From Lactobacillus acidophilus (GTDB taxonomy: Bacteria; Bacillota; Bacilli; Lactobacillales; Lactobacillaceae), in the NCBI RefSeq assembly GCF_034298135.1, contig NZ_CP139575.1:372001-436000 (forward strand): 64,000 bases of DNA, written 5' to 3'. Positions 1-64,000 of this stretch are shown here, piece by piece; the stretch's first letter is position 1, and every line of letters starts with the position of its first letter. The position numbers and the translations under genes are program-made. The notes under the pieces are model-generated. The model searched no databases. It was not told where the DNA came from and saw nothing but the letters and a program-made list of their open reading frames with translations.

Positions 1-1
1 A

Positions 2-610
2 CATGGTCTTGATAAGAAGATCAACGACTATGTTGAAAACGGTGGTAACTTTGTCACTACTTATATGTCAGGCATGGTGAACTCATCAGATAATGTATAT
101 CTTGGTGGCTATCCTGGTCCATTGAAGGAAGTTACAGGCATTTGGGTTGAAGAAAGTGATGCAGTAGTCCCAGGACAAAAGATTAAGGTCTTAATGAATG
201 GTAAGGATTATGATACTGGTCTGATCTGTAACTTGATTCATCCAAATGACGCTAAGATTTTGGCAACTTATGCGAGTGAATTTTATGCAGGTACGCCAGC
301 TGTTACCGAAAATCAATATGGCAAAGGTAGGGCTTGGTATATTGGTACAAGGCTTGAACATCAAGGGTTAACTCAATTATTCAATCATATTATTTTTGAA
401 ACGGGTGTTGAATCACTGGTTTGCGATAGTCATAAACTAGAAATAACTAAGCGTGTTACTGAAGATGGTAAGGAACTTTACTTTGTGCTTAATATGAGTA
501 ATGAAGAAAGAACGTTACCAAGCAAGTTCACAGGTTATGAAGATATTTTAACTGGTGAAAAAGCTCATAAAGATATGAAAGGTTGGGATGTTCAAGTATT
601 GAGAAATTAG
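2..610 (+). CDS. lacZ: Beta-galactosidase, GH42, C-terminal part (5' end outside window)
   Basis: The reading frame is open from base 2, so the gene starts before the window; about 202 residues are visible. They look like the trimerisation (flavodoxin-like) domain of GH42 beta-galactosidases (ENGGNFVTTYMSG, GYPGPLKEVTGIWVEE) followed by the small C-terminal beta domain. GH42 enzymes hydrolyse beta-galactosides in the cytoplasm. The catalytic TIM barrel is not in view, so substrate and integrity cannot be judged. A hairpin terminator follows 40 bases after the stop. The galKTM genes a few kb downstream would use the galactose released. The family call is fairly sure; the symbol is used loosely. 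Confidence 0.82.
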   Translation, partial: HGLDKKINDYVENGGNFVTTYMSGMVNSSDNVYLGGYPGPLKEVTGIWVEESDAVVPGQKIKVLMNGKDYDTGLICNLIHPNDAKILATYASEFYAGTPAVTENQYGKGRAWYIGTRLEHQGLTQLFNHIIFETGVESLVCDSHKLEITKRVTEDGKELYFVLNMSNEERTLPSKFTGYEDILTGEKAHKDMKGWDVQVLRN

Positions 611-651
611 TTCTTACACAATAATTTATTTTTCCCCCGTAGATCAAATAA

Positions 652-688
652 ATAAGGTCGAACGAAAATGTCCGGCCTTATTTGTATT
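652..688 (+). terminator. Rho-independent terminator after beta-galactosidase
   Basis: ATAAGGTCG (652-660) pairs with CGGCCTTAT (673-681), with one wobble, and is followed by a T-rich run. Confidence 0.75.
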
Positions 689-731
689 TGAGTATTTTGT
701 TTAAGGTAAAAGGAAAGTAAATGGGATAAAT

Positions 732-1361
732 ATGGATATTAGAATTGTTAATACTAAAAATAGAATTCAATCAGGTTTGATAGTAGCAATAAACAGCATG
801 CCGCTATACAAAATTAAAGATAAAGATATTATTCAAAAAGCACAGGTATCGTCATCTAGTTATTACAAATATTATTCTGATAAAAGTGAAGTGTTACGGG
901 ATTTAGAAAATTCTTTGTTTTCTGAATTTAGGATTGCATTAAGCATGGATAGTAAAAACTGGGGGACTGTAAATCATGCACCAAGTAAAAAAGACATAAG
1001 TAGATTGATTGACAGCAATATTAATGAACTAATTAATTATTTTAATAAACATAAGGATATGTTACAGTCGCTTATTTCTGAAAATGGTGATCCAGGTTTT
1101 AAAAATCAAATAGTTGGTGTAACTACCAATACTGTTAAAAAATTAATTGTTTACTATTTTCATTTGTACAATCAGGAATATATTTTGAAAAAAGATAAAT
1201 TGAAGTTGACATTACTTGCTAGAAGATACGCATTATCTTTTTTAGGACCATTGTTCGCATGGTTAGAATATACAGACGAGATGACATTGAAAGAAACAAA
1301 GAAATTGATGAAACAAATGATTTTGAATTCACCATATGATATTTCGACTCATGGATTCTAA
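732..1361 (+). CDS. TetR/AcrR-family transcriptional regulator
   Basis: A 209-residue protein with an N-terminal TetR-like helix-turn-helix: the segment VSSSSYYKYYSDKSEVLRDL fits the recognition helix and following tyrosine-rich turn, and the rest is an all-helical ligand/dimer domain without recognisable motifs. The start ATG has only a weak GGGA upstream. The gene ends about 160 bases before the mucin-binding surface protein, and a 21-bp palindrome lies between them over the likely -35 box, so it may control that gene. The ligand is unknown. It diverges in sequence from the better-known sugar-operon TetR proteins. Confidence 0.72.
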   Translation: MDIRIVNTKNRIQSGLIVAINSMPLYKIKDKDIIQKAQVSSSSYYKYYSDKSEVLRDLENSLFSEFRIALSMDSKNWGTVNHAPSKKDISRLIDSNINELINYFNKHKDMLQSLISENGDPGFKNQIVGVTTNTVKKLIVYYFHLYNQEYILKKDKLKLTLLARRYALSFLGPLFAWLEYTDEMTLKETKKLMKQMILNSPYDISTHGF

Positions 1362-1401
1362 GACAAGATATTAATGATTTTCTTATTTTTTGTAGCAATT
1401 A

Positions 1402-1469
1402 TGAAAACGCTTAAGTTTTTATAAAGTGACAGTATATCACTTTGTATTAATTTAGCTCTAAGATAAGAT
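1402..1469 (+). promoter_or_regulatory. Promoter region of the small mucin-binding gene with palindromic operator
   Basis: A weak cre-like sequence (1402-1415, two mismatches to TGWAANCGNTNWCA) is followed by AAAGTGA (1423-1429) and TCACTTT (1437-1443), an inverted repeat with a 7-base centre. A possible -35 TTGTAT (1442-1447) and -10 TAAGAT (1464-1469) are 16 bases apart, so the palindrome touches the -35. The palindrome is seen directly; its use as a TetR operator is inference. Confidence 0.5.
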
Positions 1470-1525
1470 TTAGGTATTAAATGTATAAAAGATGGACGAA
1501 TATATACTAATGGAGGCCATTTAAA

Positions 1526-2545
1526 ATGCCACATAAAAATACGAAATCTAATGTACAAAAAATTACTGCTAGTGTAGCTTCTGTGATTGTAAGTACTGGA
1601 ATTGTAATGAATTCAAGTAATCGTAGAGTTAAAGCAACTGGTAAACGAGAAGATGAAATTGTTGAAGTTGAAAGTTTGAAGAGAGCTGATACTGAAACGA
1701 CGAAGGCTGCTGCTGTGCAAACTCCTAAAATAAACCAAACTAAAAAGATGAGTCATCGTACTCAAAAGGTTACACAGATGATTCACTATGTAGATGAAGA
1801 TGAAAGACCGGTTTATGATGATTACACGGCTAGTTTAATTTTTGAACAAACAGGAATTCTGGATAATGTTACTGGTAAGCAGACATGGAATAGCAATTGG
1901 TTACCAAAGACTACGGCAACTTTTAGTGCTGTAGAACATCCCGTGGTAAGAAATCATCATTTAGTAAATCCAGAGATAAATGAAGTAAGTGCGTATGATG
2001 TTGAAGTAACGGATGATACTTTTAAAAATCCTCTTCTTAAAGTTCATAAAGTTGTATATGCACATGATATAGAACCAATTAAACGGACGCAGGTAGTAAC
2101 GCAAACTATTCATTATAGATATGAAGATGGGGCGGTTGCACATGATGATCATGTTGTGTCATTAATATTTACACAGTCAGGTAAGAGGGATTTGACTAAT
2201 GGTAAAGAAATTTGGGATAGTAAATGGTCGCTGACTCAAACTTTTGAAGCTTTGCCTAGCCCAGTTATTATTGGATATACAGCAGATAAGCCGATGGTTG
2301 GTCCTGATGAGGTTACGGTTGATAGTAAAAATTTCCTTGATAAACAAAATAGAGAAGAAACCGTAATTTATAGTGCGAATACTATTACGCAAAATAAGAA
2401 AGATGGGATTAGTGAAGAAAAGAATGTAAATAATTCTGTTGCTGTCGCGCCACTAAAAAGTGCTGTAATGATTGGCGGAGTAATATCTATTTTAAAATTT
2501 AAAAGATTAATGGTTATTATAAAAAACAAGAAGGATCATAAATAG
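1526..2545 (+). CDS. Small secreted surface protein with two Mub B2-like repeats
   Basis: A 339-residue protein with an N-terminal signal-like segment (ITASVASVIVSTGIVMNSSN) and two related repeats at about residues 78-175 and 189-280. Each has QxVTQxIHYxxEDG, DHxxSLIFxQxG, and a later TxxWxSxW, as in the Mub B2 units that bind mucin glycans in lactobacilli. The C-terminus has a short hydrophobic stretch and a lysine-rich tail, but no LPxTG motif, so sortase anchoring is doubtful. A good RBS (GGAGG) precedes the ATG. It stands alone between a TetR gene and galK, with its own terminator. Mucus adhesion is inferred from the repeats. Confidence 0.75.
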   Translation: MPHKNTKSNVQKITASVASVIVSTGIVMNSSNRRVKATGKREDEIVEVESLKRADTETTKAAAVQTPKINQTKKMSHRTQKVTQMIHYVDEDERPVYDDYTASLIFEQTGILDNVTGKQTWNSNWLPKTTATFSAVEHPVVRNHHLVNPEINEVSAYDVEVTDDTFKNPLLKVHKVVYAHDIEPIKRTQVVTQTIHYRYEDGAVAHDDHVVSLIFTQSGKRDLTNGKEIWDSKWSLTQTFEALPSPVIIGYTADKPMVGPDEVTVDSKNFLDKQNREETVIYSANTITQNKKDGISEEKNVNNSVAVAPLKSAVMIGGVISILKFKRLMVIIKNKKDHK

Positions 2546-2616
2546 TGGGTTTAAAGTTCTATTGGTATCGTGATGTGATAAAAGAAAATGGACAAAATTT
2601 AAAATAATTAGTTTAA

Positions 2617-2653
2617 AAAAGAAAATATTCTTACAGAATGTTTCCTTTTTTAT
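2617..2653 (+). terminator. Terminator after the small mucin-binding gene
   Basis: AAAAGAAAATATTC (2617-2630) pairs with GAATGTTTCCTTTT (2636-2649), with one mismatch and one wobble, over a 5-base loop and running into T residues. Confidence 0.65.
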
Positions 2654-2726
2654 TATATAAAATTAAATAATTTATTTATTTGAGTAAACCATTTACCAAA
2701 AACAAATAAGAGTATATACTATTATC

Positions 2727-2740
2727 TGAAAACGATTACA
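2727..2740 (+). promoter_or_regulatory. cre site (CcpA) upstream of galK
   Basis: TGAAAACGATTACA matches the cre consensus TGWAANCGNTNWCA at every position. It lies 21 bases before the galK start, where CcpA binding would block transcription, so the gal operon is probably under glucose repression. Confidence 0.8.
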
Positions 2741-2761
2741 GTAAAAATTGAGGTAAAAACG

Positions 2762-3925
2762 ATGAATAAAGAAGAACTTCTCACTGAATACGAAAAAACA
2801 TTTAATGAAAACGGCCAAGACGTCTTTTTCTCACCTGGAAGAATTAATGTAATTGGTGAACATACTGACTATAATGGTGGTCATGTTTTTCCAGCTGCAA
2901 TTAGCTTGGGTGTCTATGGTGTATATGGACCAAGAGATGATACGAAGGTCCGCTTATATTCTGGCGATGTTGACGGTGATGTTGTTGAGTTTGATATCAA
3001 TGATACAACTGTTGAAAAAGATGACCGCTTCTGGGCAAATTACTTCAAGGGAATGATCACTTACTTACGTGAAAAGTACGACAACATCAACCACGGCTTT
3101 AACTTATATATCAAAGCTAACTTGCCATCTGGTTCTGATCTTTCGTCAAGTGCAGCTATTGAAATGCTCATGGGTATCATTCTTAAAGACGAATTTAACC
3201 TCGATGTTGATCGCATTGCATTAGCTAAAATGGGACAAAGAACTGAAAATGAATTTGTAGGCTTGAACTCAGGTATCATGGATCAATTCGCCTGCATTAT
3301 GGGTAAAAAGGATAGTGCAATTTTCCTTGACTGTAATACTTTGGAATATGAATATAAGCCACTTGCCTTAGGCGATTATGAGATCATCATTATGGCCACT
3401 AACAAGCCACATACTTTAGCTGATTCCGCATATAATGATCGTGTTCGTGAATGTCATGATGCACTTGAAAAATTACAACAAAAGCTTGATGTTAAGTCAT
3501 TGGGTGAACTTGATAATGATACTTTAGATGAATATTCTTATCTTATTAATGATGAAACTGAATTAAAACGCGCTCGTCATGCTGTAAGTGAAAACCAAAG
3601 AACTTTGCGTGCTACTAAGGCTATGCAAGATGGTGATTTAGAAAAACTTGGTCGCTTGATCGATGCTTCTCACGTCTCACTTCATTATGACTGCGAGGTA
3701 ACTGGTGATGAACTTGACACTTTAGCTGAAGCTTCATGGAAGCAGCCAGGAGTTTTAGGCGCAAGAATGATTGGTGGTGGCTTCGGTGGTAGTGCAATCG
3801 CTATCGTAAAAAAGAGTGAAGCTGAAAACTTTAAGCAGAATGTCGGTAAAATTTATCGTGACAAGATTGGTTATGATGCTAGTTTTTATGATGCTGAAAT
3901 TGTTGATGGTACTAAGAAAATCTAA
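2762..3925 (+). CDS. galK: Galactokinase
   Basis: A 387-residue GHMP kinase that phosphorylates galactose to galactose-1-phosphate with ATP in the Leloir pathway. The galactokinase signature GRINVIGEHTDYNGG is near residue 30, the phosphate-binding loop LPSGSDLSSSAA near residue 125 and the third GHMP motif ARMIGGGFGGSA near residue 338. Length is normal for the family. GAGGT precedes the ATG by 7 bases. It is the first gene of galKTM, with galT 19 bases downstream, and a perfect cre site lies just upstream. Confidence 0.96.
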   Translation: MNKEELLTEYEKTFNENGQDVFFSPGRINVIGEHTDYNGGHVFPAAISLGVYGVYGPRDDTKVRLYSGDVDGDVVEFDINDTTVEKDDRFWANYFKGMITYLREKYDNINHGFNLYIKANLPSGSDLSSSAAIEMLMGIILKDEFNLDVDRIALAKMGQRTENEFVGLNSGIMDQFACIMGKKDSAIFLDCNTLEYEYKPLALGDYEIIIMATNKPHTLADSAYNDRVRECHDALEKLQQKLDVKSLGELDNDTLDEYSYLINDETELKRARHAVSENQRTLRATKAMQDGDLEKLGRLIDASHVSLHYDCEVTGDELDTLAEASWKQPGVLGARMIGGGFGGSAIAIVKKSEAENFKQNVGKIYRDKIGYDASFYDAEIVDGTKKI

Positions 3926-3944
3926 TTGTGTTGAGGAATAAGTA

Positions 3945-5408
3945 ATGAAAGTTATCGAAAAGTTTGCAGATCAAGTAGTTAATAGCGGTGCGTATGAACC
4001 ACTTGATCGAGTATACGTAATTAATAAAATTCGCAGTTTGGTAGGTGATCATGATGAAGAAGAAAATGATAAGCCTGCAGTTAAACAATTAGTTGATATT
4101 GCTGTAGAAAATGAAAAAATCCCAGATGATGTAACTTCAAAAGAAGTGTTGAATGATCAATTATATGATCTAATGACGCCAACTCCTTCGAAGACCAATA
4201 ATATTTTCTGGCAAAAAATGCAAAACTCTCCTAAAAAAGCTACCGATTGGTTCTATCAGCTCTGCGTAAACGATGATTATGTAAAAGAAGAAGCAATTGC
4301 TAAGAATGTAGTCTTTTCGGGAACTAGTTCCAAAGGTCATGGTTTAGAAATTACGATTAACTTATCTAAACCTGAAAAAGATCCTAAGGCTATTGCTGCG
4401 GCAGCTCATGCTACAGGAAAGAAGTATCCTCAATGTGCACTTTGTCTTGAAAATGAAGGCTACTTAGGTGGCTATGGCAAAAATGCCAGAAGTAATTTGA
4501 GAATTATCCGAATGAGTATTGCAGGCAGACCATGGGGCTTTCAATATTCACCATATGCTTACTTTAATGAACACTGTATCTTTTTAGATCAAGAGCATAT
4601 CCCAATGGAAATTAATCAACAAACGTTGATTAATTTGGTAGAAATCGAAAAAACATTACCACAGTATTTCGTTGGCTCAAATGCAGATTTACCAATTGTT
4701 GGTGGCTCAATGCTATCGCATGAACACTATCAAGGTGGTCGTCATACATTCCCAATGATGAAGGCTAAGATTAAGAAAGACGTATCCTTTGATGCGTATC
4801 CTGACGTTAAAGCCGGAATTGTTGATTGGCCAATGAGTGATTTACGCTTAAGTAGTGAAAATTCGCTTGATTTAATTGATTTAGGTAGCAAAATTATCAG
4901 ATTCTGGAATCAATACTCTGACCCCGCTCGTGATATTAGAGCATTTACTGACAATACTCGTCATCACACAGTTACTCCAATTATGCACCGTGAAGGTAAG
5001 AAATTTATTCTTGATCTTGTTTTACGTGATAACAATACAAGTGCAGATTATCCGCTTGGTATTTTCCACCCACACAAGCAATTGTGGCATATTAAAAAGG
5101 AAAATATTGGTTTAATTGAAGTAATGGGGCGGGCAATTTTGCCAGGTCGACTTAAAAGTGAGCTTGAAGAAGTAAAGAAATATTGGCTGGGTGAAGAAAA
5201 TAAGATAGCCGACAGTCATAAAGAATGGGCTGACCGAATTAAGTCTGAAGAAAATATCTCTCAAGAGAATGTTGATCAAGTGATGCAACAAGCTTTGGTT
5301 GAAGTATTCGAACAAGTTTTACAAGATGCCGGTGTATTTAAGAATAATGAAGACGGTGATCAAGGCTGGGATAAATTTATTTCAGCTTTAGTTGAAAAAG
5401 TGGATTAA
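3945..5408 (+). CDS. galT: UDP-glucose--hexose-1-phosphate uridylyltransferase, class II
   Basis: A 487-residue GalT of the Gram-positive type, much longer than the enterobacterial enzyme and lacking its HPHPQ active-site motif. It exchanges UMP between UDP-glucose and galactose-1-phosphate. Recognisable segments are GYLGGYGKNARSN, the SHEHYQGGRH region and TRHHTVTPI. GAGGA lies upstream of the start. It is the middle gene of galKTM and ends 1 base before the preferred galM start. Confidence 0.95.
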   Translation: MKVIEKFADQVVNSGAYEPLDRVYVINKIRSLVGDHDEEENDKPAVKQLVDIAVENEKIPDDVTSKEVLNDQLYDLMTPTPSKTNNIFWQKMQNSPKKATDWFYQLCVNDDYVKEEAIAKNVVFSGTSSKGHGLEITINLSKPEKDPKAIAAAAHATGKKYPQCALCLENEGYLGGYGKNARSNLRIIRMSIAGRPWGFQYSPYAYFNEHCIFLDQEHIPMEINQQTLINLVEIEKTLPQYFVGSNADLPIVGGSMLSHEHYQGGRHTFPMMKAKIKKDVSFDAYPDVKAGIVDWPMSDLRLSSENSLDLIDLGSKIIRFWNQYSDPARDIRAFTDNTRHHTVTPIMHREGKKFILDLVLRDNNTSADYPLGIFHPHKQLWHIKKENIGLIEVMGRAILPGRLKSELEEVKKYWLGEENKIADSHKEWADRIKSEENISQENVDQVMQQALVEVFEQVLQDAGVFKNNEDGDQGWDKFISALVEKVD

Positions 5409-5409
5409 A

Positions 5410-6396
5410 ATGAAAACTAATTTTGTAAAATATGAACGCAAAGATAATAAAGATCTTTGTGAAATTACACTTGAAAATGATGCTGGAATGGCTGTTAAAG
5501 TCCTAAATTATGGAGCTACGCTAGAAAAAGTATTACTTGATGGTGAAAATATGATTCTGTCACTTAATTCGCCAGAAGATTATTCTAAAGAGCGGAATTT
5601 TTTGGGCGGCACAGTTGGTAGAATTGCTGGTCGCGTTCGTGCTGGACAATGGAAGCATGGCAATGAAATACATCAATTGCCATTGAATGATGGTGATAAT
5701 CATATTCACGGTGGTATTGGTACAGATATGCACGTGTGGGATTTTAGACCGTCTTGCGATAGTGAACATGCTAGAGTAGATCTAACTTTATTTGATCCAG
5801 ATGGAAATAATGATTATCCAGGTAATTTAAAGCTACATGCTAGATATGAATTAGATAATGAGAATAATTTGCATTATCTGCTTGAAGCAGTTAGTGATAA
5901 GTTGACAATTTTTAATCCGGTTAACCACACTTACTTTAATTTGGGTGAGCGTGCTGAAGATTTGAATTTACAGATGAATGCGGATTATTATTTGCCAGTT
6001 GATGAAGCAGGCTTGCCTGATCGCGGAATGGCCGAAGTAGCTGGAACTGCTTTTGATTTTAGAAAGACTAAGCGAATTGGGGATGCACTTAATAGTGATG
6101 ACTCACAGATTAAATTGCGCAATGGACTTGATCATCCATTTATTTTGAATGGTAACAACCCTGCTGCGCTATTGAGTTCTAATAAACATCGTCTTATTGT
6201 AAAAACTAATGCACCAGCGTTGGTTCTTTATGCAGGAAATCATTTTAACCATACAGGTATCGTAAATAACATTGGTCAATATGATGGAATTACTTTTGAA
6301 GCACAATGTCCACCTGCAGAAGGTAATGATTTAGGACAAATTACGCTTTTACCATTTGAAAAATTTAAGCGTACTGTTGATTGGAAATTTGAATAA
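5410..6396 (+). CDS. galM: Aldose 1-epimerase (mutarotase)
   Basis: A 328-residue mutarotase that interconverts beta- and alpha-galactose ahead of GalK. Family features seen: NYGATLEKVLLDG near the N-terminus, the catalytic histidine region PLNDGDNHIHGG, the second histidine in NPVNHTYFNLG, and the C-terminal glutamate in GITFEAQ. I chose the ATG 1 base after the galT stop; an upstream in-frame TTG at 5392 would add six residues inside galT. A terminator follows directly, closing the operon. Confidence 0.94.
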   Translation: MKTNFVKYERKDNKDLCEITLENDAGMAVKVLNYGATLEKVLLDGENMILSLNSPEDYSKERNFLGGTVGRIAGRVRAGQWKHGNEIHQLPLNDGDNHIHGGIGTDMHVWDFRPSCDSEHARVDLTLFDPDGNNDYPGNLKLHARYELDNENNLHYLLEAVSDKLTIFNPVNHTYFNLGERAEDLNLQMNADYYLPVDEAGLPDRGMAEVAGTAFDFRKTKRIGDALNSDDSQIKLRNGLDHPFILNGNNPAALLSSNKHRLIVKTNAPALVLYAGNHFNHTGIVNNIGQYDGITFEAQCPPAEGNDLGQITLLPFEKFKRTVDWKFE

Positions 6397-6424
6397 AAAA
6401 GATTTTTACAGGTTATGTTTTATT

Positions 6425-6448
6425 GAGGGATTTATTCCCTCTTTTTTT
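6425..6448 (+). terminator. Terminator of galKTM
   Basis: GAGGGA and TCCCTC enclose a 5-base loop and are followed by seven T residues. Confidence 0.88.
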
Positions 6449-6480
6449 AGTTAATATTTATTAAAATTTAGCGCGATATC

Positions 6481-6509
6481 AGAAAACGCTTTCATAAATA
6501 TATTATAAT
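6481..6509 (+). promoter_or_regulatory. cre-like site and -10 box before the SLAP-like gene
   Basis: AGAAAACGCTTTCA (6481-6494) differs from the cre consensus only at position 1. TATAAT follows at 6504-6509, so the site overlaps the likely -35 region and would repress. Confidence 0.6.
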
Positions 6510-6553
6510 TATATTAGTTAAGGGTTATTAATTAAGGGAAGAAGGTGTCGGTA

Positions 6554-7438
6554 ATGAAATTTAAGAGATTAGTTATTGGAACAACATTTTTAATAGCTGC
6601 TTGTTCAGGAATTATAGTTTCCATTCAAACTGCAAATCATGTTCATGCAGTACAAAATACAATTACTATTCGTTCACGTGGTGCAAAAGTATATAACAAA
6701 AATGGAAATGCAATAGTTGATGCTAGAGATAAAAATATAGTTCTAAAAGAGGGAACAGTTGCTGAATATTATGGTGAACCCAAATACATGGTCTGGCGTG
6801 GTCATAAAAAAGCATCGTTTTATAATATTGGTGGTAATCGTTATCTCTTAGGCTATAATGTTGCTTCGCTTAATGATAAAGGAACGTTGAGTATATATCG
6901 TGATTCGTATATTTATGATAAGACTGGTAAAAGAGTTGAAAAAAATACTGTACTTAGAAAAGGCACAGCAATTAATTATGTAGATAAATTAAACGAAAAA
7001 ATCGAAACAGAAAAGAATTTACCTAAGTTTTATTACTATAATATGGCGATTCAACGTACGCATGAAGGTATGTTATGGGTAAAATATAGTGTATTGTCGG
7101 TAAAATATCATATTATTAATGGAAAAGAATATTATAAAATTGCAAATAATAAATATATTAGAGCAACTAATATCGGTTACATAAACGGTAGGCAGTTATT
7201 TACAACTGAAGCTACAGTTACAATGGGAAAAGCAACGACTAAAGATGGAAAATACTATGCTAGAAATATGAATGGGAAAATTACTAAAACTATTTTGCCT
7301 TATAAGCCGGGACAAAAAGTGGTTGTAGATAGGTCTTTCCAACATTCTTCTAAATCGTTTTGGAGAATAAAGGGAACAAATTATTATATTTTTGGACCAG
7401 ACATTAAAAAGTTCCCAATACAGGCATTACGCCGGTAG
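6554..7438 (+). CDS. Secreted SLAP-like (S-layer-type) surface protein
   Basis: A 294-residue protein with a signal peptide (basic MKFKRL, hydrophobic core, cleavage near HVHA-VQ) followed by short repeats of the lactobacillar SLAP type: VYNKNGNAIVDAR, YIYDKTGKRV and YYARNMNGKIT, each with a lysine/tyrosine-rich partner strand. SLAP domains bind cell-wall polymers non-covalently. I chose the ATG at 6554, since GAAGG sits 8 bases upstream; a GTG at 6545 is part of that RBS. It is monocistronic, with its own cre-like site and terminator. The substrate or partner is unknown. Confidence 0.68.
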   Translation: MKFKRLVIGTTFLIAACSGIIVSIQTANHVHAVQNTITIRSRGAKVYNKNGNAIVDARDKNIVLKEGTVAEYYGEPKYMVWRGHKKASFYNIGGNRYLLGYNVASLNDKGTLSIYRDSYIYDKTGKRVEKNTVLRKGTAINYVDKLNEKIETEKNLPKFYYYNMAIQRTHEGMLWVKYSVLSVKYHIINGKEYYKIANNKYIRATNIGYINGRQLFTTEATVTMGKATTKDGKYYARNMNGKITKTILPYKPGQKVVVDRSFQHSSKSFWRIKGTNYYIFGPDIKKFPIQALRR

Positions 7439-7484
7439 TGTTGACAATCCAATAATTATTATCAAGAAAAACGTTAATAATATA

Positions 7485-7519
7485 AAAAACATGACATACT
7501 TGTTGTAGTCATGTTTTTA
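7485..7519 (+). terminator. Terminator after the SLAP-like gene
   Basis: AAAAACATGAC (7485-7495) and GTCATGTTTTT (7508-7518) form a perfect 11-bp stem. Confidence 0.82.
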
Positions 7520-7610
7520 TATGAGGTATTTACTTATAAATAGGCTTGTATATTACCCAAAGGGCACCGCTTGAGCCAACTTTTATATTTTTAAGTTTTA
7601 AGCCAACGGG

Positions 7611-7853
7611 ATGCGGATCTTTTGTGTAACTAGCATTAAAAACGTGCCTTGGTCTTTACCACGAAGTGATAAGCAAATTACTACTCAAGCAGGGGATGTG
7701 ATTTTGTATCAAGGTAAATACGTAGTTTTGTACTATGGACAAAATTCTTGGAACTTTACTCGCATTGCTCGAATCAAAAATGTTAGCGCAAATGAAATGC
7801 ACCGCGCTTTAGGCAATGGCAATGTAACAATTACTTACTCACTTGGAAAATAA
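7611..7853 (+). pseudogene. C-terminal remnant of a cyclophilin-like-fold protein
   Basis: About 60 residues (from SLPRSDKQITTQAGD to the end) match the C-terminal half of the small cyclophilin-like proteins common in lactobacilli: AGDVILYQGKYVVLYYG, FTRIARI and the closing GNGNVTITYSLG. The N-terminal half is missing, and an in-frame stop lies just upstream of the nominal ATG, which has no RBS. I read it as a truncated gene, though a residual short protein cannot be excluded. A terminator follows. Confidence 0.6.
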
Positions 7854-7861
7854 AATATTTC

Positions 7862-7902
7862 AAATAAACTTACTGACAAAATTGTTGGTAAGTTTATTTT
7901 TT
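7862..7902 (+). terminator. Terminator after the cyclophilin-like remnant
   Basis: AAATAAACTTAC (7862-7873) and GTAAGTTTATTT (7888-7899) form a perfect stem followed by T residues. Confidence 0.82.
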
Positions 7903-7988
7903 CGAAAATTTGTTTGCTAAAATTATCATCTTCACTTATAATTAAAACATCAGTTTGTAAGAACATATGTTTAAAAAGGAGAATATTG

Positions 7989-8756
7989 ATGACAGTAGCT
8001 TTGTAAAAAGGTTTTCTTAAAGATTGGGCTAAGCTTAGTTTCTCAGATAAAGATGAAAAAATAAAAAATGAAGCTTTGAAAGCAGCATTTCAACATGATG
8101 CCTATGTGAAAAAATGGCGCAAATTATTAGGTGCAACATTTAATAAGCATGATACTTTAGAATTAGCTAAAGTTATTCAAGCAGCAAAGCCAAATTTATC
8201 GTTATATCAAGCTAAGTTGATTGTTTCACAATGCTGTTTTTATGATTATGAATGGTTTGCAACTGTGTTTATTAAGCTGTTTGATGAAGAGATGGCTGCT
8301 GAGATCGATCAGTTGCTTGACTACTTAGATTCAATGGGGAAAACATATTATGAAAAAACTAACACCCCAGAATACGAAAAAGCTCTAAAGGATTGGTTTA
8401 ACTACAGTTTTGAGAAAGCATTGGAAAGTGATGGAAAAGTTACTTTGGACGAAGAGGGTAGAGATCCCATTCTTGATCCTTCTGAGGAAGAAAAACAAAT
8501 TATGAAAAAAGAAATGGCTGAAGAAGAAAAGGAACTAGGAAATAAAATAGCTAATTGGATCAAGGAAAATCCTAATGTTCAACAGGCTTTGCCAACAATA
8601 TTTAGAATTTGGTGCAAGAACTATGCTCATTGGAGCTGGAATGCAGATTGGCGCAAGGTTTGTACACAATTAAATGCAGTTAGACAAGATGTTCTAACAC
8701 AAGATTGGGCTGATTTGGCTAAACAGTTTGAAAATCTACCTGGTTGGTGGGATTAG
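7989..8756 (+). pseudogene. Unknown protein interrupted by a stop at codon 6
   Basis: A strong RBS (AAGGAG) precedes ATG 7989, but the sixth codon (8004-8006) is TAA. After it the same frame stays open to 8756 with coding-like composition (KDWAKLSFSDKDEK and onward), giving about 255 codons. The 226 residues after a TTG at 8076 are helical, rich in Trp and Glu (RKLLGATFNKHDTLELAK, NYAHWSWNADWRK); I recognise no family. The stop is best read as a nonsense change of a gene otherwise intact. Read-through or re-initiation at TTG 8076 could still make most of the protein. Confidence 0.6.
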
Positions 8757-8878
8757 TGCTTGATGATAATATTGACTGTATATTTTGCTTTTTAGTAGCG
8801 TCGATATTATTATTAATTGAAAGAAGATAATTTATTGTAGAAGCATGCTGATAACCGTACTAAAGGAGAAAATTAAAA

Positions 8879-9154
8879 ATGTTATATCCATATGCAGAAT
8901 TCCCAGGTGAACTATCTGTTACTTACTCACAAGTAATTAAAGACCCAAGTATGAAAACAGGAGAAAAGATTCTAGTTCATTTTGAAAAGCCAACTGATTT
9001 CGGTTTTAAAGAAGCAAGATATTCTTTACCTGACTTTAAAGAAATATATAACTATGATTTTACAAAAACTGAAACTAAAAATAATTTAGACATTCTGAAA
9101 AGAAATGCACCATTAATTACTGAATGTGCAAAAGAGGAAAAAACTAGTGCCTAA
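8879..9154 (+). CDS. DUF2442-like small protein, partner of the DUF4160 protein
   Basis: A 91-residue protein with GGAG upstream of the ATG. Its middle part (VHFEKPTDFGFKEARYSLPD) resembles DUF2442 proteins, which are commonly encoded next to DUF4160 proteins in an arrangement predicted to be toxin-antitoxin-like. It overlaps the next gene by 8 bases, so the two are probably translationally coupled. The activity of such pairs is not established to my knowledge. Confidence 0.5.
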   Translation: MLYPYAEFPGELSVTYSQVIKDPSMKTGEKILVHFEKPTDFGFKEARYSLPDFKEIYNYDFTKTETKNNLDILKRNAPLITECAKEEKTSA

Positions 9155-9440
9155 TTACTTTAAATTTAAAGATTATTTATTATATTTTTATGCGGGGGAT
9201 GGTATTGAACCAATTCATGTTCATGTAGCCGAAAAAAGGCCGAGCAAATCTTCAGCAAAGTTTTGGTTACTAAGGGATGGAACATGTGAGTTAGCTTATA
9301 ATAGAGCAGATATTCCTAATAAAGATTTAAAAAAGATTGAACAATTTATAGAGCTTAATTTTAATATTTTTTGTGACAAGTGGAAAGATTTTTTCCAACT
9401 TTCTAGCATTGACTTCTTAAATAATAAAAGTAATAACTAA
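9147..9440 (+). CDS. DUF4160 family protein (putative toxin-antitoxin-like pair)
   Basis: A 97-residue protein starting at GTG 9147, placed 7 bases after AGAGGAAA; an upstream GTG at 9126 lacks an RBS. The N-terminal part has the DUF4160 pattern: FKDYLLYFYAGDG, then HVHVAEKRPS, corresponding to the usual acidic/His 'PPHxH' strand. It overlaps the DUF2442-like gene. Both members look complete. Function is a prediction from pairing only. Confidence 0.55.
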   Translation: MPNYFKFKDYLLYFYAGDGIEPIHVHVAEKRPSKSSAKFWLLRDGTCELAYNRADIPNKDLKKIEQFIELNFNIFCDKWKDFFQLSSIDFLNNKSNN

Positions 9441-9469
9441 AAATTAAACAGCATAAAACATAAGATTAA

Positions 9470-9643
9470 AGGATAAGCATATCACCGTTTTATCTTAGGG
9501 CTCTATGATTTGATAAAAGACTTGTAACTAGATATCCAAATATCTTGTTTGAAATTTGTTCAGGTGGTGGTCGTTTCGATCTTGGAATGACTTATTACAT
9601 GTCACAAATCTGGGCGAGTGATAATAGTGATGTAATTGCACAA
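9470..9643 (+). pseudogene. Internal fragment of a GH36 alpha-galactosidase
   Basis: Translation in two frames gives [16 protein letters not shown], then [18 protein letters not shown] and [15 protein letters not shown], clearly homologous to the active-site region of the intact alpha-galactosidase at 17608-19806. The first part carries a TAA where a Glu is expected, and one base is missing near 9527 between the two parts. Only about 58 residues of a roughly 730-residue enzyme remain. It is more divergent than a recent copy would be, so it is an old decayed paralogue. Confidence 0.8.
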
Positions 9644-9673
9644 AAAAGAATTCGCAAATTGCGAATTCTTTTT
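9643..9673. terminator. Bidirectional terminator
   Basis: AAAAAGAATTCGCAA and TTGCGAATTCTTTTT form a perfect 15-bp stem around one base. It overlaps the stop of the minus-strand DUF4811 gene. Confidence 0.85.
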
Positions 9674-10253
9674 ATTTTTTCATCTGTGCTTGTTTCATTT
9701 GCTGCATTTTCTTCATTAGTGCGGCTTGCTTAGCCATTTTCTTTTGTAAAGCCTTAGCTTCTTTAACAGATAAGACCTTCCAATTCTTTGGTACATTGAA
9801 TGTGTATTCACGATGCTTTAATTCATTGTTGTGGCCAAACCAATCATACAAGAACTTGTCTATATTATTACGGAAAATGTAGCGTTCTGTTTTGATAGTT
9901 ACAGAGGCTTTGTTTGCAGTTTTTACACTAGCATGAGTTTTATTAGTTTTAATTGGAGTAGGCTTTTTAGCTGCATTGTTGGTTTTATATAGGTAGATTT
10001 TTTCAGCTCCATTACCAAGTGGTTGATATAAAAGGATCGGTAATTGTGGGGATGCAGAAGATACTAATTCTTTTTTAACAGTAGTTGTCTGGGTTTTCAT
10101 ACCAAAGTGATTATAATCGTGAGCAACGATTCCTACGATACTTAAAGCAGCGATGATCAAAGAAATAATCGCTATTGGCATGTGACCCTTTTTAGGAATT
10201 ACGTTGAAATAGATAAAGGCAATAACTGCCAAGATTAAGATAATTAAAATCAT
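9672..10253 (-). CDS. DUF4811 membrane protein linked to MFS exporter
   Basis: A 193-residue protein with two N-terminal membrane segments (residues 1-16 and 26-46), an extracytoplasmic beta-rich part and a basic, Met/Gln-rich coiled tail. It matches the DUF4811 proteins that in lactobacilli lie next to EmrB/QacA-type exporters. It follows the MFS gene with a one-base overlap of stop and start codons, so the two are co-transcribed and coupled. Its role in export is unknown; an accessory subunit is a reasonable guess. Confidence 0.72.
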
Positions 10254-11725
10254 TAACTGTCCACCTTCTCTGTACGTTCGCGTGCACGATTGCCTTTCTT
10301 TAAGAAGAAGGAGAGAACTAAGGCGATCAATGCAAAAATGATACTAATTGCAAATGCAGCATGGAAACCATCAAGTGTAGCGTTAATTGCACCAGTCTTA
10401 TACTGGAGTGGTAAAGTCTTAAGTACTGACTTTTCTGGCATATTGTTCTTAGTAGTTGTAGTCAATACTGAAACAAGAATAGCAGTACCAATTGATGATA
10501 AAACTTGTCTGAAAGTATTGTTAACTGCAGTACCGTGTGAAATCTTATCCAATGGAAGAGAGTTCATCCCCGAAGTAGTAACATTCATCATAACAAGGGC
10601 TACCCCCACCATTCTGATTGCGTAGAGAATAATAATCATTAAGAAGGAACTGTTTTCAGTTAAAAACATAAATGGAACAGTACCTAAAGTAAGAAGGGTC
10701 ATACCTGTGATGGCCATCTTTCTTGCACCATAACGATCAAAAATTCGACCAGTAATAGGCGACATGATACCGATCATCAAGGCACCTGGTAAAAGAATCA
10801 AACCAGAGTGAAATGCAGACTCACCACGCAAATTTTGAATATAAAGTGGTAAAACCATTTCGATTCCAACCATTGCCAAGTTAGTAACACCTGAAAGAAT
10901 AGCAGCAAGTGAGAATTCGAAGTGCTTGAATACAGTGATATCAAGGAATGGATCGTCCATCTTCAATTGACGAATACCAAAGAGGATTACGAAGATAATT
11001 CCAACGAAAATAAATGCTAAAATTTCAGGATTAGTCCAGCCTTTGTTACCAGCTTCTGAAAAGCCATAGAGAAGAGAGCCGAATCCAATAGTTGAAGTAG
11101 CAACAGAGAAAATATCAATCTTTTCATCTTTAGTTGGTAGGACATCTTTTACCAAAAATGCTGCAAGTATTACAACAATTCCGGCAATTGGAGCGATAAT
11201 ACTGAAAAGGTAACGCCAAGAAAGATTATCAACTACCCAACCGGATAATGTTGGACCAATAGCTGGTGCTAAGCCGATAACGATGCCGACTGTCCCCATG
11301 GCAGCGCCACGCTTATCTGCTGGGAAAATTGATAACATAATTGTTTGAAGAAGTGGCATAGTAACCCCGACTCCAAGCCCTTGAATAATTCTGCCGGCTA
11401 AAAGCGTTTGAAAGTTGGGTGCTAGAGCGGCAGTTAAAGTGCCAATAAAGAATGTAGACATTGCCGTCAGATACATCTTTTTGGAACCAAAGCGGTTGAT
11501 TAACCAAGCAGAAATTGGAATCATTACACCATTAACTAATAAGAATGCTGTAGAAAGCCATTCCGCAGTGGCTGTACTAATATTGAAATCTTTCATGATT
11601 GAAGGCAATGCGGTTGACAAAAGTGTCCCGTTTAATACCGTACAAAATGAGCCGACGATCAATACTAGTACCAATAAGTTACGATTGTAGTGTTTACCAT
11701 GAATATCAACAGGTTGTTTATTCAT
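10253..11725 (-). CDS. Multidrug MFS exporter, EmrB/QacA (DHA2) type
   Basis: A 490-residue integral membrane protein with 14 predicted helices. Signature segments are the motif-C-like GTVGIVIGLAPAIGPTLSGW, the motif A RFGSKKMYLTAM after helix 2 and GRIFDRYGARKMAITG before helix 9. Such proteins export drugs or bile compounds by proton antiport. A TTGACA/TATATT promoter lies upstream in the shared intergenic region with a divergent MerR regulator, which probably controls it. DUF4811 is the downstream partner. Substrate is unknown. Confidence 0.88.
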   Translation of the reverse strand: MNKQPVDIHGKHYNRNLLVLVLIVGSFCTVLNGTLLSTALPSIMKDFNISTATAEWLSTAFLLVNGVMIPISAWLINRFGSKKMYLTAMSTFFIGTLTAALAPNFQTLLAGRIIQGLGVGVTMPLLQTIMLSIFPADKRGAAMGTVGIVIGLAPAIGPTLSGWVVDNLSWRYLFSIIAPIAGIVVILAAFLVKDVLPTKDEKIDIFSVATSTIGFGSLLYGFSEAGNKGWTNPEILAFIFVGIIFVILFGIRQLKMDDPFLDITVFKHFEFSLAAILSGVTNLAMVGIEMVLPLYIQNLRGESAFHSGLILLPGALMIGIMSPITGRIFDRYGARKMAITGMTLLTLGTVPFMFLTENSSFLMIIILYAIRMVGVALVMMNVTTSGMNSLPLDKISHGTAVNNTFRQVLSSIGTAILVSVLTTTTKNNMPEKSVLKTLPLQYKTGAINATLDGFHAAFAISIIFALIALVLSFFLKKGNRARERTEKVDS

Positions 11726-11763
11726 GTGTCATCCCCCTTTTGTGAAAATTAAGATCGTTAACT

Positions 11764-11792
11764 AATATAGTCCTAATTTTAATCTGTGTCAA
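11764..11792 (-). promoter_or_regulatory. Promoter of the MFS-DUF4811 operon
   Basis: On the minus strand TTGACA (11792-11787) and TATATT (11769-11764) are separated by 17 bases. An imperfect repeat GTGTCA (11786-11791) and TGACAC (11820-11825) lies across the divergent region and could be the regulator's site. Confidence 0.65.
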
Positions 11793-11830
11793 ATAATCTT
11801 ACAAATATGATACATAATATGACACTAAAG

Positions 11831-11859
11831 TTGAAAAATTTAACATAAATTAATATAAT
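11831..11859 (+). promoter_or_regulatory. Promoter of the merR-type gene
   Basis: TTGAAA (11831-11836), a 17-base spacer and TATAAT (11854-11859) lie 27 bases before the ATG. Confidence 0.68.
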
Positions 11860-11885
11860 TAATTTTAATTAGTGAGGCAGAGATA

Positions 11886-12320
11886 ATGGAAAATATAAAG
11901 AAAAATAAATTACACCAGCTTTTTGAAAATTTGGAAATTGGAATCGGCGGCGTAAGTAGCAGTATCGGTGTTTCTCAACGTCAATTAAGATACTGGGAGA
12001 AAAAAGGATATATTAAACCGATCAATGAAGAATCCGGCGTACGACATTATAGTTTGGCAACGGTATATTTAATTGCTTTTATTAAAGATCAACTTGATGC
12101 TGGTTATACACTAGAAGCTGCTGTTAAGAAGTCAAAAGAAGTTCGCGTTAAAAGTATGATTGGACGCAGATTGTTGCATGATGCTTTTGATGATGTGGAA
12201 ATTACTGATGAAGAAAAAGCTTACGGCAAGATGAAAATGGGTGAGGTGGTATTAGGAGATAAAAAGGCTGAAGTAATAGGCATTGTTGATGAAAATGGTA
12301 GTCATTTTGAATTAGAATAA
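11886..12320 (+). CDS. MerR-family regulator
   Basis: A 144-residue protein with the MerR winged helix-turn-helix: VSSSIGVSQRQLRYWEKKGYI near residues 23-43, then GVRHYSLATVYLIAFIKDQL. The C-terminal part is short and lacks the cysteines of metal-sensing members, so a drug or other small ligand is more likely. It diverges from the MFS exporter operon and is its most probable regulator. The ATG is preceded by GTGAGGCAG. Confidence 0.8.
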   Translation: MENIKKNKLHQLFENLEIGIGGVSSSIGVSQRQLRYWEKKGYIKPINEESGVRHYSLATVYLIAFIKDQLDAGYTLEAAVKKSKEVRVKSMIGRRLLHDAFDDVEITDEEKAYGKMKMGEVVLGDKKAEVIGIVDENGSHFELE

Positions 12321-12342
12321 GATATAGTTATCGAAATATAAA

Positions 12343-12379
12343 AAAAGCGAAGTTCATGTTTTTAAAGAACTTCGCTTTT
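12343..12379. terminator. Bidirectional terminator between merR-type gene and msmR
   Basis: AAAAGCGAAGTTC (12343-12355) and GAACTTCGCTTTT (12367-12379) form a perfect 13-bp stem serving both convergent genes. Confidence 0.88.
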
Positions 12380-13217
12380 AATTTTCACTGCTTTTTATTT
12401 GACGATAATTTTTAGGACTAAATCCTGAATATTTTTTAAAGGCTTTTGAAAAAGTAAAAGTATCTGTATAGCCAACTGAAGTTGAAATTTCTTGAATAGA
12501 ATTTTGACTATTTTTTAACTTGTTTTTTGCTTCTTCCATTCGCAGTTTAATTGAAAACTGTTGTGGTGATAAGTTCATCCCTTCTTTAAAGATGTTATAT
12601 AAATAACTTCTGGAAACACCTAGTTTGTTACATAATAAATAGATTGAGCAATTATTATCAGTAAAATTATCATACAAATATTTTGTAGCAGTTTTTAATC
12701 GAATTGAGCTTTTAATATTAGTTTTATTTTGAGCAGGATATTCTGAATTTAAGTAATAAAAAGTTTGATAGATAAGTGATTCAATTAAAAGATCATTATT
12801 AGTAGAAGTATCTGGATTGTGTAATGCATCAAAAAGTTTTAATAAGCTATCAGTGAAGTGTGAATTTTGTACTTGATGCAAGTAACGCTGAGAGAGTAGA
12901 AGAGATCTTGATAAAATGTTTTTAATTTTTAATCCTGAAAATCCAATCCAAAGATAGGTCCAAGGCTCTTTACCATCTGCTTTATAAAAACAAGGTATCC
13001 CTTTAGGCAAAATAAATATGTCACCAGCTTTTAGTTCAATTGAAGGATGGTTGGCAGATGAGAAAGTGCCTTTTCCTTTTAGAATGTAGTGAATAACATA
13101 ATTTTTTCTAACGTTATTGCCCGGATAGAAATAATTCGGTAAACAACTTTCTTTTCCAAAAAATAGAACGTTGCTTTCTAAGCTAATATCATTTAATGCT
13201 CTATATTCGCCTTCCAT
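12378..13217 (-). CDS. msmR: AraC-family regulator of the raffinose/melibiose operon
   Basis: A 279-residue AraC/XylS protein. The N-terminal cupin (HYILKGKGTFSS, AGDIFILPKGIPCFY) binds the sugar inducer; the C-terminal double helix-turn-helix holds CNKLGVSRSYLYNIFKEGM and EISTSVGYTDTFTFSKAFKKYSG. It is divergent from msmEFGK-aga-gtfA, the same position as msmR/rafR activators of streptococci and lactobacilli, so it is very likely the activator of that operon. Confidence 0.87.
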   Translation of the reverse strand: MEGEYRALNDISLESNVLFFGKESCLPNYFYPGNNVRKNYVIHYILKGKGTFSSANHPSIELKAGDIFILPKGIPCFYKADGKEPWTYLWIGFSGLKIKNILSRSLLLSQRYLHQVQNSHFTDSLLKLFDALHNPDTSTNNDLLIESLIYQTFYYLNSEYPAQNKTNIKSSIRLKTATKYLYDNFTDNNCSIYLLCNKLGVSRSYLYNIFKEGMNLSPQQFSIKLRMEEAKNKLKNSQNSIQEISTSVGYTDTFTFSKAFKKYSGFSPKNYRQIKSSEN

Positions 13218-13408
13218 AGAACTCCTTATATAAAAAATATCATGTAATATATGTCATCATGTATTCTAACATTTGCTTTTATTGCTTACAATACACCGAT
13301 TAGTAAATTAAATATGTCAAAATGTTTATAAGGCCAAATGACAATAATGCTAATGAAAATACTATGGTTTACATACATAGAATACGCAATAATTAAATAT
13401 GTAATTTA

Positions 13409-13422
13409 TGAAAGCGCTTAAA
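13409..13422 (+). promoter_or_regulatory. cre-like site before msmE
   Basis: TGAAAGCGCTTAAA has one mismatch to the cre consensus and lies 39 bases before the msmE start. It suggests CcpA repression of the raffinose operon. Confidence 0.65.
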
Positions 13423-13460
13423 ATTGAATGCTATTTATTTAGTTATTGAGGAGTGATCTT

Positions 13461-14717
13461 ATGAAGAGATGGCTGAAAAATATAACTCTAATTGGAGTCA
13501 TGATGGCTACAGTGATAAGTTTATCAGCTTGTGGTGATAAGCAAAATAGTAGCTCAGGCAAAAAAGTTACTATTGAGTATTTTAATCAAAAGAAGGAGAT
13601 GGCAGGTACTTTAAAGGAAATTATTAAAGATTTCGAAAAAAAGAATCCTGACATTCATGTAAAAGAAGTCGATGTACCAACTGCTGGTACAGTGTTGAAA
13701 ACTAGAATTCTATCAGGGGATGTACCTGATGTAATGAATATTTATCCGCAAAATATCGACTTCCAAGAATGGGCCAAAGCTGGATATTTTGAAGATATGA
13801 CTAAGGCGCCATACATAAAGAACATTAAAAATAATTATGCGGATTCATTTAAAGTAAACGGCAAAATTTATAGTGCACCGCTTAGTGCTAATGTTTACGG
13901 TTTTTTCTACAATGCGACAGAATTTGAAAAGTTAGGTATTAAACCACCCAAGACTTGGGATGAATTCAAGCAAGTAGTTAAGAAAATAAAGGCTAGTGGA
14001 AAATCACCATTTGCTGTAGCAGGAACTGAACCTTGGACTTTAAATGGTTACCATCAATTATCTTTAGCAACTGTAACCGGTGGTGCCAAGCAAGCTAACA
14101 AGTTACTTAGATACTCAGCTCCAAACGGAATTAAGGTAAATAATCCTTATATTCAAAAAGATTTTACTCGTTTGAATTTACTTCGTGAAAATGCACAAAA
14201 TAACTGGCGTGGTGCTAGTTACAACGATGCTGTTGTTTCATTTGCTACTGGTAAGAGTTTGATTATGCCAAACGGTTCATGGGCTTTGCCACTGATTAAC
14301 CAACAAAAACCTAAATTTAAGGTAAGAACCTTCGCATTCCCAGCTGCAAAGGCAGGACATGAAATGACCGTCGGTTCTGGTGATCTTGCGTTGTCAATCT
14401 CTTCTAAGAGTAAACATAAAAAGGCTGCCGAAAAGTTTGTTGCCTACATGACTACACCAGCTGCAATGCAAAAATACTACAACGTAGATGGTAGTCCAGT
14501 TGCAGTTAAAGGAGTAAAGCAAAAAGGAGTTGACTCTCAATTAGGTGGTTTATCAAGCTTAGCATTTACTAAGCACGACATGGTTTGGTTGGCACAAGAC
14601 TGGACAAGTGAAAATGATTTCTTCAACTTAACTGCCAGTTACTTGATGACAGGTAATAAACAACAAATGGTTAATGATATGAATACTTTCTTTAACCCAA
14701 TGAAGGCTGCTGACTAG
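13461..14717 (+). CDS. msmE: Sugar ABC transporter substrate-binding lipoprotein (raffinose/melibiose type)
   Basis: A 418-residue family 1 solute-binding protein with a lipoprotein signal (MKRWLKN, hydrophobic core, lipobox LSAC) and the typical two-lobe fold (EYFNQKKEMAGTLKEIIKDF near the start, GSGDLALSI later). It captures alpha-galactosides at the membrane surface for MsmFG. I chose ATG 13461 because GAGGAG lies 7 bases upstream; a TTG at 13446 would overlap that RBS. It is the first gene of a six-gene operon, 13 bases from msmF. Confidence 0.9.
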   Translation: MKRWLKNITLIGVMMATVISLSACGDKQNSSSGKKVTIEYFNQKKEMAGTLKEIIKDFEKKNPDIHVKEVDVPTAGTVLKTRILSGDVPDVMNIYPQNIDFQEWAKAGYFEDMTKAPYIKNIKNNYADSFKVNGKIYSAPLSANVYGFFYNATEFEKLGIKPPKTWDEFKQVVKKIKASGKSPFAVAGTEPWTLNGYHQLSLATVTGGAKQANKLLRYSAPNGIKVNNPYIQKDFTRLNLLRENAQNNWRGASYNDAVVSFATGKSLIMPNGSWALPLINQQKPKFKVRTFAFPAAKAGHEMTVGSGDLALSISSKSKHKKAAEKFVAYMTTPAAMQKYYNVDGSPVAVKGVKQKGVDSQLGGLSSLAFTKHDMVWLAQDWTSENDFFNLTASYLMTGNKQQMVNDMNTFFNPMKAAD

Positions 14718-14730
14718 GAAGGATACAAAA

Positions 14731-15606
14731 ATGAAATCAAAGAATTTTATTGAAAAATATTGGGGCTGGCTATTCCTAATTGTTCCAATTATTTTACAAA
14801 TCGTATTTTTCTATTTCCCATTAGTTCAAGGTGCTTTTTACAGTTTTACTAATTGGACAGGATTAACTTATAATTACAAATTTGTTGGTTTGAATAACTA
14901 TAAATTATTATTCATGGATCAAAACTTTGCAAAATCGATTGGCTTTACGATCATTTTGACACTGTCGCTAATTATAGGTGAAATTGCGATTGGTATTTTA
15001 GTCGCAAGAGCTTTAAATGCCAAAATCAAAGGTAGAACTTTCTTTAGGGCTTGGTTTTTCTTCCCAGCTGTTTTATCAGGATTAACTGTTGCTTTGATCT
15101 TCAAGCAAGTATTTAACTATGGCTTACCAGCAATTGGTAATGCATTACACATTAGTTGGCTTCAAACTAGTTTGCTTGGTACTGATATAGGTGCAGTTAT
15201 TGCCACAATCTTTGTTCTTTTATGGCAAGGTGTTGCTATGCCAATCATTATCTTCTTGGCGGGTCTTCAAAGTATTCCAGATGAAATTAAGGAAGCTGCA
15301 GAAGTAGATGGTGCTAATAATCGTCAAATTTTCTGGAAGATTGAACTCCCTTACATGTTACCAAGTATTTCAATGGTATTTATCTTGGCTCTTAAGTCAG
15401 GCTTAACAGCATTTGACCAAATCTTCGCCATGACTAGTGGTGGGCCTAACAATTCAACTACATCATTAGGTTTGCTTGTTTATAATTATGCATTTAACAA
15501 TAACTCATTTGGTTATGCTAATGCGATCGCAATTGTATTGTTCTTATTAATTGCAATTATTTCGTTCATTCAAATTAAGATTTCAAATAAGTATGCTGTT
15601 GATTAA
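14731..15606 (+). CDS. msmF: Sugar ABC transporter permease
   Basis: A 291-residue permease with six membrane segments and the ABC coupling loop EAAEVDGANNRQIFWKIELP near residue 190, which docks on the ATPase MsmK. It pairs with MsmG to form the membrane channel. GAAGG lies 7-11 bases upstream of the start. Order and homology fit the msm/raf system. Confidence 0.92.
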   Translation: MKSKNFIEKYWGWLFLIVPIILQIVFFYFPLVQGAFYSFTNWTGLTYNYKFVGLNNYKLLFMDQNFAKSIGFTIILTLSLIIGEIAIGILVARALNAKIKGRTFFRAWFFFPAVLSGLTVALIFKQVFNYGLPAIGNALHISWLQTSLLGTDIGAVIATIFVLLWQGVAMPIIIFLAGLQSIPDEIKEAAEVDGANNRQIFWKIELPYMLPSISMVFILALKSGLTAFDQIFAMTSGGPNNSTTSLGLLVYNYAFNNNSFGYANAIAIVLFLLIAIISFIQIKISNKYAVD

Positions 15607-15615
15607 AGGAGAACA

Positions 15616-16452
15616 ATGATGGAGAAAGAAAATAAATCAAAGAAATTTTGGAATTACGCTTTATTAATTGTAGGCGGAATCCCCATATTAATTCCCTTAC
15701 TTTATACATTTTTAAGTTCATTTAAGACAACTAAGCAAATTATGGAACATTTCTTTGCTTGGCCTAATCCTTGGACAACAGCAAACTTTAAGAGGTTATT
15801 TGCTGACGGAGTAATGAATTACTTCGGTAATTCAATTATCATCACAGTTCTTTCAATTGTTTTAGTAATGATCTTCGTACCAATGGCTGCGTATGCTATT
15901 GCAAGAAATATGTCTAAAAGGACAGCTTTCAACTGGATGTACATTCTATTAATTATAGGTATCTTTGTTCCATTCCAAGTTATCATGATTCCTATTACAG
16001 TTATGATGAGTAAAATCGGCCTAGCTAATATGTGGGGGTTGATCATCCTGTACTTAACATATGCGGTACCACAGACATTGTTCTTATACGTTAGCTACAT
16101 TAAGCAAAGTGTGCCTGATAGTTTGGATGAAGCTGCAGAAATTGACGGTGCTAATAAGATTACCACTTATTTTAAAATTATCTTCCCATTATTAAAACCA
16201 ATGCATGCCACAACTTTAATTATTAATGCAATGTGGTTCTGGAACGATTTCATGCTTCCATTATTGATTTTGAACAAAGACTCAAAGATGTGGACTTTAC
16301 CATTATTCCAATACAACTACACAGGTCAATACTTCAATGACTATGGTCCAAGTTTCGCATCATACGTAATCGGTATTATCACTATCACAATTGTATATTT
16401 GATCTTCCAAAAGAATATTATTGCTGGTATGAGTAACGGTGCTGTTAAGTAA
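15616..16452 (+). CDS. msmG: Sugar ABC transporter permease
   Basis: A 278-residue permease with six membrane segments and the coupling loop DEAAEIDGANKITTYFKII. It is the partner of MsmF. Two adjacent ATGs (15616, 15619) follow AAAGGAG; the second has the better spacing, so the real protein may be one residue shorter. Confidence 0.92.
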   Translation: MMEKENKSKKFWNYALLIVGGIPILIPLLYTFLSSFKTTKQIMEHFFAWPNPWTTANFKRLFADGVMNYFGNSIIITVLSIVLVMIFVPMAAYAIARNMSKRTAFNWMYILLIIGIFVPFQVIMIPITVMMSKIGLANMWGLIILYLTYAVPQTLFLYVSYIKQSVPDSLDEAAEIDGANKITTYFKIIFPLLKPMHATTLIINAMWFWNDFMLPLLILNKDSKMWTLPLFQYNYTGQYFNDYGPSFASYVIGIITITIVYLIFQKNIIAGMSNGAVK

Positions 16453-16483
16453 TTAGAATAATTAATAATTGAGGTAATAAAAG

Positions 16484-17596
16484 ATGGTTAGAGTAGATTT
16501 AGATCACGTTTACAAAAAGTATGACGGTAATGATAAGAATTCAGTTACAGATTTTAATTTACATATTAAAGATGAAGAATTTATCGTTTTCGTTGGTCCA
16601 TCAGGTTGTGGTAAGTCAACTACTTTAAGGATGATTGCTGGACTTGAAGATATCTCCAAAGGAACGTTGAAAATTGGCGGTAAGGTAATGAACGATATAG
16701 CTCCTAAGAATCGTGATATTGCCATGGTATTCCAGAACTATGCTTTGTACCCCCATATGAGTGTATATGACAACATGGCTTTTGGATTAAAACTACGTCA
16801 TACAACAAAAGAGGAGATTGATAAAAAGGTAAAAAGAGCTGCCAAAATTTTGGGCTTGTCAGATTACTTGAAGCGTAAGCCAGCTGCACTTTCTGGTGGT
16901 CAAAGACAGCGTGTTGCCTTAGGTCGTGCAATTGTGCGGGATGCACCTATTTTCTTAATGGACGAACCACTATCCAACCTTGATGCTAAGCTTCGTGTAA
17001 CGATGCGTGCCGAAATTGCTAAATTACATCAACAATTGAAGACTACTACTATTTACGTAACTCACGATCAAACTGAAGCTATGACTTTAGCAGACCGCAT
17101 CGTAATTATTAAAGATGGTATTCAACAACAAGTTGGTACTCCTCTAGAAGTTTACAACAAACCTGCTAATGTCTTTGTCGCTGGTTTTATTGGTTCACCA
17201 GCTATGAACTTCTTCCGTGTAATTTTAAAAGATGGAAAGATCATCGATAAAGAACACCATGACTTTGAAATCCCCGTTCCAGAAGGTAAATTAAAAGTTT
17301 TGAAGGACAAAGGCTACAATGGTAAAGAATTAATCTTTGGTATCCGTCCTGAAGATGTTCATACTGAAGAAGTATTTTTGGAAAGTTTCCCTGATCAAGT
17401 TGTTACTGCTAAAGTCGTCGTTTCAGAACTTTTAGGCGCAGAAACTCAACTTTACACCAAAGTAGGCGATACTGAATTAGTTTCAAAGGTTGATGCTCGT
17501 GACTTCACTAAGCCAGGTACTGAAGTACGAATGGGATTTGAAATGAACAAGGCTCACTTTTTCGATCCAGAAACAGAAAAAGTTGTTGAGAATTAA
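16484..17596 (+). CDS. msmK: Sugar ABC transporter ATP-binding protein
   Basis: A 370-residue ATPase of the MalK/UgpC class. Walker A is GPSGCGKST (near residue 38), the signature LSGGQRQRVALGRA, Walker B IFLMDEPLSNLDA and the switch histidine in YVTHDQTEA; a C-terminal OB-like regulatory domain follows (GIRPEDVHTE). It energises MsmFG. MsmK proteins may serve several sugar transporters. GAGGT lies upstream of the ATG. Confidence 0.95.
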   Translation: MVRVDLDHVYKKYDGNDKNSVTDFNLHIKDEEFIVFVGPSGCGKSTTLRMIAGLEDISKGTLKIGGKVMNDIAPKNRDIAMVFQNYALYPHMSVYDNMAFGLKLRHTTKEEIDKKVKRAAKILGLSDYLKRKPAALSGGQRQRVALGRAIVRDAPIFLMDEPLSNLDAKLRVTMRAEIAKLHQQLKTTTIYVTHDQTEAMTLADRIVIIKDGIQQQVGTPLEVYNKPANVFVAGFIGSPAMNFFRVILKDGKIIDKEHHDFEIPVPEGKLKVLKDKGYNGKELIFGIRPEDVHTEEVFLESFPDQVVTAKVVVSELLGAETQLYTKVGDTELVSKVDARDFTKPGTEVRMGFEMNKAHFFDPETEKVVEN

Positions 17597-17607
17597 GGAA
17601 ATGAATT

Positions 17608-19806
17608 ATGACCAGTAACTTAATTAAATTTGATGATCAAAATAAAGTATTTCATTTACATAACAAGCAAATATCATATTTGCTTTCTATTGAAGATGGT
17701 GGCACATTAAGTCATTTATACTTTGGTGGAGCTGTTAAAAATTACAATAATCAATTAAAGTATCCTAGATTAGACCGCGGATTTTCAGGAAATTTGCCTG
17801 AATCGCTTGATCGTACATTTTCACGTGATTCACTTCCAAAAGAATATAGTAGTGCTGGTGAAATGGACTTTCATACTCCTGCTACAATAGTACGTAATCC
17901 AGATGGCTCAAATGCTTTGTTTTTAGCTTATAAGTCATACAAAATCGAAGATGGTAAGCCAGATTTAAAGGGATTACCACACTCTTGGACAAAAGAAGAT
18001 GACGAAGCGCAAACGTTAATAGTTACTCTTGAAGATAAGGTAAGCAAGCTAGAATATGACTTATTATATACAATTTATCGAGATCGTCCTGTAATTGTAC
18101 GTTCAGTTCAAGTTCATAATCATGGTGAAGAAGCAGTATATCTCGAAAAAGTTGCTTCTATGCAAATGGATTATGTAGATAAGGATTTTGAAGTCATTAC
18201 TTTACCGGGTGCTCATGCAAATGAGAGGCGTGTGCAAAGAGAAAATATTGGTCAAGGAATTAAAGTGTTTTCTAGTTATCGTGGCACATCAAGTCACCAA
18301 ATGAATCCTTTCATGGCATTAGTAGATCATGATACCAATGAATTTATGGGTGAAGCTTATGGTTTTGCACTAGCATATTCCGGTAATCATAAATTTGAAG
18401 TTGAACGTGATCAATTTGGTCAAATCCACGTGAATACCGGAATTAATGATTACAATTTTAAATGGAAATTGAATCCAAATGAAGAATTTCAAACTCCAGA
18501 AGTTTTGATGGTTTATTCTGATCAAGGATTAAATAAAATGAGTCAGGCATTTCATAGCTTGATCCATGAACGTATTATGCGTAGTAAATTTAAGGATCAA
18601 ATTAGACCTGTTCTGGTTAACAACTGGGAAGCAACTTATTTTGATTTCAATGAAGATAAATTAAAAACTATTGTCGATAAGGCTAAGAAATTAGGCCTAG
18701 AAATGTTTGTCTTAGATGATGGTTGGTTTGGTCATCGTGACGATGACAACAGTTCTTTAGGAGATTGGAAAGTTTATAAGAAGAAGTTTCCTAATGGATT
18801 AGGACATTTTGCAGATTATGTTCATGAACAAGGATTAAAGTTTGGACTATGGTTTGAACCAGAAATGATCTCATATGAATCAAATCTATATAAAGAACAT
18901 CCAGATTATTTAATGCATGTACCTGGTAGAAAGCCGTGTCCGTCAAGAAATCAATATGTCCTAGAACTTGGTCGTAAAGAAGTTCGTGATAATATCTTTG
19001 AGCAGATGGTAAAAATCCTAGATAGTAAAAAGATTGATTATATTAAATGGGATATGAACCGTAGTTTGTCTGATATTTATGAATCGGATTTACCTGCTGA
19101 TCAACAAGGAGAAGCATATCATCGTTATGTATTAGGTTATTACGATTTATTAAATAAATTGGTAACTAGATATCCTGATATTTTATTTGAAGGATGCTCT
19201 GGTGGTGGCGGTAGATTTGATGTCGGACAAGCTTATTACACACCACAAATTTGGGCTAGTGACAATACTGATGCTATTGAAAGATTAAAGATTCAATACG
19301 GTACTAGCCTTGTTTATCCGCAATCAATGATGACATCACATGTTTCAGTATCACCTAATGAACAGAATGGAAGAATTACTCCATTTAATACACGTGGGGC
19401 TGTAGCAATGTGGGGCGACTTAGGCTATGAACTTGATTTAACCAAGATGAGTGATGAAGAAAGTGATCAAGTTGTTAAACAAGTCACAGAATATAAGAAA
19501 ATTAGAGAAGTTACCCAGTTTGGTACGCTTTATCGTTTAAAGGCTTCAGCAAGCAATCAATGTGCATGGATGATGGTTGATTCTAATAAGAATGAAGCAG
19601 TTGTAACTGTCGTCAATGTAATGGCTCACGCTCAACCATATTGTACGAAGACAAAATTAGCTGGTCTTGATCCAGATAAACGATACAAGAATTTAGAAAC
19701 TGATGAAGTTTTTGGTGGCGACGAGCTAATGCACCTTGGCTTTTATGATCCTATTGAACGTGGTGATTTTAAAGCCAAAATGTATCATTTTAAGGCTATC
19801 AATTAG
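17608..19806 (+). CDS. aga: Alpha-galactosidase, GH36
   Basis: A 732-residue GH36 enzyme that releases galactose from melibiose, raffinose and stachyose. The nucleophile aspartate is in IKWDMNRSLSD and the acid/base aspartate in CSGGGGRFD; FVLDDGWFG and LWFEPEMIS are further active-site strands. There is no signal peptide, so it acts in the cytoplasm on sugars imported by MsmEFGK. It lies 11 bases after msmK. Length is normal. Also called melA in lactobacilli. Confidence 0.95.
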   Translation: MTSNLIKFDDQNKVFHLHNKQISYLLSIEDGGTLSHLYFGGAVKNYNNQLKYPRLDRGFSGNLPESLDRTFSRDSLPKEYSSAGEMDFHTPATIVRNPDGSNALFLAYKSYKIEDGKPDLKGLPHSWTKEDDEAQTLIVTLEDKVSKLEYDLLYTIYRDRPVIVRSVQVHNHGEEAVYLEKVASMQMDYVDKDFEVITLPGAHANERRVQRENIGQGIKVFSSYRGTSSHQMNPFMALVDHDTNEFMGEAYGFALAYSGNHKFEVERDQFGQIHVNTGINDYNFKWKLNPNEEFQTPEVLMVYSDQGLNKMSQAFHSLIHERIMRSKFKDQIRPVLVNNWEATYFDFNEDKLKTIVDKAKKLGLEMFVLDDGWFGHRDDDNSSLGDWKVYKKKFPNGLGHFADYVHEQGLKFGLWFEPEMISYESNLYKEHPDYLMHVPGRKPCPSRNQYVLELGRKEVRDNIFEQMVKILDSKKIDYIKWDMNRSLSDIYESDLPADQQGEAYHRYVLGYYDLLNKLVTRYPDILFEGCSGGGGRFDVGQAYYTPQIWASDNTDAIERLKIQYGTSLVYPQSMMTSHVSVSPNEQNGRITPFNTRGAVAMWGDLGYELDLTKMSDEESDQVVKQVTEYKKIREVTQFGTLYRLKASASNQCAWMMVDSNKNEAVVTVVNVMAHAQPYCTKTKLAGLDPDKRYKNLETDEVFGGDELMHLGFYDPIERGDFKAKMYHFKAIN

Positions 19807-19815
19807 GAGACAATT

Positions 19816-21258
19816 ATGCCAATTGAAAATAAAGTAATGTTAATTACTTATCCAGACAGTTTGGGTAAAAATTTAAAAGAATTAGATGAAATTTTAAGTG
19901 AAGACTTGAAGGGGGCTGTAGGCGGTATTCACTTATTGCCATTCTTCCCATCAACTGGTGACCGTGGATTTGCTCCGACTGGATATACAGAAGTAGATCC
20001 TAAGTTTGGTGATTGGTCAGACATTGAAAAAATAGGTAAGAAATATTATTTGATGTTTGATTTTATGATTAATCATATTTCTCGTCAATCAAAATTTTAT
20101 AAAGATTTCAAACAAAAGAAAGATAAAAGTAAGTATGCCGATTTATTTTTGAGCTGGGACAAATTTTGGCCGGAAGGTCGTCCAACTCGAAAAGATATTG
20201 ATTTAATTTATAAACGAAAAGATCGTGCTCCATATCAAGAAATTACTTTTACAGATGGCAGTAAAGAAAAATTATGGAATACTTTTGGTGAAGAGCAAAT
20301 CGATATGGATGTTCGAAAGGAGGTGACACAGAAGTTTATTAAAGATACGTTGAGAGCATTAATTGATCATGGTGCTGATATTATTCGGTTAGATGCTTTT
20401 GCGTATGCTGTAAAGAAGTTAGATACTAATGATTTCTTTGTAGAGCCAGAAATTTGGGATTTACTAAAACAAGTACAAGATGATATTTCTGATAAAGGTG
20501 CAATGATTCTACCAGAAATACATGAACACTATTCAATGCCATTTAAGATTTCAAAGCATGGATATTATATCTATGACTTTGCTTTACCAATGGTAACTTT
20601 ATATTCACTTTATTCAGGTAAGTCCAATCGCTTAGCTGATTGGCTTAAGAAATGTCCAATGAAACAGTTCACTACCTTAGATACACATGATGGTATCGGT
20701 GTTGTTGATGCTCGTGATATTCTCTCCCCTGACGAAATTAAATACACAAGTAATGAATTGTATAAAGTTGGAGCTAATGTTAAAAAGAAATATTCTAGTG
20801 CCGAATATCATAATTTAGATATCTACCAAATTAATACAACTTATTATTCTGCTTTAGGCAATGATGATAAAAAATACTTTATTGCGAGACTTATTCAAAT
20901 GTTTGCGCCTGGTATTCCGCAAGTCTATTATGTAGGAATGCTGGCTGGTAAAAACGATATCGAACTCCTCGAAAAGACTAAAGAAGGTAGAAACATTAAT
21001 CGTCATTACTATGGCAGAGAAGAAGTAGCTGAAGAAACTAAAAGACCTTTAGTAGCAGCACTCTTGAAATTGTTTAATTTTAGAAACAATGAAGCAGCTT
21101 TTGATCTTGATGGATCCATTGAAATCACTACGCCTAATGAAAACGTGATTCAAATAACTCGTATGAATAAAGATAAAACTCGAAAAGCAAGAGCTGTTAT
21201 TAATTTAAAAAATTTAACTTATCAAGTGACTGTAAATAATGAGGTTATTAACTTTTAA
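19816..21258 (+). CDS. gtfA: Sucrose phosphorylase, GH13
   Basis: A 480-residue GH13 subfamily 18 protein. It splits sucrose with phosphate to alpha-glucose-1-phosphate and fructose. Motifs: [16 protein letters not shown], the nucleophile strand [11 protein letters not shown], the acid/base region ILPEIHEHY and TLDTHDGIG. Sucrose arises when Aga removes galactose from raffinose, which explains its place as last gene of the msm operon. AGGAG lies upstream of the ATG. Confidence 0.94.
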
Positions 21259-21323
21259 ATAAACAGTATCAACTGTATATAAAAAATGTGTCTGGGAAAA
21301 AACTAGATTTTTAGTCCAGATAT

Positions 21324-21367
21324 AAAAACACAGAAATTCATTATTTTTAGTGAATTCCTGTGTTTTT
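21324..21367. terminator. Terminator after gtfA
   Basis: AAAACACAG with AAATTCA pairs with TGAATTC and CTGTGTTTT, with one unpaired position, followed by T residues. Confidence 0.8.
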
Positions 21368-21426
21368 TCGTTCTATTGTTTTTGTGTGGTGAATATCAAG
21401 GAATGGTTTTGAAGTATACAAAAAGA

Positions 21427-21462
21427 ACGATGATCTTCATAACGAAGTTCATCGTTTTTTTC
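21427..21462. terminator. Second terminator in the gtfA-glpF gap
   Basis: AACGATGATCTTC (21427-21439) pairs with GAAGTTCATCGTT (21445-21457) with one mismatch, then T residues. Confidence 0.75.
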
Positions 21463-21506
21463 ATGGTCTGAGAATTATTTTTTCCCAGACGCTTTTTGAT
21501 TAGATA

Positions 21507-22214
21507 TTATTTTAAGAAGTATTGTAATGCTGAAGCTAAAAGACCACCAACGATAGGACCACACATTGGTACCCATGCGTATTGCCAATTAGCACTTGAT
21601 TTATTCGGTACAGGCAAGATTGTATAAGCAAGTCTTGGTGACCAATCACGAGCGGGGTTTAAAGCAAATCCAGTAGTAGCACCTAGACCTTGTCCAACTA
21701 CCATAATCAATAAACCAACAATTAATGGCTTAAGACCTTTATCAAAATCACCTAAGTTAAGTAAAGCAAAGATAAAAATAAATGTTGCGATTGTTTCACT
21801 TAGGAAGTTGAATAAATTATTCTTAATAGCCGGTGCTGTAGCGAAAATACCTACTTGATTACCTTCTTCGGTAGTTTTGGTTGCTTTAAAGTGAGGGTAG
21901 TATTGAATAATTACAAGTACTGCACCGACAAAAGCACCTAAAAACTGACCTAATAAATAAGGTAAGACTCCGCTCCAAGGGAAAAATCCGAAAGCCGCAA
22001 ACCCAATTGTGACAGCTGGATTTAAGTGACCTTGTGAGCCAAAGTTTGCAGCAACATAAACACCAAATGTAACGGCCATACCCCAAGCAATGGTTACGTA
22101 TAGCCAGTGGGAACCTTTGGCGTAGGATTTATTCAAGTTAATCGCTGCGCCACATCCGGTTCCTAAAACGATTAATACCATAGTTCCTAGGAACTCACCA
22201 ATGAAACCTGACAT
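21507..22214 (-). CDS. glpF: Glycerol facilitator (MIP family)
   Basis: A 235-residue aquaglyceroporin with six membrane helices and the two half-helix motifs HLNPAVTIG (near residue 64) and LNPARDWSPR; the Asp after NPAR is typical of glycerol channels. It lies 17 bases after dhaM on the minus strand, so the channel and the dihydroxyacetone kinase form one unit for uptake of small polyols or dihydroxyacetone. Confidence 0.92.
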   Translation of the reverse strand: MSGFIGEFLGTMVLIVLGTGCGAAINLNKSYAKGSHWLYVTIAWGMAVTFGVYVAANFGSQGHLNPAVTIGFAAFGFFPWSGVLPYLLGQFLGAFVGAVLVIIQYYPHFKATKTTEEGNQVGIFATAPAIKNNLFNFLSETIATFIFIFALLNLGDFDKGLKPLIVGLLIMVVGQGLGATTGFALNPARDWSPRLAYTILPVPNKSSANWQYAWVPMCGPIVGGLLASALQYFLK

Positions 22215-22231
22215 GATGGGCCTCTTTCTAG

Positions 22232-22603
22232 TTAATCTTTAATTGTTAATGGTTTTAGTTGTTTTTCAATATCTTCTAAGTTAACTCCTGCTTGAATTAA
22301 GGAAGCCGCGGTATAAGCTCCTTCCAAAAAGGCAGTGTCATATAAGTGAACTTTCTTATCGCTCATTTCTATCGCCATTTCAAGGTTCATTTTTGCGCTT
22401 CCCAGATCATAAAAAGCCAAAATTTCATCAGCTTGATTATCTGCAAAAGCTTGCATAATCTTTTCCATGCTGGTGCCAATATCATTATCATTAGTACCGC
22501 CAGCCTTGGTAATTGGCACGTCTTTAGCTACCTGATTTAATAATTGGGGTAAACCTTCGGCGATTTCTGGTACGTGTGAAACAAGAGTAATTCCTAGATT
22601 CAT
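22232..22603 (-). CDS. dhaM: Dihydroxyacetone kinase phosphotransfer subunit (EIIA-like)
   Basis: A 123-residue EIIA-Man-like protein that carries phosphate from PTS HPr to DhaL. The phospho-histidine is in LVSHVPEIAEG (residue 9 or 10). It is the short Gram-positive form without fused HPr and EI domains. Its start overlaps the dhaL stop by four bases (ATGA), so the genes are translationally coupled. Confidence 0.9.
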   Translation of the reverse strand: MNLGITLVSHVPEIAEGLPQLLNQVAKDVPITKAGGTNDNDIGTSMEKIMQAFADNQADEILAFYDLGSAKMNLEMAIEMSDKKVHLYDTAFLEGAYTAASLIQAGVNLEDIEKQLKPLTIKD

Positions 22604-23184
22604 AATAAACCCTCCGTTTCAAGCAGCGTCTCAAAAAGATAGCCGCTTGATTCAGAACCTGGGTCGATATGACCTTTAGAACGTTCACCTAAGTAACTTG
22701 CACGACCTTTTTTGGCAATCATATCTTTAGTTGCTTCAACAGCATCTTTGATTTTATCTTCGGATAGACTGCCATCTTTTATATCAGGAACCAACTTATA
22801 CCAAACGTCAACCATTGTCTTATCGCCGGGTTCTGCACCGCCACGTTTTTGGATCCCAGCAAGTGCAGCATCAAGTAATTCACCTACATTATCAGTTGAG
22901 CTACTCTTTTTAGCCATTTCTAAAAAGGCAGTTCCATATAAAGGACCAGAAGCTCCACCTACAGTAGAAATAAGTGCCATAGCAATTGTTTTTAATGCAC
23001 TTGGAACATCGGCTGGTTTAGTAGCTAATTTTTCTTTAACAGCTTGCATCCCGCGACTCATGTTAAAACCGTGATCACCATCACCAATTGGCGTATCCAG
23101 ATCACTTAAATATTGCTTATTTGTTTCAACTTTATCCGCAAAATTATTCATCCAAGTTGTTAATGTATCAACAGTTAAAGTCAT
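22600..23184 (-). CDS. dhaL: Dihydroxyacetone kinase ADP-binding subunit
   Basis: A 194-residue DhaL. The Mg-ADP site motif DTPIGDGDHGFNMSRGM is near residue 27, and GGASGPLYGTAF and GDKTMVDVW follow, as in the family. It receives phosphate from DhaM and passes it to dihydroxyacetone bound on DhaK. It lies 12 bases after dhaK. Confidence 0.94.
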   Translation of the reverse strand: MTLTVDTLTTWMNNFADKVETNKQYLSDLDTPIGDGDHGFNMSRGMQAVKEKLATKPADVPSALKTIAMALISTVGGASGPLYGTAFLEMAKKSSSTDNVGELLDAALAGIQKRGGAEPGDKTMVDVWYKLVPDIKDGSLSEDKIKDAVEATKDMIAKKGRASYLGERSKGHIDPGSESSGYLFETLLETEGLL

Positions 23185-23196
23185 CTTTAATCCTTT

Positions 23197-24192
23197 CTAC
23201 CATGCAATTGTTTGAACAGGGTAATTTAGATAGTCTAGCCATTTGTCTTCTTTAATTTCAAAAAGAGTTAAGGAAATACCGGCCATATCGATTGAAGTCA
23301 TATAGTTGCCGACCTTCATAAAGCTAGGCTTAATGTTAAATTCTTCAAGTTTATTTAAAACGTCGTTAGCAAAAACATATTGTTCCATCAATGGAGTTGC
23401 GCCCATCCCGTTAATGAGACAAGCATATTTTTTATTGCCATCTAAATTCATTTCGTCGTTTAACTTACCAATTAATTCTTCAACTAATTCCTTAGAAGGC
23501 TTAATCTTTTCGCGGCGATAACCTGGTTCACTATGAATACCAACACCATATTCAATTTCATCTTCTTTTAGAAGAAAACCGGGCTTACCAACTTCTGGGT
23601 TAGTTGCTGCAGATAAGGCAACGGCAAGAGTCTTAATATTTGGCAAAACTTTTTTAGCTAACTTTTCAAGTTCATCTAGGCTTGCGCCTTCTTGAGCTGC
23701 AGCACCTAAAATTTTATGCATAAATAAAGTTCCTGCTACTCCGCGACGTCCTTGAGTGTAAAGGCTATTTTCTACAGCAATGTCATCGTCAACAACGATT
23801 GACTTAACAGGAATATCTTCCATTTCCGCTAAATCTTTAGCCATATCAAAGTTCATTACATCGCCAGAATAATTTTTAACTACCAGAAAAACGCCTTTTC
23901 CTTGATCTACTGCCTTAATTGCAGCATAAATTTGATCTGGAGTAGGAGAAGTAAAGACTTGACCGCAAACAGCGGCGCTAAGCATTCCTTTACCAACATA
24001 GCCTGCGTGGGTTGGTTCATGACCTGAACCACCACCACTGACAATACCAACTTTTCCTTTCATAGAATCTTTATCGGCTCTTACGACAGCTTCTGTGTCA
24101 GGAATTTTTTCAATAAATTGAGGATAAGAACGAGTCATTCCCATGACCATTTCGGGAACAACATTATGTGGATCATTAATTATCTTTTTCAT
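23197..24192 (-). CDS. dhaK: Dihydroxyacetone kinase substrate-binding subunit
   Basis: A 331-residue DhaK that binds dihydroxyacetone covalently through a histidine (in YGVGIHSEPG). The GGGSGHEPTHAGYVG motif is near residue 50. I chose the ATG at 24192, preceded by GGAG; the open frame extends upstream to 24243 but has no RBS there and would run through the promoter. First gene of dhaK-dhaL-dhaM-glpF. Confidence 0.94.
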   Translation of the reverse strand: MKKIINDPHNVVPEMVMGMTRSYPQFIEKIPDTEAVVRADKDSMKGKVGIVSGGGSGHEPTHAGYVGKGMLSAAVCGQVFTSPTPDQIYAAIKAVDQGKGVFLVVKNYSGDVMNFDMAKDLAEMEDIPVKSIVVDDDIAVENSLYTQGRRGVAGTLFMHKILGAAAQEGASLDELEKLAKKVLPNIKTLAVALSAATNPEVGKPGFLLKEDEIEYGVGIHSEPGYRREKIKPSKELVEELIGKLNDEMNLDGNKKYACLINGMGATPLMEQYVFANDVLNKLEEFNIKPSFMKVGNYMTSIDMAGISLTLFEIKEDKWLDYLNYPVQTIAW

Positions 24193-24212
24193 AATTTCTC
24201 CTTTTGCAAAAA

Positions 24213-24226
24213 TGCAATCGCTTACA
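24213..24226 (-). promoter_or_regulatory. cre-like site at dhaK
   Basis: On the minus strand TGTAAGCGATTGCA differs from the cre consensus at one position. It lies just downstream of the likely -10 box TATAAT (24237-24232). Confidence 0.65.
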
Positions 24227-24259
24227 AATAGATTATAACGCAATAACTTATAAATTTAA

Positions 24260-24286
24260 AAACATATGACATGTTGTCATATGTTT
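24260..24286 (-). promoter_or_regulatory. 27-bp palindrome at the dhaK promoter
   Basis: AAACATATGACA (24260-24271) and TGTCATATGTTT (24275-24286) are perfect 12-base arms around TGT. The inner arm edge overlaps the likely -35 (TTTAAA) that is 17 bases from TATAAT. This is the place of an activator or repressor site. DhaQ/DhaS-type TetR regulators use comparable palindromes in lactococci, but no such gene is adjacent. Confidence 0.65.
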
Positions 24287-24416
24287 CATTAAGTAAACGT
24301 GATTTTTACAATTTTAAAATAATTTTATAGCAAGTTATAACTTTTATAATATTCCTGTTACTTTCAAAGAAAAATCAAAAATCATTGCTATAATGGCGTA
24401 AACGAAAGAAAGGACA

Positions 24417-25031
24417 ATGTTGAATATTTACGGAAAATACGCCCCAGCACTGGATAGGATACTCAACCAGTTGCTTAATCGTTTCGATGAATTGAATAAA
24501 AATTATGAACAAGTTCATCATGAACGTTTATATGAACACTTGCGTGGTCGAGTTAAAAGTGAAGCCAGCATGGAACAAAAATGTAAAAGAAAGAATTTGC
24601 CCTTAACGCCGCGATCTGCTTTAAGAGATAATCGCGATAGTATAGGGCTGCGAGTTATCTGCAACTTTATTGACGATATTTATAAGTTTATTGCTTATAT
24701 TAGAAGTTGGGATGATGTAACTATTGTTAAAGAGAAAGATTACATTACTAATGCTAAGCCTAATGGTTATCGTTCTTATCATATGATTTTGGATGTTACT
24801 GTAATGGATGAAGATGTTGACGGTAATGTACCCGGTCATTATTTCGTTGAAGTTCAGCTTAGGACAATTGCAATGGATACGTGGGCAAGTTTGGAACATG
24901 AAATGAAATACAAGCATCAAATTAAAAATCCAGAAATGATTGGACGAGAATTAAAGCGGGTAGCTGATGAATTAGCTTCTTGTGATGTAAGTATGCAAAC
25001 TATCCGTCAGCTAATTAGAGAAGAGGATTGA
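24417..25031 (+). CDS. Small alarmone synthetase ((p)ppGpp synthetase, RelA/SpoT synthetase domain only)
   Basis: A 204-residue protein with only the RelA/SpoT nucleotidyltransferase domain: RSALRDNRDSIGLRVICNF, then KPNGYRSYHMI and the EVQLRT motif (VEVQLRTIAMDTWASLEHEM). No HD hydrolase or regulatory domains, so it resembles RelQ/RelP-class enzymes that make (p)ppGpp from GTP/GDP and ATP. It ends 7 bases before the response regulator gene and is probably the first gene of that operon; this links alarmone synthesis with the envelope or bile response. Confidence 0.82.
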   Translation: MLNIYGKYAPALDRILNQLLNRFDELNKNYEQVHHERLYEHLRGRVKSEASMEQKCKRKNLPLTPRSALRDNRDSIGLRVICNFIDDIYKFIAYIRSWDDVTIVKEKDYITNAKPNGYRSYHMILDVTVMDEDVDGNVPGHYFVEVQLRTIAMDTWASLEHEMKYKHQIKNPEMIGRELKRVADELASCDVSMQTIRQLIREED

Positions 25032-25038
25032 AAAAATA

Positions 25039-25704
25039 ATGAAGATTTTAGTGGCAGAAGATGAACCGCAGCTACTACGTGTATTAACAGTTGCTATGCA
25101 AAAAGCAGGATATGAGGTTGATCCAGTTGATAATGGCTTAAAGGCTGTGGAACATGCCAAAAAAAATTGCTATGACGTGATCATTTTGGATATCATGATG
25201 CCCGTCATGGATGGAATTACCGCTCTTAAACAAATTAGAGAAAGTGGTGATAAGACTTATATTTTAATGTTAACAGCGAAAGCTGAAATTGATGATCGTG
25301 TAACTGGATTGGATAGTGGAGCTGACGATTATCTTACTAAGCCTTTTTCATTAAAAGAATTATTAGCAAGATTGCGCTCAAAAGAGCGACGTGAAGAAGA
25401 CTTTACACCTAATGAATTAAAAGTAGGTGATGTTTCACTGAACGTTTCTGAGCAAGAATTAGCGAGTCACAATTCAATCAGATTAAGCGGTCAAGAAACG
25501 CAACTAATGAATTACTTTTTATTAAATGAAGGTAAAGAACTTTCAACTGATGAATTATTGAATCATGTTTGGAAAAATGATGAGGATGCTAATTCAGATG
25601 TTGTTTGGATTTATGTATCGTATTTGCGACAAAAATTACAATCAATTCGCAGCTCGGTAAAAATTGAGGGTGAAAAAGGTGGTAATTATGAATTAGTTGA
25701 GTAG
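25039..25704 (+). CDS. OmpR-family response regulator
   Basis: A 221-residue regulator. The receiver domain has the acidic pair near residues 8-9, phospho-acceptor Asp51 in IILDIMMPVMDG, and the Thr/Lys switch residues (MLTAKAE, LTKPFS). The C-terminal winged helix covers about residues 125-221. The next gene is its histidine kinase. The block resembles the bile-inducible two-component operon described in L. acidophilus; that link is from memory. Confidence 0.92.
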   Translation: MKILVAEDEPQLLRVLTVAMQKAGYEVDPVDNGLKAVEHAKKNCYDVIILDIMMPVMDGITALKQIRESGDKTYILMLTAKAEIDDRVTGLDSGADDYLTKPFSLKELLARLRSKERREEDFTPNELKVGDVSLNVSEQELASHNSIRLSGQETQLMNYFLLNEGKELSTDELLNHVWKNDEDANSDVVWIYVSYLRQKLQSIRSSVKIEGEKGGNYELVE

Positions 25705-25713
25705 GTGATAAGG

Positions 25714-26988
25714 ATGATTCAGAAATTTCGCTGGAAGTTTATTGGAGCTTCTGTTGCAGCATTACTACTAGTTTTGATAATTACTTTAGGCGGATTGGTC
25801 GGTATTACTCGTGTTCAAAGCCAAAATGAAGTTAATCGCGTGCTGACAGCATTGGTAAAAAATGAAGGTCATTTATCGCCGCGTAATGCACAACCAGCTT
25901 TTGGTAATCAAAAAGATATTATTAATCGTAATTTTTTAGGCGGACAATATAATCCGGAGGCTGTGTATCAGTACCGTTATTTTGCAGTAACTGTAGATCC
26001 TACGCAGCGAATAAATGTGATTAATGATAATAATGTTTATAAGATTAATAATACTGAAATAAAGAGTGTTACAAAAAGAGCTCTAGCTAATCGAGATCAA
26101 TTTGGAGATGTAAAAATTGGGCAGAACCGATACGCATATAGAGTTGATAAAAACGCTGCTGGACAGACAATGATCGTTTTCTTGAATGAAACACTTATTT
26201 TTAATCGATTCTGGTTGTTATTTAGAGTGTCACTTGTTTTAGGAGCATTTGCATTATTGATCTTTGCAGCAGTTTTAATCTTGGTTTCTGGTAAAGCAAT
26301 TAAGCCGATTGTTGATACATATCATAAGCAACAAGAATTTATTACCAACGCGGGTCATGAATTAAAGACACCACTAGCGGTTATTTCAGCTAATACTGAA
26401 ATGGAAGAGATGCTAGGCAATAATTCTGAATGGAATGAAAGTACAAAAGAGCAAGTTGAAAAATTATCTGAGTTAATTAATCGTCTAATTTCTTTGGCTA
26501 GAACTGGTGAAAATGGTGAAGTTGCTTTAAGTAAAGTGGATTTTTCACAGATTGTTGAAGATGTGACACAAAATTTTAAATCGGTTATGAAGCAAAATGA
26601 TTTAGTGTATCAGGTTTCCATTCGTGAGGGGATTAATGTAATTGCAGAAAAGCATTCTTTAACTGAAGTGGTCAATATTTTACTTGATAATGCTAGAAAA
26701 TATTGTGATCCACATGGCAGAGTAAAAGTAGAGTTAGTCAAAAGTACGCTAAGTAAAAATGCAATTTTACGAGTAATTAATACTTATAAGGAAGGAAAAA
26801 ATAAAGACTATACGCACTTCTTTGATCGTTTTTATCGTGAAGATGAATCTCACAATTCTAAAAAAGGTGGCTTTGGTATTGGATTAGCTATGGCTCAAGA
26901 ATTAATTCATACTTTCCACGGTAAAATTTCAGTAAATCATAGAGAAGAAAATATCGTTTTTAGTGTTAGTCTAAAAATTGTCAAATAG
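25714..26988 (+). CDS. Sensor histidine kinase
   Basis: A 424-residue membrane kinase with membrane helices at about residues 9-31 and 158-185 enclosing an extracytoplasmic sensor of some 125 residues. The HisKA phospho-histidine is in TNAGHELKTPLAV, followed by the N box LLDNARKYCDPHG and G box GGFGIGLAMAQ. I preferred ATG 25714 with AGGTGA upstream; a GTG at 25705 adds three residues. Cognate to the adjacent response regulator. Confidence 0.9.
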   Translation: MIQKFRWKFIGASVAALLLVLIITLGGLVGITRVQSQNEVNRVLTALVKNEGHLSPRNAQPAFGNQKDIINRNFLGGQYNPEAVYQYRYFAVTVDPTQRINVINDNNVYKINNTEIKSVTKRALANRDQFGDVKIGQNRYAYRVDKNAAGQTMIVFLNETLIFNRFWLLFRVSLVLGAFALLIFAAVLILVSGKAIKPIVDTYHKQQEFITNAGHELKTPLAVISANTEMEEMLGNNSEWNESTKEQVEKLSELINRLISLARTGENGEVALSKVDFSQIVEDVTQNFKSVMKQNDLVYQVSIREGINVIAEKHSLTEVVNILLDNARKYCDPHGRVKVELVKSTLSKNAILRVINTYKEGKNKDYTHFFDRFYREDESHNSKKGGFGIGLAMAQELIHTFHGKISVNHREENIVFSVSLKIVK

Positions 26989-27036
26989 ATGTTCTTGATA
27001 GTTGTATAATTTCAATTAAAGAATCGAGGAATTATT

Positions 27037-28215
27037 TTGGCAAAAAGAAAATCAATTTATACTAAAGACGTTATTTTAGTTATGGCAGCGTCCTTCTTTT
27101 TCATGTTCAGTACTATGTTTGTTAATCCGTTGATTAATGGCTATGCCAAAAATTTAGGAGCAAGTAGTGCTTTTGCAGGAATTATCGTAGGTATTATGAG
27201 TGTGGCCGCTATGTTTTTACGCCCCGTTGCTGGTAATTTAACTGATAAATTTTCTAAGTATCGTTTATCCTTTATTGGTGGAATTTTAATATTAATCGGA
27301 ATAGTAGGATATATCCTTACTCCTTCAAGCGGTTGGTTGCTGTTATTTAGACTGATTAATGGTACGGGGTATGTTTTATGTACTGTTTGTATGACAACTT
27401 GGCTGGCATTTTTGGTTCCACGGCAACACGTTGGTGAAGCAATGGGTTTCTATGGCTTAATGAATGCCTTGGCAATGGCATTAGCACCAGCACTTTCAAT
27501 TAATATTTATCAAAAAATTGGTTATCGTGAAAGTCTGATTGCATCGGCTATTTCAGCTTTATTGATGGTTATCTCTATTCAATTTGTAGGTAATCATGCT
27601 AAGCCTAATGCAGAAATGTGCCAAAGAGCTGCTAAAAAGCACTTTAAGATTATTCAAGTAAATGTTTTACCGGTAGCTATTTTAACCACTTTATTTGCAA
27701 TACCATATTTTGTTACCCAAGCAGATATTGTAACTTATGTTGAACAAATGCATTTAAGTGTTGCAGTAGGATCATATTTCTTGATTTATGCAATTGTACT
27801 CTTAATTATTAGAATTGGATTCAAACGCTACTTTGATACTGTGCGCTTTGGCGTGTGGTTCTGGATTAGCTTGGTGTCAACAGCTGCTTATATTATTTTG
27901 CTGGCGGTTATGAATAATAATTGGCAAATGGCCTTAGCAGCTGCTGGGATGGCCATGGGGTACGGCATTATTTATTCAGTTTTACAATCAACCGCTTTAC
28001 TTCTTGCACCAATTGAAGAACAGGGATTAGCTAGCTCAACTTTTTATTTAGGATTGGATATTGCTATGGCTTTTGGTCCTATGATTAGTGGTGTAATTGA
28101 CAGTACTTTTCCTATTAAATGGTTTTATCCGATCGAATTAATCTTAATTCCATTTATACTTTTAGTTTACTTTATTTGGCGCAAGAGATTGAATGGTGCG
28201 ATAGATCACCATTAA
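27037..28215 (+). CDS. MFS exporter of the two-component operon
   Basis: A 392-residue major facilitator with 12 membrane helices. The loop 2-3 motif appears as RPVAGNLTDKFSKYRLSFIGG. It starts at TTG 27037 with GAGGA 8 bases upstream. It follows the kinase gene by 48 bases. In the similar L. acidophilus operon the transporter contributes to bile tolerance; substrate here is unproven. Confidence 0.85.
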   Translation: MAKRKSIYTKDVILVMAASFFFMFSTMFVNPLINGYAKNLGASSAFAGIIVGIMSVAAMFLRPVAGNLTDKFSKYRLSFIGGILILIGIVGYILTPSSGWLLLFRLINGTGYVLCTVCMTTWLAFLVPRQHVGEAMGFYGLMNALAMALAPALSINIYQKIGYRESLIASAISALLMVISIQFVGNHAKPNAEMCQRAAKKHFKIIQVNVLPVAILTTLFAIPYFVTQADIVTYVEQMHLSVAVGSYFLIYAIVLLIIRIGFKRYFDTVRFGVWFWISLVSTAAYIILLAVMNNNWQMALAAAGMAMGYGIIYSVLQSTALLLAPIEEQGLASSTFYLGLDIAMAFGPMISGVIDSTFPIKWFYPIELILIPFILLVYFIWRKRLNGAIDHH

Positions 28216-28232
28216 AGAAAGGTAGAAATTCG

Positions 28233-28640
28233 ATGAGTGATTATTTAGTAAAATCTCAACTAGAAAATAAAGAATGGCAAATTTCTAATCATGTCCGTGA
28301 TCACAACTTTATTTGTGATGCTAATGATAAAAAGTACGATGCTGGTCCTAATCCGGTTGAATATTTATGTGGAAGTGTAAATTCTTGTATTGTAATGTCA
28401 GCAGGAATGATCACTAAAGCACATCAATTAGATGTAAAGAATTTTAATGTAAAAAATTATGCCAAGACTGAAAAAATGGGTTATGGTAAATCAGTAGTTA
28501 CTGAGATGAGAATTGAAGTCTCTTTTGACTCAGAAATGTCAAAGGAAGAAAAAGAAGAGTTTTTAGCTCATGTTTTACATGTATCTACGATTTACCAAAC
28601 TATTAAAGAAGCAATAAAAATTTATGTAGAATTAACCTAA
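28233..28640 (+). CDS. OsmC/Ohr-family protein
   Basis: A 135-residue protein of the OsmC fold. The central helix NPVEYLCGSVNSCIVMSAGM carries the cysteine expected for thiol peroxidase activity, and the domain ends with a HVLHVSTIYQTI strand-helix. I start at ATG 28233, 11 bases after AAAGG; the upstream open frame lies inside the MFS gene. It follows the exporter by 17 bases in the same operon. Confidence 0.8.
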   Translation: MSDYLVKSQLENKEWQISNHVRDHNFICDANDKKYDAGPNPVEYLCGSVNSCIVMSAGMITKAHQLDVKNFNVKNYAKTEKMGYGKSVVTEMRIEVSFDSEMSKEEKEEFLAHVLHVSTIYQTIKEAIKIYVELT

Positions 28641-28651
28641 GAGGTGAAAGA

Positions 28652-29344
28652 ATGACTTTATTAGATGAAGCCGTTGTATTGAATGATGGTAGTTTGATGC
28701 CAAAAGTTGGTGTTGTTGTAGGTAATAAACCAGCAGATGATGCAATTAAAGCAGGTTATAGATTAATTGACTGCAGCCTTGATCAAAAAACAAAATTGAA
28801 AGCTGAAAATCCGCAACTATATGTGGAAGTTCAGGTCCCAGAAGATGTGATTACTCGTGATGATTTTAAAAAGATTAGACAAGATATTATAGACCATCAT
28901 GCTGATCTGTGCTTATTGAAGCTAAGTGATAATAAGGAAAAAAATGGTCAGATTTGGCAAGAATTAGAGCAATTAAAAATTCAAGGCTGGATTAAAAATA
29001 TTGGTGTTATTAATATCAGCGTCGATGCATTGAATGAATTATTAAATCATACTCAGGTTAGACCATGTGTAGCGCAAATTAGTTATGAAGATCAAGGATT
29101 AATTAACTTAGCTCGTGAAAATAGAATTCAAGTAGAAATTCCAGTTCATGGTGATATTAATGCTTTAGCTGAAATTGCTAGTCATTATGGTACCAGCTCT
29201 GTCGAATTAGTCATGCGCTATTTCAGTCAAAAGGGTATTGTTCCATTGTTTGAAATTGAAGATGTAGTAGAAAATCCAAGAATTAACTTCACTATTAATG
29301 CTGAAGATTTAGCTACAATTGGTCAACTTTTTGCTCAAAAGTAA
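28652..29344 (+). CDS. Degenerate aldo/keto reductase-like protein
   Basis: A 230-residue protein related to aldo/keto reductases (NDGSLMPKVGVVVG, AGYRLIDCS, IKNIGVINISVDALNELL, SSVELVMRYFSQKGIVPL) but about 45 residues shorter. The Asp of the catalytic tetrad may remain in LIDCS, but the usual Tyr, Lys (strand YVEVQV) and His (LCLLKLSDN in place of DLYLIHWP) are absent. Enzymatic activity is therefore doubtful. It follows the OsmC gene by 11 bases and has GAGGTG before its start, so it is expressed as part of the operon. Confidence 0.72.
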   Translation: MTLLDEAVVLNDGSLMPKVGVVVGNKPADDAIKAGYRLIDCSLDQKTKLKAENPQLYVEVQVPEDVITRDDFKKIRQDIIDHHADLCLLKLSDNKEKNGQIWQELEQLKIQGWIKNIGVINISVDALNELLNHTQVRPCVAQISYEDQGLINLARENRIQVEIPVHGDINALAEIASHYGTSSVELVMRYFSQKGIVPLFEIEDVVENPRINFTINAEDLATIGQLFAQK

Positions 29345-29443
29345 AATAAAAATAGACTTATACATAAGCATGTCTATCCATAAAAAATAGATAAAAGATG
29401 TTATAATTAAAGCATAATAGTTAGTTTTTAGGAGATATTAAAA

Positions 29444-30202
29444 ATGAATACAAGAAAATTAATTACTTCAATGGCAGCGGCTGTAATGCTTTCTACAGGT
29501 TTAGCTGGTGTGGGTACTGCAATGACAAACCAACCAGCACAAGCTGCTACTCAATCCGGTAGTTCAATCAGTATTAGACGTAGATCAGTAACTGCTACAG
29601 TAAATTCTGATAAGCCTCAACTTATTGCATATGATCCATCTACTAATAAGTTTGTTAAGGCTCTTGATTCAACATATGTAAAAGGTCAAACTATTCCAGT
29701 TTACTATGCTATTACTGCTACATCTACTGCTAATGGTACAAGCCAAAACGTTACTTTCTACTTCCTTGAAAATAGAACAGTAGATGGCAAGAGTTGTATG
29801 ATACTTATTCCATCAACTTCTGTAACACCAGCTTCAACTGTGCCAACAGCAGAAGAATTCCAAAAGACGGCTGAAAATGATGCTAAAACTATTCAAGATG
29901 CTTATGCAAATAGAACTATCAAGTCCATTACTGTCACTCCAAAATCCAAAAAGGGCGCCAAAATCTATTACGCTTATAAAAAGAGCGCAAAATCAAAGAA
30001 GATTGTCTTCAAAGCAACCAATAAGAAGATCAAATATGGCAAGAAATATAAGTCATCAATGATTGTTAAGAATGGTAAGAGTAGATATGTATATATTGGT
30101 AAGAAGAGATATCTTAAATCAACTGCTGTAAAAGTAACCAATGTTAAGTACTCACCACTTAACTTACCAGATGATATTAAGAATTTAATCGTTAATAACT
30201 AA
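29444..30202 (+). CDS. Secreted basic protein with SLAP-like C-terminus
   Basis: A 252-residue protein with a clear signal peptide (MNTRKLITSMAAAVM, cleavage near AQAA-TQ). The middle (40-150) is Ser/Thr-rich beta-type sequence; the C-terminal 100 residues are very lysine/tyrosine-rich (KGAKIYYAYKKSAKSKK, KSRYVYIGKKRYLKS), like SLAP wall-binding segments. It has its own -10 (TATAAT, 29402-29407), a GGAG RBS and a terminator. Function unknown; it lies at the end of the bile-type operon. Confidence 0.65.
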   Translation: MNTRKLITSMAAAVMLSTGLAGVGTAMTNQPAQAATQSGSSISIRRRSVTATVNSDKPQLIAYDPSTNKFVKALDSTYVKGQTIPVYYAITATSTANGTSQNVTFYFLENRTVDGKSCMILIPSTSVTPASTVPTAEEFQKTAENDAKTIQDAYANRTIKSITVTPKSKKGAKIYYAYKKSAKSKKIVFKATNKKIKYGKKYKSSMIVKNGKSRYVYIGKKRYLKSTAVKVTNVKYSPLNLPDDIKNLIVNN

Positions 30203-30215
30203 TCTATTAATGAAG

Positions 30216-30250
30216 AAACTCGTCAATGTGTAATACATCGGCGAGTTTTT
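30216..30250 (+). terminator. Terminator after the secreted basic protein
   Basis: AAACTCG (30216-30222) pairs with CGAGTTT (30242-30248), followed by T residues. Confidence 0.7.
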
Positions 30251-30350
30251 TAATGCTTTATAAGTATTGAACTTACATATAATAAGTATTTCACTTCAAA
30301 AATCAAACGTGGTAAATTAATAATCAATAAATGACGAGAAGGGGATATTC

Positions 30351-31239
30351 ATGAAAAAGAAAAGTCTGTTGATCAGTGCAGGTACAGTTATTGTTGTCTT
30401 ACTTGCTACGCTTGGTTCATTTTTTATTAATAAGCAACGTGATGAAAGAGTGCAAGATATTAAGCCGATAAAAGTGGTATCAAGAAGTACCCCCAACTTA
30501 CTTCTTCCATGGCTGGGGCAGTAGCTATCACGCTGAAGAAAAGATGGTGCAAGCAATTAGAAATGCTGGTATTACTAACAGTGTAATTCGTGTTAACGTA
30601 ACTAGGAGTGGTGAGGTTATCTTGCATGGGAAGTTTAAAAAGAATGCCCAAAATCCAATTATTGAAGTAAATTTTGATGATAATAAGTTAAGCGACTACG
30701 GTAATGATTATGTTCGTGGTTATGAGACAGCCGGCGCACGCTATGTTAGAAATGCTATTAGAACTGTTAACAGAAAGTGTGGCTTCAGCAAAGTAAACAT
30801 CGTGGCTCATTCAATGGGTAATCTTGAAACGGCCTATTTCTTTAAAAACTACGGTAATGAAATTCCAGTAGAACACTTTGTTTCCATCGCTGGTCACTAT
30901 GATGGTATTCTTGGCATGAACGATAAGGCTAACCAATTGAAAATTAATTCTAAGACTGGTAAGCCAAGCCGCATGCAACCAGAATATCGCGGTTTATTAT
31001 CACTTAGAAAAACATTCCCAAGAAATACGCGTGTGTTAAACATCTATGGCAACTTAGAAAATGGTACTAATTCTGATGGTTCAGTTTCTAATGCATCATC
31101 AAGATCATTACGTTACTTGTTAAATGGTCGTGCAAAGTCATACCGTGAATTGATGATTCGCGGCAGCAATGCACAACATAGTAAGTTGCACAATAATAAT
31201 GAAGTAAACCAAGCAATTTCCAACTTCTTGTGGAAATAA
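30351..31239 (+). pseudogene. Membrane-anchored alpha/beta hydrolase (DUF915 type) with frameshift
   Basis: ATG 30351, with GAAGGGG upstream, opens a signal-anchor (MKKKSLLISAGTVIVVLLAT) that runs to a stop at about 30523. From 30494 the homologous frame continues one phase off: TYFFHGWGSSYHAEE (oxyanion region), then the nucleophile elbow VAHSMGNLETAYFF and the final histidine region QHSKLH. Removing one C from the five-C run at 30489-30493 restores a 295-residue protein. The family is the DUF915 serine hydrolases on Gram-positive cell surfaces. The 231-residue downstream part alone lacks both anchor and HGWG motif. Confidence 0.82.
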
Positions 31240-31252
31240 TCTATTGTATTTA

Positions 31253-31293
31253 AAGACTTAATTCTGATATATTGCGGAATTAGGTCTTTTTTT
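31253..31293 (+). terminator. Terminator after the hydrolase
   Basis: AAGACTTAATTC (31253-31264) pairs with GAATTAGGTCTT (31277-31288), one wobble, then T residues. Confidence 0.82.
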
Positions 31294-31369
31294 ATGTTCT
31301 TTTGAAAAAGTTCTTCTAAAAGTTCATAATAAATACTGTCTGTTTTTTTAAAGGAGTTGTTTTATATTT

Positions 31370-32866
31370 ATGAAGCAAGATAATCACGTTAAGATTAAAC
31401 TAGGCAGTTTAGTCTTAATGATTTTCTCTTCTATTTTTGGATTTAGTAATTCATTGACGGCCTTTTACCAGATGGGATATTCAAGTATCATTTGGTATAT
31501 TGTAACTGCCGTTTTGTTCTTCTTGCCATCCGCACTTATCTTTGCGGAATACGGTGCAGCTTTTAAGGGGATTAAAGGTGGTATCTTTTCTTGGCTTGAA
31601 GGTTCTACTAATGAAAAGGTAGCATTTATCGGAACGTTTATTTGGCTATCTGCCTGGGTTGTCTGGCTGGTATCTTCTACTCAGTTTTTCTTGGTATCGG
31701 TTTCAACCGCTATATTCGGACATGATACTACTCAAAGTTGGCATTTGGGAGGATTAACTTCAACACAATTATTAGGGATTCTTGAAGTTATCTTTTTAGC
31801 AGTTGTTACTTTTTGTGCCGCAAAGGGAATCGACAAAATAAAGGCGATCAATAATATTGGTGGGATTTTTACTTTGGCGATTGCTATTGGTTTTACAGTT
31901 GTTTCATTGCTGGTGTTCTTTTTAAATCATGGCCAATTGGCTGAACCTATTACTTCCCAGAATTTGGTTCATTCACCAAATCCATCATTCCAATCCCCAA
32001 TTGCAGTTGTTTCATTCATTGTTTATGCATTATTTGCTTATGGTGGTCTTGAAACTACTTCTGGTGTGATTGACTCAGTTGATAAACCTGAAAAGACTTA
32101 CCCTAAGGGGTTGATCATTGCGATGATTATGATGACTGCACTTTATGTTGTAAATATTTTTATGTGTGGGGTAGCTGTTAACTGGAATAAGGACTTAGGT
32201 GTTAAAGGTGTTGACCTTGCTAACGTTGAATATGTTTTGATTAACAATCTTGGTGTGGTCACTGGTAAGAGCTTAGGCTTGTCTCATTCAGCATCTTTGG
32301 CAATCGGTTCAGCATTTTCACACTTTGCTGGTATTGCTGATGTTTTATCAGGTATCGCTGCTGCATTTTTGATGGTTTACTCACCAATTAAGTCATTTAT
32401 TGAAGGTTGTGATCCACGACTTTTACCTAAAAAATTGGTTGAACTTAATAAGCACGGGATGCCAGAACGTTCAATGTGGCTACAAGCAATTATTGTTAGT
32501 GTAATTATTTTGTTTATTTCATTTGGTGGTAATGCTGCCAATCAATTCTACACAATCTTGATGGATATGATGAATGTATCTTCATCTGCGCCATATTTAT
32601 TCTTGATTGCAGCTTATCCATTCTTTAAGGCAAAAAAGGATATTGATCGTCCATTTGTTTTCATTGAAGGCAAAAAGAAGGTTTGGGCAACCACTATTGT
32701 TGTTTGGTTAGTCGTCGCAATTGGTATTATCTTTACTTGTATTGAACCTTTATTTACAGGAGATTATCAAACATCATTCTGGACTGCAATTGGTCCAGTT
32801 GCATTTGGTATTGTAGCTTGGGTATATTATGCATATCGTGAGCGCAAAGATAAAGCCGCATTATAA
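31370..32866 (+). CDS. yjeM: Amino acid permease, YjeM/GABA-glutamate antiporter type
   Basis: A 498-residue APC-superfamily transporter with about 12 membrane helices. The N-terminal helix 1 reads SLVLMIFSSIFGFSNSLTAF and helix 6 AYGGLETTSGVIDSVDKPEKTYPKG, as in YjeM-like glutamate/gamma-aminobutyrate family transporters. Substrate is not determinable. AAGGAG lies upstream. A 44-residue membrane peptide gene follows. Confidence 0.83.
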   Translation: MKQDNHVKIKLGSLVLMIFSSIFGFSNSLTAFYQMGYSSIIWYIVTAVLFFLPSALIFAEYGAAFKGIKGGIFSWLEGSTNEKVAFIGTFIWLSAWVVWLVSSTQFFLVSVSTAIFGHDTTQSWHLGGLTSTQLLGILEVIFLAVVTFCAAKGIDKIKAINNIGGIFTLAIAIGFTVVSLLVFFLNHGQLAEPITSQNLVHSPNPSFQSPIAVVSFIVYALFAYGGLETTSGVIDSVDKPEKTYPKGLIIAMIMMTALYVVNIFMCGVAVNWNKDLGVKGVDLANVEYVLINNLGVVTGKSLGLSHSASLAIGSAFSHFAGIADVLSGIAAAFLMVYSPIKSFIEGCDPRLLPKKLVELNKHGMPERSMWLQAIIVSVIILFISFGGNAANQFYTILMDMMNVSSSAPYLFLIAAYPFFKAKKDIDRPFVFIEGKKKVWATTIVVWLVVAIGIIFTCIEPLFTGDYQTSFWTAIGPVAFGIVAWVYYAYRERKDKAAL

Positions 32867-32942
32867 AAAGAATAAGCAGATTTATTTAGTATTTATTGAT
32901 TATTTGTTAAATTAATTAATAAAGAATCAGTAGGTGATCTAA

Positions 32943-33077
32943 ATGAAAAGAACTACTAAATTAGGCGTGAGTGCCTTGCTTGTTAGTCTGTTCGCTTTAT
33001 TTGTTGGTAAAAAATTAGATGATGAAGTAAATAAAGATGACGCAAGCGATGACCGCGGCGTTGGACCGCTAGATTAA
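32943..33077 (+). CDS. 44-residue single-span membrane peptide
   Basis: ATG 32943 follows AGGTGAT with good spacing. The peptide has a basic start (MKRTTKLG), a hydrophobic helix (VSALLVSLFALFVG) and a strongly acidic tail (DDEVNKDDASDDRG). A terminator follows directly. I do not recognise the family; coding is supported by RBS, composition and terminator. Confidence 0.6.
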   Translation: MKRTTKLGVSALLVSLFALFVGKKLDDEVNKDDASDDRGVGPLD

Positions 33078-33085
33078 ATTAGAAG

Positions 33086-33125
33086 GAATCAAATTCAATC
33101 ATTTGGATGGTTTGATTCTTTTTTG
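33086..33125 (+). terminator. Terminator after the 44-residue peptide gene
   Basis: GAATCAAA (33086-33093) and TTTGATTC (33111-33118), then six T residues. Confidence 0.78.
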
Positions 33126-33169
33126 TACAATGAATGAAAACGTAATTTGATTTTACAAAGGAAATAAAT

Positions 33170-33724
33170 ATGACAAATGAAGCTTTATTAATCATCGATT
33201 ATACTAACGATTTCGTAGACGACAAGGGTGCACTCACTTGTGGCAAGCCAGCACAAGAATTAGACGATACTATTGCCAATTTGGCTGATAAATTTTTAAA
33301 AGAGGACAAGTGGGTGATCTTTCCAACTGACAAGCACTTTAAGGATAATCCATATCATCCTGAAACGAAGCTTTTTCCACCACATAATTTGCCTAATACC
33401 TGGGGACGCGAATTATATGGGAAAGTAGGAAAGTGGTATGAAGCTCACAAAGATAATAATCATGTAATTTTGATGGATAAAACTCGCTATTCTGCTTTTG
33501 CTGGTACGTCACTTGATCTGCTTTTGCGTGAGCGTAAGATCGATACTTTGCATTTGACTGGTGTCTGCACTGATATTTGTGTTTTGCATACTGCAATGGA
33601 TGCTTATAATCATTGCTATAACTTGGTTGTACATGAAAATGGCGTAGCTAGCTTTGATCAAAATGGTCATAAGTGGGCATTGAATCATTTTAAGACTTGT
33701 TTGGGTGCTAAGGTTGTAGATTAG
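33170..33724 (+). CDS. pncA: Nicotinamidase/isochorismatase family hydrolase
   Basis: A 184-residue cysteine hydrolase. The catalytic Asp lies in LLIIDYTNDF, a Lys in LMDKTRYSAF and the nucleophile Cys in LTGVCTDICVLHTA; the metal-site pattern FPTDKHF is also present. It probably converts nicotinamide to nicotinate for NAD recycling, important for lactobacilli that cannot make NAD de novo. AAAGGA upstream. Confidence 0.88.
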   Translation: MTNEALLIIDYTNDFVDDKGALTCGKPAQELDDTIANLADKFLKEDKWVIFPTDKHFKDNPYHPETKLFPPHNLPNTWGRELYGKVGKWYEAHKDNNHVILMDKTRYSAFAGTSLDLLLRERKIDTLHLTGVCTDICVLHTAMDAYNHCYNLVVHENGVASFDQNGHKWALNHFKTCLGAKVVD

Positions 33725-33838
33725 ATAGAAAAATAAAAAAGGTTAGCTATTATTAATTAGTTAATGATTTTAGTTCTTACTTTTTATTAGTGATATAATA
33801 TGAGTGATTTAACTGATAAAAAGTAAGAAGAAACTGAT

Positions 33839-34007
33839 ATGGCTGAATTAAACGATTCTTTGACTTTTAAACATGGCGCAAAAATCTCTAACCGCTTCGT
33901 TCAACCGCCGATGTTGACAAACAGTGGTATCGATGGCGAAGCAAGTGAAGACACAATTAATTATTGGAGACATCACTCAAAGTCGGGTGGTATGTTAATT
34001 ACTGAAT
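33839..34007 (+). pseudogene. Old Yellow Enzyme-like NADH:flavin oxidoreductase, N-terminal part split by IS
   Basis: ATG 33839 encodes the first 56 residues of an Old Yellow Enzyme/enoate reductase (FKHGAKISNRFVQPPMLTN, SGGMLITE). The frame then meets the IS-like element and stops at once. The missing piece continues in the same phase at 35769 (YVTPEGGP). Joining base 34007 to 35769 restores the reading frame with no loss of residues I can see. Confidence 0.88.
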
Positions 34008-34250
34008 GTTAGAAAATATTAGGTAAATGTATCCATATCTATCCACTTGAAGACATTTACTACACTTTTATCCTCGCTTTTTCGTCAATATTCGCCTCAA
34101 CCTGCTTTATAACGCACCAAAAAAGAATAATCTCTTTCGATACTGACAGGACAACTTTACGATTGCTTCAACCAACTGCGCAAGGATAAAGCTCATATTC
34201 ATTTACTAATTATAGACTCAAATGAGAGTTTATACTTAGCTGGTACCCTC
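34008..34250 (-). ncRNA. Possible omega/reRNA region at the right end of the TnpB element
   Basis: TnpB nucleases use a guide RNA read from the 3' end of tnpB through the right end, with the guide formed by the flanking host DNA. This 243-base non-coding region downstream of tnpB, ending at the element edge at 34008, is where it should be. The hairpin near the edge supports structure. No expression evidence; position is by analogy. Confidence 0.4.
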
Positions 34251-35600
34251 CTAAATGGTCGGACTCCATTTAAAAGGTCGCAACACTGCGCCCACTATCC
34301 CGTCATCTAATGAAAAATTCGGGAATACTTTTTTAATTATTTGTAAAGCTCCGTTTATATCCGCATTGATTAAAGTGCCGTTGTCTGCTTTAAACAGGCC
34401 GCGCTTAATTCTGCGATTGACAGGGCTTTTTCTTTGTTTTTTACGGCTCTTATTGCCATTGTTCCAACAAGGCTGTTCATGATCTAGTGCGCTAATTTGA
34501 CTAGTATAGGACTCGTTAGTCTGAATCACGGTAATACCTGCCAGATTAGCCTTATACTTAATCATGTCAATCATCACCTGATGCGGAATACCGATAAAGT
34601 TCTGGTTGTTTCGCTTACCCATCTCGAATGACCTTTTCCAAGACTTGTTCTTGCCAATGACAATCGTGTTTGCGTCACAGCTTAACGCATAATCTACTAT
34701 ACGTTTGGATGCTTTGTGGGCAAACTGTCTAATCTTGTCATTACGCCAAGCAGTAATTCTTTTCATGGCTTTGGTCTCTTGATAAACTGGCTTTAAGCCT
34801 TGCTTAGTACTAATCAGCTTTTCTAACTGATGATACTTAGCTTGCAGTCGCTTTAGCTCGCTACGCTTTTTGTTGTAGTACTGGTTGACTGATTTAATTC
34901 CACGACCGTTGATAAGCAAAGGGCGAGCGCCAGTATTGCTTACGCAAGCAAAAGCATTATCAATGCCAGGGTCGATGCCAAGATATTTGCCGTTATCAGG
35001 CAGATACTTAATTTTTTGCTTAGTTTTATATGGTACGATTACCTTATAACCATTAGCTACCGGCTTAAAGGCCACTCTGCCAATCTTTTTAATATCTGCC
35101 GATGCCAGCTTGATTTTAATACCTAGCTTTTTAATAACCAAGTAGCCCTTGTCCTGTTCATCTTTTCTAACGATCTGGGCATTCTGATTGGTCACATAAA
35201 AAGTGTGGCGCTGACTTTTGTGCAGGTATCTGGGCATTCTGGGTCTGCCAGTAAACCTAGCCGGATTCTTGCGGTAAGCTTTTAGTGCCTTAAACCAGGC
35301 TTGCCAGATAGTCATCACTTCTCGCAAAGTCTGTTGAGCGCTTTGAACGTAGCCCAGCTTGTGATAAAGCATATTTTCCTTTGATTCATAGCGTTTCTTA
35401 AACAGAGTATTCAAGTCGGTAAAACTGTTAATGTACTGACGCTTAAAGAAAGCTTATCGAACGTCATACAGGGCACGGTTGTACAGATTATGTGCCTGAG
35501 TAGCCGCTTCATCCAATAAAGGCGCAGCTGGAATCAGATATTCACTGGCAAGCTGCTCATATTGGGTACCATTTCTAGAAACTGTTCCATTCTTGACCAT
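34251..35600 (-). pseudogene. tnpB: TnpB-family RNA-guided nuclease with internal stop
   Basis: ATG at 35600 has a strong GGAGG and opens 48 codons (ending NRALYDVR), then TAA (35456-35454), then the frame continues unbroken to 34251; total 449 codons. The TAA likely replaced CAA. RuvC-I Asp is in LGIDPGIDNAFA and RuvC-III Asp in NADINGALQII. The canonical RuvC-II Glu position reads VIGKNKSWK instead; an alternative Glu lies in TNESYTS. The zinc-finger cysteines are missing. A TTG at 35414 could give a 387-residue product lacking the N-terminus. Confidence 0.85.
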
Positions 35601-35768
35601 TTGTTCGCCTCCTTTTTGAAATAATTATATCAAAAGGAAGGCAAAAAGAACATATGTTTTAAAATATATTTAGTTTACTTTAAAACCTGGTTGCATTAAG
35701 GCAAAAGTGTAGCATAATTAGATCAAATGAAACAAAGTGATAGCAATTAATACATTTTTTCTAACTAT

Positions 35769-36802
35769 ATATTTATGTTACTCCTGAAGGTGGCCCCGCA
35801 ATTTCTTGGGCAAAAGATCGTACGCAACTTGCTGTTTATGATGATAAATTCGTACCGCAACTTAAGAAAGTAGCTGCTGCAATGAAGAGCAGCGGCAACA
35901 AGGCAATTATGCAGATTGCTGATACTGGTCGTGAGGCGAGTGGTCGCGTAGCCCTTTATGGCAAGCCTGTATATGCTCCAACTGCTATGGACTTCCCATT
36001 TTTACCGTATAAAGTACATGAATATAGCGATGAGCAAATCCATAATGTGATAAAAGGCTTTGGTAGAGCCGTTAAACGTGCAGTTAAAGCCGGATTTGAT
36101 GGTGTAGAAATCCATGGTGCAAACCATTACTTGATCCAGCAATTCTTCTCAGCTTATTCAAATCAGCGAACAGATCATTGGGGTGGCAGTTTGGAAAAGA
36201 GAATGAACTTCCCGCTTGCTGTAGTTGAATCTGTCGTAAATGCCGTTAAGAAGTATGCACCCAAGGACTTTATTGTGGGCTACCGCATTAGTCCTGAAGA
36301 AATCAATCCAAATAGTGTTGGCTACACTTGGCATGAGTCGACGCAATTGATTAAGGCAATTACAGATAAATTTGATCTTGATTATATTTACTTATCTTTG
36401 CCAGCTTATGATCAAAAGCCAGAGGATAGTGACAAGACTTTTGCGGAATTGTTTAGGCCTGTTTTAGGCGAAGGCACCAAGGAAATTATTGTTGGTGGTG
36501 TTGATAGTCCTCAAAAGGCTAGGGATGCAATGAAGTACACTGACTTAGTAGCGGTTGGACGTGAAAATATCATTGATCCATTATTTGCCGAAAAGATTCT
36601 GACTGGTCATGAAGATGAAATCATCGATAAAATTACGATTGAGCAGACTAAGAAAAATGGTATGACTCAAGGAATGATTGACAATTTTTCAGCAGCCAGA
36701 GTTGGCAATCCACTTACAGGTGATGAAAATATTAAATCACTCCACACAAAGCCAGGTGCCTGGTCTGAAATGACTTATGTTGATAGTGATGAAATGAAGT
36801 AA
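35769..36802 (+). pseudogene. Old Yellow Enzyme-like oxidoreductase, C-terminal part split by IS
   Basis: The frame resumes after the element with YVTPEGGPAISWAKDR and stays open for about 344 residues: FDGVEIHGANHYLIQQF (active-site HxxN-type strand), TDHWGGSLEKRMNFPLAV and the FMN-phosphate region AVGRENIIDPL. An ATG at 35882 could give a truncated 306-residue product without the N-terminal flavin contacts. The original enzyme would have been about 400 residues, an NADH-dependent flavin oxidoreductase. Confidence 0.87.
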
Positions 36803-36824
36803 ATAAAAAACTAAAGAATTAAGC

Positions 36825-36858
36825 ACAGTTCTGAAGAAATTTTCAGAACTGTTTTTTT
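36825..36858 (+). terminator. Terminator after the oxidoreductase
   Basis: ACAGTTCTGAA (36825-36835) and TTCAGAACTGT (36842-36852), then six further T residues. Confidence 0.86.
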
Positions 36859-36959
36859 ATAGATATTCTTAAATTAGCAGCTCAGCTTGAATTTTTTTAC
36901 TATAATAGAGGGTATCCAAAAATAAGGAATTATAAAAAATAGGATGTGTTATTAAAAAA

Positions 36960-37472
36960 GTGAACATAGATAAAGATGTCGAAGGAACTAATCAAAATTA
37001 TCGTGATGCTTATTTTGAATCAGGCCATATATTATTAAAAATCTGGCAAACTATCGTGCTAATTATAGGATGGATTTTTTTCTTTACGCCTTGTGTGATA
37101 ACAATATCAACCTATCTAGCATATCTGACACGTGGACGATATGGTCACTATTTTTGGTATTACAGTGAAGGATTTGACATGATAAATTTAGTAATAATCT
37201 TACTAATATTTGCCTTAGCAATGATAGCCGTTTTTTGTATTTCGTTTAGTTACGTGCAATATCAGCGTGCAAAGGGATTAGTTACTAAATGGCCCATGTA
37301 TGATATTTCTGAAAATAAAAATAAAAGACAGAATGCTGAAAATTTTATGACCGAACGTTTTGGTGAACCTCAGCTAAGACAGAATGTTAGATATTATGAA
37401 GTAGAGCCTGAACAAAATTTGGGTAAGTCTCAATTAAAAGATGTAATTAATAAAGAAGATGATAAAAAGTGA
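36960..37472 (+). CDS. Two-span membrane protein of the c-di-GMP/exopolysaccharide cluster
   Basis: A 170-residue protein starting at GTG with a distant AGGATG. Two membrane helices (about residues 28-55 and 74-97) and a cytoplasmic charged C-terminus. It overlaps the glycosyltransferase start by four bases (GTGA), so it is probably a subunit of that synthase, in the role PgaD has beside PgaC. I see no motif that proves this. TATAAT lies at 36901-36906. Confidence 0.62.
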   Translation: MNIDKDVEGTNQNYRDAYFESGHILLKIWQTIVLIIGWIFFFTPCVITISTYLAYLTRGRYGHYFWYYSEGFDMINLVIILLIFALAMIAVFCISFSYVQYQRAKGLVTKWPMYDISENKNKRQNAENFMTERFGEPQLRQNVRYYEVEPEQNLGKSQLKDVINKEDDKK

Positions 37473-38745
37473 GTTTTCTTAATACGACTGAAGTAATTAT
37501 AATTACAATTTTAAGTTTATATCCAATTCTTGGGGCGATGTTTTGGTTCTGGGGAGCTGTGGCTTATGTGATTTTTCGGCGTAAAGATGAATTACCCAAG
37601 GATAAGAAACTGGATCATGAACCTTTCATTACAATTATGGTCCCGGCTCATAATGAAGAAATAGTGATTGAAAATACGCTGACATATTTATTAACCAAGC
37701 TTAATTATCACAATTATGAAGTTCTAGTAATGGATGATGGTAGTACTGATAAGACGCCAGAAATTTTACATAGAATGCAAGAGCAATATTCAAAATTGCG
37801 GGTCATTCGAGTTGAGAAAAATTCGGGTAAAGCACATGCTTTTAATATTGGAATGTTTTTCGCAAAAGGCGAATATATTTTAAGTAATGATGCAGATACT
37901 GTGCCAGAAAGTGATGTTCTGAATAAATATATGCTCTATTTTACTAGTCCCAAGGGTTTAAACTATGCAGCAATTACAGCTAACATGGATGTTTACAATC
38001 GTTCAAGCATTTTAGGCAAATCTCAAACTGTGGAATTTTCTAGTATTGTAGGGATTATTAAACGAAGTCAAACTGCGGTTAATGATACTATGTATGCTTA
38101 TAGTGGTGCTAATACTATGTATCGACGCGATTTTTTAATTTCAGTTGGCGGATTTAGACAAGATAGAGCAACGGAGGACATTAGTATTGCTTGGGATCAT
38201 ACTTTTAATAATTTAACGCCCAAATTTGCACCTGATATTGTTTTTCATATGAATGTGCCGGAAGGATTAATCGACTTATATCACCAAAGAAAACGGTGGG
38301 CTCAAGGTGGAACAGAAGTATGGCTGACCAACTTTGCTAAGGTATTAAAACACCCCTGGAAAAATAGATTTGTTATTCCGATGATGACGGATACAACTTT
38401 ATCGATTGTTTGGTCGTTTTTTTCTGGATTACAACAATTATCTTTATTATTTCTATGATTTGCTTTGCAGTCGCAGGTAATTGGGAGAGAGTTTATCATG
38501 GCATAGTTATGTCCCTGATATATGTTAATTTCCAAATGATTGCAGGTATATTGCAAGTATTAGCAGCACTGATTTTGGACTTTAATGGCGTTAAATTTAA
38601 GTATTTGTTATTTGCTCCGATTTATCTGATCTTTACTTGGATAGTTAATCCGTTAACTATTGTGACAACTTTTGTTAGAGCTGTTCAAACAATTATGGGG
38701 CATGGAAGCGGTAAGTGGATTAGTCCTAAGCGGAAGGTAGATTAA
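37469..38745 (+). pseudogene. Processive GT2 glycosyltransferase (PgaC/BcsA-like), frameshifted in a poly-T tract
   Basis: The first frame (330 codons) has the full GT2 catalytic set: ITIMVPAHNEE, DDGSTDKT, SNDADTVPE, the TEDISIAWD motif and QRKRWAQGG. It then leaves frame at TTTTTTT (38417-38423) and stops at about 38458. The C-terminal membrane part continues in another frame to 38745 (FWITTIIFIISMICF onward). One extra T restores a 425-residue synthase. Such enzymes extrude a beta-linked polysaccharide, often under c-di-GMP control. The tract could be phase-variable, slipped in transcription, or a sequencing error. Confidence 0.82.
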
Positions 38746-39548
38746 TGGTTAAATTAATATCTATTTTAACGATTGTCTTTATTATCTTCACGATTATTTG
38801 TATTCTATTTTGTATTGAAGCTTATTTTCGTTATCGACAAAAAACAGGCATAGATGAAGATAAAAATTATACTAATAATTATAAATATTTTGTTCAAAAA
38901 ATTTATGATAAGAATGATAAATTAACAGCTTATGAATTATTATTGCGAGAATATAATTATCAAGAAAAGCAGTGGCAATTACCTAAAGATGTAAATAATT
39001 TCCCTTTGAATTTAGTAGCTGAAGCTGTTGAAAAACAACATCATCAATTTGCTGATGATGTTGGAATGTTAACGATTAATATGACAGTCAGTCAATTAGC
39101 CGATTATCGGGCTGGAAATTTTTTGAATTGGGTGATGGGTGTTCTCCCCAATAAGATTATTGTGCTTGAGTTGGATATTAATGACGTATTGAATTCTAAT
39201 TTATGGCGACGACGACGCTTAATGAAAGATTTAGAGATTTTGGCACGCAATTATCCTAATATTCAAGTTACGATTGAAGGGGTAAATTCGTCAAAATATC
39301 ATTATAAAAAATTGATTAAATATTTACCTTGGGTAGATTATATTAAGTTTAATGCATCTGCCTTTAATAAATCTAATGATCATTGGATTGACGTCACCTT
39401 AGCTCAATGGCAAAGAAAATTAAAAAAGTATAGTGTCAAAGACGTACTGGCAAGAATCGAAGATGAAAATCAAGCTACCTTAGCCAAGCAATTGAAGGTA
39501 AATTATCGTCAAGGTTATCATTATCAAAAGCCACAACAAATTAAATAA
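38745..39548 (+). CDS. Membrane-anchored degenerate EAL-domain protein
   Basis: A 267-residue protein with one N-terminal helix (residues 4-26) and an EAL-like domain. YELLLRE stands for the EAL motif, LTINMT keeps the Asn and QGYHYQKP the last Gln, but the metal-binding DD pair (ALDDFG in active enzymes) is lost; the strand reads VTIEGVN. It is thus unlikely to hydrolyse c-di-GMP and may be the receptor controlling the glycosyltransferase. Its ATG overlaps the transferase stop (TAATG). Confidence 0.78.
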   Translation: MVKLISILTIVFIIFTIICILFCIEAYFRYRQKTGIDEDKNYTNNYKYFVQKIYDKNDKLTAYELLLREYNYQEKQWQLPKDVNNFPLNLVAEAVEKQHHQFADDVGMLTINMTVSQLADYRAGNFLNWVMGVLPNKIIVLELDINDVLNSNLWRRRRLMKDLEILARNYPNIQVTIEGVNSSKYHYKKLIKYLPWVDYIKFNASAFNKSNDHWIDVTLAQWQRKLKKYSVKDVLARIEDENQATLAKQLKVNYRQGYHYQKPQQIK

Positions 39549-39577
39549 GAGTCTGGGAATTTTTCCCGGACTCTTTC
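39547..39577. terminator. Bidirectional terminator between the two EAL genes
   Basis: AAGAGTCTGGGAA (39547-39559) pairs with TTCCCGGACTCTT (39563-39575), one wobble, overlapping the stop of the degenerate EAL gene. Confidence 0.85.
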
Positions 39578-39585
39578 TTGTTATA

Positions 39586-40281
39586 TTAATAAATGTCTTC
39601 TAATTTGAGTGCTTTTTCCCAGTAATAGCCTTGTTGGAAAATATGCTTGTTGCCGGCAAAACGCTTAGCAATTTCTTTTGATCTAACAGCTTCTATCACT
39701 AAATCTAAGTGTTTTTCTTTAGCAAAGGCTGCCCAAGAATCAATAAAACTAATGGTAGTTCCTGAAGAAACATTATCGAAGATAAGTAATGAAAGTTTAA
39801 TCACACTGATCTGATTAACATGATGATTGACAAAACTAAAACTATTACTACCGGAATCAACATCGTCTAAAGCAATTTTAAATCCAATATCATTAATTCT
39901 TTGAAAAGCGCAATCGAATTGGCGATTCCCAATATTTCCAGCTTGTAATTGACGCTCAGTAATTTCAATAATTACCTTTTGACCATATTTATCATAAATT
40001 CGTCTTAAGAATTCCCATACGCTTGGATAAGCGAATTGAATGGGTTCAACATTTAAATTTACATGAATATTGGGATGAAGGGAAAATAGATTTTTTAATG
40101 ACTTTTCTTCTATTTGGATCCATTTTTGATTATCTTCCTCAGTACTAATGATTCTGAAAAAATCATGATTAGGGAATTGGTCGTTTTCATCACGTAATAA
40201 CATCTCGTAGTGGTCAACTTTATGATTCATGTTTTGATCTATCTGAAAAATAGGTTGAAACACATTATGCCACTTATACAT
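39586..40281 (-). CDS. c-di-GMP phosphodiesterase (EAL domain)
   Basis: A 231-residue stand-alone EAL protein with the catalytic residues conserved: Glu26 in YEMLLR, Asn75 in VNLNVEP, Glu106 in IEITER, Asp139-Asp140 in ALDDVDSG, Lys162 in VIKLS, Glu197 in IEAVR and Gln217 in QQGYY. It should linearise c-di-GMP to pGpG. I start at ATG 40281, behind AAAGGAG; the open frame's TTG 15 bases upstream overlaps that RBS. No sensory domain. It is transcribed on the same strand as the cyclase gene. Confidence 0.88.
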   Translation of the reverse strand: MYKWHNVFQPIFQIDQNMNHKVDHYEMLLRDENDQFPNHDFFRIISTEEDNQKWIQIEEKSLKNLFSLHPNIHVNLNVEPIQFAYPSVWEFLRRIYDKYGQKVIIEITERQLQAGNIGNRQFDCAFQRINDIGFKIALDDVDSGSNSFSFVNHHVNQISVIKLSLLIFDNVSSGTTISFIDSWAAFAKEKHLDLVIEAVRSKEIAKRFAGNKHIFQQGYYWEKALKLEDIY

Positions 40282-40411
40282 TTTTTCTCCTTTCAATTAC
40301 TTAAGGTGAGCAAGATCCTATGAATATTATTTTACCTAAAAGTAAACTTAGTCGTATCTTTATAATCTATTATAATTGAAATCTGTTAGTTCGATAGAAT
40401 AATCATTTTGG

Positions 40412-41515
40412 TTAACCAATTAGGATTTTTGCTCGACCTGTCTTTTTTGCTTGATAAACTAACTCATCGGCTCTTTCAAGGGTTTTAGTGAACTTTTCAT
40501 TATTATGATGCTCGGTTAAACCACCTGAGAAAGAGAAAAAGATTTTTTGTCCTTCATCTGTTATAACGGGATGCTTTGAGTAATATTTATTGATACTATT
40601 AAGGATTTTAATAATTTTAGTATTATCTTTAGTTTTAATTAAGATGGTGAATTCTTCACCGCCAAAGCGATATACAGCACAATGAGGATCAAAGTTATGG
40701 TGAATATCTAATTTTAATTTTTTAGAAAAAGTACTCAAAACGGTATTGCCATTTAGATGACCATAAGTATCATTAACCTGCTTAAAGTGATCAATATCAA
40801 GAACTGCAATAAAAATAGGCATGTTGCTCTCGTCTTTTGATAATCCCTGCATTTCTTCATCAAAGGCTCGATAGTTGAGTAAACCCGTTAGGTCGTCACG
40901 GACACTTTCGTAATGTAGTTTTTCAATTTCTTCTTTTTGCTTTTGTTCATAATACATTCTTGAATTTTCAGCTATGATAATGAAAAAAGTTCCTGCTAGT
41001 ATACTAACTGTGAAATCAAGTTGAAGCTGATGTTCAAGATATAAATGTAACATATGAATAAAGCAGTTACTGTATAAAGCTATTGTATACTTATAATAGT
41101 AGGAAAGTCTCTTATTATGTAAGACAGACCAACAAACTAGGCCAATTAGGGCAAGTTGTAATAAAGTCGCTCTTAAATTTATAAATTGATATCGTTTTAA
41201 ATATGCATCTAACATCCATGCTAAAACAGGGGTCAGAGCAAAAAGGCCCCACCAAATTTGATGTTTATTTCTTAAAATCATTGTGATGGGGATAACATAA
41301 ATAAAAGCCATAATGTTCAAATTTAGTAGCGTTAGTTCCATGATACATATTTCTTGAACTATGTATAAAAATATAATATAAAAAACAGACCATTGTCTTC
41401 CTCGCCACTTGGTAATTTTAGAATCCCAATATCCTTCCAAGTGGACTTGAGCAATTATCATGCTCATAACTAAAAATGGAAGAAATAAAATTGAGCTTAA
41501 GACTTGAAAAAACAC
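40412..41515 (-). CDS. Membrane diguanylate cyclase (GGDEF domain)
   Basis: A 367-residue protein with about six membrane helices in residues 1-190 and a C-terminal GGDEF domain: RDDLTGLLNYRAF, the metal-binding LDIDHFKQVND and GGEEF at 285-289. No RxxD inhibitory site is visible five residues before GGEEF (PHCA), so product inhibition is likely absent. It makes c-di-GMP from two GTP. It starts at GTG. With the EAL genes it completes a full c-di-GMP circuit. Confidence 0.9.
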   Translation of the reverse strand: MFFQVLSSILFLPFLVMSMIIAQVHLEGYWDSKITKWRGRQWSVFYIIFLYIVQEICIMELTLLNLNIMAFIYVIPITMILRNKHQIWWGLFALTPVLAWMLDAYLKRYQFINLRATLLQLALIGLVCWSVLHNKRLSYYYKYTIALYSNCFIHMLHLYLEHQLQLDFTVSILAGTFFIIIAENSRMYYEQKQKEEIEKLHYESVRDDLTGLLNYRAFDEEMQGLSKDESNMPIFIAVLDIDHFKQVNDTYGHLNGNTVLSTFSKKLKLDIHHNFDPHCAVYRFGGEEFTILIKTKDNTKIIKILNSINKYYSKHPVITDEGQKIFFSFSGGLTEHHNNEKFTKTLERADELVYQAKKTGRAKILIG

Positions 41516-41941
41516 GGTTTAAAACCTCATTTCTTAAATTTATTAATAAAAAATGTTGTTTAATGTATATAAATATAATTTTTTCAGAGATAAACTATAC
41601 ACTTTTTTTGGATATCCAGCATTTTTGTAAGGAAAATAGTTCTCGATTTTAAGGCTTGCTTCATAATTTTGTAAAAATAGGGTACGTAAAATAACAATGA
41701 AGAAAATGGTAGTTGATTAGCGTTGTTATTTTGGACTGATGATAAATAACTAGCTATTATTGGAAAACAAAAAATATATTTGAATAACCATAATTGCTAG
41801 ATTAATATAATTTTAATTTTTATTAAATGACGTTTGAGATTAAAACTATATAGAAATAGAAAAGTGATAGGTGTAGGACGACACTTGTTTTAAAATAATA
41901 GTTCAGAGTAAAATTAAACTATATTAGTCTGTCTAGCTACG
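41516..41941. other. Intergenic stretch without recognised gene
   Basis: About 425 very AT-rich bases upstream of the cyclase gene; I see no open frame with an RBS, no repeat and no clear terminator. It probably contains the cyclase promoter. Confidence 0.5.
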
Positions 41942-42139
41942 GAATTAGAGTTAGTTAATCATGATACAAGAATTCGAGCTACGATGGATAAAGTATATGA
42001 ATTAACAGAGTGCAGAAAAAGCGTAAACAAAAATAAAGATTTTGATCAAGTTTATGTAGTATTTGATAAAGATGAACATAAAAAACAAGAGCTTCTTGAG
42101 TGTAAAAGATTAACACAAAAGAATAGAAATGGTTTTTAG
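41942..42139 (+). pseudogene. Fragment of an RloB-like or related protein
   Basis: A 65-codon open stretch without a start codon ends at TAG 42137. It reads DTRIRATMDKVYELTEC then FDQVYVVFDKDEHKK; the DxVYVVFDKDE strand resembles the nucleotide-binding/Toprim-like core of RloB-type defence proteins. The rest of such a gene is missing. The similarity rests on a short motif. Confidence 0.35.
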
Positions 42140-42195
42140 GGTGGTTTGTAAACTACTATTTTTTAGCAGATATATAAAATAAAGGAAAAACAAAA

Positions 42196-42321
42196 ATGAA
42201 TAACTTTTATCCTAAACAACATCTAGATAAAAAAGTACAAAAATATATGATTAGTGCTAATATTGCATTGTTACTCGGTCTGATCATACATATTATTAAC
42301 AAAATGTTTTTGAATATTTAG
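42196..42321 (+). CDS. 41-residue membrane peptide
   Basis: ATG 42196 lies 9 bases after AAAGGA. The peptide has a charged N-terminus (KQHLDKKVQKYM) and one hydrophobic helix (ISANIALLLGLIIHII). A terminator follows. No known family; it lies downstream of the RloB-like fragment. Confidence 0.45.
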   Translation: MNNFYPKQHLDKKVQKYMISANIALLLGLIIHIINKMFLNI

Positions 42322-42336
42322 TTTATTGGCCAAATT

Positions 42337-42364
42337 AAAAGGGATGCGGATTGCATCCCTTTTT
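42337..42364. terminator. Bidirectional terminator
   Basis: AAAAGGGATGC (42337-42347) and GCATCCCTTTT (42353-42363), perfect 11-bp stem; serves the minus-strand flavoprotein gene. Confidence 0.86.
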
Positions 42365-42385
42365 CGTTATATTCACTATAATTTA

Positions 42386-44500
42386 CTAAATCTTCGCCGC
42401 ATTTTCACCAGCGATTTTGCCTGAAACGAAAGTCCAGGCTTGAGCCTGACCACCCCATGGCGTGTAGGCTTCATCATTACGGTTTTCTACACCTTCTGAA
42501 TCTTGACCAACCGCAAAGACGTTTTCAATCTTGCTACCGTCTTGACGTAATACGTTCATATCTTCATCAACATCAAGACCGCCACATGTAGCATATGCAT
42601 AACCAGCAGCTTCAAAGAGGTAGTATTCTTTGTTTGGATCACCCAATGATTTGGTTAACTTTGCTTCATCCATGTTCAATTGTTTAGCTAACTCACTAGG
42701 AGTGCCTTTCCATGCATCCCCATGCTTAATGGCTTCGTCAACAATTTTATCAATATCCTTAATTGGAGTATGAGCAGCAGGAACCTTACCACCTTGATCA
42801 AGAATAATTACTACAACTTTAGAAGTGGTTTCAGATACTCCTTCATTCTTCATCTTATCCAAGTCTTCCTTAGTATAAGCATTGAAGTAGTGGAATCCAG
42901 GAGCATAAGCAATACCGACTGTTAACTTAGATTCTTCAATACCGCTTTCATCTTTACTGCCTAAAATGTTCCCAGTTTCATCAATTTGCTTAGCATCAGA
43001 AGTGATGGCAAGTGCTGAAAGAGTGGCTTTTTGATCTGGGGTTAATGAATCATCACGGATAATATTTGGTACTTGAGAAATATGAATCATCGGCAAAGTT
43101 CTTAATGCGTAAGTATTACCGCCAATGCTTTGTCCCATCTTGATTCCTTGACCTTTAGCTGTAGTAGAACCAAAGGTGTGGCAAGTATGACCATAAACAT
43201 CCTTCATCATTTGATTATTCCCAACAAAGCCGCCACTAGCTAGAATAACTGCCCTACCATAAATGTTATAGGTAGTGCCATCATATGAAACTGCTTTAAC
43301 GCCTATGACTTTACCGCTATCATCTTTGATAAAGTCCTTAGCGGCTAATTCCAATTGGTAATCGTTAACAGGATTCATGCCTTTTGCCTTATCAAGGGCG
43401 TTTTGATATTGATCAATATGTACAGGCTGACCAGCAGAATACCACTTATTGTCCTTAGCCGTATAAACCGCCCATTCTTTTGTCCAATCTTGTCTTACAA
43501 ATGAAGGGAAGTAACCAGCTGGCATGCCAAAGGCAGGGCTATCGAAGCTAAAACCAAAATTCTTCATGTAATAATCTAGTGCAGGGCCATCTTCGTAGAT
43601 GGCTTTTTTGATTACTGCAGCCTTCTTATCAGTTTTGACGTAGTCGATCCAAGTATTATAAAGATCTTCAGGATCGATATTGTCTTTACCATCGTTGTAT
43701 TTCTTAGATTGAATCTTTGAGTTAACAACCATTGGACCTGAAGTTGAGATGGAGTTACCACCGATTCCAGCGGCTATATCTAAGCCAAATACTTTAGCAC
43801 CGGACTTTGCGGCAGCACAGTAACTTAAAATACCAGAACCTCCAAGGCCCACAACGATAACATCAAAGTCTTTCTTTTCAACAGTATCATTCTTTTTAGT
43901 TACAGGAGTGTGCCATTCATCGTTATTTCCGCCAGCATCTTTGATAGCTTTTTCAGCGATTGATTTAATAGCACCTGAAGATACACTGGCACCTGTAACT
44001 GCATCAGTATCAAGTGATTGAGATTCAATTAGTCTGGGAATAAATTTCTTTTCAGCTACATGGAACCAAGGTGAAGTTTGGGAATCTTTTTCAGAAGTAA
44101 TTTTTATATTTTTGATTTTATTGTTTTTGATAGTAACTTCACCTGTCATTGGAGCAATAAGGCTGTAAGATGGAACAGTTTCTGTATAAGTACCATCTTT
44201 TAATGGGGTTTTAGTTTGGTTTTCCGTGTCACCAGTAGCTTGCTTAATACAATCAGTGAGTGCACGTCTTACTGCGTTACTAGTTTCAGTTGCACCAGTA
44301 ACTGCATCAAGTGAATCATCTTGCTTTTTTAAAATTTGTGCGCTCAGTTGGGAAACTACATCTTTATTACGTTGGCTAGTTTCACCTTCGACATTAATAG
44401 AAACATTTTTTATTTTGTCAGAATCAAAATTTACGGTTAAGTTAACATTTGAGCTGTGACCTTTAGCTGAGCTAGAGTAAGTTCCTTTAGTATATTTCAT
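42386..44500 (-). CDS. Flavoprotein reductase with two FMN-binding domains (fumarate/urocanate reductase type)
   Basis: A 704-residue protein: two N-terminal FMN-binding domains with the flavinylation motifs DAVTGATETS (about residues 65-74) and DAVTGASVSS, then an FAD-binding-2 domain starting FDVIVVGLGGSGILS and ending GGLDVDED...NVFAVGQDSEG. Related enzymes reduce fumarate, urocanate or acrylates with electrons from covalent FMN. There is no signal peptide, so it is cytoplasmic. A cre-like site (44537-44550) and a divergent LysR gene lie upstream. Two FMN_bind units are more than the usual one. Confidence 0.85.
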   Translation of the reverse strand: MKYTKGTYSSSAKGHSSNVNLTVNFDSDKIKNVSINVEGETSQRNKDVVSQLSAQILKKQDDSLDAVTGATETSNAVRRALTDCIKQATGDTENQTKTPLKDGTYTETVPSYSLIAPMTGEVTIKNNKIKNIKITSEKDSQTSPWFHVAEKKFIPRLIESQSLDTDAVTGASVSSGAIKSIAEKAIKDAGGNNDEWHTPVTKKNDTVEKKDFDVIVVGLGGSGILSYCAAAKSGAKVFGLDIAAGIGGNSISTSGPMVVNSKIQSKKYNDGKDNIDPEDLYNTWIDYVKTDKKAAVIKKAIYEDGPALDYYMKNFGFSFDSPAFGMPAGYFPSFVRQDWTKEWAVYTAKDNKWYSAGQPVHIDQYQNALDKAKGMNPVNDYQLELAAKDFIKDDSGKVIGVKAVSYDGTTYNIYGRAVILASGGFVGNNQMMKDVYGHTCHTFGSTTAKGQGIKMGQSIGGNTYALRTLPMIHISQVPNIIRDDSLTPDQKATLSALAITSDAKQIDETGNILGSKDESGIEESKLTVGIAYAPGFHYFNAYTKEDLDKMKNEGVSETTSKVVVIILDQGGKVPAAHTPIKDIDKIVDEAIKHGDAWKGTPSELAKQLNMDEAKLTKSLGDPNKEYYLFEAAGYAYATCGGLDVDEDMNVLRQDGSKIENVFAVGQDSEGVENRNDEAYTPWGGQAQAWTFVSGKIAGENAAKI

Positions 44501-44536
44501 TGAGGATACCTTCTTTCTTTTACTTTAAATTATAAC

Positions 44537-44550
44537 TGTAAGCGCTATTA
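44537..44550. promoter_or_regulatory. cre-like site in the flavoprotein-lysR gap
   Basis: TGTAAGCGCTATTA differs from the cre consensus at position 13 only. It lies between divergent genes, 37 bases from the flavoprotein start. Confidence 0.5.
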
Positions 44551-44608
44551 GTGCTTGTGCTATTATAGAGATACAGCGTGAAGGACTGACTTAACTCGGA
44601 GAAAAAAT

Positions 44609-45463
44609 ATGTATAACAATGAATTAAATACATTTTTATTAGTAGCTAAGAATGGGAGTTTTTCTGGTGCAGCTAAGGAAATGTATGTTTCTAAAAATGC
44701 AGTAATGCAACAGATTAACTTATTGGAATCACATTTGGACTTAACACTGTTTAATCGGACGACTCATGGAGTGACTTTGACAAATGCGGGACGAGTTTTT
44801 GTAGAAGAAGCACAAAAAATATTGGAATTATCTGAACAGATTGATCAGAATTTAGCTAGATATAAAAATACTATTTTTGTAGGATCAGGATTTTTGAATC
44901 CACCGATTTTAATTAAGAAAATTTGGCATCAATTTTTGAAAATAAATCCTAAAAGCAGGATAGATTTTATAGAAATAGCAGATTATGAAAATTTGTCGAG
45001 GAATATTGATTTATTTGAGGGATGCTATGCTGAAAAGCCATTTCTGCGACAAGGATTTTCTTTTTGTAAATGCACTACATCAAAGCTAGTAGCAATTATG
45101 CCACCAAGTGATCCTCTAGTTAAAAGGAATGAATTAAGAATTTCAGATCTTAAGGAAAGACAAGTAGTTATTCCTGATGATTCAGCATATAAATCCATGC
45201 ATGAGATAGAAAAATTTTTACAGGATAAAATTTCAAATATCAAATTAGAAAAATACAATTCTTTGACTACTGCTGTGGTAAATAATGCACAAATAAGAGA
45301 TGAAATTTTGGTAGTTCCTGATTATTTAGGTACATTAGCTAATCCTAATTTGGTTAAAAAAGTAGATTGGGATTTGAAGATTGATTATGGTTTGTACTAT
45401 CGTCCTGATTCTAGTGAATTATGTCAGAAATTGATTGAGACAATAAAGCGAGAATTTAATTAA
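44609..45463 (+). CDS. LysR-family regulator
   Basis: A 284-residue LysR protein. The N-terminal winged helix is typical: NTFLLVAKNGSFSGAAKEMYVSKNAVMQQI, then LESHLDLTLFNRTTHGVTLT. The C-terminal effector domain covers residues 90-284. Divergent to the double-FMN flavoprotein reductase, which it most likely regulates; the effector may be the substrate acid. Confidence 0.88.
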   Translation: MYNNELNTFLLVAKNGSFSGAAKEMYVSKNAVMQQINLLESHLDLTLFNRTTHGVTLTNAGRVFVEEAQKILELSEQIDQNLARYKNTIFVGSGFLNPPILIKKIWHQFLKINPKSRIDFIEIADYENLSRNIDLFEGCYAEKPFLRQGFSFCKCTTSKLVAIMPPSDPLVKRNELRISDLKERQVVIPDDSAYKSMHEIEKFLQDKISNIKLEKYNSLTTAVVNNAQIRDEILVVPDYLGTLANPNLVKKVDWDLKIDYGLYYRPDSSELCQKLIETIKREFN

Positions 45464-45580
45464 GTTGTCTATAAAACAATAATTTTAATACTAATAAAAT
45501 TAGGCCCATCCTATCTTTAAATAATAAAATAGAGATAATAGATAACTTATTTTTGATTTCATGAAAAGAAGAAAGTAATC

Positions 45581-46369
45581 ATGTTTAAAAATAATAGAAA
45601 ATTTATTAATGCAATGATTATTACGGCAGCGTTAGCAACGCCTATTTCACTTAGTCAATATTGTCACCCAACTTATGTTAGAGCAGTAGAAAATTCTGAT
45701 CAAAATACCGATACTAATCGAACAGTCAGTGTGCAAAAGCTCTATGCGAATGTTTACGATCAGTCAACGGGACGCTTTTTAGGTAGATATTTACTTGATA
45801 TAGAAAATGGCTATACAGATAGTCCACAGAGAATGTTTAGTTATAGTCAATTGCCCCAGATTGCTGGTTATGATTATACTTCGAATGCACCGGTGGTCTC
45901 CGTTGATTGGAACAATCCGAGTGGAATAACTGAAATGAAAGTTTATGCAATGAAAAAATCTGTTGCTTCATATCAAAATGATCATAGTAGTTCTTCAGTT
46001 CATAATTCTGCACATTATTCTTCTCAAGAAGAGCTGAGACGTAATCACGCAACGTCAAATGCTAATCAAAGCCAGAAATCTTCAAATACATCTAGTTCAT
46101 CTGAAGATTCCTCGAATTCAATCAAAGAATCGTCCTCAGCCTCATCTTCATCGGTTGAACCAAAGTCAAATTTCACTAAAAATGAAGCTAAACCAAAGAA
46201 AACAACTAAAGCCAAAGTAGATAAAACTAAGGTAAAACAAAAAAGTAATAATTTGCCAGTAATACTAATAAGTGGCATTGTTTTGGTTATTGCTATTGTT
46301 GCAATTATCTGGGAAGTAATTAAAATAAGGAAACCACGTAAGGTACATAAGCATCAAAAAAATAACTAG
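45581..46369 (+). CDS. Ser-rich surface protein with MucBP-like domain and C-terminal membrane helix
   Basis: A 262-residue protein: signal peptide (residues 1-35), a short MucBP-like region (VYDQSTGRFLGRYLLD, LPQIAGYDYTS), a Ser-rich linker (about 140-195), a Lys-rich stretch and a C-terminal hydrophobic helix (LPVILISGIVLVIAIVAII) with a basic tail. The position is that of a sortase signal, but the sequence is NNLPVIL with no LPxTG, so it is probably membrane-anchored. Function unknown, likely adhesion. Confidence 0.68.
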   Translation: MFKNNRKFINAMIITAALATPISLSQYCHPTYVRAVENSDQNTDTNRTVSVQKLYANVYDQSTGRFLGRYLLDIENGYTDSPQRMFSYSQLPQIAGYDYTSNAPVVSVDWNNPSGITEMKVYAMKKSVASYQNDHSSSSVHNSAHYSSQEELRRNHATSNANQSQKSSNTSSSSEDSSNSIKESSSASSSSVEPKSNFTKNEAKPKKTTKAKVDKTKVKQKSNNLPVILISGIVLVIAIVAIIWEVIKIRKPRKVHKHQKNN

Positions 46370-46551
46370 CAAATGATTAATTAATAAATAATATAAATTT
46401 TCGATTTAGAAAATTCTATTACCAATCATCTAAAACTATAGTATATTCGTTAATCACATATATGTATTTATAAGGAATTTAAAAAGAATACTAAAAAAAT
46501 AGCAATTAAGATACAATTAAAAGAAAGCGATTTAATAGAAAGTGAATTCTT

Positions 46552-47178
46552 ATGACGTACGATTTCAAAAAAGAACAAAAACAATTTTATAAACCAGGCA
46601 AAAAGCCGGAACTGATTGATGTCCCAAAAATGACGTATATTGTAGTACGTGGCAAGGGTAACCCAAATGTTGACGATAGTGAGTATAAAAGGACGATTCA
46701 ACTTTTGTACGGTATTGCTTATACCATTAAGATGAGCAAAAAGGGAACACATAAGATCAAAGATTATTTTGACTTTGTGGTGCCGCCACTTGAAGGTCTT
46801 TGGTGGCAAGATGGCAATAATGGAGTTGACTATACGCATAAGGAAAAGTTCGAGTTTATTTCTATGATTCGGGTGCCGGATTTCGTTACTCAAGATGTAC
46901 TTGACTGGGCGATCAAAGAAGCTAGTGAAAAGAAAGATAGCGATTTTTCTAAGGTTAAATTAATTACTTTGGAAGAAGGTAAGTGCGTTCAAGTGATGCA
47001 TGTGGGGGCTTATGATGATGAGCCAGCTACGATTGAGAAAATGAAAGAATTTGCGAAGCAAAATGGTGTGGTGCCAGATTATTCTGAAAAGCGCAGTCAT
47101 CACGAGATTTACTTGTCTGATCCGCGCAGAACAAAGATAGAAAATTTGAAGACAGTTATTCGTATTCCTGTTAAGTAA
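46552..47178 (+). CDS. GyrI-like small-molecule-binding domain protein
   Basis: A 208-residue protein of the COG4832/GyrI-like class: N-terminal KPELIDVPKMTYIVVRGKGNPN, then a repeated SHS2-type module with PPLEGLWWQ and CVQVMHVGAYDDEPATIEKM. It ends with SHHEIYLSDPRRTKIENLKTVIR, as in the family. These proteins bind or hydrolyse small hydrophobic compounds. No DNA-binding domain. It is followed by the ASCH gene 19 bases downstream. Confidence 0.8.
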   Translation: MTYDFKKEQKQFYKPGKKPELIDVPKMTYIVVRGKGNPNVDDSEYKRTIQLLYGIAYTIKMSKKGTHKIKDYFDFVVPPLEGLWWQDGNNGVDYTHKEKFEFISMIRVPDFVTQDVLDWAIKEASEKKDSDFSKVKLITLEEGKCVQVMHVGAYDDEPATIEKMKEFAKQNGVVPDYSEKRSHHEIYLSDPRRTKIENLKTVIRIPVK

Positions 47179-47197
47179 TGAATTAACGGAGGCAACA

Positions 47198-47569
47198 ATG
47201 AAGGCATTATCGGTGCGTGGCGATTACATTATGGACATGATTGCAGGTAAAAAGAAAATTGAATATAGAACGTGGAAGACGAATTACCGCGGGCCGCTTC
47301 TGATGTGTTCAACTGCCAAGAAAGTGGCAGGTGCTGCAGCCGGTTATGCAATTTGTGTCGTGAATTTAATGGATATCCAATATTCTTCATGGGAAGATCT
47401 TTACTATTGGCATATTGAACTTGCCGATGTGATTAAGCCAATTCATGTGAAAGGCCAGCTAAAGCTCTTCAATGTCGACGATGATCTTATCAAGCCAATT
47501 AGCATGAAAGAATTTGAATCAGAAGTGCAACCGTTAATTTATACGCCAAAGAGAAAAAGAAAAAATTAG
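47198..47569 (+). CDS. ASCH-domain protein
   Basis: A 123-residue protein. The ASCH signature is GKKKIEYRTWKTNYRGPLL near residue 18, with the RNA/nucleotide-binding beta-barrel continuing to about residue 110. Roles of ASCH proteins include RNA binding or deamination of modified nucleosides; which applies here is unknown. GGAGG lies upstream of the ATG. Confidence 0.78.
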   Translation: MKALSVRGDYIMDMIAGKKKIEYRTWKTNYRGPLLMCSTAKKVAGAAAGYAICVVNLMDIQYSSWEDLYYWHIELADVIKPIHVKGQLKLFNVDDDLIKPISMKEFESEVQPLIYTPKRKRKN

Positions 47570-47572
47570 ATT

Positions 47573-47622
47573 AAAAATGCTGATGTATCAAAGCTTACTA
47601 AGCAGAGATTATCAGCATTTTT
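47573..47622 (+). terminator. Terminator after the ASCH gene
   Basis: AAAAATGCTGAT (47573-47584) and ATCAGCATTTTT (47611-47622) form a perfect 12-bp stem over a 26-base loop. Confidence 0.75.
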
Positions 47623-47634
47623 GTTTATCTTAGG

Positions 47635-47832
47635 ATGTTGCCAACCAAATTTGATATTGAAGTTAATAAAGATAATGAAATAGTTTTAAAAAAACAAAAA
47701 AGCCTGAAAGCTTAAAGGAACTTTTTGACGGTTTTGATTATAAAAAAATATTGGTCTGACTGGGAAAAAGAACATCCAAATCAATCTAAAGAAATTGATT
47801 CTGATGAACTAGTAGGAAGAGAATTATTTTAG
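47635..47832 (+). pseudogene. MazE-like antitoxin remnant
   Basis: Three frames must be joined to read TKFDIEVNKDNEIVLKKQ, then PESLKELFDGFDYK and YWSDWEKEHPNQSKEID...VGRELF. This is the C-terminal part of MazE-type antitoxins that precede mazF in lactobacilli. The breaks lie in A-runs near 47693-47701 and 47741-47749. The AbrB-like DNA-binding N-terminus is missing. It ends 37 bases before mazF. Confidence 0.72.
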
Positions 47833-47869
47833 CTTAGTTGTGAAATCTTCTTTGAAATGAGGTGATGAT

Positions 47870-48211
47870 TTGGCAAGAAGATTTTATCAAGGGGATTTAA
47901 TCAAGATGGACTTCAACCCTACGAGAGGTCATGAACAGAGAGGTTTTAGACCAGCTTTGGTAGTCTCAAATGATGACTTTAATGAGTTATGTGGTGGATT
48001 AATTAAAGTTGTAGCAATTACTAGCGAAATTAAAGAATTTCCATTAAATATGAAATTGCCTGATGGTCTACCTGTTCATGGACAAGTATTATTGTCGCAA
48101 GAACGAACTATAGATTCTTCATCAGTGGCTCGTGAATACAGCAAAGTCGGTAGCGTTCCGAAAGCTTTTTTGGAAGAAGCTCTTGAAAAAATCGCATTAA
48201 CATATAAATAA
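47870..48211 (+). CDS. mazF: MazF-family endoribonuclease toxin
   Basis: A 113-residue PemK/MazF protein starting at TTG with GAGGTG 6 bases upstream. Hallmarks: YQGDLIKMDFNPTRGHEQRGFRPALVVS with the catalytic Arg, then VVAITSEIKEFP (Thr/Ser of the active site) and HGQVLLSQERTID. It looks complete. The adjacent antitoxin is broken, so neutralisation must come from elsewhere or the toxin is weak. Confidence 0.87.
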   Translation: MARRFYQGDLIKMDFNPTRGHEQRGFRPALVVSNDDFNELCGGLIKVVAITSEIKEFPLNMKLPDGLPVHGQVLLSQERTIDSSSVAREYSKVGSVPKAFLEEALEKIALTYK

Positions 48212-48240
48212 AAAGACTGCTCTTATTTGAGTAGTCTTTT
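48211..48240 (+). terminator. Terminator after mazF
   Basis: AAAAGACTGCTC (48211-48222) pairs with GAGTAGTCTTTT (48229-48240), with one mismatch. Confidence 0.8.
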
Positions 48241-48242
48241 AT

Positions 48243-48291
48243 AAAGCCTATTACTGGTCTGCTTTAAATACAGTATATAGGCTTTTATTTT
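48243..48291 (+). terminator. Second hairpin after mazF
   Basis: AAAGCCTA (48243-48250) and TAGGCTTT (48278-48285), followed by TATTTTTT. It backs up the first terminator. Confidence 0.6.
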
Positions 48292-48435
48292 TTGGTAAAG
48301 TTTGAAGAAAAGTAACCAATATCATATAAATATTTTCACTATGCATTCCCCGTATACCCATATCAAAAATTAGTAATTTTTCAAATTAACCGTAACACCT
48401 ATAATTTCAATAGAAACGTTAAATGAATAGGTGGT

Positions 48436-49083
48436 ATGAAAAAGGTGAGGATTTTTATTGCAGGTGCAACTGGACGTGTAGGCACACTTTTAACTAAAGA
48501 CTTACTAGACGATAGACATGAAATTATCGCTGGAGCTCGTCATCCTGAGAGAATAGAAAAGAATGATCACGTCACTTCAGTTAAGTTTGATCTTCACGAA
48601 AGCGTCGCAGAAATGGCTGAAGCTATTAAAGGTGCCGATGTAATTTGCTTTACTGCAGGTTCGGGTGCAAAAGATTTACTCCAAGTTGACGCTTTTGGTG
48701 CAGTTAAGTTGATGCAAGCTGCTGAAAAGGATGGTATCAAGCGATTCATGATGCTTAGTGCATTGTTTTTACTTGAACCAACTAAGTGGAGAGCTGTTAA
48801 AGGCCTCGATGGATTAACTGATTACAATATTGCTAAGTTTTTTGCTGATAATTATTTAATTCATGATACTGATTTGAATTACACGATTTTGCAACTAACG
48901 GTGATGACCGACAAGCCTGGCACTGGCAAGATTACTATTGATGAAGGTAAGTTTGGTTATAATCCCGCTGAAGATGTTGCCAAAACTTTGGCTGATATTT
49001 TGAAATACGAAAACACGAGCCATAAGATCATCAAGATGCGTGAAGGTGATACGCCAATTGATGATGCTTTAAGTCAGGCTTAA
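48436..49083 (+). CDS. NAD(P)-binding SDR/NmrA-like protein
   Basis: A 215-residue atypical short-chain dehydrogenase. The Rossmann glycine motif IAGATGRVGTLL is at residues 8-19 and KGADVICFTAGSGAK near residue 65, as in YwnB/YhfK-type proteins. The catalytic Tyr-Lys pair of classical SDRs is not visible. Substrate unknown. AGGTGG precedes the ATG. Confidence 0.82.
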   Translation: MKKVRIFIAGATGRVGTLLTKDLLDDRHEIIAGARHPERIEKNDHVTSVKFDLHESVAEMAEAIKGADVICFTAGSGAKDLLQVDAFGAVKLMQAAEKDGIKRFMMLSALFLLEPTKWRAVKGLDGLTDYNIAKFFADNYLIHDTDLNYTILQLTVMTDKPGTGKITIDEGKFGYNPAEDVAKTLADILKYENTSHKIIKMREGDTPIDDALSQA

Positions 49084-49109
49084 ATAATATTCGTTGATTA
49101 ATTAACAAA

Positions 49110-49132
49110 ATTAAGTACAATATTAAGTACAA
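49110..49132 (+). promoter_or_regulatory. Tandem operator repeats before the Phd/RelE pair
   Basis: ATTAAGTACAA occurs twice (49110-49120 and 49122-49132), 12 bases apart, 21 bases upstream of the antitoxin start. Same-face tandem sites of this kind suit an autoregulating antitoxin. Confidence 0.6.
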
Positions 49133-49153
49133 GAATATAGGGAGGTAATTAAT

Positions 49154-49432
49154 ATGACCTTAGCATTAACACAAAGTGATTTTAGAGCTCACATAAAAAA
49201 ATATTTAGATCAAGTAAATGACGATGATGAAGTAGTATATGTTGCTAGATCTAATAGCCGCTCAGTTGCTGTCCTTTCTCAGGAAAAATTATATTGGATG
49301 GAAAAAGCGTTGCAAGCTAAGGAGGATTCTTTAGATTATGCTATTGCTCGTGATCAATTAATTCAACGTCATGTATTACCAGATGATCCTGTTGTAAAAT
49401 CGAATGATGATTATTGGGAGCAGTTTAAATAA
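49154..49432 (+). CDS. Phd/YefM-type antitoxin
   Basis: A 92-residue protein. The N-terminal Phd fold is recognisable (LTQSDFRAHIKKYLDQVNDDDEVVYVARSN, then SVAVLSQEKLYWMEK), and the C-terminal half is the toxin-binding tail. GGGAGG lies upstream of the ATG. Its stop overlaps the toxin start by one base (TAATG). Confidence 0.84.
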   Translation: MTLALTQSDFRAHIKKYLDQVNDDDEVVYVARSNSRSVAVLSQEKLYWMEKALQAKEDSLDYAIARDQLIQRHVLPDDPVVKSNDDYWEQFK

Positions 49433-49779
49433 TGGCAAGATTACAATTTAGGCCACGTGCTACTTTCAACGCTGATTTAAAACGCTTAGGACGTCTTGAT
49501 CCAACTATTATTGATGATGTACGAGCAGCGATTGATGAATTATTAGAAAATGGCGTATTACCTGATGAGTATGACGATCATCCACTTAAGCGACGGCTAG
49601 CTGGATATCGAGAATTTCATGTTCGTGATACCCCTCACGGAAAGCACCCAAACGATATTAATGATGTATTAGTGATTTGGTACGTAGAACGTAATGAATT
49701 AATTGCAGTTGGTGTGCGAGTCGGCTCACATGATCGATTGTTTCCAAATCAAAATAGTTTAAAGAAATATCATAAATAG
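49432..49779 (+). CDS. RelE/YafQ-type mRNA interferase toxin
   Basis: A 115-residue protein of the RelE/ParE superfamily: RATFNADLKRLGRLDP, LKRRLAGYREFHVRDTPHGKHP, DVLVIWYVERNELIAVGVRVGSHDRLF. The conserved C-terminal SHDRLF (S-H-x-x-L-F) is characteristic of YafQ-like toxins, which cleave mRNA on the ribosome. Coupled to its antitoxin. Confidence 0.86.
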   Translation: MARLQFRPRATFNADLKRLGRLDPTIIDDVRAAIDELLENGVLPDEYDDHPLKRRLAGYREFHVRDTPHGKHPNDINDVLVIWYVERNELIAVGVRVGSHDRLFPNQNSLKKYHK

Positions 49780-49816
49780 AAGATCCTCAGTTAATTAGTA
49801 ACCGAGGGTCTTTTAT
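49780..49816 (+). terminator. Terminator after the toxin-antitoxin pair
   Basis: AAGATCCTC (49780-49788) pairs with GAGGGTCTT (49804-49812) with a wobble, then T residues. Confidence 0.7.
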
Positions 49817-50045
49817 TTATAGTTTTGTATGTTGATAATATCTTTAACCGATAATAAAAGAAAATTAAATCACAATAAGATCAATAAATTTTTTTATCCA
49901 AATAACTTAATATATAGGGAATAATTAGCATAATAAGTAGTAATAAATGCATATTTTACTGATTTTATTCAAGCGTTAAAACTGTATCAATTTATGAAAG
50001 AGGTTACAATAGAACTGTTAAGTAATAAACAGGAGGTTTGGAATT

Positions 50046-51410
50046 TTGGATAAGAGAAAAGTAATTATTGTTGGTGCTTCACATGGTGGTCATGAATCAG
50101 CAATTGAGTTATTAGACAAGTACGATGACGTTGACGTAACTATTTACGAAGCCGGTGACTTCATTTCATTCATGTCATGCGGGATGCAATTATTCCTTGA
50201 AAATAAAGTTACTGCAGAAGATGATGTAAGAAACTTTGCACCTGAAGATATTGAGAAAAAAGGCGGTCATGTTTATGCCAATCATGAAGTGACTGCTGTT
50301 CATCCCGACAAGAAGACAGTTACTGTAAAAGACTTAACTAATGATTCTGAAGAAGAAGTTAGTTATGATAAATTAATTTTATCTTCTGGTGTAACGCCAA
50401 AAGTTTTGCCTGTTCCAGGTAGTGATTTAAAGAATATCTACTTAATGCGTGGACGTGACTGGGCTTCTAAGTTAAAAGCGGCAACCACTGATCCAGCAAT
50501 TAAGAACGTAGCTATCATTGGTGCAGGTTACATTGGTACTGAAGCTAGCGAAGTATTTGCCAAAGCAGGCAAGCATGTAACCTTGATGGATATGATTGAT
50601 CGTCCTTTAGGAACTTACCTTAATCCTGAATTATTGGATATCTTAGAACCAACATTTAAGGATCATATGGATCTTAAAATGGGCGTTAAGATTGAGGGAT
50701 TTAATGGCACTGATAAAGTTGAAAGTGTCAAGACAGACAACGGTGATGTATCTGCTGACTTAGTTGTGGTTTCTGCTGGTGTAAGTCCTAACACTGATTG
50801 GTTAAAGGGCACTGTTGATCTTGATCAAAGAGGCTGGATTAAGACTGATCCATACTTGAGAACTAATGTTAAAGATGTTTATGCAATTGGAGATGCTATT
50901 TTGCCATATTCAATTCCTGCAGGTAAACCAATGCCAATTGCATTAGCAACAACTGCTCGTCGTGAAGCACAATATTTAGTCGATCACTTATTTGAAGCTA
51001 AACCTGATCAAGTATTCAAAGGTGTAATTGGTGCTTCTGCATTAAGCGTATTTGATTATCATTTTGCTACAGCAGGTTTGAATCAATTCTCAGCTGAAAA
51101 GAATGATATTCCATATGGAACTAGTTTTTATGAAGATTCAATGCGTCCAGCTTATATTCCAGAAAAGGATAATCCTAAGGTTTATGTAAGTTTAACTTTC
51201 AATCCATATAACCATCAAATTTTGGGTGGTGCTGTTCTTTCTAAATATGACGTTACTGCTCAAGGCAATGTTTTGGCTTTGGCAATCAGTCATAAAATGA
51301 CTCTTGAAGATTTGGCTGAGCAAGATTTCTTCTTCCAACCCGGATTTGACCGCCAATGGAGCTTACTCAACTTAGCCGCACAACATGCCTTAGGTTTAGC
51401 TAGATTTTAA
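50046..51410 (+). CDS. nox: NADH oxidase (FAD-dependent, H2O-forming type)
   Basis: A 454-residue member of the NADH oxidase/peroxidase family. N-terminal FAD motif IIVGASHGGHESA, redox Cys45 in SFMSCGMQLFL, second NAD motif VAIIGAGYIGTEASE, and DVYAIGDAI. The single cysteine becomes a sulfenate and points to four-electron reduction of oxygen to water, giving oxygen protection and NAD regeneration. It starts at TTG 50046 with AGGAGG upstream. Peroxidase activity instead cannot be excluded. Confidence 0.88.
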   Translation: MDKRKVIIVGASHGGHESAIELLDKYDDVDVTIYEAGDFISFMSCGMQLFLENKVTAEDDVRNFAPEDIEKKGGHVYANHEVTAVHPDKKTVTVKDLTNDSEEEVSYDKLILSSGVTPKVLPVPGSDLKNIYLMRGRDWASKLKAATTDPAIKNVAIIGAGYIGTEASEVFAKAGKHVTLMDMIDRPLGTYLNPELLDILEPTFKDHMDLKMGVKIEGFNGTDKVESVKTDNGDVSADLVVVSAGVSPNTDWLKGTVDLDQRGWIKTDPYLRTNVKDVYAIGDAILPYSIPAGKPMPIALATTARREAQYLVDHLFEAKPDQVFKGVIGASALSVFDYHFATAGLNQFSAEKNDIPYGTSFYEDSMRPAYIPEKDNPKVYVSLTFNPYNHQILGGAVLSKYDVTAQGNVLALAISHKMTLEDLAEQDFFFQPGFDRQWSLLNLAAQHALGLARF

Positions 51411-51426
51411 AAAATAAAATTTCTTG

Positions 51427-51455
51427 TTGACAAACTTCATTAGTAAGATTAGCAT
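51427..51455 (+). promoter_or_regulatory. Promoter of the oppA leader
   Basis: TTGACA (51427-51432), a 17-base spacer and TAGCAT (51450-51455). A transcript would have about 215 bases of leader before oppA. Confidence 0.6.
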
Positions 51456-51490
51456 AATATTAAATTTATTTAAGAAAGGAGCTACATATC

Positions 51491-51601
51491 ATGTTAGAAT
51501 CACAAAGCGTATTAACAGTAGAATTACGACGCCGCCACCAAAATGATGGTCTATTTTGTGATTCTAAATTATGGTGTGCGGCGATTTTTGTTAAATAATT
51601 A
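51491..51601 (+). CDS. 36-residue leader peptide in the oppA 5' region
   Basis: ATG 51491 follows a strong AAAGGAG with 9-base spacing. The peptide begins MLESQSVLTVELRRRHQ and is 36 residues long. Three consecutive arginine codons CGA-CGC-CGC and a His (51527-51538) are unusual for this AT-rich genome and lie within the 5' arm of a GC-rich hairpin. A terminator and then oppA follow. I interpret it as a ribosome-monitoring leader of an attenuator. Confidence 0.5.
51493..51582 (+). promoter_or_regulatory. Interlocked hairpins (possible pseudoknot or attenuator) in the oppA leader
   Basis: TTAGAATCACAAA (51493-51505) is perfectly inverse to TTTGTGATTCTAA (51554-51566). CGCCGCCACC (51530-51539) pairs with GGTG and GCGGCG (51572-51582, one bulge), followed by ATTTTTG. 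The arms alternate (1-2-1'-2'), so the stems either form a pseudoknot or exclude each other during transcription. Confidence 0.55.
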
Positions 51602-51622
51602 ATTGAACGATTATTAAGCAAG

Positions 51623-51658
51623 GACTCACATCCCTAATTGGGATGTGGGTCTTTTTTT
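51623..51658 (+). terminator. Terminator between leader peptide and oppA
   Basis: GACTCACATCCC (51623-51634) pairs with GGGATGTGGGTC (51640-51651), one wobble, then seven T residues. It lies only 21 bases before the oppA start, so oppA transcription from the leader promoter requires read-through. Confidence 0.85.
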
Positions 51659-51679
51659 ATTGAAAAGAGAGTAAAAGCT

Positions 51680-53425
51680 ATGAAGTCAATGAAGTTAGTA
51701 AGTTCAGCAAGTTTAATTATTGGTGCAGCCTTAAGTTTAGCTGCTTGTGGTCAAAATACTAAATCTGATACTAAGAGTGCAGAAAAATTCCCAGAACAAA
51801 CGCCCCAAAAGACGGCTAAAAATGGTGGTACTTTAAATTATGCTATTGAAACAGATACTCCATTCAAAGGAATTTTTGACAGTCAATTGTCTGTTGATCA
51901 AGTTGATTCTGATGTAATGCAATTTGGTAATGAAGCATTATTTGATACTGACAATAGCTACAAGATTACTAATAAAGGCCCGGCAACTTTTAAGCTTAAT
52001 TTAAAGAAAAAAACAGCTACGATTACAATCAAAAAGGGTGTTAAATGGTCAGATGGCAAGCAGGTTGTTGCTAAATATCTTGAATATCCATATGAAATGA
52101 CTGCTAACAAAGCAACTAATAGTTTGAGATATTCAGATTCACTAGCAAATATTGTAGGGATGAAAGAATACCACGCTGGCAAGGCTAAGACGATTTCTGG
52201 AATTACTTACCCTGATGGAGAAAACGGTAGAACTATTGTCATCCACTTCTTATCAATGAAGCCGGGGATGCTCCAATCAGGTAATGATTACTTCATTGAA
52301 ACTGCAGCACCTTACCACTACTTAAAAGATGTTCCTTTTAGCAAATTAGTTTCTTCTGATCAAATTAGAAAAGATCCGCTTTTCTTTGGGCCATACAAGG
52401 TAAGTAAAGTAGTAAGAGGGCAATCAGTAACCTGGGTGCCAAACAAGTACTCTTGGAGAGGTACACCAAAGCTAAGTAAAATGGTGGCGCAAGTTGTCTC
52501 AACGAATTCTGCTTCACAAGCAATTAAGAGCCATAAGTTTGATATTGCCGATGTGGTAAATTCACAGTGGCAAGCGGTTAAAGACGCTAAAAATGTTAAC
52601 TTCGTAGCTAGAATTCCACTAGCTTATAGTTATTTAGGCTTTAAAGTTGGTAAGTGGGAAAATGGCAAGAATGTAATGGACAAGAATTCCAAGATGAACA
52701 ATAAGTCTTTACGGCAAGCAATGGCTTATGCCATGAATATCAACCAAGTTGAAAAGAGGTACACTCAAGGTTTAACTTTCAGAGTGCCAACTTTAATTCC
52801 AGCTCAATTTGGGGATTATTTTGATAAAAATACCAAAGGTTTCCCATATAATTTGAAAAAAGCCAATGAATTGCTTGATAAAGCTGGCTACAAGAAGAAG
52901 GGAAAATGGAGAGTCCAACCAAATGGTAAGCCTCTCCACATTCACTTCTTGGCAATGAGTGGTAGTGCAGTTCAAGAGCCAATCGTTCAGAACTACATTC
53001 AACAATGGAGAAAGATTGGTTTACATGTTAATTTAGCTGGTGGCAGATTAATAGAATTCAATTCCTTCTATGATAAGTTGGATCACGATGATAAGGGAAT
53101 TGATATGTTTATGGCTGCATGGTCACTTTCAACTAAACCTTCACCAAGAGGAATGTATAGTGAAACTAATCCGATGAACGATTCAAGATTTGCTACTAAA
53201 GAAAATAATAAGTTGCTTGACAAGATTGACTCTACTAAGGCGTTCAACCATAAATACAGAGTCGCTGCTTTCCATAAATGGCAACAATATATGAATGATG
53301 AAGCTTATATTGTGCCGCTTACTAATTCATATGCAATTCAAGCTGTAAATAATAAATTAGTTAACTATTCACTCAAGCCAGCAGTTGCTAACAGTGTTTG
53401 GTATAAGGTGGGTTATGCCAAATAG
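51680..53425 (+). CDS. oppA: Oligopeptide-binding lipoprotein (family 5 solute-binding protein)
   Basis: A 581-residue SBP family 5 protein with lipoprotein signal (lipobox LAAC), NGGTLNYAIETDTPFKG at the mature N-terminus and the family segments KKGVKWSDGKQV, RKDPLFFGPYKV and LRQAMAYAMN. It captures peptides for an Opp importer encoded elsewhere; no permease or ATPase gene is here. I chose ATG 51680 with AAGAGAG upstream; the open frame upstream runs through the terminator. Confidence 0.88.
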   Translation: MKSMKLVSSASLIIGAALSLAACGQNTKSDTKSAEKFPEQTPQKTAKNGGTLNYAIETDTPFKGIFDSQLSVDQVDSDVMQFGNEALFDTDNSYKITNKGPATFKLNLKKKTATITIKKGVKWSDGKQVVAKYLEYPYEMTANKATNSLRYSDSLANIVGMKEYHAGKAKTISGITYPDGENGRTIVIHFLSMKPGMLQSGNDYFIETAAPYHYLKDVPFSKLVSSDQIRKDPLFFGPYKVSKVVRGQSVTWVPNKYSWRGTPKLSKMVAQVVSTNSASQAIKSHKFDIADVVNSQWQAVKDAKNVNFVARIPLAYSYLGFKVGKWENGKNVMDKNSKMNNKSLRQAMAYAMNINQVEKRYTQGLTFRVPTLIPAQFGDYFDKNTKGFPYNLKKANELLDKAGYKKKGKWRVQPNGKPLHIHFLAMSGSAVQEPIVQNYIQQWRKIGLHVNLAGGRLIEFNSFYDKLDHDDKGIDMFMAAWSLSTKPSPRGMYSETNPMNDSRFATKENNKLLDKIDSTKAFNHKYRVAAFHKWQQYMNDEAYIVPLTNSYAIQAVNNKLVNYSLKPAVANSVWYKVGYAK

Positions 53426-53439
53426 AGTTTTGATAAATA

Positions 53440-53467
53440 AAAAACACTCACTTAAGTGAGTGTTTTT
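53440..53467. terminator. Terminator after oppA
   Basis: AAAAACACTCACTT and AAGTGAGTGTTTTT form a perfect 14-bp stem without loop bases between; the tip would open. It also faces the minus-strand small membrane gene. Confidence 0.88.
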
Positions 53468-53475
53468 AAGTCTTT

Positions 53476-53709
53476 TTAGCCAACTAACAGCATCTTCCAA
53501 AGTTGACTACTGGTGTACCAATTGTGTGGCTGGATTGCTGCAAGGCTAGCAATAATGATAAAAATTCCAATTGTTGAGATCGAGATTGAAAAAGTAAAAT
53601 TAATTATATTAGAAGGGTAGCCACTTTTGCGGCATCTCTTAAAGATGTGCAGTGCTAAGCCAATGCAAATTAACCCTACAAAGATTCCAATTTCATAAAA
53701 AATACTCAT
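53476..53709 (-). CDS. Small membrane protein, two helices
   Basis: A 77-residue protein with hydrophobic helices at about residues 6-22 and 37-60 and a Cys/basic loop (HIFKRCRKSG). AGGGAG is upstream of the ATG. It is 29 bases downstream of the SufT-like gene on the same strand and may be the last gene of the serine dehydratase operon. No family recognised. Confidence 0.6.
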   Translation of the reverse strand: MSIFYEIGIFVGLICIGLALHIFKRCRKSGYPSNIINFTFSISISTIGIFIIIASLAAIQPHNWYTSSQLWKMLLVG

Positions 53710-53738
53710 ATAACTCCCTTTAATTAGTTTCTTCTTTC

Positions 53739-54053
53739 TTACTTATATCCAAAATATTTCTTAGCCGCATCACTCATGCGATCTGGTGACCAAACAGGAT
53801 ACCAGACGAATTCTACATCTACATTTTTAACTTCATCAACTTTTTTAACAGCTTCAGTAATTCCACTAATCAAGACTTCGGTTAATGGACAGGCTGGGGT
53901 AGTTAACGTCATGTTGATTAAACAAATACCATCTTCATCAAGATCGATTTCATAGATTAAGCCTAAGTTGACTACATCGACATTTAACTCAGGATCAATC
54001 ACTGTAGCAAGTTGTGCAATGATATCATTTTTGATTGTTTCACTATCGCGCAT
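53739..54053 (-). CDS. SufT/MIP18-like iron-sulfur assembly factor (DUF59)
   Basis: A 104-residue DUF59 protein: IDPELNVDVVNLGLIYEIDLDEDG, then the Cys-containing TTPACPLTEVL and the C-terminal VEFVWYPVWSPDRMSDAAKK. Such factors help insert Fe-S clusters. It follows sdaAA by 9 bases; L-serine dehydratase of this type needs a 4Fe-4S cluster, so dedicated maturation is a plausible reason for the linkage. Confidence 0.85.
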   Translation of the reverse strand: MRDSETIKNDIIAQLATVIDPELNVDVVNLGLIYEIDLDEDGICLINMTLTTPACPLTEVLISGITEAVKKVDEVKNVDVEFVWYPVWSPDRMSDAAKKYFGYK

Positions 54054-54062
54054 ATTTTCACC

Positions 54063-54944
54063 TTAAGCATCTTCACCAAAAATTTTTGCTTTAATTGCCT
54101 GACCAGTTGGTGTGCCAGCCAAGCCGCCAATTCCTGTTTCACGTAGGGATGCGGGCATCTGGTGGCCAACTTTTTTCATTGCATCGATACATTCGTCTGC
54201 TGGAATTACACTAGTGCATCCCGCAAGCGCCATATCTGCAGCAACTAATGCATTACTAGCACCAATCGCATTTCTTTTTACACAAGGTACTTCAACTAAA
54301 CCAGCGATTGGATCACAAACTAATCCAAGTAAATTAGACATGGCAATTGATAATGCTTGTGCGCTTTGCTCGGCTGTTCCACCGGCTACTTCAACTGCAG
54401 CAGCAGCCCCCATAGCTGAAGCCGAACCTACTTCAGCTTGACAGCCACCGGTTGCGCCAGCAATTTCAGCATTGTTAGCAATCACCATGCCAAAGCCTCC
54501 CGCAGTAAAAAGAAAGCGAATCATTTGTTCTTCAGTAAGATTTAGCCGTTTTTCTAGCATGAATAATACACCGGGTAAGGTTCCGGATGATCCGGCTGTA
54601 GGTGTTGCACAAATAACGCCCATTGCGGCATTAACTTCATTGGTTGCTACTGCATTTTGTACAGCAGACATTATTGTATCACCAGAAAGGGTGTGGCCTT
54701 TTTCACGATACTTTTTAATTTTTACCGCTTCACCGCCAGTCAGACCGGTGCTGGAATAAACTCCGTTGCCTGTGCGGCCTTTTTTTACCGCTTCACGCAT
54801 AGTTTCCAAATTATATTTCATTCTATTCCAGATCTTTTCACGGGGCTGCCCAGACATTTTGCATTCTTGTTCAATAATCAATTCGGAGATTGGTTTGCCA
54901 GTTTTTTCAGAGTCGGCAACGATTTCTTTAATATGGTTATACAT
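54063..54944 (-). CDS. sdaAA: L-serine dehydratase, iron-sulfur-dependent, alpha subunit
   Basis: A 293-residue alpha subunit: SSTGLTGGEAVKIKKY, GVICATPTAGSSGTLPGVLF and CDPIAGLVEVPCVKRNAIG, with the cysteines that ligate the cluster. With SdaAB it converts serine to pyruvate and ammonia. It lies 13 bases after sdaAB. Confidence 0.93.
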   Translation of the reverse strand: MYNHIKEIVADSEKTGKPISELIIEQECKMSGQPREKIWNRMKYNLETMREAVKKGRTGNGVYSSTGLTGGEAVKIKKYREKGHTLSGDTIMSAVQNAVATNEVNAAMGVICATPTAGSSGTLPGVLFMLEKRLNLTEEQMIRFLFTAGGFGMVIANNAEIAGATGGCQAEVGSASAMGAAAAVEVAGGTAEQSAQALSIAMSNLLGLVCDPIAGLVEVPCVKRNAIGASNALVAADMALAGCTSVIPADECIDAMKKVGHQMPASLRETGIGGLAGTPTGQAIKAKIFGEDA

Positions 54945-54957
54945 AATATCTTCCTAC

Positions 54958-55623
54958 CTATAAACAAATAATGTTCTTATACTTCTTTTTCAATTCACCG
55001 ACTAATGATGGTTTGAAGTAGTTATTAATGTCATATTCATAGATGTAACAAGTTGGTGATTTATAGATATGCTTTTGCATAAAAGGTGCCTTTAACTTTA
55101 AAAAATCACTTAATGATTGTTCATGATTTAATTTTCTCTCATAGTCAACCAAGATAACAATAGGTAGAGAACCGGCTGGCTCAATATTAATACCATGTAA
55201 AACAATATTGCGTACTTCAATTGCTCCACCGCCGATTGAACAGCCAGATAGTTGAACTTTCTTAGTGCCATCTGTCATGTCTAAAATGGCTGTGTTAGGG
55301 TGATGAATTGGACTTTCGCCTTCTTCTTCGACAAAGCGAATATCGATTCCACGTTTTTTAGCAATTTCAGGTGCTTTAGGCACACGCAAGTCATCAGTAT
55401 TAAAACCTAAAATTCCTGCAGCAATGGCATAGTCAGTGCCATGGCCGCGATGCGTTTGAGCAAATGATCCGTAGTAATGAACCGTGACTTTTTTAGGAAC
55501 ACCACCAAAAAGTTTATTTCCTTCACGACCAATTGCTACAGCACCGGCAGTATGAGAGCTAGATGGCCCTACCATGACCGGACCGATTATATCAAAAACG
55601 CTTTTATAACGATTCTCCATCAT
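54958..55623 (-). CDS. sdaAB: L-serine dehydratase, iron-sulfur-dependent, beta subunit
   Basis: A 221-residue beta subunit with the PSSSHTAGAVAIGREG motif near residue 20 and a C-terminal ACT-like domain (about 147-221) that binds serine. First gene of sdaAB-sdaAA-sufT-like on the minus strand. GGGGA lies upstream of the ATG. Confidence 0.92.
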   Translation of the reverse strand: MMENRYKSVFDIIGPVMVGPSSSHTAGAVAIGREGNKLFGGVPKKVTVHYYGSFAQTHRGHGTDYAIAAGILGFNTDDLRVPKAPEIAKKRGIDIRFVEEEGESPIHHPNTAILDMTDGTKKVQLSGCSIGGGAIEVRNIVLHGINIEPAGSLPIVILVDYERKLNHEQSLSDFLKLKAPFMQKHIYKSPTCYIYEYDINNYFKPSLVGELKKKYKNIICL

Positions 55624-55797
55624 AAATTCCCCTATATTTATTCTTGTTTCTAATTATAACGGATTATGTTCAATTAACATTAATTTGTTAAAAAAATAAG
55701 GTGATTATAATTACTGAACAGTAGTTTTTCTTTTAGCATCTTTTCAGTATAATTTAGTGGCAAAGAATTACAGAAGTTTTAGAAAAGGATAAAGCAG

Positions 55798-56091
55798 ATG
55801 ACTAATGAAAAAGATAAATTAAAGCGAAATTTGGAAAAAGTAGCTGAAGAGCGTGGCAACCAACAAGCCGTATCTTACGTTGATTTATTCAATCCAATGT
55901 TTATGCAAAAAAACACTAACTTTACTACTATTGATGTTTTTGTAAAAGAACTTGGCTTAAAAGAATTTCAAGATATTGAAAGTGTAGCTCAAGACGTGAT
56001 TGATAATTTTGTAAAAAAGGAAACCAAATTTGAAAATTGGCAGGAAATGCAACAACGTGCAGTGAGCGACTACATGACTAGATTATTCTAA
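55798..56091 (+). CDS. Conserved hypothetical protein
   Basis: A 97-residue soluble, charged, mostly helical protein (MTNEKDKLKRNLEKVAEERG, VDLFNPMFMQKNTNF, LGLKEFQDIESVAQDVID). GGATAAAG lies upstream, a terminator follows. It resembles small proteins seen in other lactobacilli, but no function is known to me. Confidence 0.68.
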   Translation: MTNEKDKLKRNLEKVAEERGNQQAVSYVDLFNPMFMQKNTNFTTIDVFVKELGLKEFQDIESVAQDVIDNFVKKETKFENWQEMQQRAVSDYMTRLF

Positions 56092-56094
56092 TGG

Positions 56095-56129
56095 AAAAGC
56101 AGCCTAGCATTATGCTAAGCTGCTTTTTC
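56095..56129. terminator. Bidirectional terminator
   Basis: AAAAGCAGCCTAGCAT (56095-56110) pairs with ATGCTAAGCTGCTTTT (56112-56127) with one mismatch; shared with the convergent metQ gene. Confidence 0.88.
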
Positions 56130-56980
56130 TATTTCAAAGTAACATCCCATGCGGCAATTTGTTTATTACCATAGTACTTTTTATAAATTTGTTTAGTTTT
56201 CTTAGTTTGGTAAGTTTTCACGATTTCGCGATAAATCTTTTTGTTTTTATCCTTAGTGCGAGCACAGATAATGTTGATCCATTGTTTAGAATCTTTGTTC
56301 AGTGGTTCAACGAAGATAGTTTGTTTATCGCCCAGGCCAGCTGGAGCTGCGAAGTCGTTGTTGACTACGGCAGCATCGACGTCATTGATTACACGGCTCG
56401 TCTGTTCAGAAGCTACTTCTTTGATCTTGAAGTGGTTAGGATTGTCAGTAATATCGGCAACCGAGACTAAGACTTTATTGGGCTTAAGTTTGATTAAGCC
56501 AGCATTTTTTAAAACAAAAAGGGCGCGTGATTCGTTGGTTGAATCGCTAGGAACTACAATAGTAGCCCCTTCAGGCAAGTCATTAAGATGATGATATTTT
56601 TTACTATATAGACGAATTGGGGCGATGTAAGTTTTACCAATTGCGCTAATACCACCATGATTAGCCTTGTTCCATTCTTTTAAAAAGGCATAGTGTTGAA
56701 AAGCATTAAGCTGTACATCTCCAGATTTTAGAGCTTTATCAGGCTGATCGTAGCCGTCGAAGCTGGAAGTCTTTACAATTACTCCGTATTTTTGCTTAAC
56801 AGTTTTAGCAACGCTTTTCCAAATCGCAATATCACCTTTACTTGCACCAACGATCCCCACTTTAACTACTTGGGGACCGCGATTAGTGGGAGAGTAGAAA
56901 AAGCTGAAATATCCAGCGATTAAAATTAACAAGGTACATGAACTAAGTATAATTTCATTACGGCGTCTTCGTTTTCTCAT
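56129..56980 (-). CDS. metQ: MetQ/NlpA-family methionine-binding protein, membrane-anchored
   Basis: A 283-residue NlpA-type substrate-binding protein: VVKVGIVGASKGDIAIWKSV, FDGYDQPDKALKSGDVQLNAFQHY, IAPIRLYSKKYH and VPSDSTNESRALFVL are family marks. The N-terminus (MRKRRRRNEI, then a hydrophobic helix) has no lipobox Cys at its end, so it is held by an uncleaved helix. No metN or metP gene is adjacent. A T-box upstream with an ATG specifier supports methionine control. AAAGGAG precedes the start. Confidence 0.87.
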   Translation of the reverse strand: MRKRRRRNEIILSSCTLLILIAGYFSFFYSPTNRGPQVVKVGIVGASKGDIAIWKSVAKTVKQKYGVIVKTSSFDGYDQPDKALKSGDVQLNAFQHYAFLKEWNKANHGGISAIGKTYIAPIRLYSKKYHHLNDLPEGATIVVPSDSTNESRALFVLKNAGLIKLKPNKVLVSVADITDNPNHFKIKEVASEQTSRVINDVDAAVVNNDFAAPAGLGDKQTIFVEPLNKDSKQWINIICARTKDKNKKIYREIVKTYQTKKTKQIYKKYYGNKQIAAWDVTLK

Positions 56981-56999
56981 ATTTTTCTCCTTTGCAATT

Positions 57000-57242
57000 A
57001 AAAAAGCACCCGTCCAAAAAAGGACGAGTGCTTCGTGTTACCACCTTTATTCATTATCTGCTCACGCAAATAACCTTTGAACTATCTAACAATAGTTTGC
57101 GTTGTTAACGAGCGCAACCCCGTTATTGGCTAAATATCACCAGTACAATCATTTTGAACCCATTTTCACTAAAAGCTTTTTCTTGCTTCACACCAACCAG
57201 CAATTCTCTGAAAAAAGTATTTTTAGTTACTCTGTTCATCAA
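57000..57242 (-). promoter_or_regulatory. T-box riboswitch, probably methionine-specific
   Basis: On the minus strand: AGAGAATTGCTGGTTGGTGTG (stem I apical region, 57207 downward), then TTCAAAATGATTG with a possible ATG specifier near 57150, then the T-box sequence GGTGGTAACACG (about 57043-57032) and the terminator GCACTCGTCC/GGACGGGTGC with T residues (57031-57000). The T-box bulge sequence differs from the commonest TGGTACCGCG. Order and spacing are those of a transcriptional T-box; the gene behind is metQ. Confidence 0.85.
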
Positions 57243-57286
57243 GATTTTTTAATTATTGCAATAAATTTATAACTTCATTTTAATGA

Positions 57287-57292
57287 TGTCAA
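57287..57292 (-). promoter_or_regulatory. -35 box of the T-box/metQ transcript
   Basis: TTGACA on the minus strand at 57292-57287; TTATAAAT follows 15-17 bases on as a possible -10. Confidence 0.5.
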
Positions 57293-57394
57293 TAAAAATT
57301 TGAATCTTAATTCAGTCTGTCAATGATTAAGAATGGTATGATAAAAGTAGTAAAAAGTATATTTTGACGTAGTTTAAAGAAAAGGAAGAGAACG

Positions 57395-57691
57395 ATGGAA
57401 GATAAAAAAATTGTTCAAAAGATTGAACAAAGCGTCAAAGAATCAGAAAATTGGAGTGTATATCATCACTTAAAGGATAAGTTAGGATATCCAGCATTGA
57501 TGTTGCGTCAAACTAATACGAGCGCAAATAGTTTTGGTGTGAATATCGATATTTTTAAAGGATATGCATACTTGTTTTTGGATAATGGTACACCGGCAGA
57601 GCCAGGTAAACCGTTTTCCGTACAAGATATATCAGATTGGGAAGCATTGCAAGAGCTGCTTGACATCATCGAACCTTACATGAAAAAATAA
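57395..57691 (+). CDS. Conserved hypothetical protein
   Basis: A 98-residue soluble protein (KKIVQKIEQSVKESENWSVY, then YPALMLRQTNTSANSFGVNID and DISDWEALQELLDIIEPYMK). AAAGGAAGAG upstream of the ATG and a perfect terminator downstream support coding. No family recognised. Confidence 0.65.
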   Translation: MEDKKIVQKIEQSVKESENWSVYHHLKDKLGYPALMLRQTNTSANSFGVNIDIFKGYAYLFLDNGTPAEPGKPFSVQDISDWEALQELLDIIEPYMKK

Positions 57692-57696
57692 CTCAT

Positions 57697-57735
57697 AAAA
57701 ACGAATTTGCATAACTATCTTGCAAATTCGTTTTT
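57697..57735 (+). terminator. Terminator
   Basis: AAAAACGAATTTGCA (57697-57711) and TGCAAATTCGTTTTT (57721-57735) form a perfect 15-bp stem. Confidence 0.9.
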
Positions 57736-57762
57736 ATTTAAGTTAAAAGGAAGGGTTTATTA

Positions 57763-58275
57763 ATGCAAAAATACACTAGATTAGCGAACGAAAATGATTT
57801 AACTGAGATTATGGCGATTATAGGGGATGCTAAGAAATTTTTGAAAGCATCAGGAAGTACGCAATGGCAAGGTGGCTACCCAAATGAAGAAGTTATCTTA
57901 GATGATATTAAAAATAAGAATGCTTATGTATTGATTGCAGGAGAAAAGGTGGCTGGTTATACTGCGGCAATTACTGGTGTTGAGCCAACTTATCAAGAAA
58001 TTGATGGTAGTTGGAATAAAGATGATCTTTATACGACAATTCACCGTATTTGTTTAAGTGCAAATTATCAAGGACAAGGTCTAGGCAAAATCTTTTTGTC
58101 AGATATTATCAGTTTGCAATACGTAAATGGTATTAGAAACTTTCGGGTTGATACGCATCGTTTGAATAAACCAATGCAAGCTTTGGCGAAAGAAAATGGT
58201 TTTAAGTATCGCGGTATTATCATGGTTGATGAAAAAGGTGATCCCAAACGATTGGCATATGAGTTAAATTTATAG
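57763..58275 (+). CDS. GNAT-family N-acetyltransferase
   Basis: A 170-residue acetyltransferase. ENDLTEIMAIIGDAKKFL is the N-terminal helix region; the acetyl-CoA loop is in RICLSANYQGQGLGKIFLSD (Q/RxxGxG/A), and NFRVDTHRLNKPMQALAKENGF is typical of the YkkB/YesJ-like subgroup. Substrate unknown. AAAGGAAGGG precedes the ATG. Confidence 0.85.
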   Translation: MQKYTRLANENDLTEIMAIIGDAKKFLKASGSTQWQGGYPNEEVILDDIKNKNAYVLIAGEKVAGYTAAITGVEPTYQEIDGSWNKDDLYTTIHRICLSANYQGQGLGKIFLSDIISLQYVNGIRNFRVDTHRLNKPMQALAKENGFKYRGIIMVDEKGDPKRLAYELNL

Positions 58276-58460
58276 CGCTTATAATTGCTGAGTACAGATG
58301 AAACTTTTTGTTATTAAAAAACTTAAATCACATTTTTAAAATGTTATTTAAACCTTTTTTATCTTTATAATATCAGTACCCGACGGTGGGTGAACTTAAA
58401 ATGCAGTGTTTTTTTATAATGGTACTCATTCTACATAACTTTTATAAAATAATGTCTTTT

Positions 58461-58492
58461 TTGATACTTTTTTTAAAAGAACATGGTAGACT
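58461..58492 (+). promoter_or_regulatory. Possible promoter of the large mub gene
   Basis: In the roughly 300-base gap after the GNAT gene, TTGATA (58461-58466) and the extended -10-like TGGTAGACT (58484-58492) are the best candidates; their spacing is long (20 bases), so confidence is low. Otherwise the gap shows only AT-rich sequence and a small hairpin at 58378-58392. Confidence 0.35.
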
Positions 58493-58577
58493 AAATACGT
58501 TGAATAGGGACGACTATGGGAAGTTATAGTTGAACTAAACGATAAAGTGATTATTAAGACTTAAGGGGCTGAAAAAT

Positions 58578-61500
58578 ATGGTTTCAAAAAATAATCGTGC
58601 AAAGCAAATGGAAAATGTTGCAGAGCGCCAACCACATTTTAGTATTCGTAAATTAACGATTGGTGCTGCTTCTGTTCTTTTGAGTACAACACTTTGGATG
58701 AGTGTAAATACAAGTAGTGTGCATGCTGAGAATATTGATAACAGTGACAATGATGCACATGAAGCTACAGAGAGCAATACTGAAACGCCGAGCATTAATG
58801 ATGATACAAAAGTAGTTGTTGAATCAAACAGCAATATAACTTCTTCTAACGATGTAAATGCTGGTAATAATGGAGCAGAAACTAATGATACTAATAATGA
58901 AGTAACTGCTTCAGAAGATACTAGCAAGGGATTAACTGTTGATAATAAAGATGCATCTGTTCAATCTACTGTTAAGTCATCAGATGAAGTAAAAAAGAGT
59001 GAATCAACTGAGCAAAAATCAGCTAAAACAGCTCAAAATTCTACTTTAAATAACAATACAGTAAATACAGAAAAAGCAGAATCAAATGTAGCTGCTAAAA
59101 GTAATGCAGATACAGCAAAGTCTACTCAACAGAGCAGTGCAGCTTCTTCTGCTAATCAAGTTAGTTCCAATGCTGATTTAACACAAAATCAGGCAATTAA
59201 CTCTACTACTCAAGTTGAAGCTAATAATTCAACTAATGATAAAAAGGCTAATAACGATACTGCTGATTTGAGTAATATTGGCTTAAAGGGAATTGAAACT
59301 AATAAGATTCCGGAAACTACTGATTTGCCTGTAAGTGAGTTGATTAAATCTTATAATAACAACTCTAACAGTAATGAAGTTAATGTTAACCAAGTTAGTG
59401 GCTTACGTGCTGCTCAATTATTTGCTGCTTCATTTATTGCAACACAAAACACTGGAACAGGTAATAACGGTGCAGTAAATATTGATACATATAAGCCTGA
59501 CTTTAATCTCACCGAAAATCCAGCCTATCAGCAATATTTTGCAGCAATTCCGGCTGATCAATATGCATTTCAATCTTATGAAGTAGTAAGTACTGGTCAA
59601 AAGATTGTAGTTACAACAGATCGTAATAATATTGGTAACAATATTAGATTCTACAATGTTAGAAATGGTAGTGCTCAACTTGTTTACCAAATGACCAGAG
59701 ATACCCAGACCAATGCAAGTGGTAGTGTAGTAAAAAATAGACCAAGTTTACAAGGTACTTTTACCACTGCTGGTGTTGCAAGTAATTCAACATATAAGGG
59801 CGGTACCTATAACTGGTCTCTTAACCAAACAGACACTGTAAACTTTCCTGGAATTGGTAATTTGAAGATTGGGCGTATTGACATTACTGCTGGTAGTAGT
59901 AATTCTCCAGTAGACAATGGTACAGGTGCTTTTGTAACCGATAATTCTCATCGAATTACACCTACTTGGGATCAAGGTCTTCCAATAGAAGGTATTGTTT
60001 CAGGAAAGACTTGGAATAGTGCAGGTTCCAACATCCCAGATAAAGTTACTCAAAATATTTGGTATGTTGATGCTGAAACAGGTAAAGTTCTTAGTCATAA
60101 GACTAGTGACGAAGCTTTCAATGGCTCTAGTTATGATTCAACTGATAATGGCGTGAAAACAATTAGTAAAGACGGTAAAGCTTATCAGTTAATTGATAGA
60201 GGCTCTGATGGGCTTTATGATCCAAGTGACTTTAGTGATATTTTAAATAAGCAATTAGCTACTAATAATGGTTTACCAATTACTATTGGTGATGTTCTAT
60301 CTACTCCTCTTAAAGGAACTTTACGTGATGGTCGAATTGGTAATATTAAAGGTTCTATTACTAATTTTCAAGGAACGCGCGCATATATGCGTCTCCAAAC
60401 AAAGACTGACGGAACTATTGATTTAAACACTTATACTTTTGATCCAGGTTCTACTAGAGGTAACTTGAATACTGGATTAAGTCAAGCTGATGTTGCTCCA
60501 GGCCAAACAGTTATGGGTGCTGGTGACACTAGTGGTTCAGGGGCCTTCTACAATGGTACTCGCCCAGGCAATCGTGATATTATCTTTCTATATAATGCTG
60601 AAGCAAACAAGCAAAATGCTAACATTACTTTCGTTAACGATGATACTGGTGCAAGTTTAAGTCCACAACAAAATTCTAGTGGGGATGCAGGTAGTCAAAT
60701 CACCTTTGACAATGCAGGTACTACTGTTACTAACTTGATTAGCCAAGGTTACGTTTACAACGGTACAACTGGTAATGGCGTAACTAATGGATCAGCTGGT
60801 GGTAGCTTTACTAGTGTTGGTTTTCCAGCTTACGATAACGATGACAACACCAACCAAGCATTTGTTGTTCACTTTAAGAACCCAGTACAAACTACTACTT
60901 ACCGCCAAGGTACTGAGGAATCTAAGACCATCAATCGTACAATTAACTACTATGATAAGGTAACTGGTGAAAAGATTCCATCTAACTTAATTTCACAAAA
61001 CCCAGTTACTGATTCAGTAACTTTCACTCGTACTCAAGTTTTGGATCAAGATGGTAAGGTTGTAGGTTACGGTACTATTTCAACTGATGGTAAATCATTT
61101 AGAAATCAAGATTGGCATACTGCTGCTGGTGAAAGTAGTACTCAATTTGATGCTAAGCGTTCAAGTGATCTTAGTGCATATAACTACACTGCTCCTGAAT
61201 TCCAAGATGGAACTAATGCAAGCATTGTAGCAGCTCATGAAGTGACTCCAACTACTCAAGATCTCGTTTACAATGTTTACTACGGTCACCAAACTCAACA
61301 AGTAACTACTAATGAAGATGTAACGCGTCGTTTCCACTACATCTTTACTGATGGCACTACGCCAGAAAGCCATTTAACTCCTCAAGCAGATCAAAAAGTA
61401 ACCTTTACTGGAACTGCTACTAAGGACTTAGTAACTGGCAAGACCGGTGATACTGTTTGGACTCCATCGACTGGTACATTAGCTCAAGTTGCTGGTCAAA

Positions 61501-64000
61501 CTGTTGCCGGCTACCACATTACTGGTAACGTAAATGCTAACGCTGATGGTAGTGCGAATGCCGTTACGGTAAACCCAGATTCTGGCGATATTGATGTAAC
61601 TGTTGTTTACACTCCAGATGCTAAGACTCCAGATACTCCACAAAAAGCTAAGGTTACTATTTACGATAAGACTGAAAATAATAAGCAATTATCTAATTTT
61701 GAAAATAACAATGGTACAAAGGGTAGTGCAATCAGCTTTGACGGTGAACCACAAACCCTTCAAGCTTACTTAAATTCAGGCTACGTATTTGATAGTGCAA
61801 CTGATGCCAATGGTAATTCAATTGGTACTGCCTCAAACATTACCTTTGGAAACTTTGATAGTGTTGATGGCAATGTTCAAAGCTTTAACATTTATTTGGT
61901 TCACGGAACTGATACTAAGACTGAAAAGGCAACGACTAATGCTCATGTTCACTATGTTGTAGCAGGCAACGAAGCTAATAAGCCAGCTGCTCCGGCAGAT
62001 AGTCCAACTCAAACAATCAACTGGACCAGAACTAACACTACTGACAAGGTTACTGGTGCAACTACTGAAGGAACTTGGACTCCAGACAAGAACGGTTTTA
62101 CTAGTGTAACTTCACCTGATCTTACTAATTACACTCCAGATCAAGCTGTTGCTAACTTTACTACACCACAGCCTAACCGTGATCAAGTAGTAACTGTTGT
62201 ATATAATCCAAATCCAGAAGTTGCTCAAAAAGCTGACCTAGTTGTTTATGACAAGACTGATAATAATAAGGAACTTAACAACTTCGATAATAGTGGTAAA
62301 ACTGGTACTCAAATTTCATTTAGTGGTTCTGCAAATTACGTTGCTGACTTAATTGCTAAAGGTTACAAGATTGATAGTTTTGTAAATGATCAAAACCAAA
62401 CTTCTAACCCAACTTCATATGATCAAATCAGTTTCAGTAACTTCGATAATAATAGTGCTAGTGACCAACACTTTAAGTTGTACTTAGTTCACGATACTGA
62501 AAACGTAACAGATAAGAAGACTACTACTTCAACTGTTCACTACGTTGTTTCAGATGGTAAGACTAACCCACCATCTGATAATACTCAAACGATTACTTGG
62601 ACTCGTCCAGGAACTAAGGATAAGGTCACAGGTGTAACAACTCCAACTGGAAACTGGACTACTCCGGACAACTATACGGATGTACCAACGCCAAATCTTG
62701 ATGGATACACTCCAGATAAGACTAATGTTCCAGCACCAACTCCAGATCCAAATCAAAACCCAACAACTGTTGTTACTTACAATCCTAAGACTCCAGAAGC
62801 ACCAACTTACACGGGTACTACCGAGAATAAGACTGTAACTCGTACAATCAACTACTATGACAAGGTAACTGGTGAAAAGATTCCAGCTAACTTAATTAGT
62901 GATAATCCAACAACTCAAAACGTAACTTTATCACGTACTCATGTTGTTTCATCAACTGGTCAAGACATGGGCTATGGGACTGTTAGTGCTGATGGTAAGA
63001 CATTTACTAAAGCGACAACTGTTGATGGTTGGAACACTGGTGACTGGGCTCAAGTAACTTCACCAGATCTTTCAAACGCAGGGTACACTGCTCCAGATTT
63101 AGCTCAAGCTGATCAAGTAACTGTTGATGCAAACACTAAGGATGCTGTGGTTAATGTTTACTACGGTCACCAAACTGAAGTAATTACACCAAAGACTCCA
63201 CATAATCCTGGTGGAAGTATTAACCCTAATGATCCACGTAATAAGCCATCAGTTTACCCAGATGGTTTAACTAAGGAAGCTTTAACTACTGAAGTAACTC
63301 GTCACATTAACTATGTTGGTGTGAATGAAGACGGAACTACTACTCCAGTAAATGGCTCACCAGATGGTAAGAATACTTATACTCAAACCGTTTCCTTTGA
63401 ACGTAATGCCGTGATCGATAAGGTAACTGGTCAAATTTTGGGCTACAGTACTGATGGCACTACTAATGTAACTATAACTGATAAGGACCGTGCTTGGACG
63501 CCAACAACCCAAAACATGGATTCTGTAGCTTCTAAGACTCCTAGTGAAGTAGGCTATGACAAGGTTGACATTTCAACTGTTGGGGGCGTAACTGTTTACC
63601 CAGGTCAAAAAATTAACGATGTAACTGTCACTTACACTAAGAACAAGTCACCTGAAGTTACTCAAAAGGCCACTCTTGAAATTATCGATAACAACGATAC
63701 TAACGCACCTAAGCAATTAGCTTCATTCAGTAATGAAGGTAAGAGTGAAGATCAAATTAACTTCGCTAACTCAAATGAAATCCTTCAAAGTTACTTAAGC
63801 CAAGGCTACAAGGTTCAAAAGACTGCTGGTAACCTTAGTGGAGATGCTCAAAGTGGCTACACTTACCCTACTTACGGTAATACTACGCAAGACTTCAAGA
63901 TTTACTTGATTCACGATATTGCAGATAAGACTGAAACTGCTACAGCAACTGCTCAAGTTCACTATGTTGTTGCTGATAATGGTGTACAAGCTCCAGCAGA
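58578..64000 (+). CDS. Giant mucus-binding protein (Mub), N-terminal 1807 residues; 3' end outside window
   Basis: ATG 58578 follows AAGGGGCT. The protein begins with a YSIRK-type signal (FSIRKLTIGAASVLL, cleavage near SVHA-EN), then an Asn/Ser/Thr-rich segment to about residue 240 and a unique beta-rich region to about 680. From about 60.6 kb it consists of Mub repeats: B1-like units start near 60620 (ANITFVNDDTG), 61650 (AKVTIYDKTENN), 62224 (ADLVVYDKTDNN) and 63667 (ATLEIIDNND); B2-like units near 60936 and 62830 (TINYYDKVTGEKIP), 61320, 61935, 62530 and 63295. Such proteins bind mucin glycans and end in LPxTG, expected beyond the window. Confidence 0.92.
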   Translation, partial: MVSKNNRAKQMENVAERQPHFSIRKLTIGAASVLLSTTLWMSVNTSSVHAENIDNSDNDAHEATESNTETPSINDDTKVVVESNSNITSSNDVNAGNNGAETNDTNNEVTASEDTSKGLTVDNKDASVQSTVKSSDEVKKSESTEQKSAKTAQNSTLNNNTVNTEKAESNVAAKSNADTAKSTQQSSAASSANQVSSNADLTQNQAINSTTQVEANNSTNDKKANNDTADLSNIGLKGIETNKIPETTDLPVSELIKSYNNNSNSNEVNVNQVSGLRAAQLFAASFIATQNTGTGNNGAVNIDTYKPDFNLTENPAYQQYFAAIPADQYAFQSYEVVSTGQKIVVTTDRNNIGNNIRFYNVRNGSAQLVYQMTRDTQTNASGSVVKNRPSLQGTFTTAGVASNSTYKGGTYNWSLNQTDTVNFPGIGNLKIGRIDITAGSSNSPVDNGTGAFVTDNSHRITPTWDQGLPIEGIVSGKTWNSAGSNIPDKVTQNIWYVDAETGKVLSHKTSDEAFNGSSYDSTDNGVKTISKDGKAYQLIDRGSDGLYDPSDFSDILNKQLATNNGLPITIGDVLSTPLKGTLRDGRIGNIKGSITNFQGTRAYMRLQTKTDGTIDLNTYTFDPGSTRGNLNTGLSQADVAPGQTVMGAGDTSGSGAFYNGTRPGNRDIIFLYNAEANKQNANITFVNDDTGASLSPQQNSSGDAGSQITFDNAGTTVTNLISQGYVYNGTTGNGVTNGSAGGSFTSVGFPAYDNDDNTNQAFVVHFKNPVQTTTYRQGTEESKTINRTINYYDKVTGEKIPSNLISQNPVTDSVTFTRTQVLDQDGKVVGYGTISTDGKSFRNQDWHTAAGESSTQFDAKRSSDLSAYNYTAPEFQDGTNASIVAAHEVTPTTQDLVYNVYYGHQTQQVTTNEDVTRRFHYIFTDGTTPESHLTPQADQKVTFTGTATKDLVTGKTGDTVWTPSTGTLAQVAGQTVAGYHITGNVNANADGSANAVTVNPDSGDIDVTVVYTPDAKTPDTPQKAKVTIYDKTENNKQLSNFENNNGTKGSAISFDGEPQTLQAYLNSGYVFDSATDANGNSIGTASNITFGNFDSVDGNVQSFNIYLVHGTDTKTEKATTNAHVHYVVAGNEANKPAAPADSPTQTINWTRTNTTDKVTGATTEGTWTPDKNGFTSVTSPDLTNYTPDQAVANFTTPQPNRDQVVTVVYNPNPEVAQKADLVVYDKTDNNKELNNFDNSGKTGTQISFSGSANYVADLIAKGYKIDSFVNDQNQTSNPTSYDQISFSNFDNNSASDQHFKLYLVHDTENVTDKKTTTSTVHYVVSDGKTNPPSDNTQTITWTRPGTKDKVTGVTTPTGNWTTPDNYTDVPTPNLDGYTPDKTNVPAPTPDPNQNPTTVVTYNPKTPEAPTYTGTTENKTVTRTINYYDKVTGEKIPANLISDNPTTQNVTLSRTHVVSSTGQDMGYGTVSADGKTFTKATTVDGWNTGDWAQVTSPDLSNAGYTAPDLAQADQVTVDANTKDAVVNVYYGHQTEVITPKTPHNPGGSINPNDPRNKPSVYPDGLTKEALTTEVTRHINYVGVNEDGTTTPVNGSPDGKNTYTQTVSFERNAVIDKVTGQILGYSTDGTTNVTITDKDRAWTPTTQNMDSVASKTPSEVGYDKVDISTVGGVTVYPGQKINDVTVTYTKNKSPEVTQKATLEIIDNNDTNAPKQLASFSNEGKSEDQINFANSNEILQSYLSQGYKVQKTAGNLSGDAQSGYTYPTYGNTTQDFKIYLIHDIADKTETATATAQVHYVVADNGVQAPA
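60936..62905 (+). repeat. Near-identical Mub B2 repeat pair
   Basis: The sequence coding RTINYYDKVTGEKIPxNLIS occurs near 60936-61000 and 62835-62900 with almost the same bases, inside longer related modules ending GHQT. Such repeats allow length change by recombination. Confidence 0.7.

Follow-up and report, generated by a model that had tools for sequence, protein, structure and literature searches.

A possibly ribosome-gated leader RNA of narrow range upstream of oppA in Lactobacillus

Several classes of bacterial leader RNA couple translation or amino-acid supply to the expression of the gene that follows. Leader-peptide attenuators of the his and trp type have a short open reading frame with a run of regulatory codons, alternating stems, and a terminator before the gene. 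In the inducible erm leaders, translation of an upstream open reading frame (uORF) rearranges alternating arms, and Arg-X-Arg is known as a macrolide stall motif. In Firmicutes, T-boxes are leaders that carry a terminator and precede amino-acid and transport genes. A histidine leader peptide has been described in bacilli, in a paper that also mentions ermC (PMC2965389). In the Salmonella speF leader, as presented in PMC6386406, a small upstream ORF (orf34) contains consecutive Arg codons, and the progress of the ribosome sets alternative structures. According to the abstract of that paper, the leader works via Rho, RNase G and the ribosome-binding site of speF.

The leader considered here lies on the plus strand of a 64-kb stretch of DNA (the window); it follows an oxidoreductase gene that ends at 51410 and precedes oppA (51680..53425). 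The latter encodes an oligopeptide-binding lipoprotein (Opp4A-like, SBP_bac_5), whose score of 502 bits falls short of the curated cut-off (650). The scanned minus-strand genes on the far side of oppA encode serine dehydratase subunits and an NlpA lipoprotein, and no permease was found among them. A T-box leader is present in this region of the window (57017-57251, minus strand, 100.2 bits), upstream of the NlpA-type lipoprotein gene (56129-56980). On the other side, a YafQ/ParE-type toxin gene (49432-49779) of a likely toxin-antitoxin pair adjoins a 92-codon ORF (49154-49432). In the oppA leader itself no Rfam family reaches its gathering cut-off; the best match in 51380-51720 has 24.2 bits against a cut-off of 80, and the T-box covariance model has no match in this interval. 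The statement in the first-pass annotation that this is not a T-box therefore holds for the families in Rfam. No description of the oppA leader was found among the matches listed in a search of openly licensed literature.

All of the elements on which the first-pass annotation had built its proposal of an attenuator or pseudoknot leader are present: a promoter-like site, a Shine-Dalgarno (SD) sequence, a uORF with an Arg-Arg-Arg-His run, two stems and a terminator-like hairpin. The promoter-like site, TTGACA-17-TAGCAT (51427..51455), came from a sequence scan and gives the predicted start of the leader transcript. Taken alone it means little, because the scan returned 2 promoter-type sites where 1.8 were expected from shuffles. 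In the alignment, TTGACA is found at the same place in all eight known copies of the leader, and the second hexamer varies. The SD sequence of the uORF, AAGAAAGGAG (51472..51481), lies 9 nt 5' of an ATG at 51491, from which a predicted uORF of 35 codons plus stop extends (51491..51598). Its conserved part reads MLESQSVLTVELRRRHQNDGL, and inside it are the codons CGA CGC CGC CAC for Arg-Arg-Arg-His (51527..51538). The leader closes with an intrinsic-terminator-like hairpin (51620-51654) and a U-run, the whole element (51620..51658) ending 21 nt before the start of oppA.

Between the SD sequence and the terminator, three arms can pair in two ways. Arm 1 (51477..51506) comprises the end of the SD sequence, the AUG and codons 2-5. 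Arm 2 (51530..51539) is the GC-rich stretch CGCCGCCACC, and arm 3 (51555..51588) has two possible partners: arm 1, in what we call fold I, and arm 2, with which it pairs through 51573-51583 in fold II. The first-pass annotation had described a perfect 13-bp stem (51494-51506 with 51555-51567), of which the 5' arm lies in arm 1. It is indeed perfect in the window, but elsewhere it has 12 of 13 pairs (5 copies) or 11 of 13 (2 copies). There are five perfect 13-bp inverted repeats in the window, with loops from 3 to about 77 nt, and this is one of only two with a loop of at least 30 nt. What had been overlooked is that this stem continues outward into a much longer predicted hairpin, fold I, which pairs the SD sequence and start codon of the uORF with the region after 51555. 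A small hairpin is predicted within its loop (51531..51550, pairing 51531-51537 with 51544-51550). The GC stem of fold II has 10 bp (51530-51539 with 51573-51583) and one bulged U in its 3' arm, and its 5' arm overlaps the Arg run.

The interlocking of the 13-bp and GC stems was correctly noted, in that their arms do alternate. The GC stem shares part of the 3' arm of the long hairpin, however, so the folding models favour two alternative structures, the long hairpin or the GC stem, over a pseudoknot. A simultaneous pseudoknot was set aside as the resting fold: in the window the lowest energy is predicted for fold I, which occupies part of the 3' arm of the GC stem. An H-type geometry has the alternating arms that it needs, but a linker of 5 nt would need to span 13 bp, as judged from the arm positions and secondary-structure folding.

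In the window the predicted structure is very stable. The leader without its terminator folds at -41.7 kcal/mol (z = -6.4) and with its terminator has a z of -7.8; none of 200 shuffles was as good in either case. The copies G027, kit1 and G007, folded singly, are only moderately stable (z -2.46, -2.36 and -2.47), each being equalled by 3 of 200 shuffles; stability as extreme as in the window may thus be a peculiarity of that copy. When arm 1 is masked, the best predicted fold pairs arm 2 with arm 3 in all eight copies (in a slipped register in G007), and in all eight the GC stem could also form in a slipped register of 7 bp. With the core alone and no masks, fold II is best in three of the eight copies (G027, G030 and G024). 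Over the full ensemble, computed for five of the eight copies, fold II has a predicted weight of 0.22 in G027 and 0.18 in G061, and of about 0 in the other three (the window, kit1 and G007).

The leader has a narrow range. A covariance model finds 8 copies in 7 of 75 genomes of the genus (E <= 1.6e-30), and each of the eight immediately precedes the same oppA orthologue, whether that gene is intact or broken. In a sample of the family, it is found in 3 of 301 genomes and in 1 of 40 genera, with no match in the 39 other Lactobacillaceae genera; both searches used the stricter filters of Infernal with 53 or 13 candidates scored per genome, under which weak relatives may be missed. Four further genomes of the genus gave matches at E 0.028-0.072 that we took as chance: they score 21.6-22.6 bits where the leader copies have 122.6-127.5, and their flanks, inspected by eye, look protein-coding. 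A blastn search of 60 genomes, including that of the window, gave four strong matches besides the window itself. At E <= 0.01, 17 of the 60 genomes had a match, from which the short ones (<=43 bits, in 12 genomes) were dropped without individual inspection; loci L001-L006 and L012-L024 were left out. A degenerate pattern, run against single genomes of 84,980 species, matched six stretches, all in Lactobacillus (L. ultunensis, L. kitasatonis twice, L. gallinarum and two uncultured species). The same pattern had no match in viral contigs, and the leader was not found in plasmids.

Homologues of oppA are far more widespread, occurring in 73 of the 75 genomes. Among the oppA matches listed, identity of at least 88% is confined to leader-bearing genomes and the next value is 72%, so the leader seems to belong to one oppA lineage. 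The seventh leader-bearing genome, G007, has a broken oppA behind the leader, with pieces of 75 to 83% identity. Two close oppA paralogues in the window's own genome have no such leader, and none was seen by eye in 46 upstream regions of listed oppA homologues below 85% identity. In a crude scan, 6 of these 46 regions had a terminator-like site within 90 nt of the start codon, five at about -80 and a weak one at -8. Conservation in Lactobacillus oppA genes, which the first-pass annotation had set as a check, is thus found for this particular oppA (8 copies) but not for the other oppA genes of the genus that were examined. Many of the other Opp4A-type oppA genes of the genus (e.g., loci L044, L051, L058 and L063) have an AT(C/T)AACTTG-like motif just past the presumed -10 box, which is possibly a common control element of an opp regulon. 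Some of these genes also have a short CCAA...TTGG repeat 5' of the SD sequence.

Where the leader occurs, its core is strongly constrained. Over 118 columns the window and G027 differ at 7, compared with 23 of 80 in the linker and terminator (gap columns counted; Fisher 3e-5), while 20.8% of bases differ between their oppA genes. Among codons that encode the same residue, 1 of 19 has changed in uORF codons 1-21, compared with 240 of 494 in oppA (Fisher 8e-5), and at fourfold sites the figures are 0 of 7 and 103 of 186. These tests treat sites as independent, and the comparison took in only the five copies with an intact oppA. Four of these five carry almost the same leader, so few independent lineages stand behind the comparison.

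The constraint looks like one on nucleotides rather than on the peptide. Codons 1-21 of the uORF align without gaps in all copies, and its nine variable columns fall at codon positions 1, 2 and 3 in the numbers 4, 3 and 2, with no excess at the third. After codon 21 the frame is shifted in four of the eight copies; the second half is not conserved as protein, and its nucleotides are conserved nonetheless. The frame is open in seven copies, and kit2 has a stop at codon 5. The uORF thus shows no visible selection at the peptide level in this alignment. The loop of fold I and its stems are conserved to about the same degree. In the eight-copy alignment, 98.0% of the cells of the fold I helix are paired. 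Position 33/98 of the 13-bp stem, a mismatch in seven of the eight copies (four of them with an intact oppA), is absent from the counted structure. Covariation, which had been suggested as a check, does not rise above chance: 67 of 500 shuffles reach its score, for a structure derived from the same alignment that was scored, and the sole pair that has changed on both sides and been kept is in the terminator.

The sign of ribosome binding comes instead from the SD sequence. Both it and the ATG are invariant in all eight copies. The SD strand (alignment columns 3-16) has 0 of 14 variable columns, whereas the strand that faces it in fold I has 10 of 18, two of them gap columns (Fisher 0.001); among the copies with an intact oppA, 7 of the 18 vary. 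Pairing alone would not be expected to leave this pattern, and we suspect that the SD sequence is used by ribosomes. On this point the ribosome-binding site of the first-pass annotation has gained support.

The Arg run is harder to read. It consists of one rare and two moderately used codons, given that the nine genes of the window that were counted have 87 Arg codons, of which 4 are CGA and 15 CGC. Five copies have Arg-Arg-Arg-His and three have Arg-Arg-His-His, the latter being those with a broken oppA. Because the same bases build the GC arm, conservation of the run cannot be credited to the sensing of arginine and may be structural. The proposal that the leader senses Arg- or His-tRNA as such has therefore lost ground: the variable uORF columns are not enriched at third codon positions, three copies have His in place of the third Arg, and the run doubles as a stem arm.

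Further clues come from the copies in which oppA is broken by frameshifts or deletions, behind the leaders kit1, kit2 and G007. These broken genes (loci L028, L029 and L027) belong to both L. kitasatonis copies and to the uncultured species G007. The GC stem has 10 of 10 pairs in all five copies with an intact oppA, and 9, 9 and 7 of 10 in the three with a broken one. The 13-bp stem keeps at least 12 of 13 pairs in the five intact-oppA copies. Every unpaired cell in the counted structure, whether in fold I or in the terminator, belongs to one of the three broken-oppA copies, as does every mismatch in the 10-bp register of the GC stem; the change from Arg to His and the only stop in the uORF are found there too. 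This pattern of lesions fits a leader that acts through oppA, with the restriction that the contrast holds two independent cases at most, kit1 and kit2 being near-identical and G007 one lineage. Recombination seems to have reshuffled leader and oppA, because kit1 joins a window-type linker (1 difference from the window compared with 15 from G027) to a G027-type oppA (93.9% identity, compared with 78.4% to the window type).

The terminator-like hairpin is kept in all eight aligned copies, so the intrinsic terminator expected of an attenuator in front of oppA is present as far as sequence and alignment can tell. The second part of a classical attenuator, an anti-terminator, did not appear. With five masks applied to five of the eight copies, all 25 resulting states contained the terminator hairpin. 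In G007, the SD region takes the lowest pairs of the terminator and the U-run in three of five masked states, and in G061 it pairs beyond the terminator hairpin in one of five. When the terminator arms were searched for duplexes with the leader sequence upstream of them, again in five of the eight copies, every partner was weaker than the hairpin. The 3' arm pairs best with the SD-start region in five of five copies (columns 8 or 9 to 26); this duplex falls short of the terminator hairpin by 8.5 to 9.7 kcal/mol (3.8 in G007), and mononucleotide shuffles match it 6, 116, 8, 55 and 46 times in 200 for the window, kit1, G007, G027 and G061, respectively. Partners of the 5' arm are matched 86, 158, 28, 92 and 86 times for the window, kit1, G007, G027 and G061. 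Predicted pairing of the SD-start region with the terminator 3' arm is thus a weak lead only. Classical attenuation, in which a stalled ribosome frees an anti-terminator, was rejected because, in the five of eight copies examined, the hairpin formed in every state and the upstream partners of its arms were weaker and in most cases equalled by shuffles.

Given these results, the account that we favour, tentatively and at somewhat less than an even chance, is that of a narrow-range, cis-acting, ribosome-gated leader of oppA that probably acts on passage of the predicted terminator. In this scenario, the leader would have a promoter of its own from which its transcript starts, and ribosomes would translate the uORF. 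Entry of a ribosome on the 35-codon uORF would open the predicted hairpin that hides the uORF's own ribosome-binding site. The models suggest that arm 3 pairs either with arm 1, hiding the SD sequence and AUG, or with arm 2, leaving both free. A ribosome on arm 1 would favour fold II; a ribosome paused on the Arg codons, and thus on arm 2, would favour fold I and shut off further initiation. The choice of fold would then alter the output of oppA, likely via read-through past the predicted terminator, an outcome suggested by the place of the terminator before the gene. Decay of the mRNA, the main alternative and one with a parallel in the Salmonella speF leader (PMC6386406), or its processing could equally be the last step, because no convincing pairing that displaces the terminator was found. 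A bolder version is improbable: a self-gating sensor in an RNA of about 195 nt, in which the uORF start, the Arg run and the third arm compete, the first ribosome decides on later entry, and the freed start arm reaches the 3' arm of the terminator, so that amino-acid supply is tied to peptide uptake.

Several other explanations have to be set against ribosome gating. Much of what was said about the uORF would suit a structured RNA switch or a protein-binding site that works without translation, in which the uORF would be incidental and its Arg codons a by-product of the GC arm. The even spread of variable columns over the codon positions, the conservation of nucleotides across the frameshift after codon 21, and the loop that is conserved about as well as the stems all agree with it. 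We nevertheless consider such a switch unlikely, since the SD sequence is invariant while its facing strand varies, no Rfam family matches at its gathering score, and the range is very narrow for an aptamer. The element also has its own promoter-like site and terminator-like hairpin, and it persists in three copies in which oppA is broken, as might be expected of a separate gene of about 195 nt for a small RNA or small protein, with oppA fed by constitutive read-through only. All eight copies nonetheless precede oppA, intact or broken, and the unpaired cells of fold I, the GC-stem mismatches, the Arg-to-His change and the one uORF stop track the broken genes. Against a small RNA, the complement of part of the loop has no match elsewhere in the genome with up to 3 mismatches (G-U pairs disallowed), and against a small protein, the second half of the uORF is not conserved as one. 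A separate gene of either kind is accordingly quite unlikely.

It is also conceivable, with a similarly small chance, that the 5' hairpin and the strong SD sequence merely stabilise the mRNA and that the terminator simply ends transcription of the upstream oxidoreductase gene. The hairpin does start only a few nucleotides past the inferred RNA start, and in the window just 16 nt, with no hairpin, separate the upstream gene from the leader promoter. In G027, G030 and G024, however, the sequence upstream is not the end of an oxidoreductase gene and by eye already has a terminator-like hairpin, and the terminator of the leader is still kept. Moreover, an oppA transcript from the leader promoter has to cross that terminator.

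If the uORF does gate oppA, peptide uptake in Lactobacillus, whose members depend on peptides, would be controlled by the ribosome rather than by a T-box or a repressor. The use of the uORF initiation site as an arm of the switch would, if true, be an unusual variant of the leader peptide.

Compared with the his and trp attenuators, the oppA leader has the same short ORF, a regulatory-looking codon run, alternating stems and a terminator-like hairpin, but lacks a convincing anti-terminator pairing and any visible selection on its peptide. It is somewhat attenuator-like, and cannot be filed as a leader-peptide attenuator because the anti-terminator is wanting. The erm leaders are similar in that translation of a uORF is proposed to rearrange alternating arms, and the Arg run recalls Arg-X-Arg. 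Unlike them, the oppA leader precedes a gene for a peptide-binding protein rather than a resistance gene, and the start that is predicted to be sequestered is that of the uORF itself. With the speF leader as described in PMC6386406, the oppA leader shares a uORF with consecutive Arg codons, alternative structures and, as proposed here, control of the downstream gene. It differs from the speF leader in having an intrinsic-terminator-like hairpin and in using the SD sequence of the uORF as one of its arms, and we claim no relation in sequence between the two.
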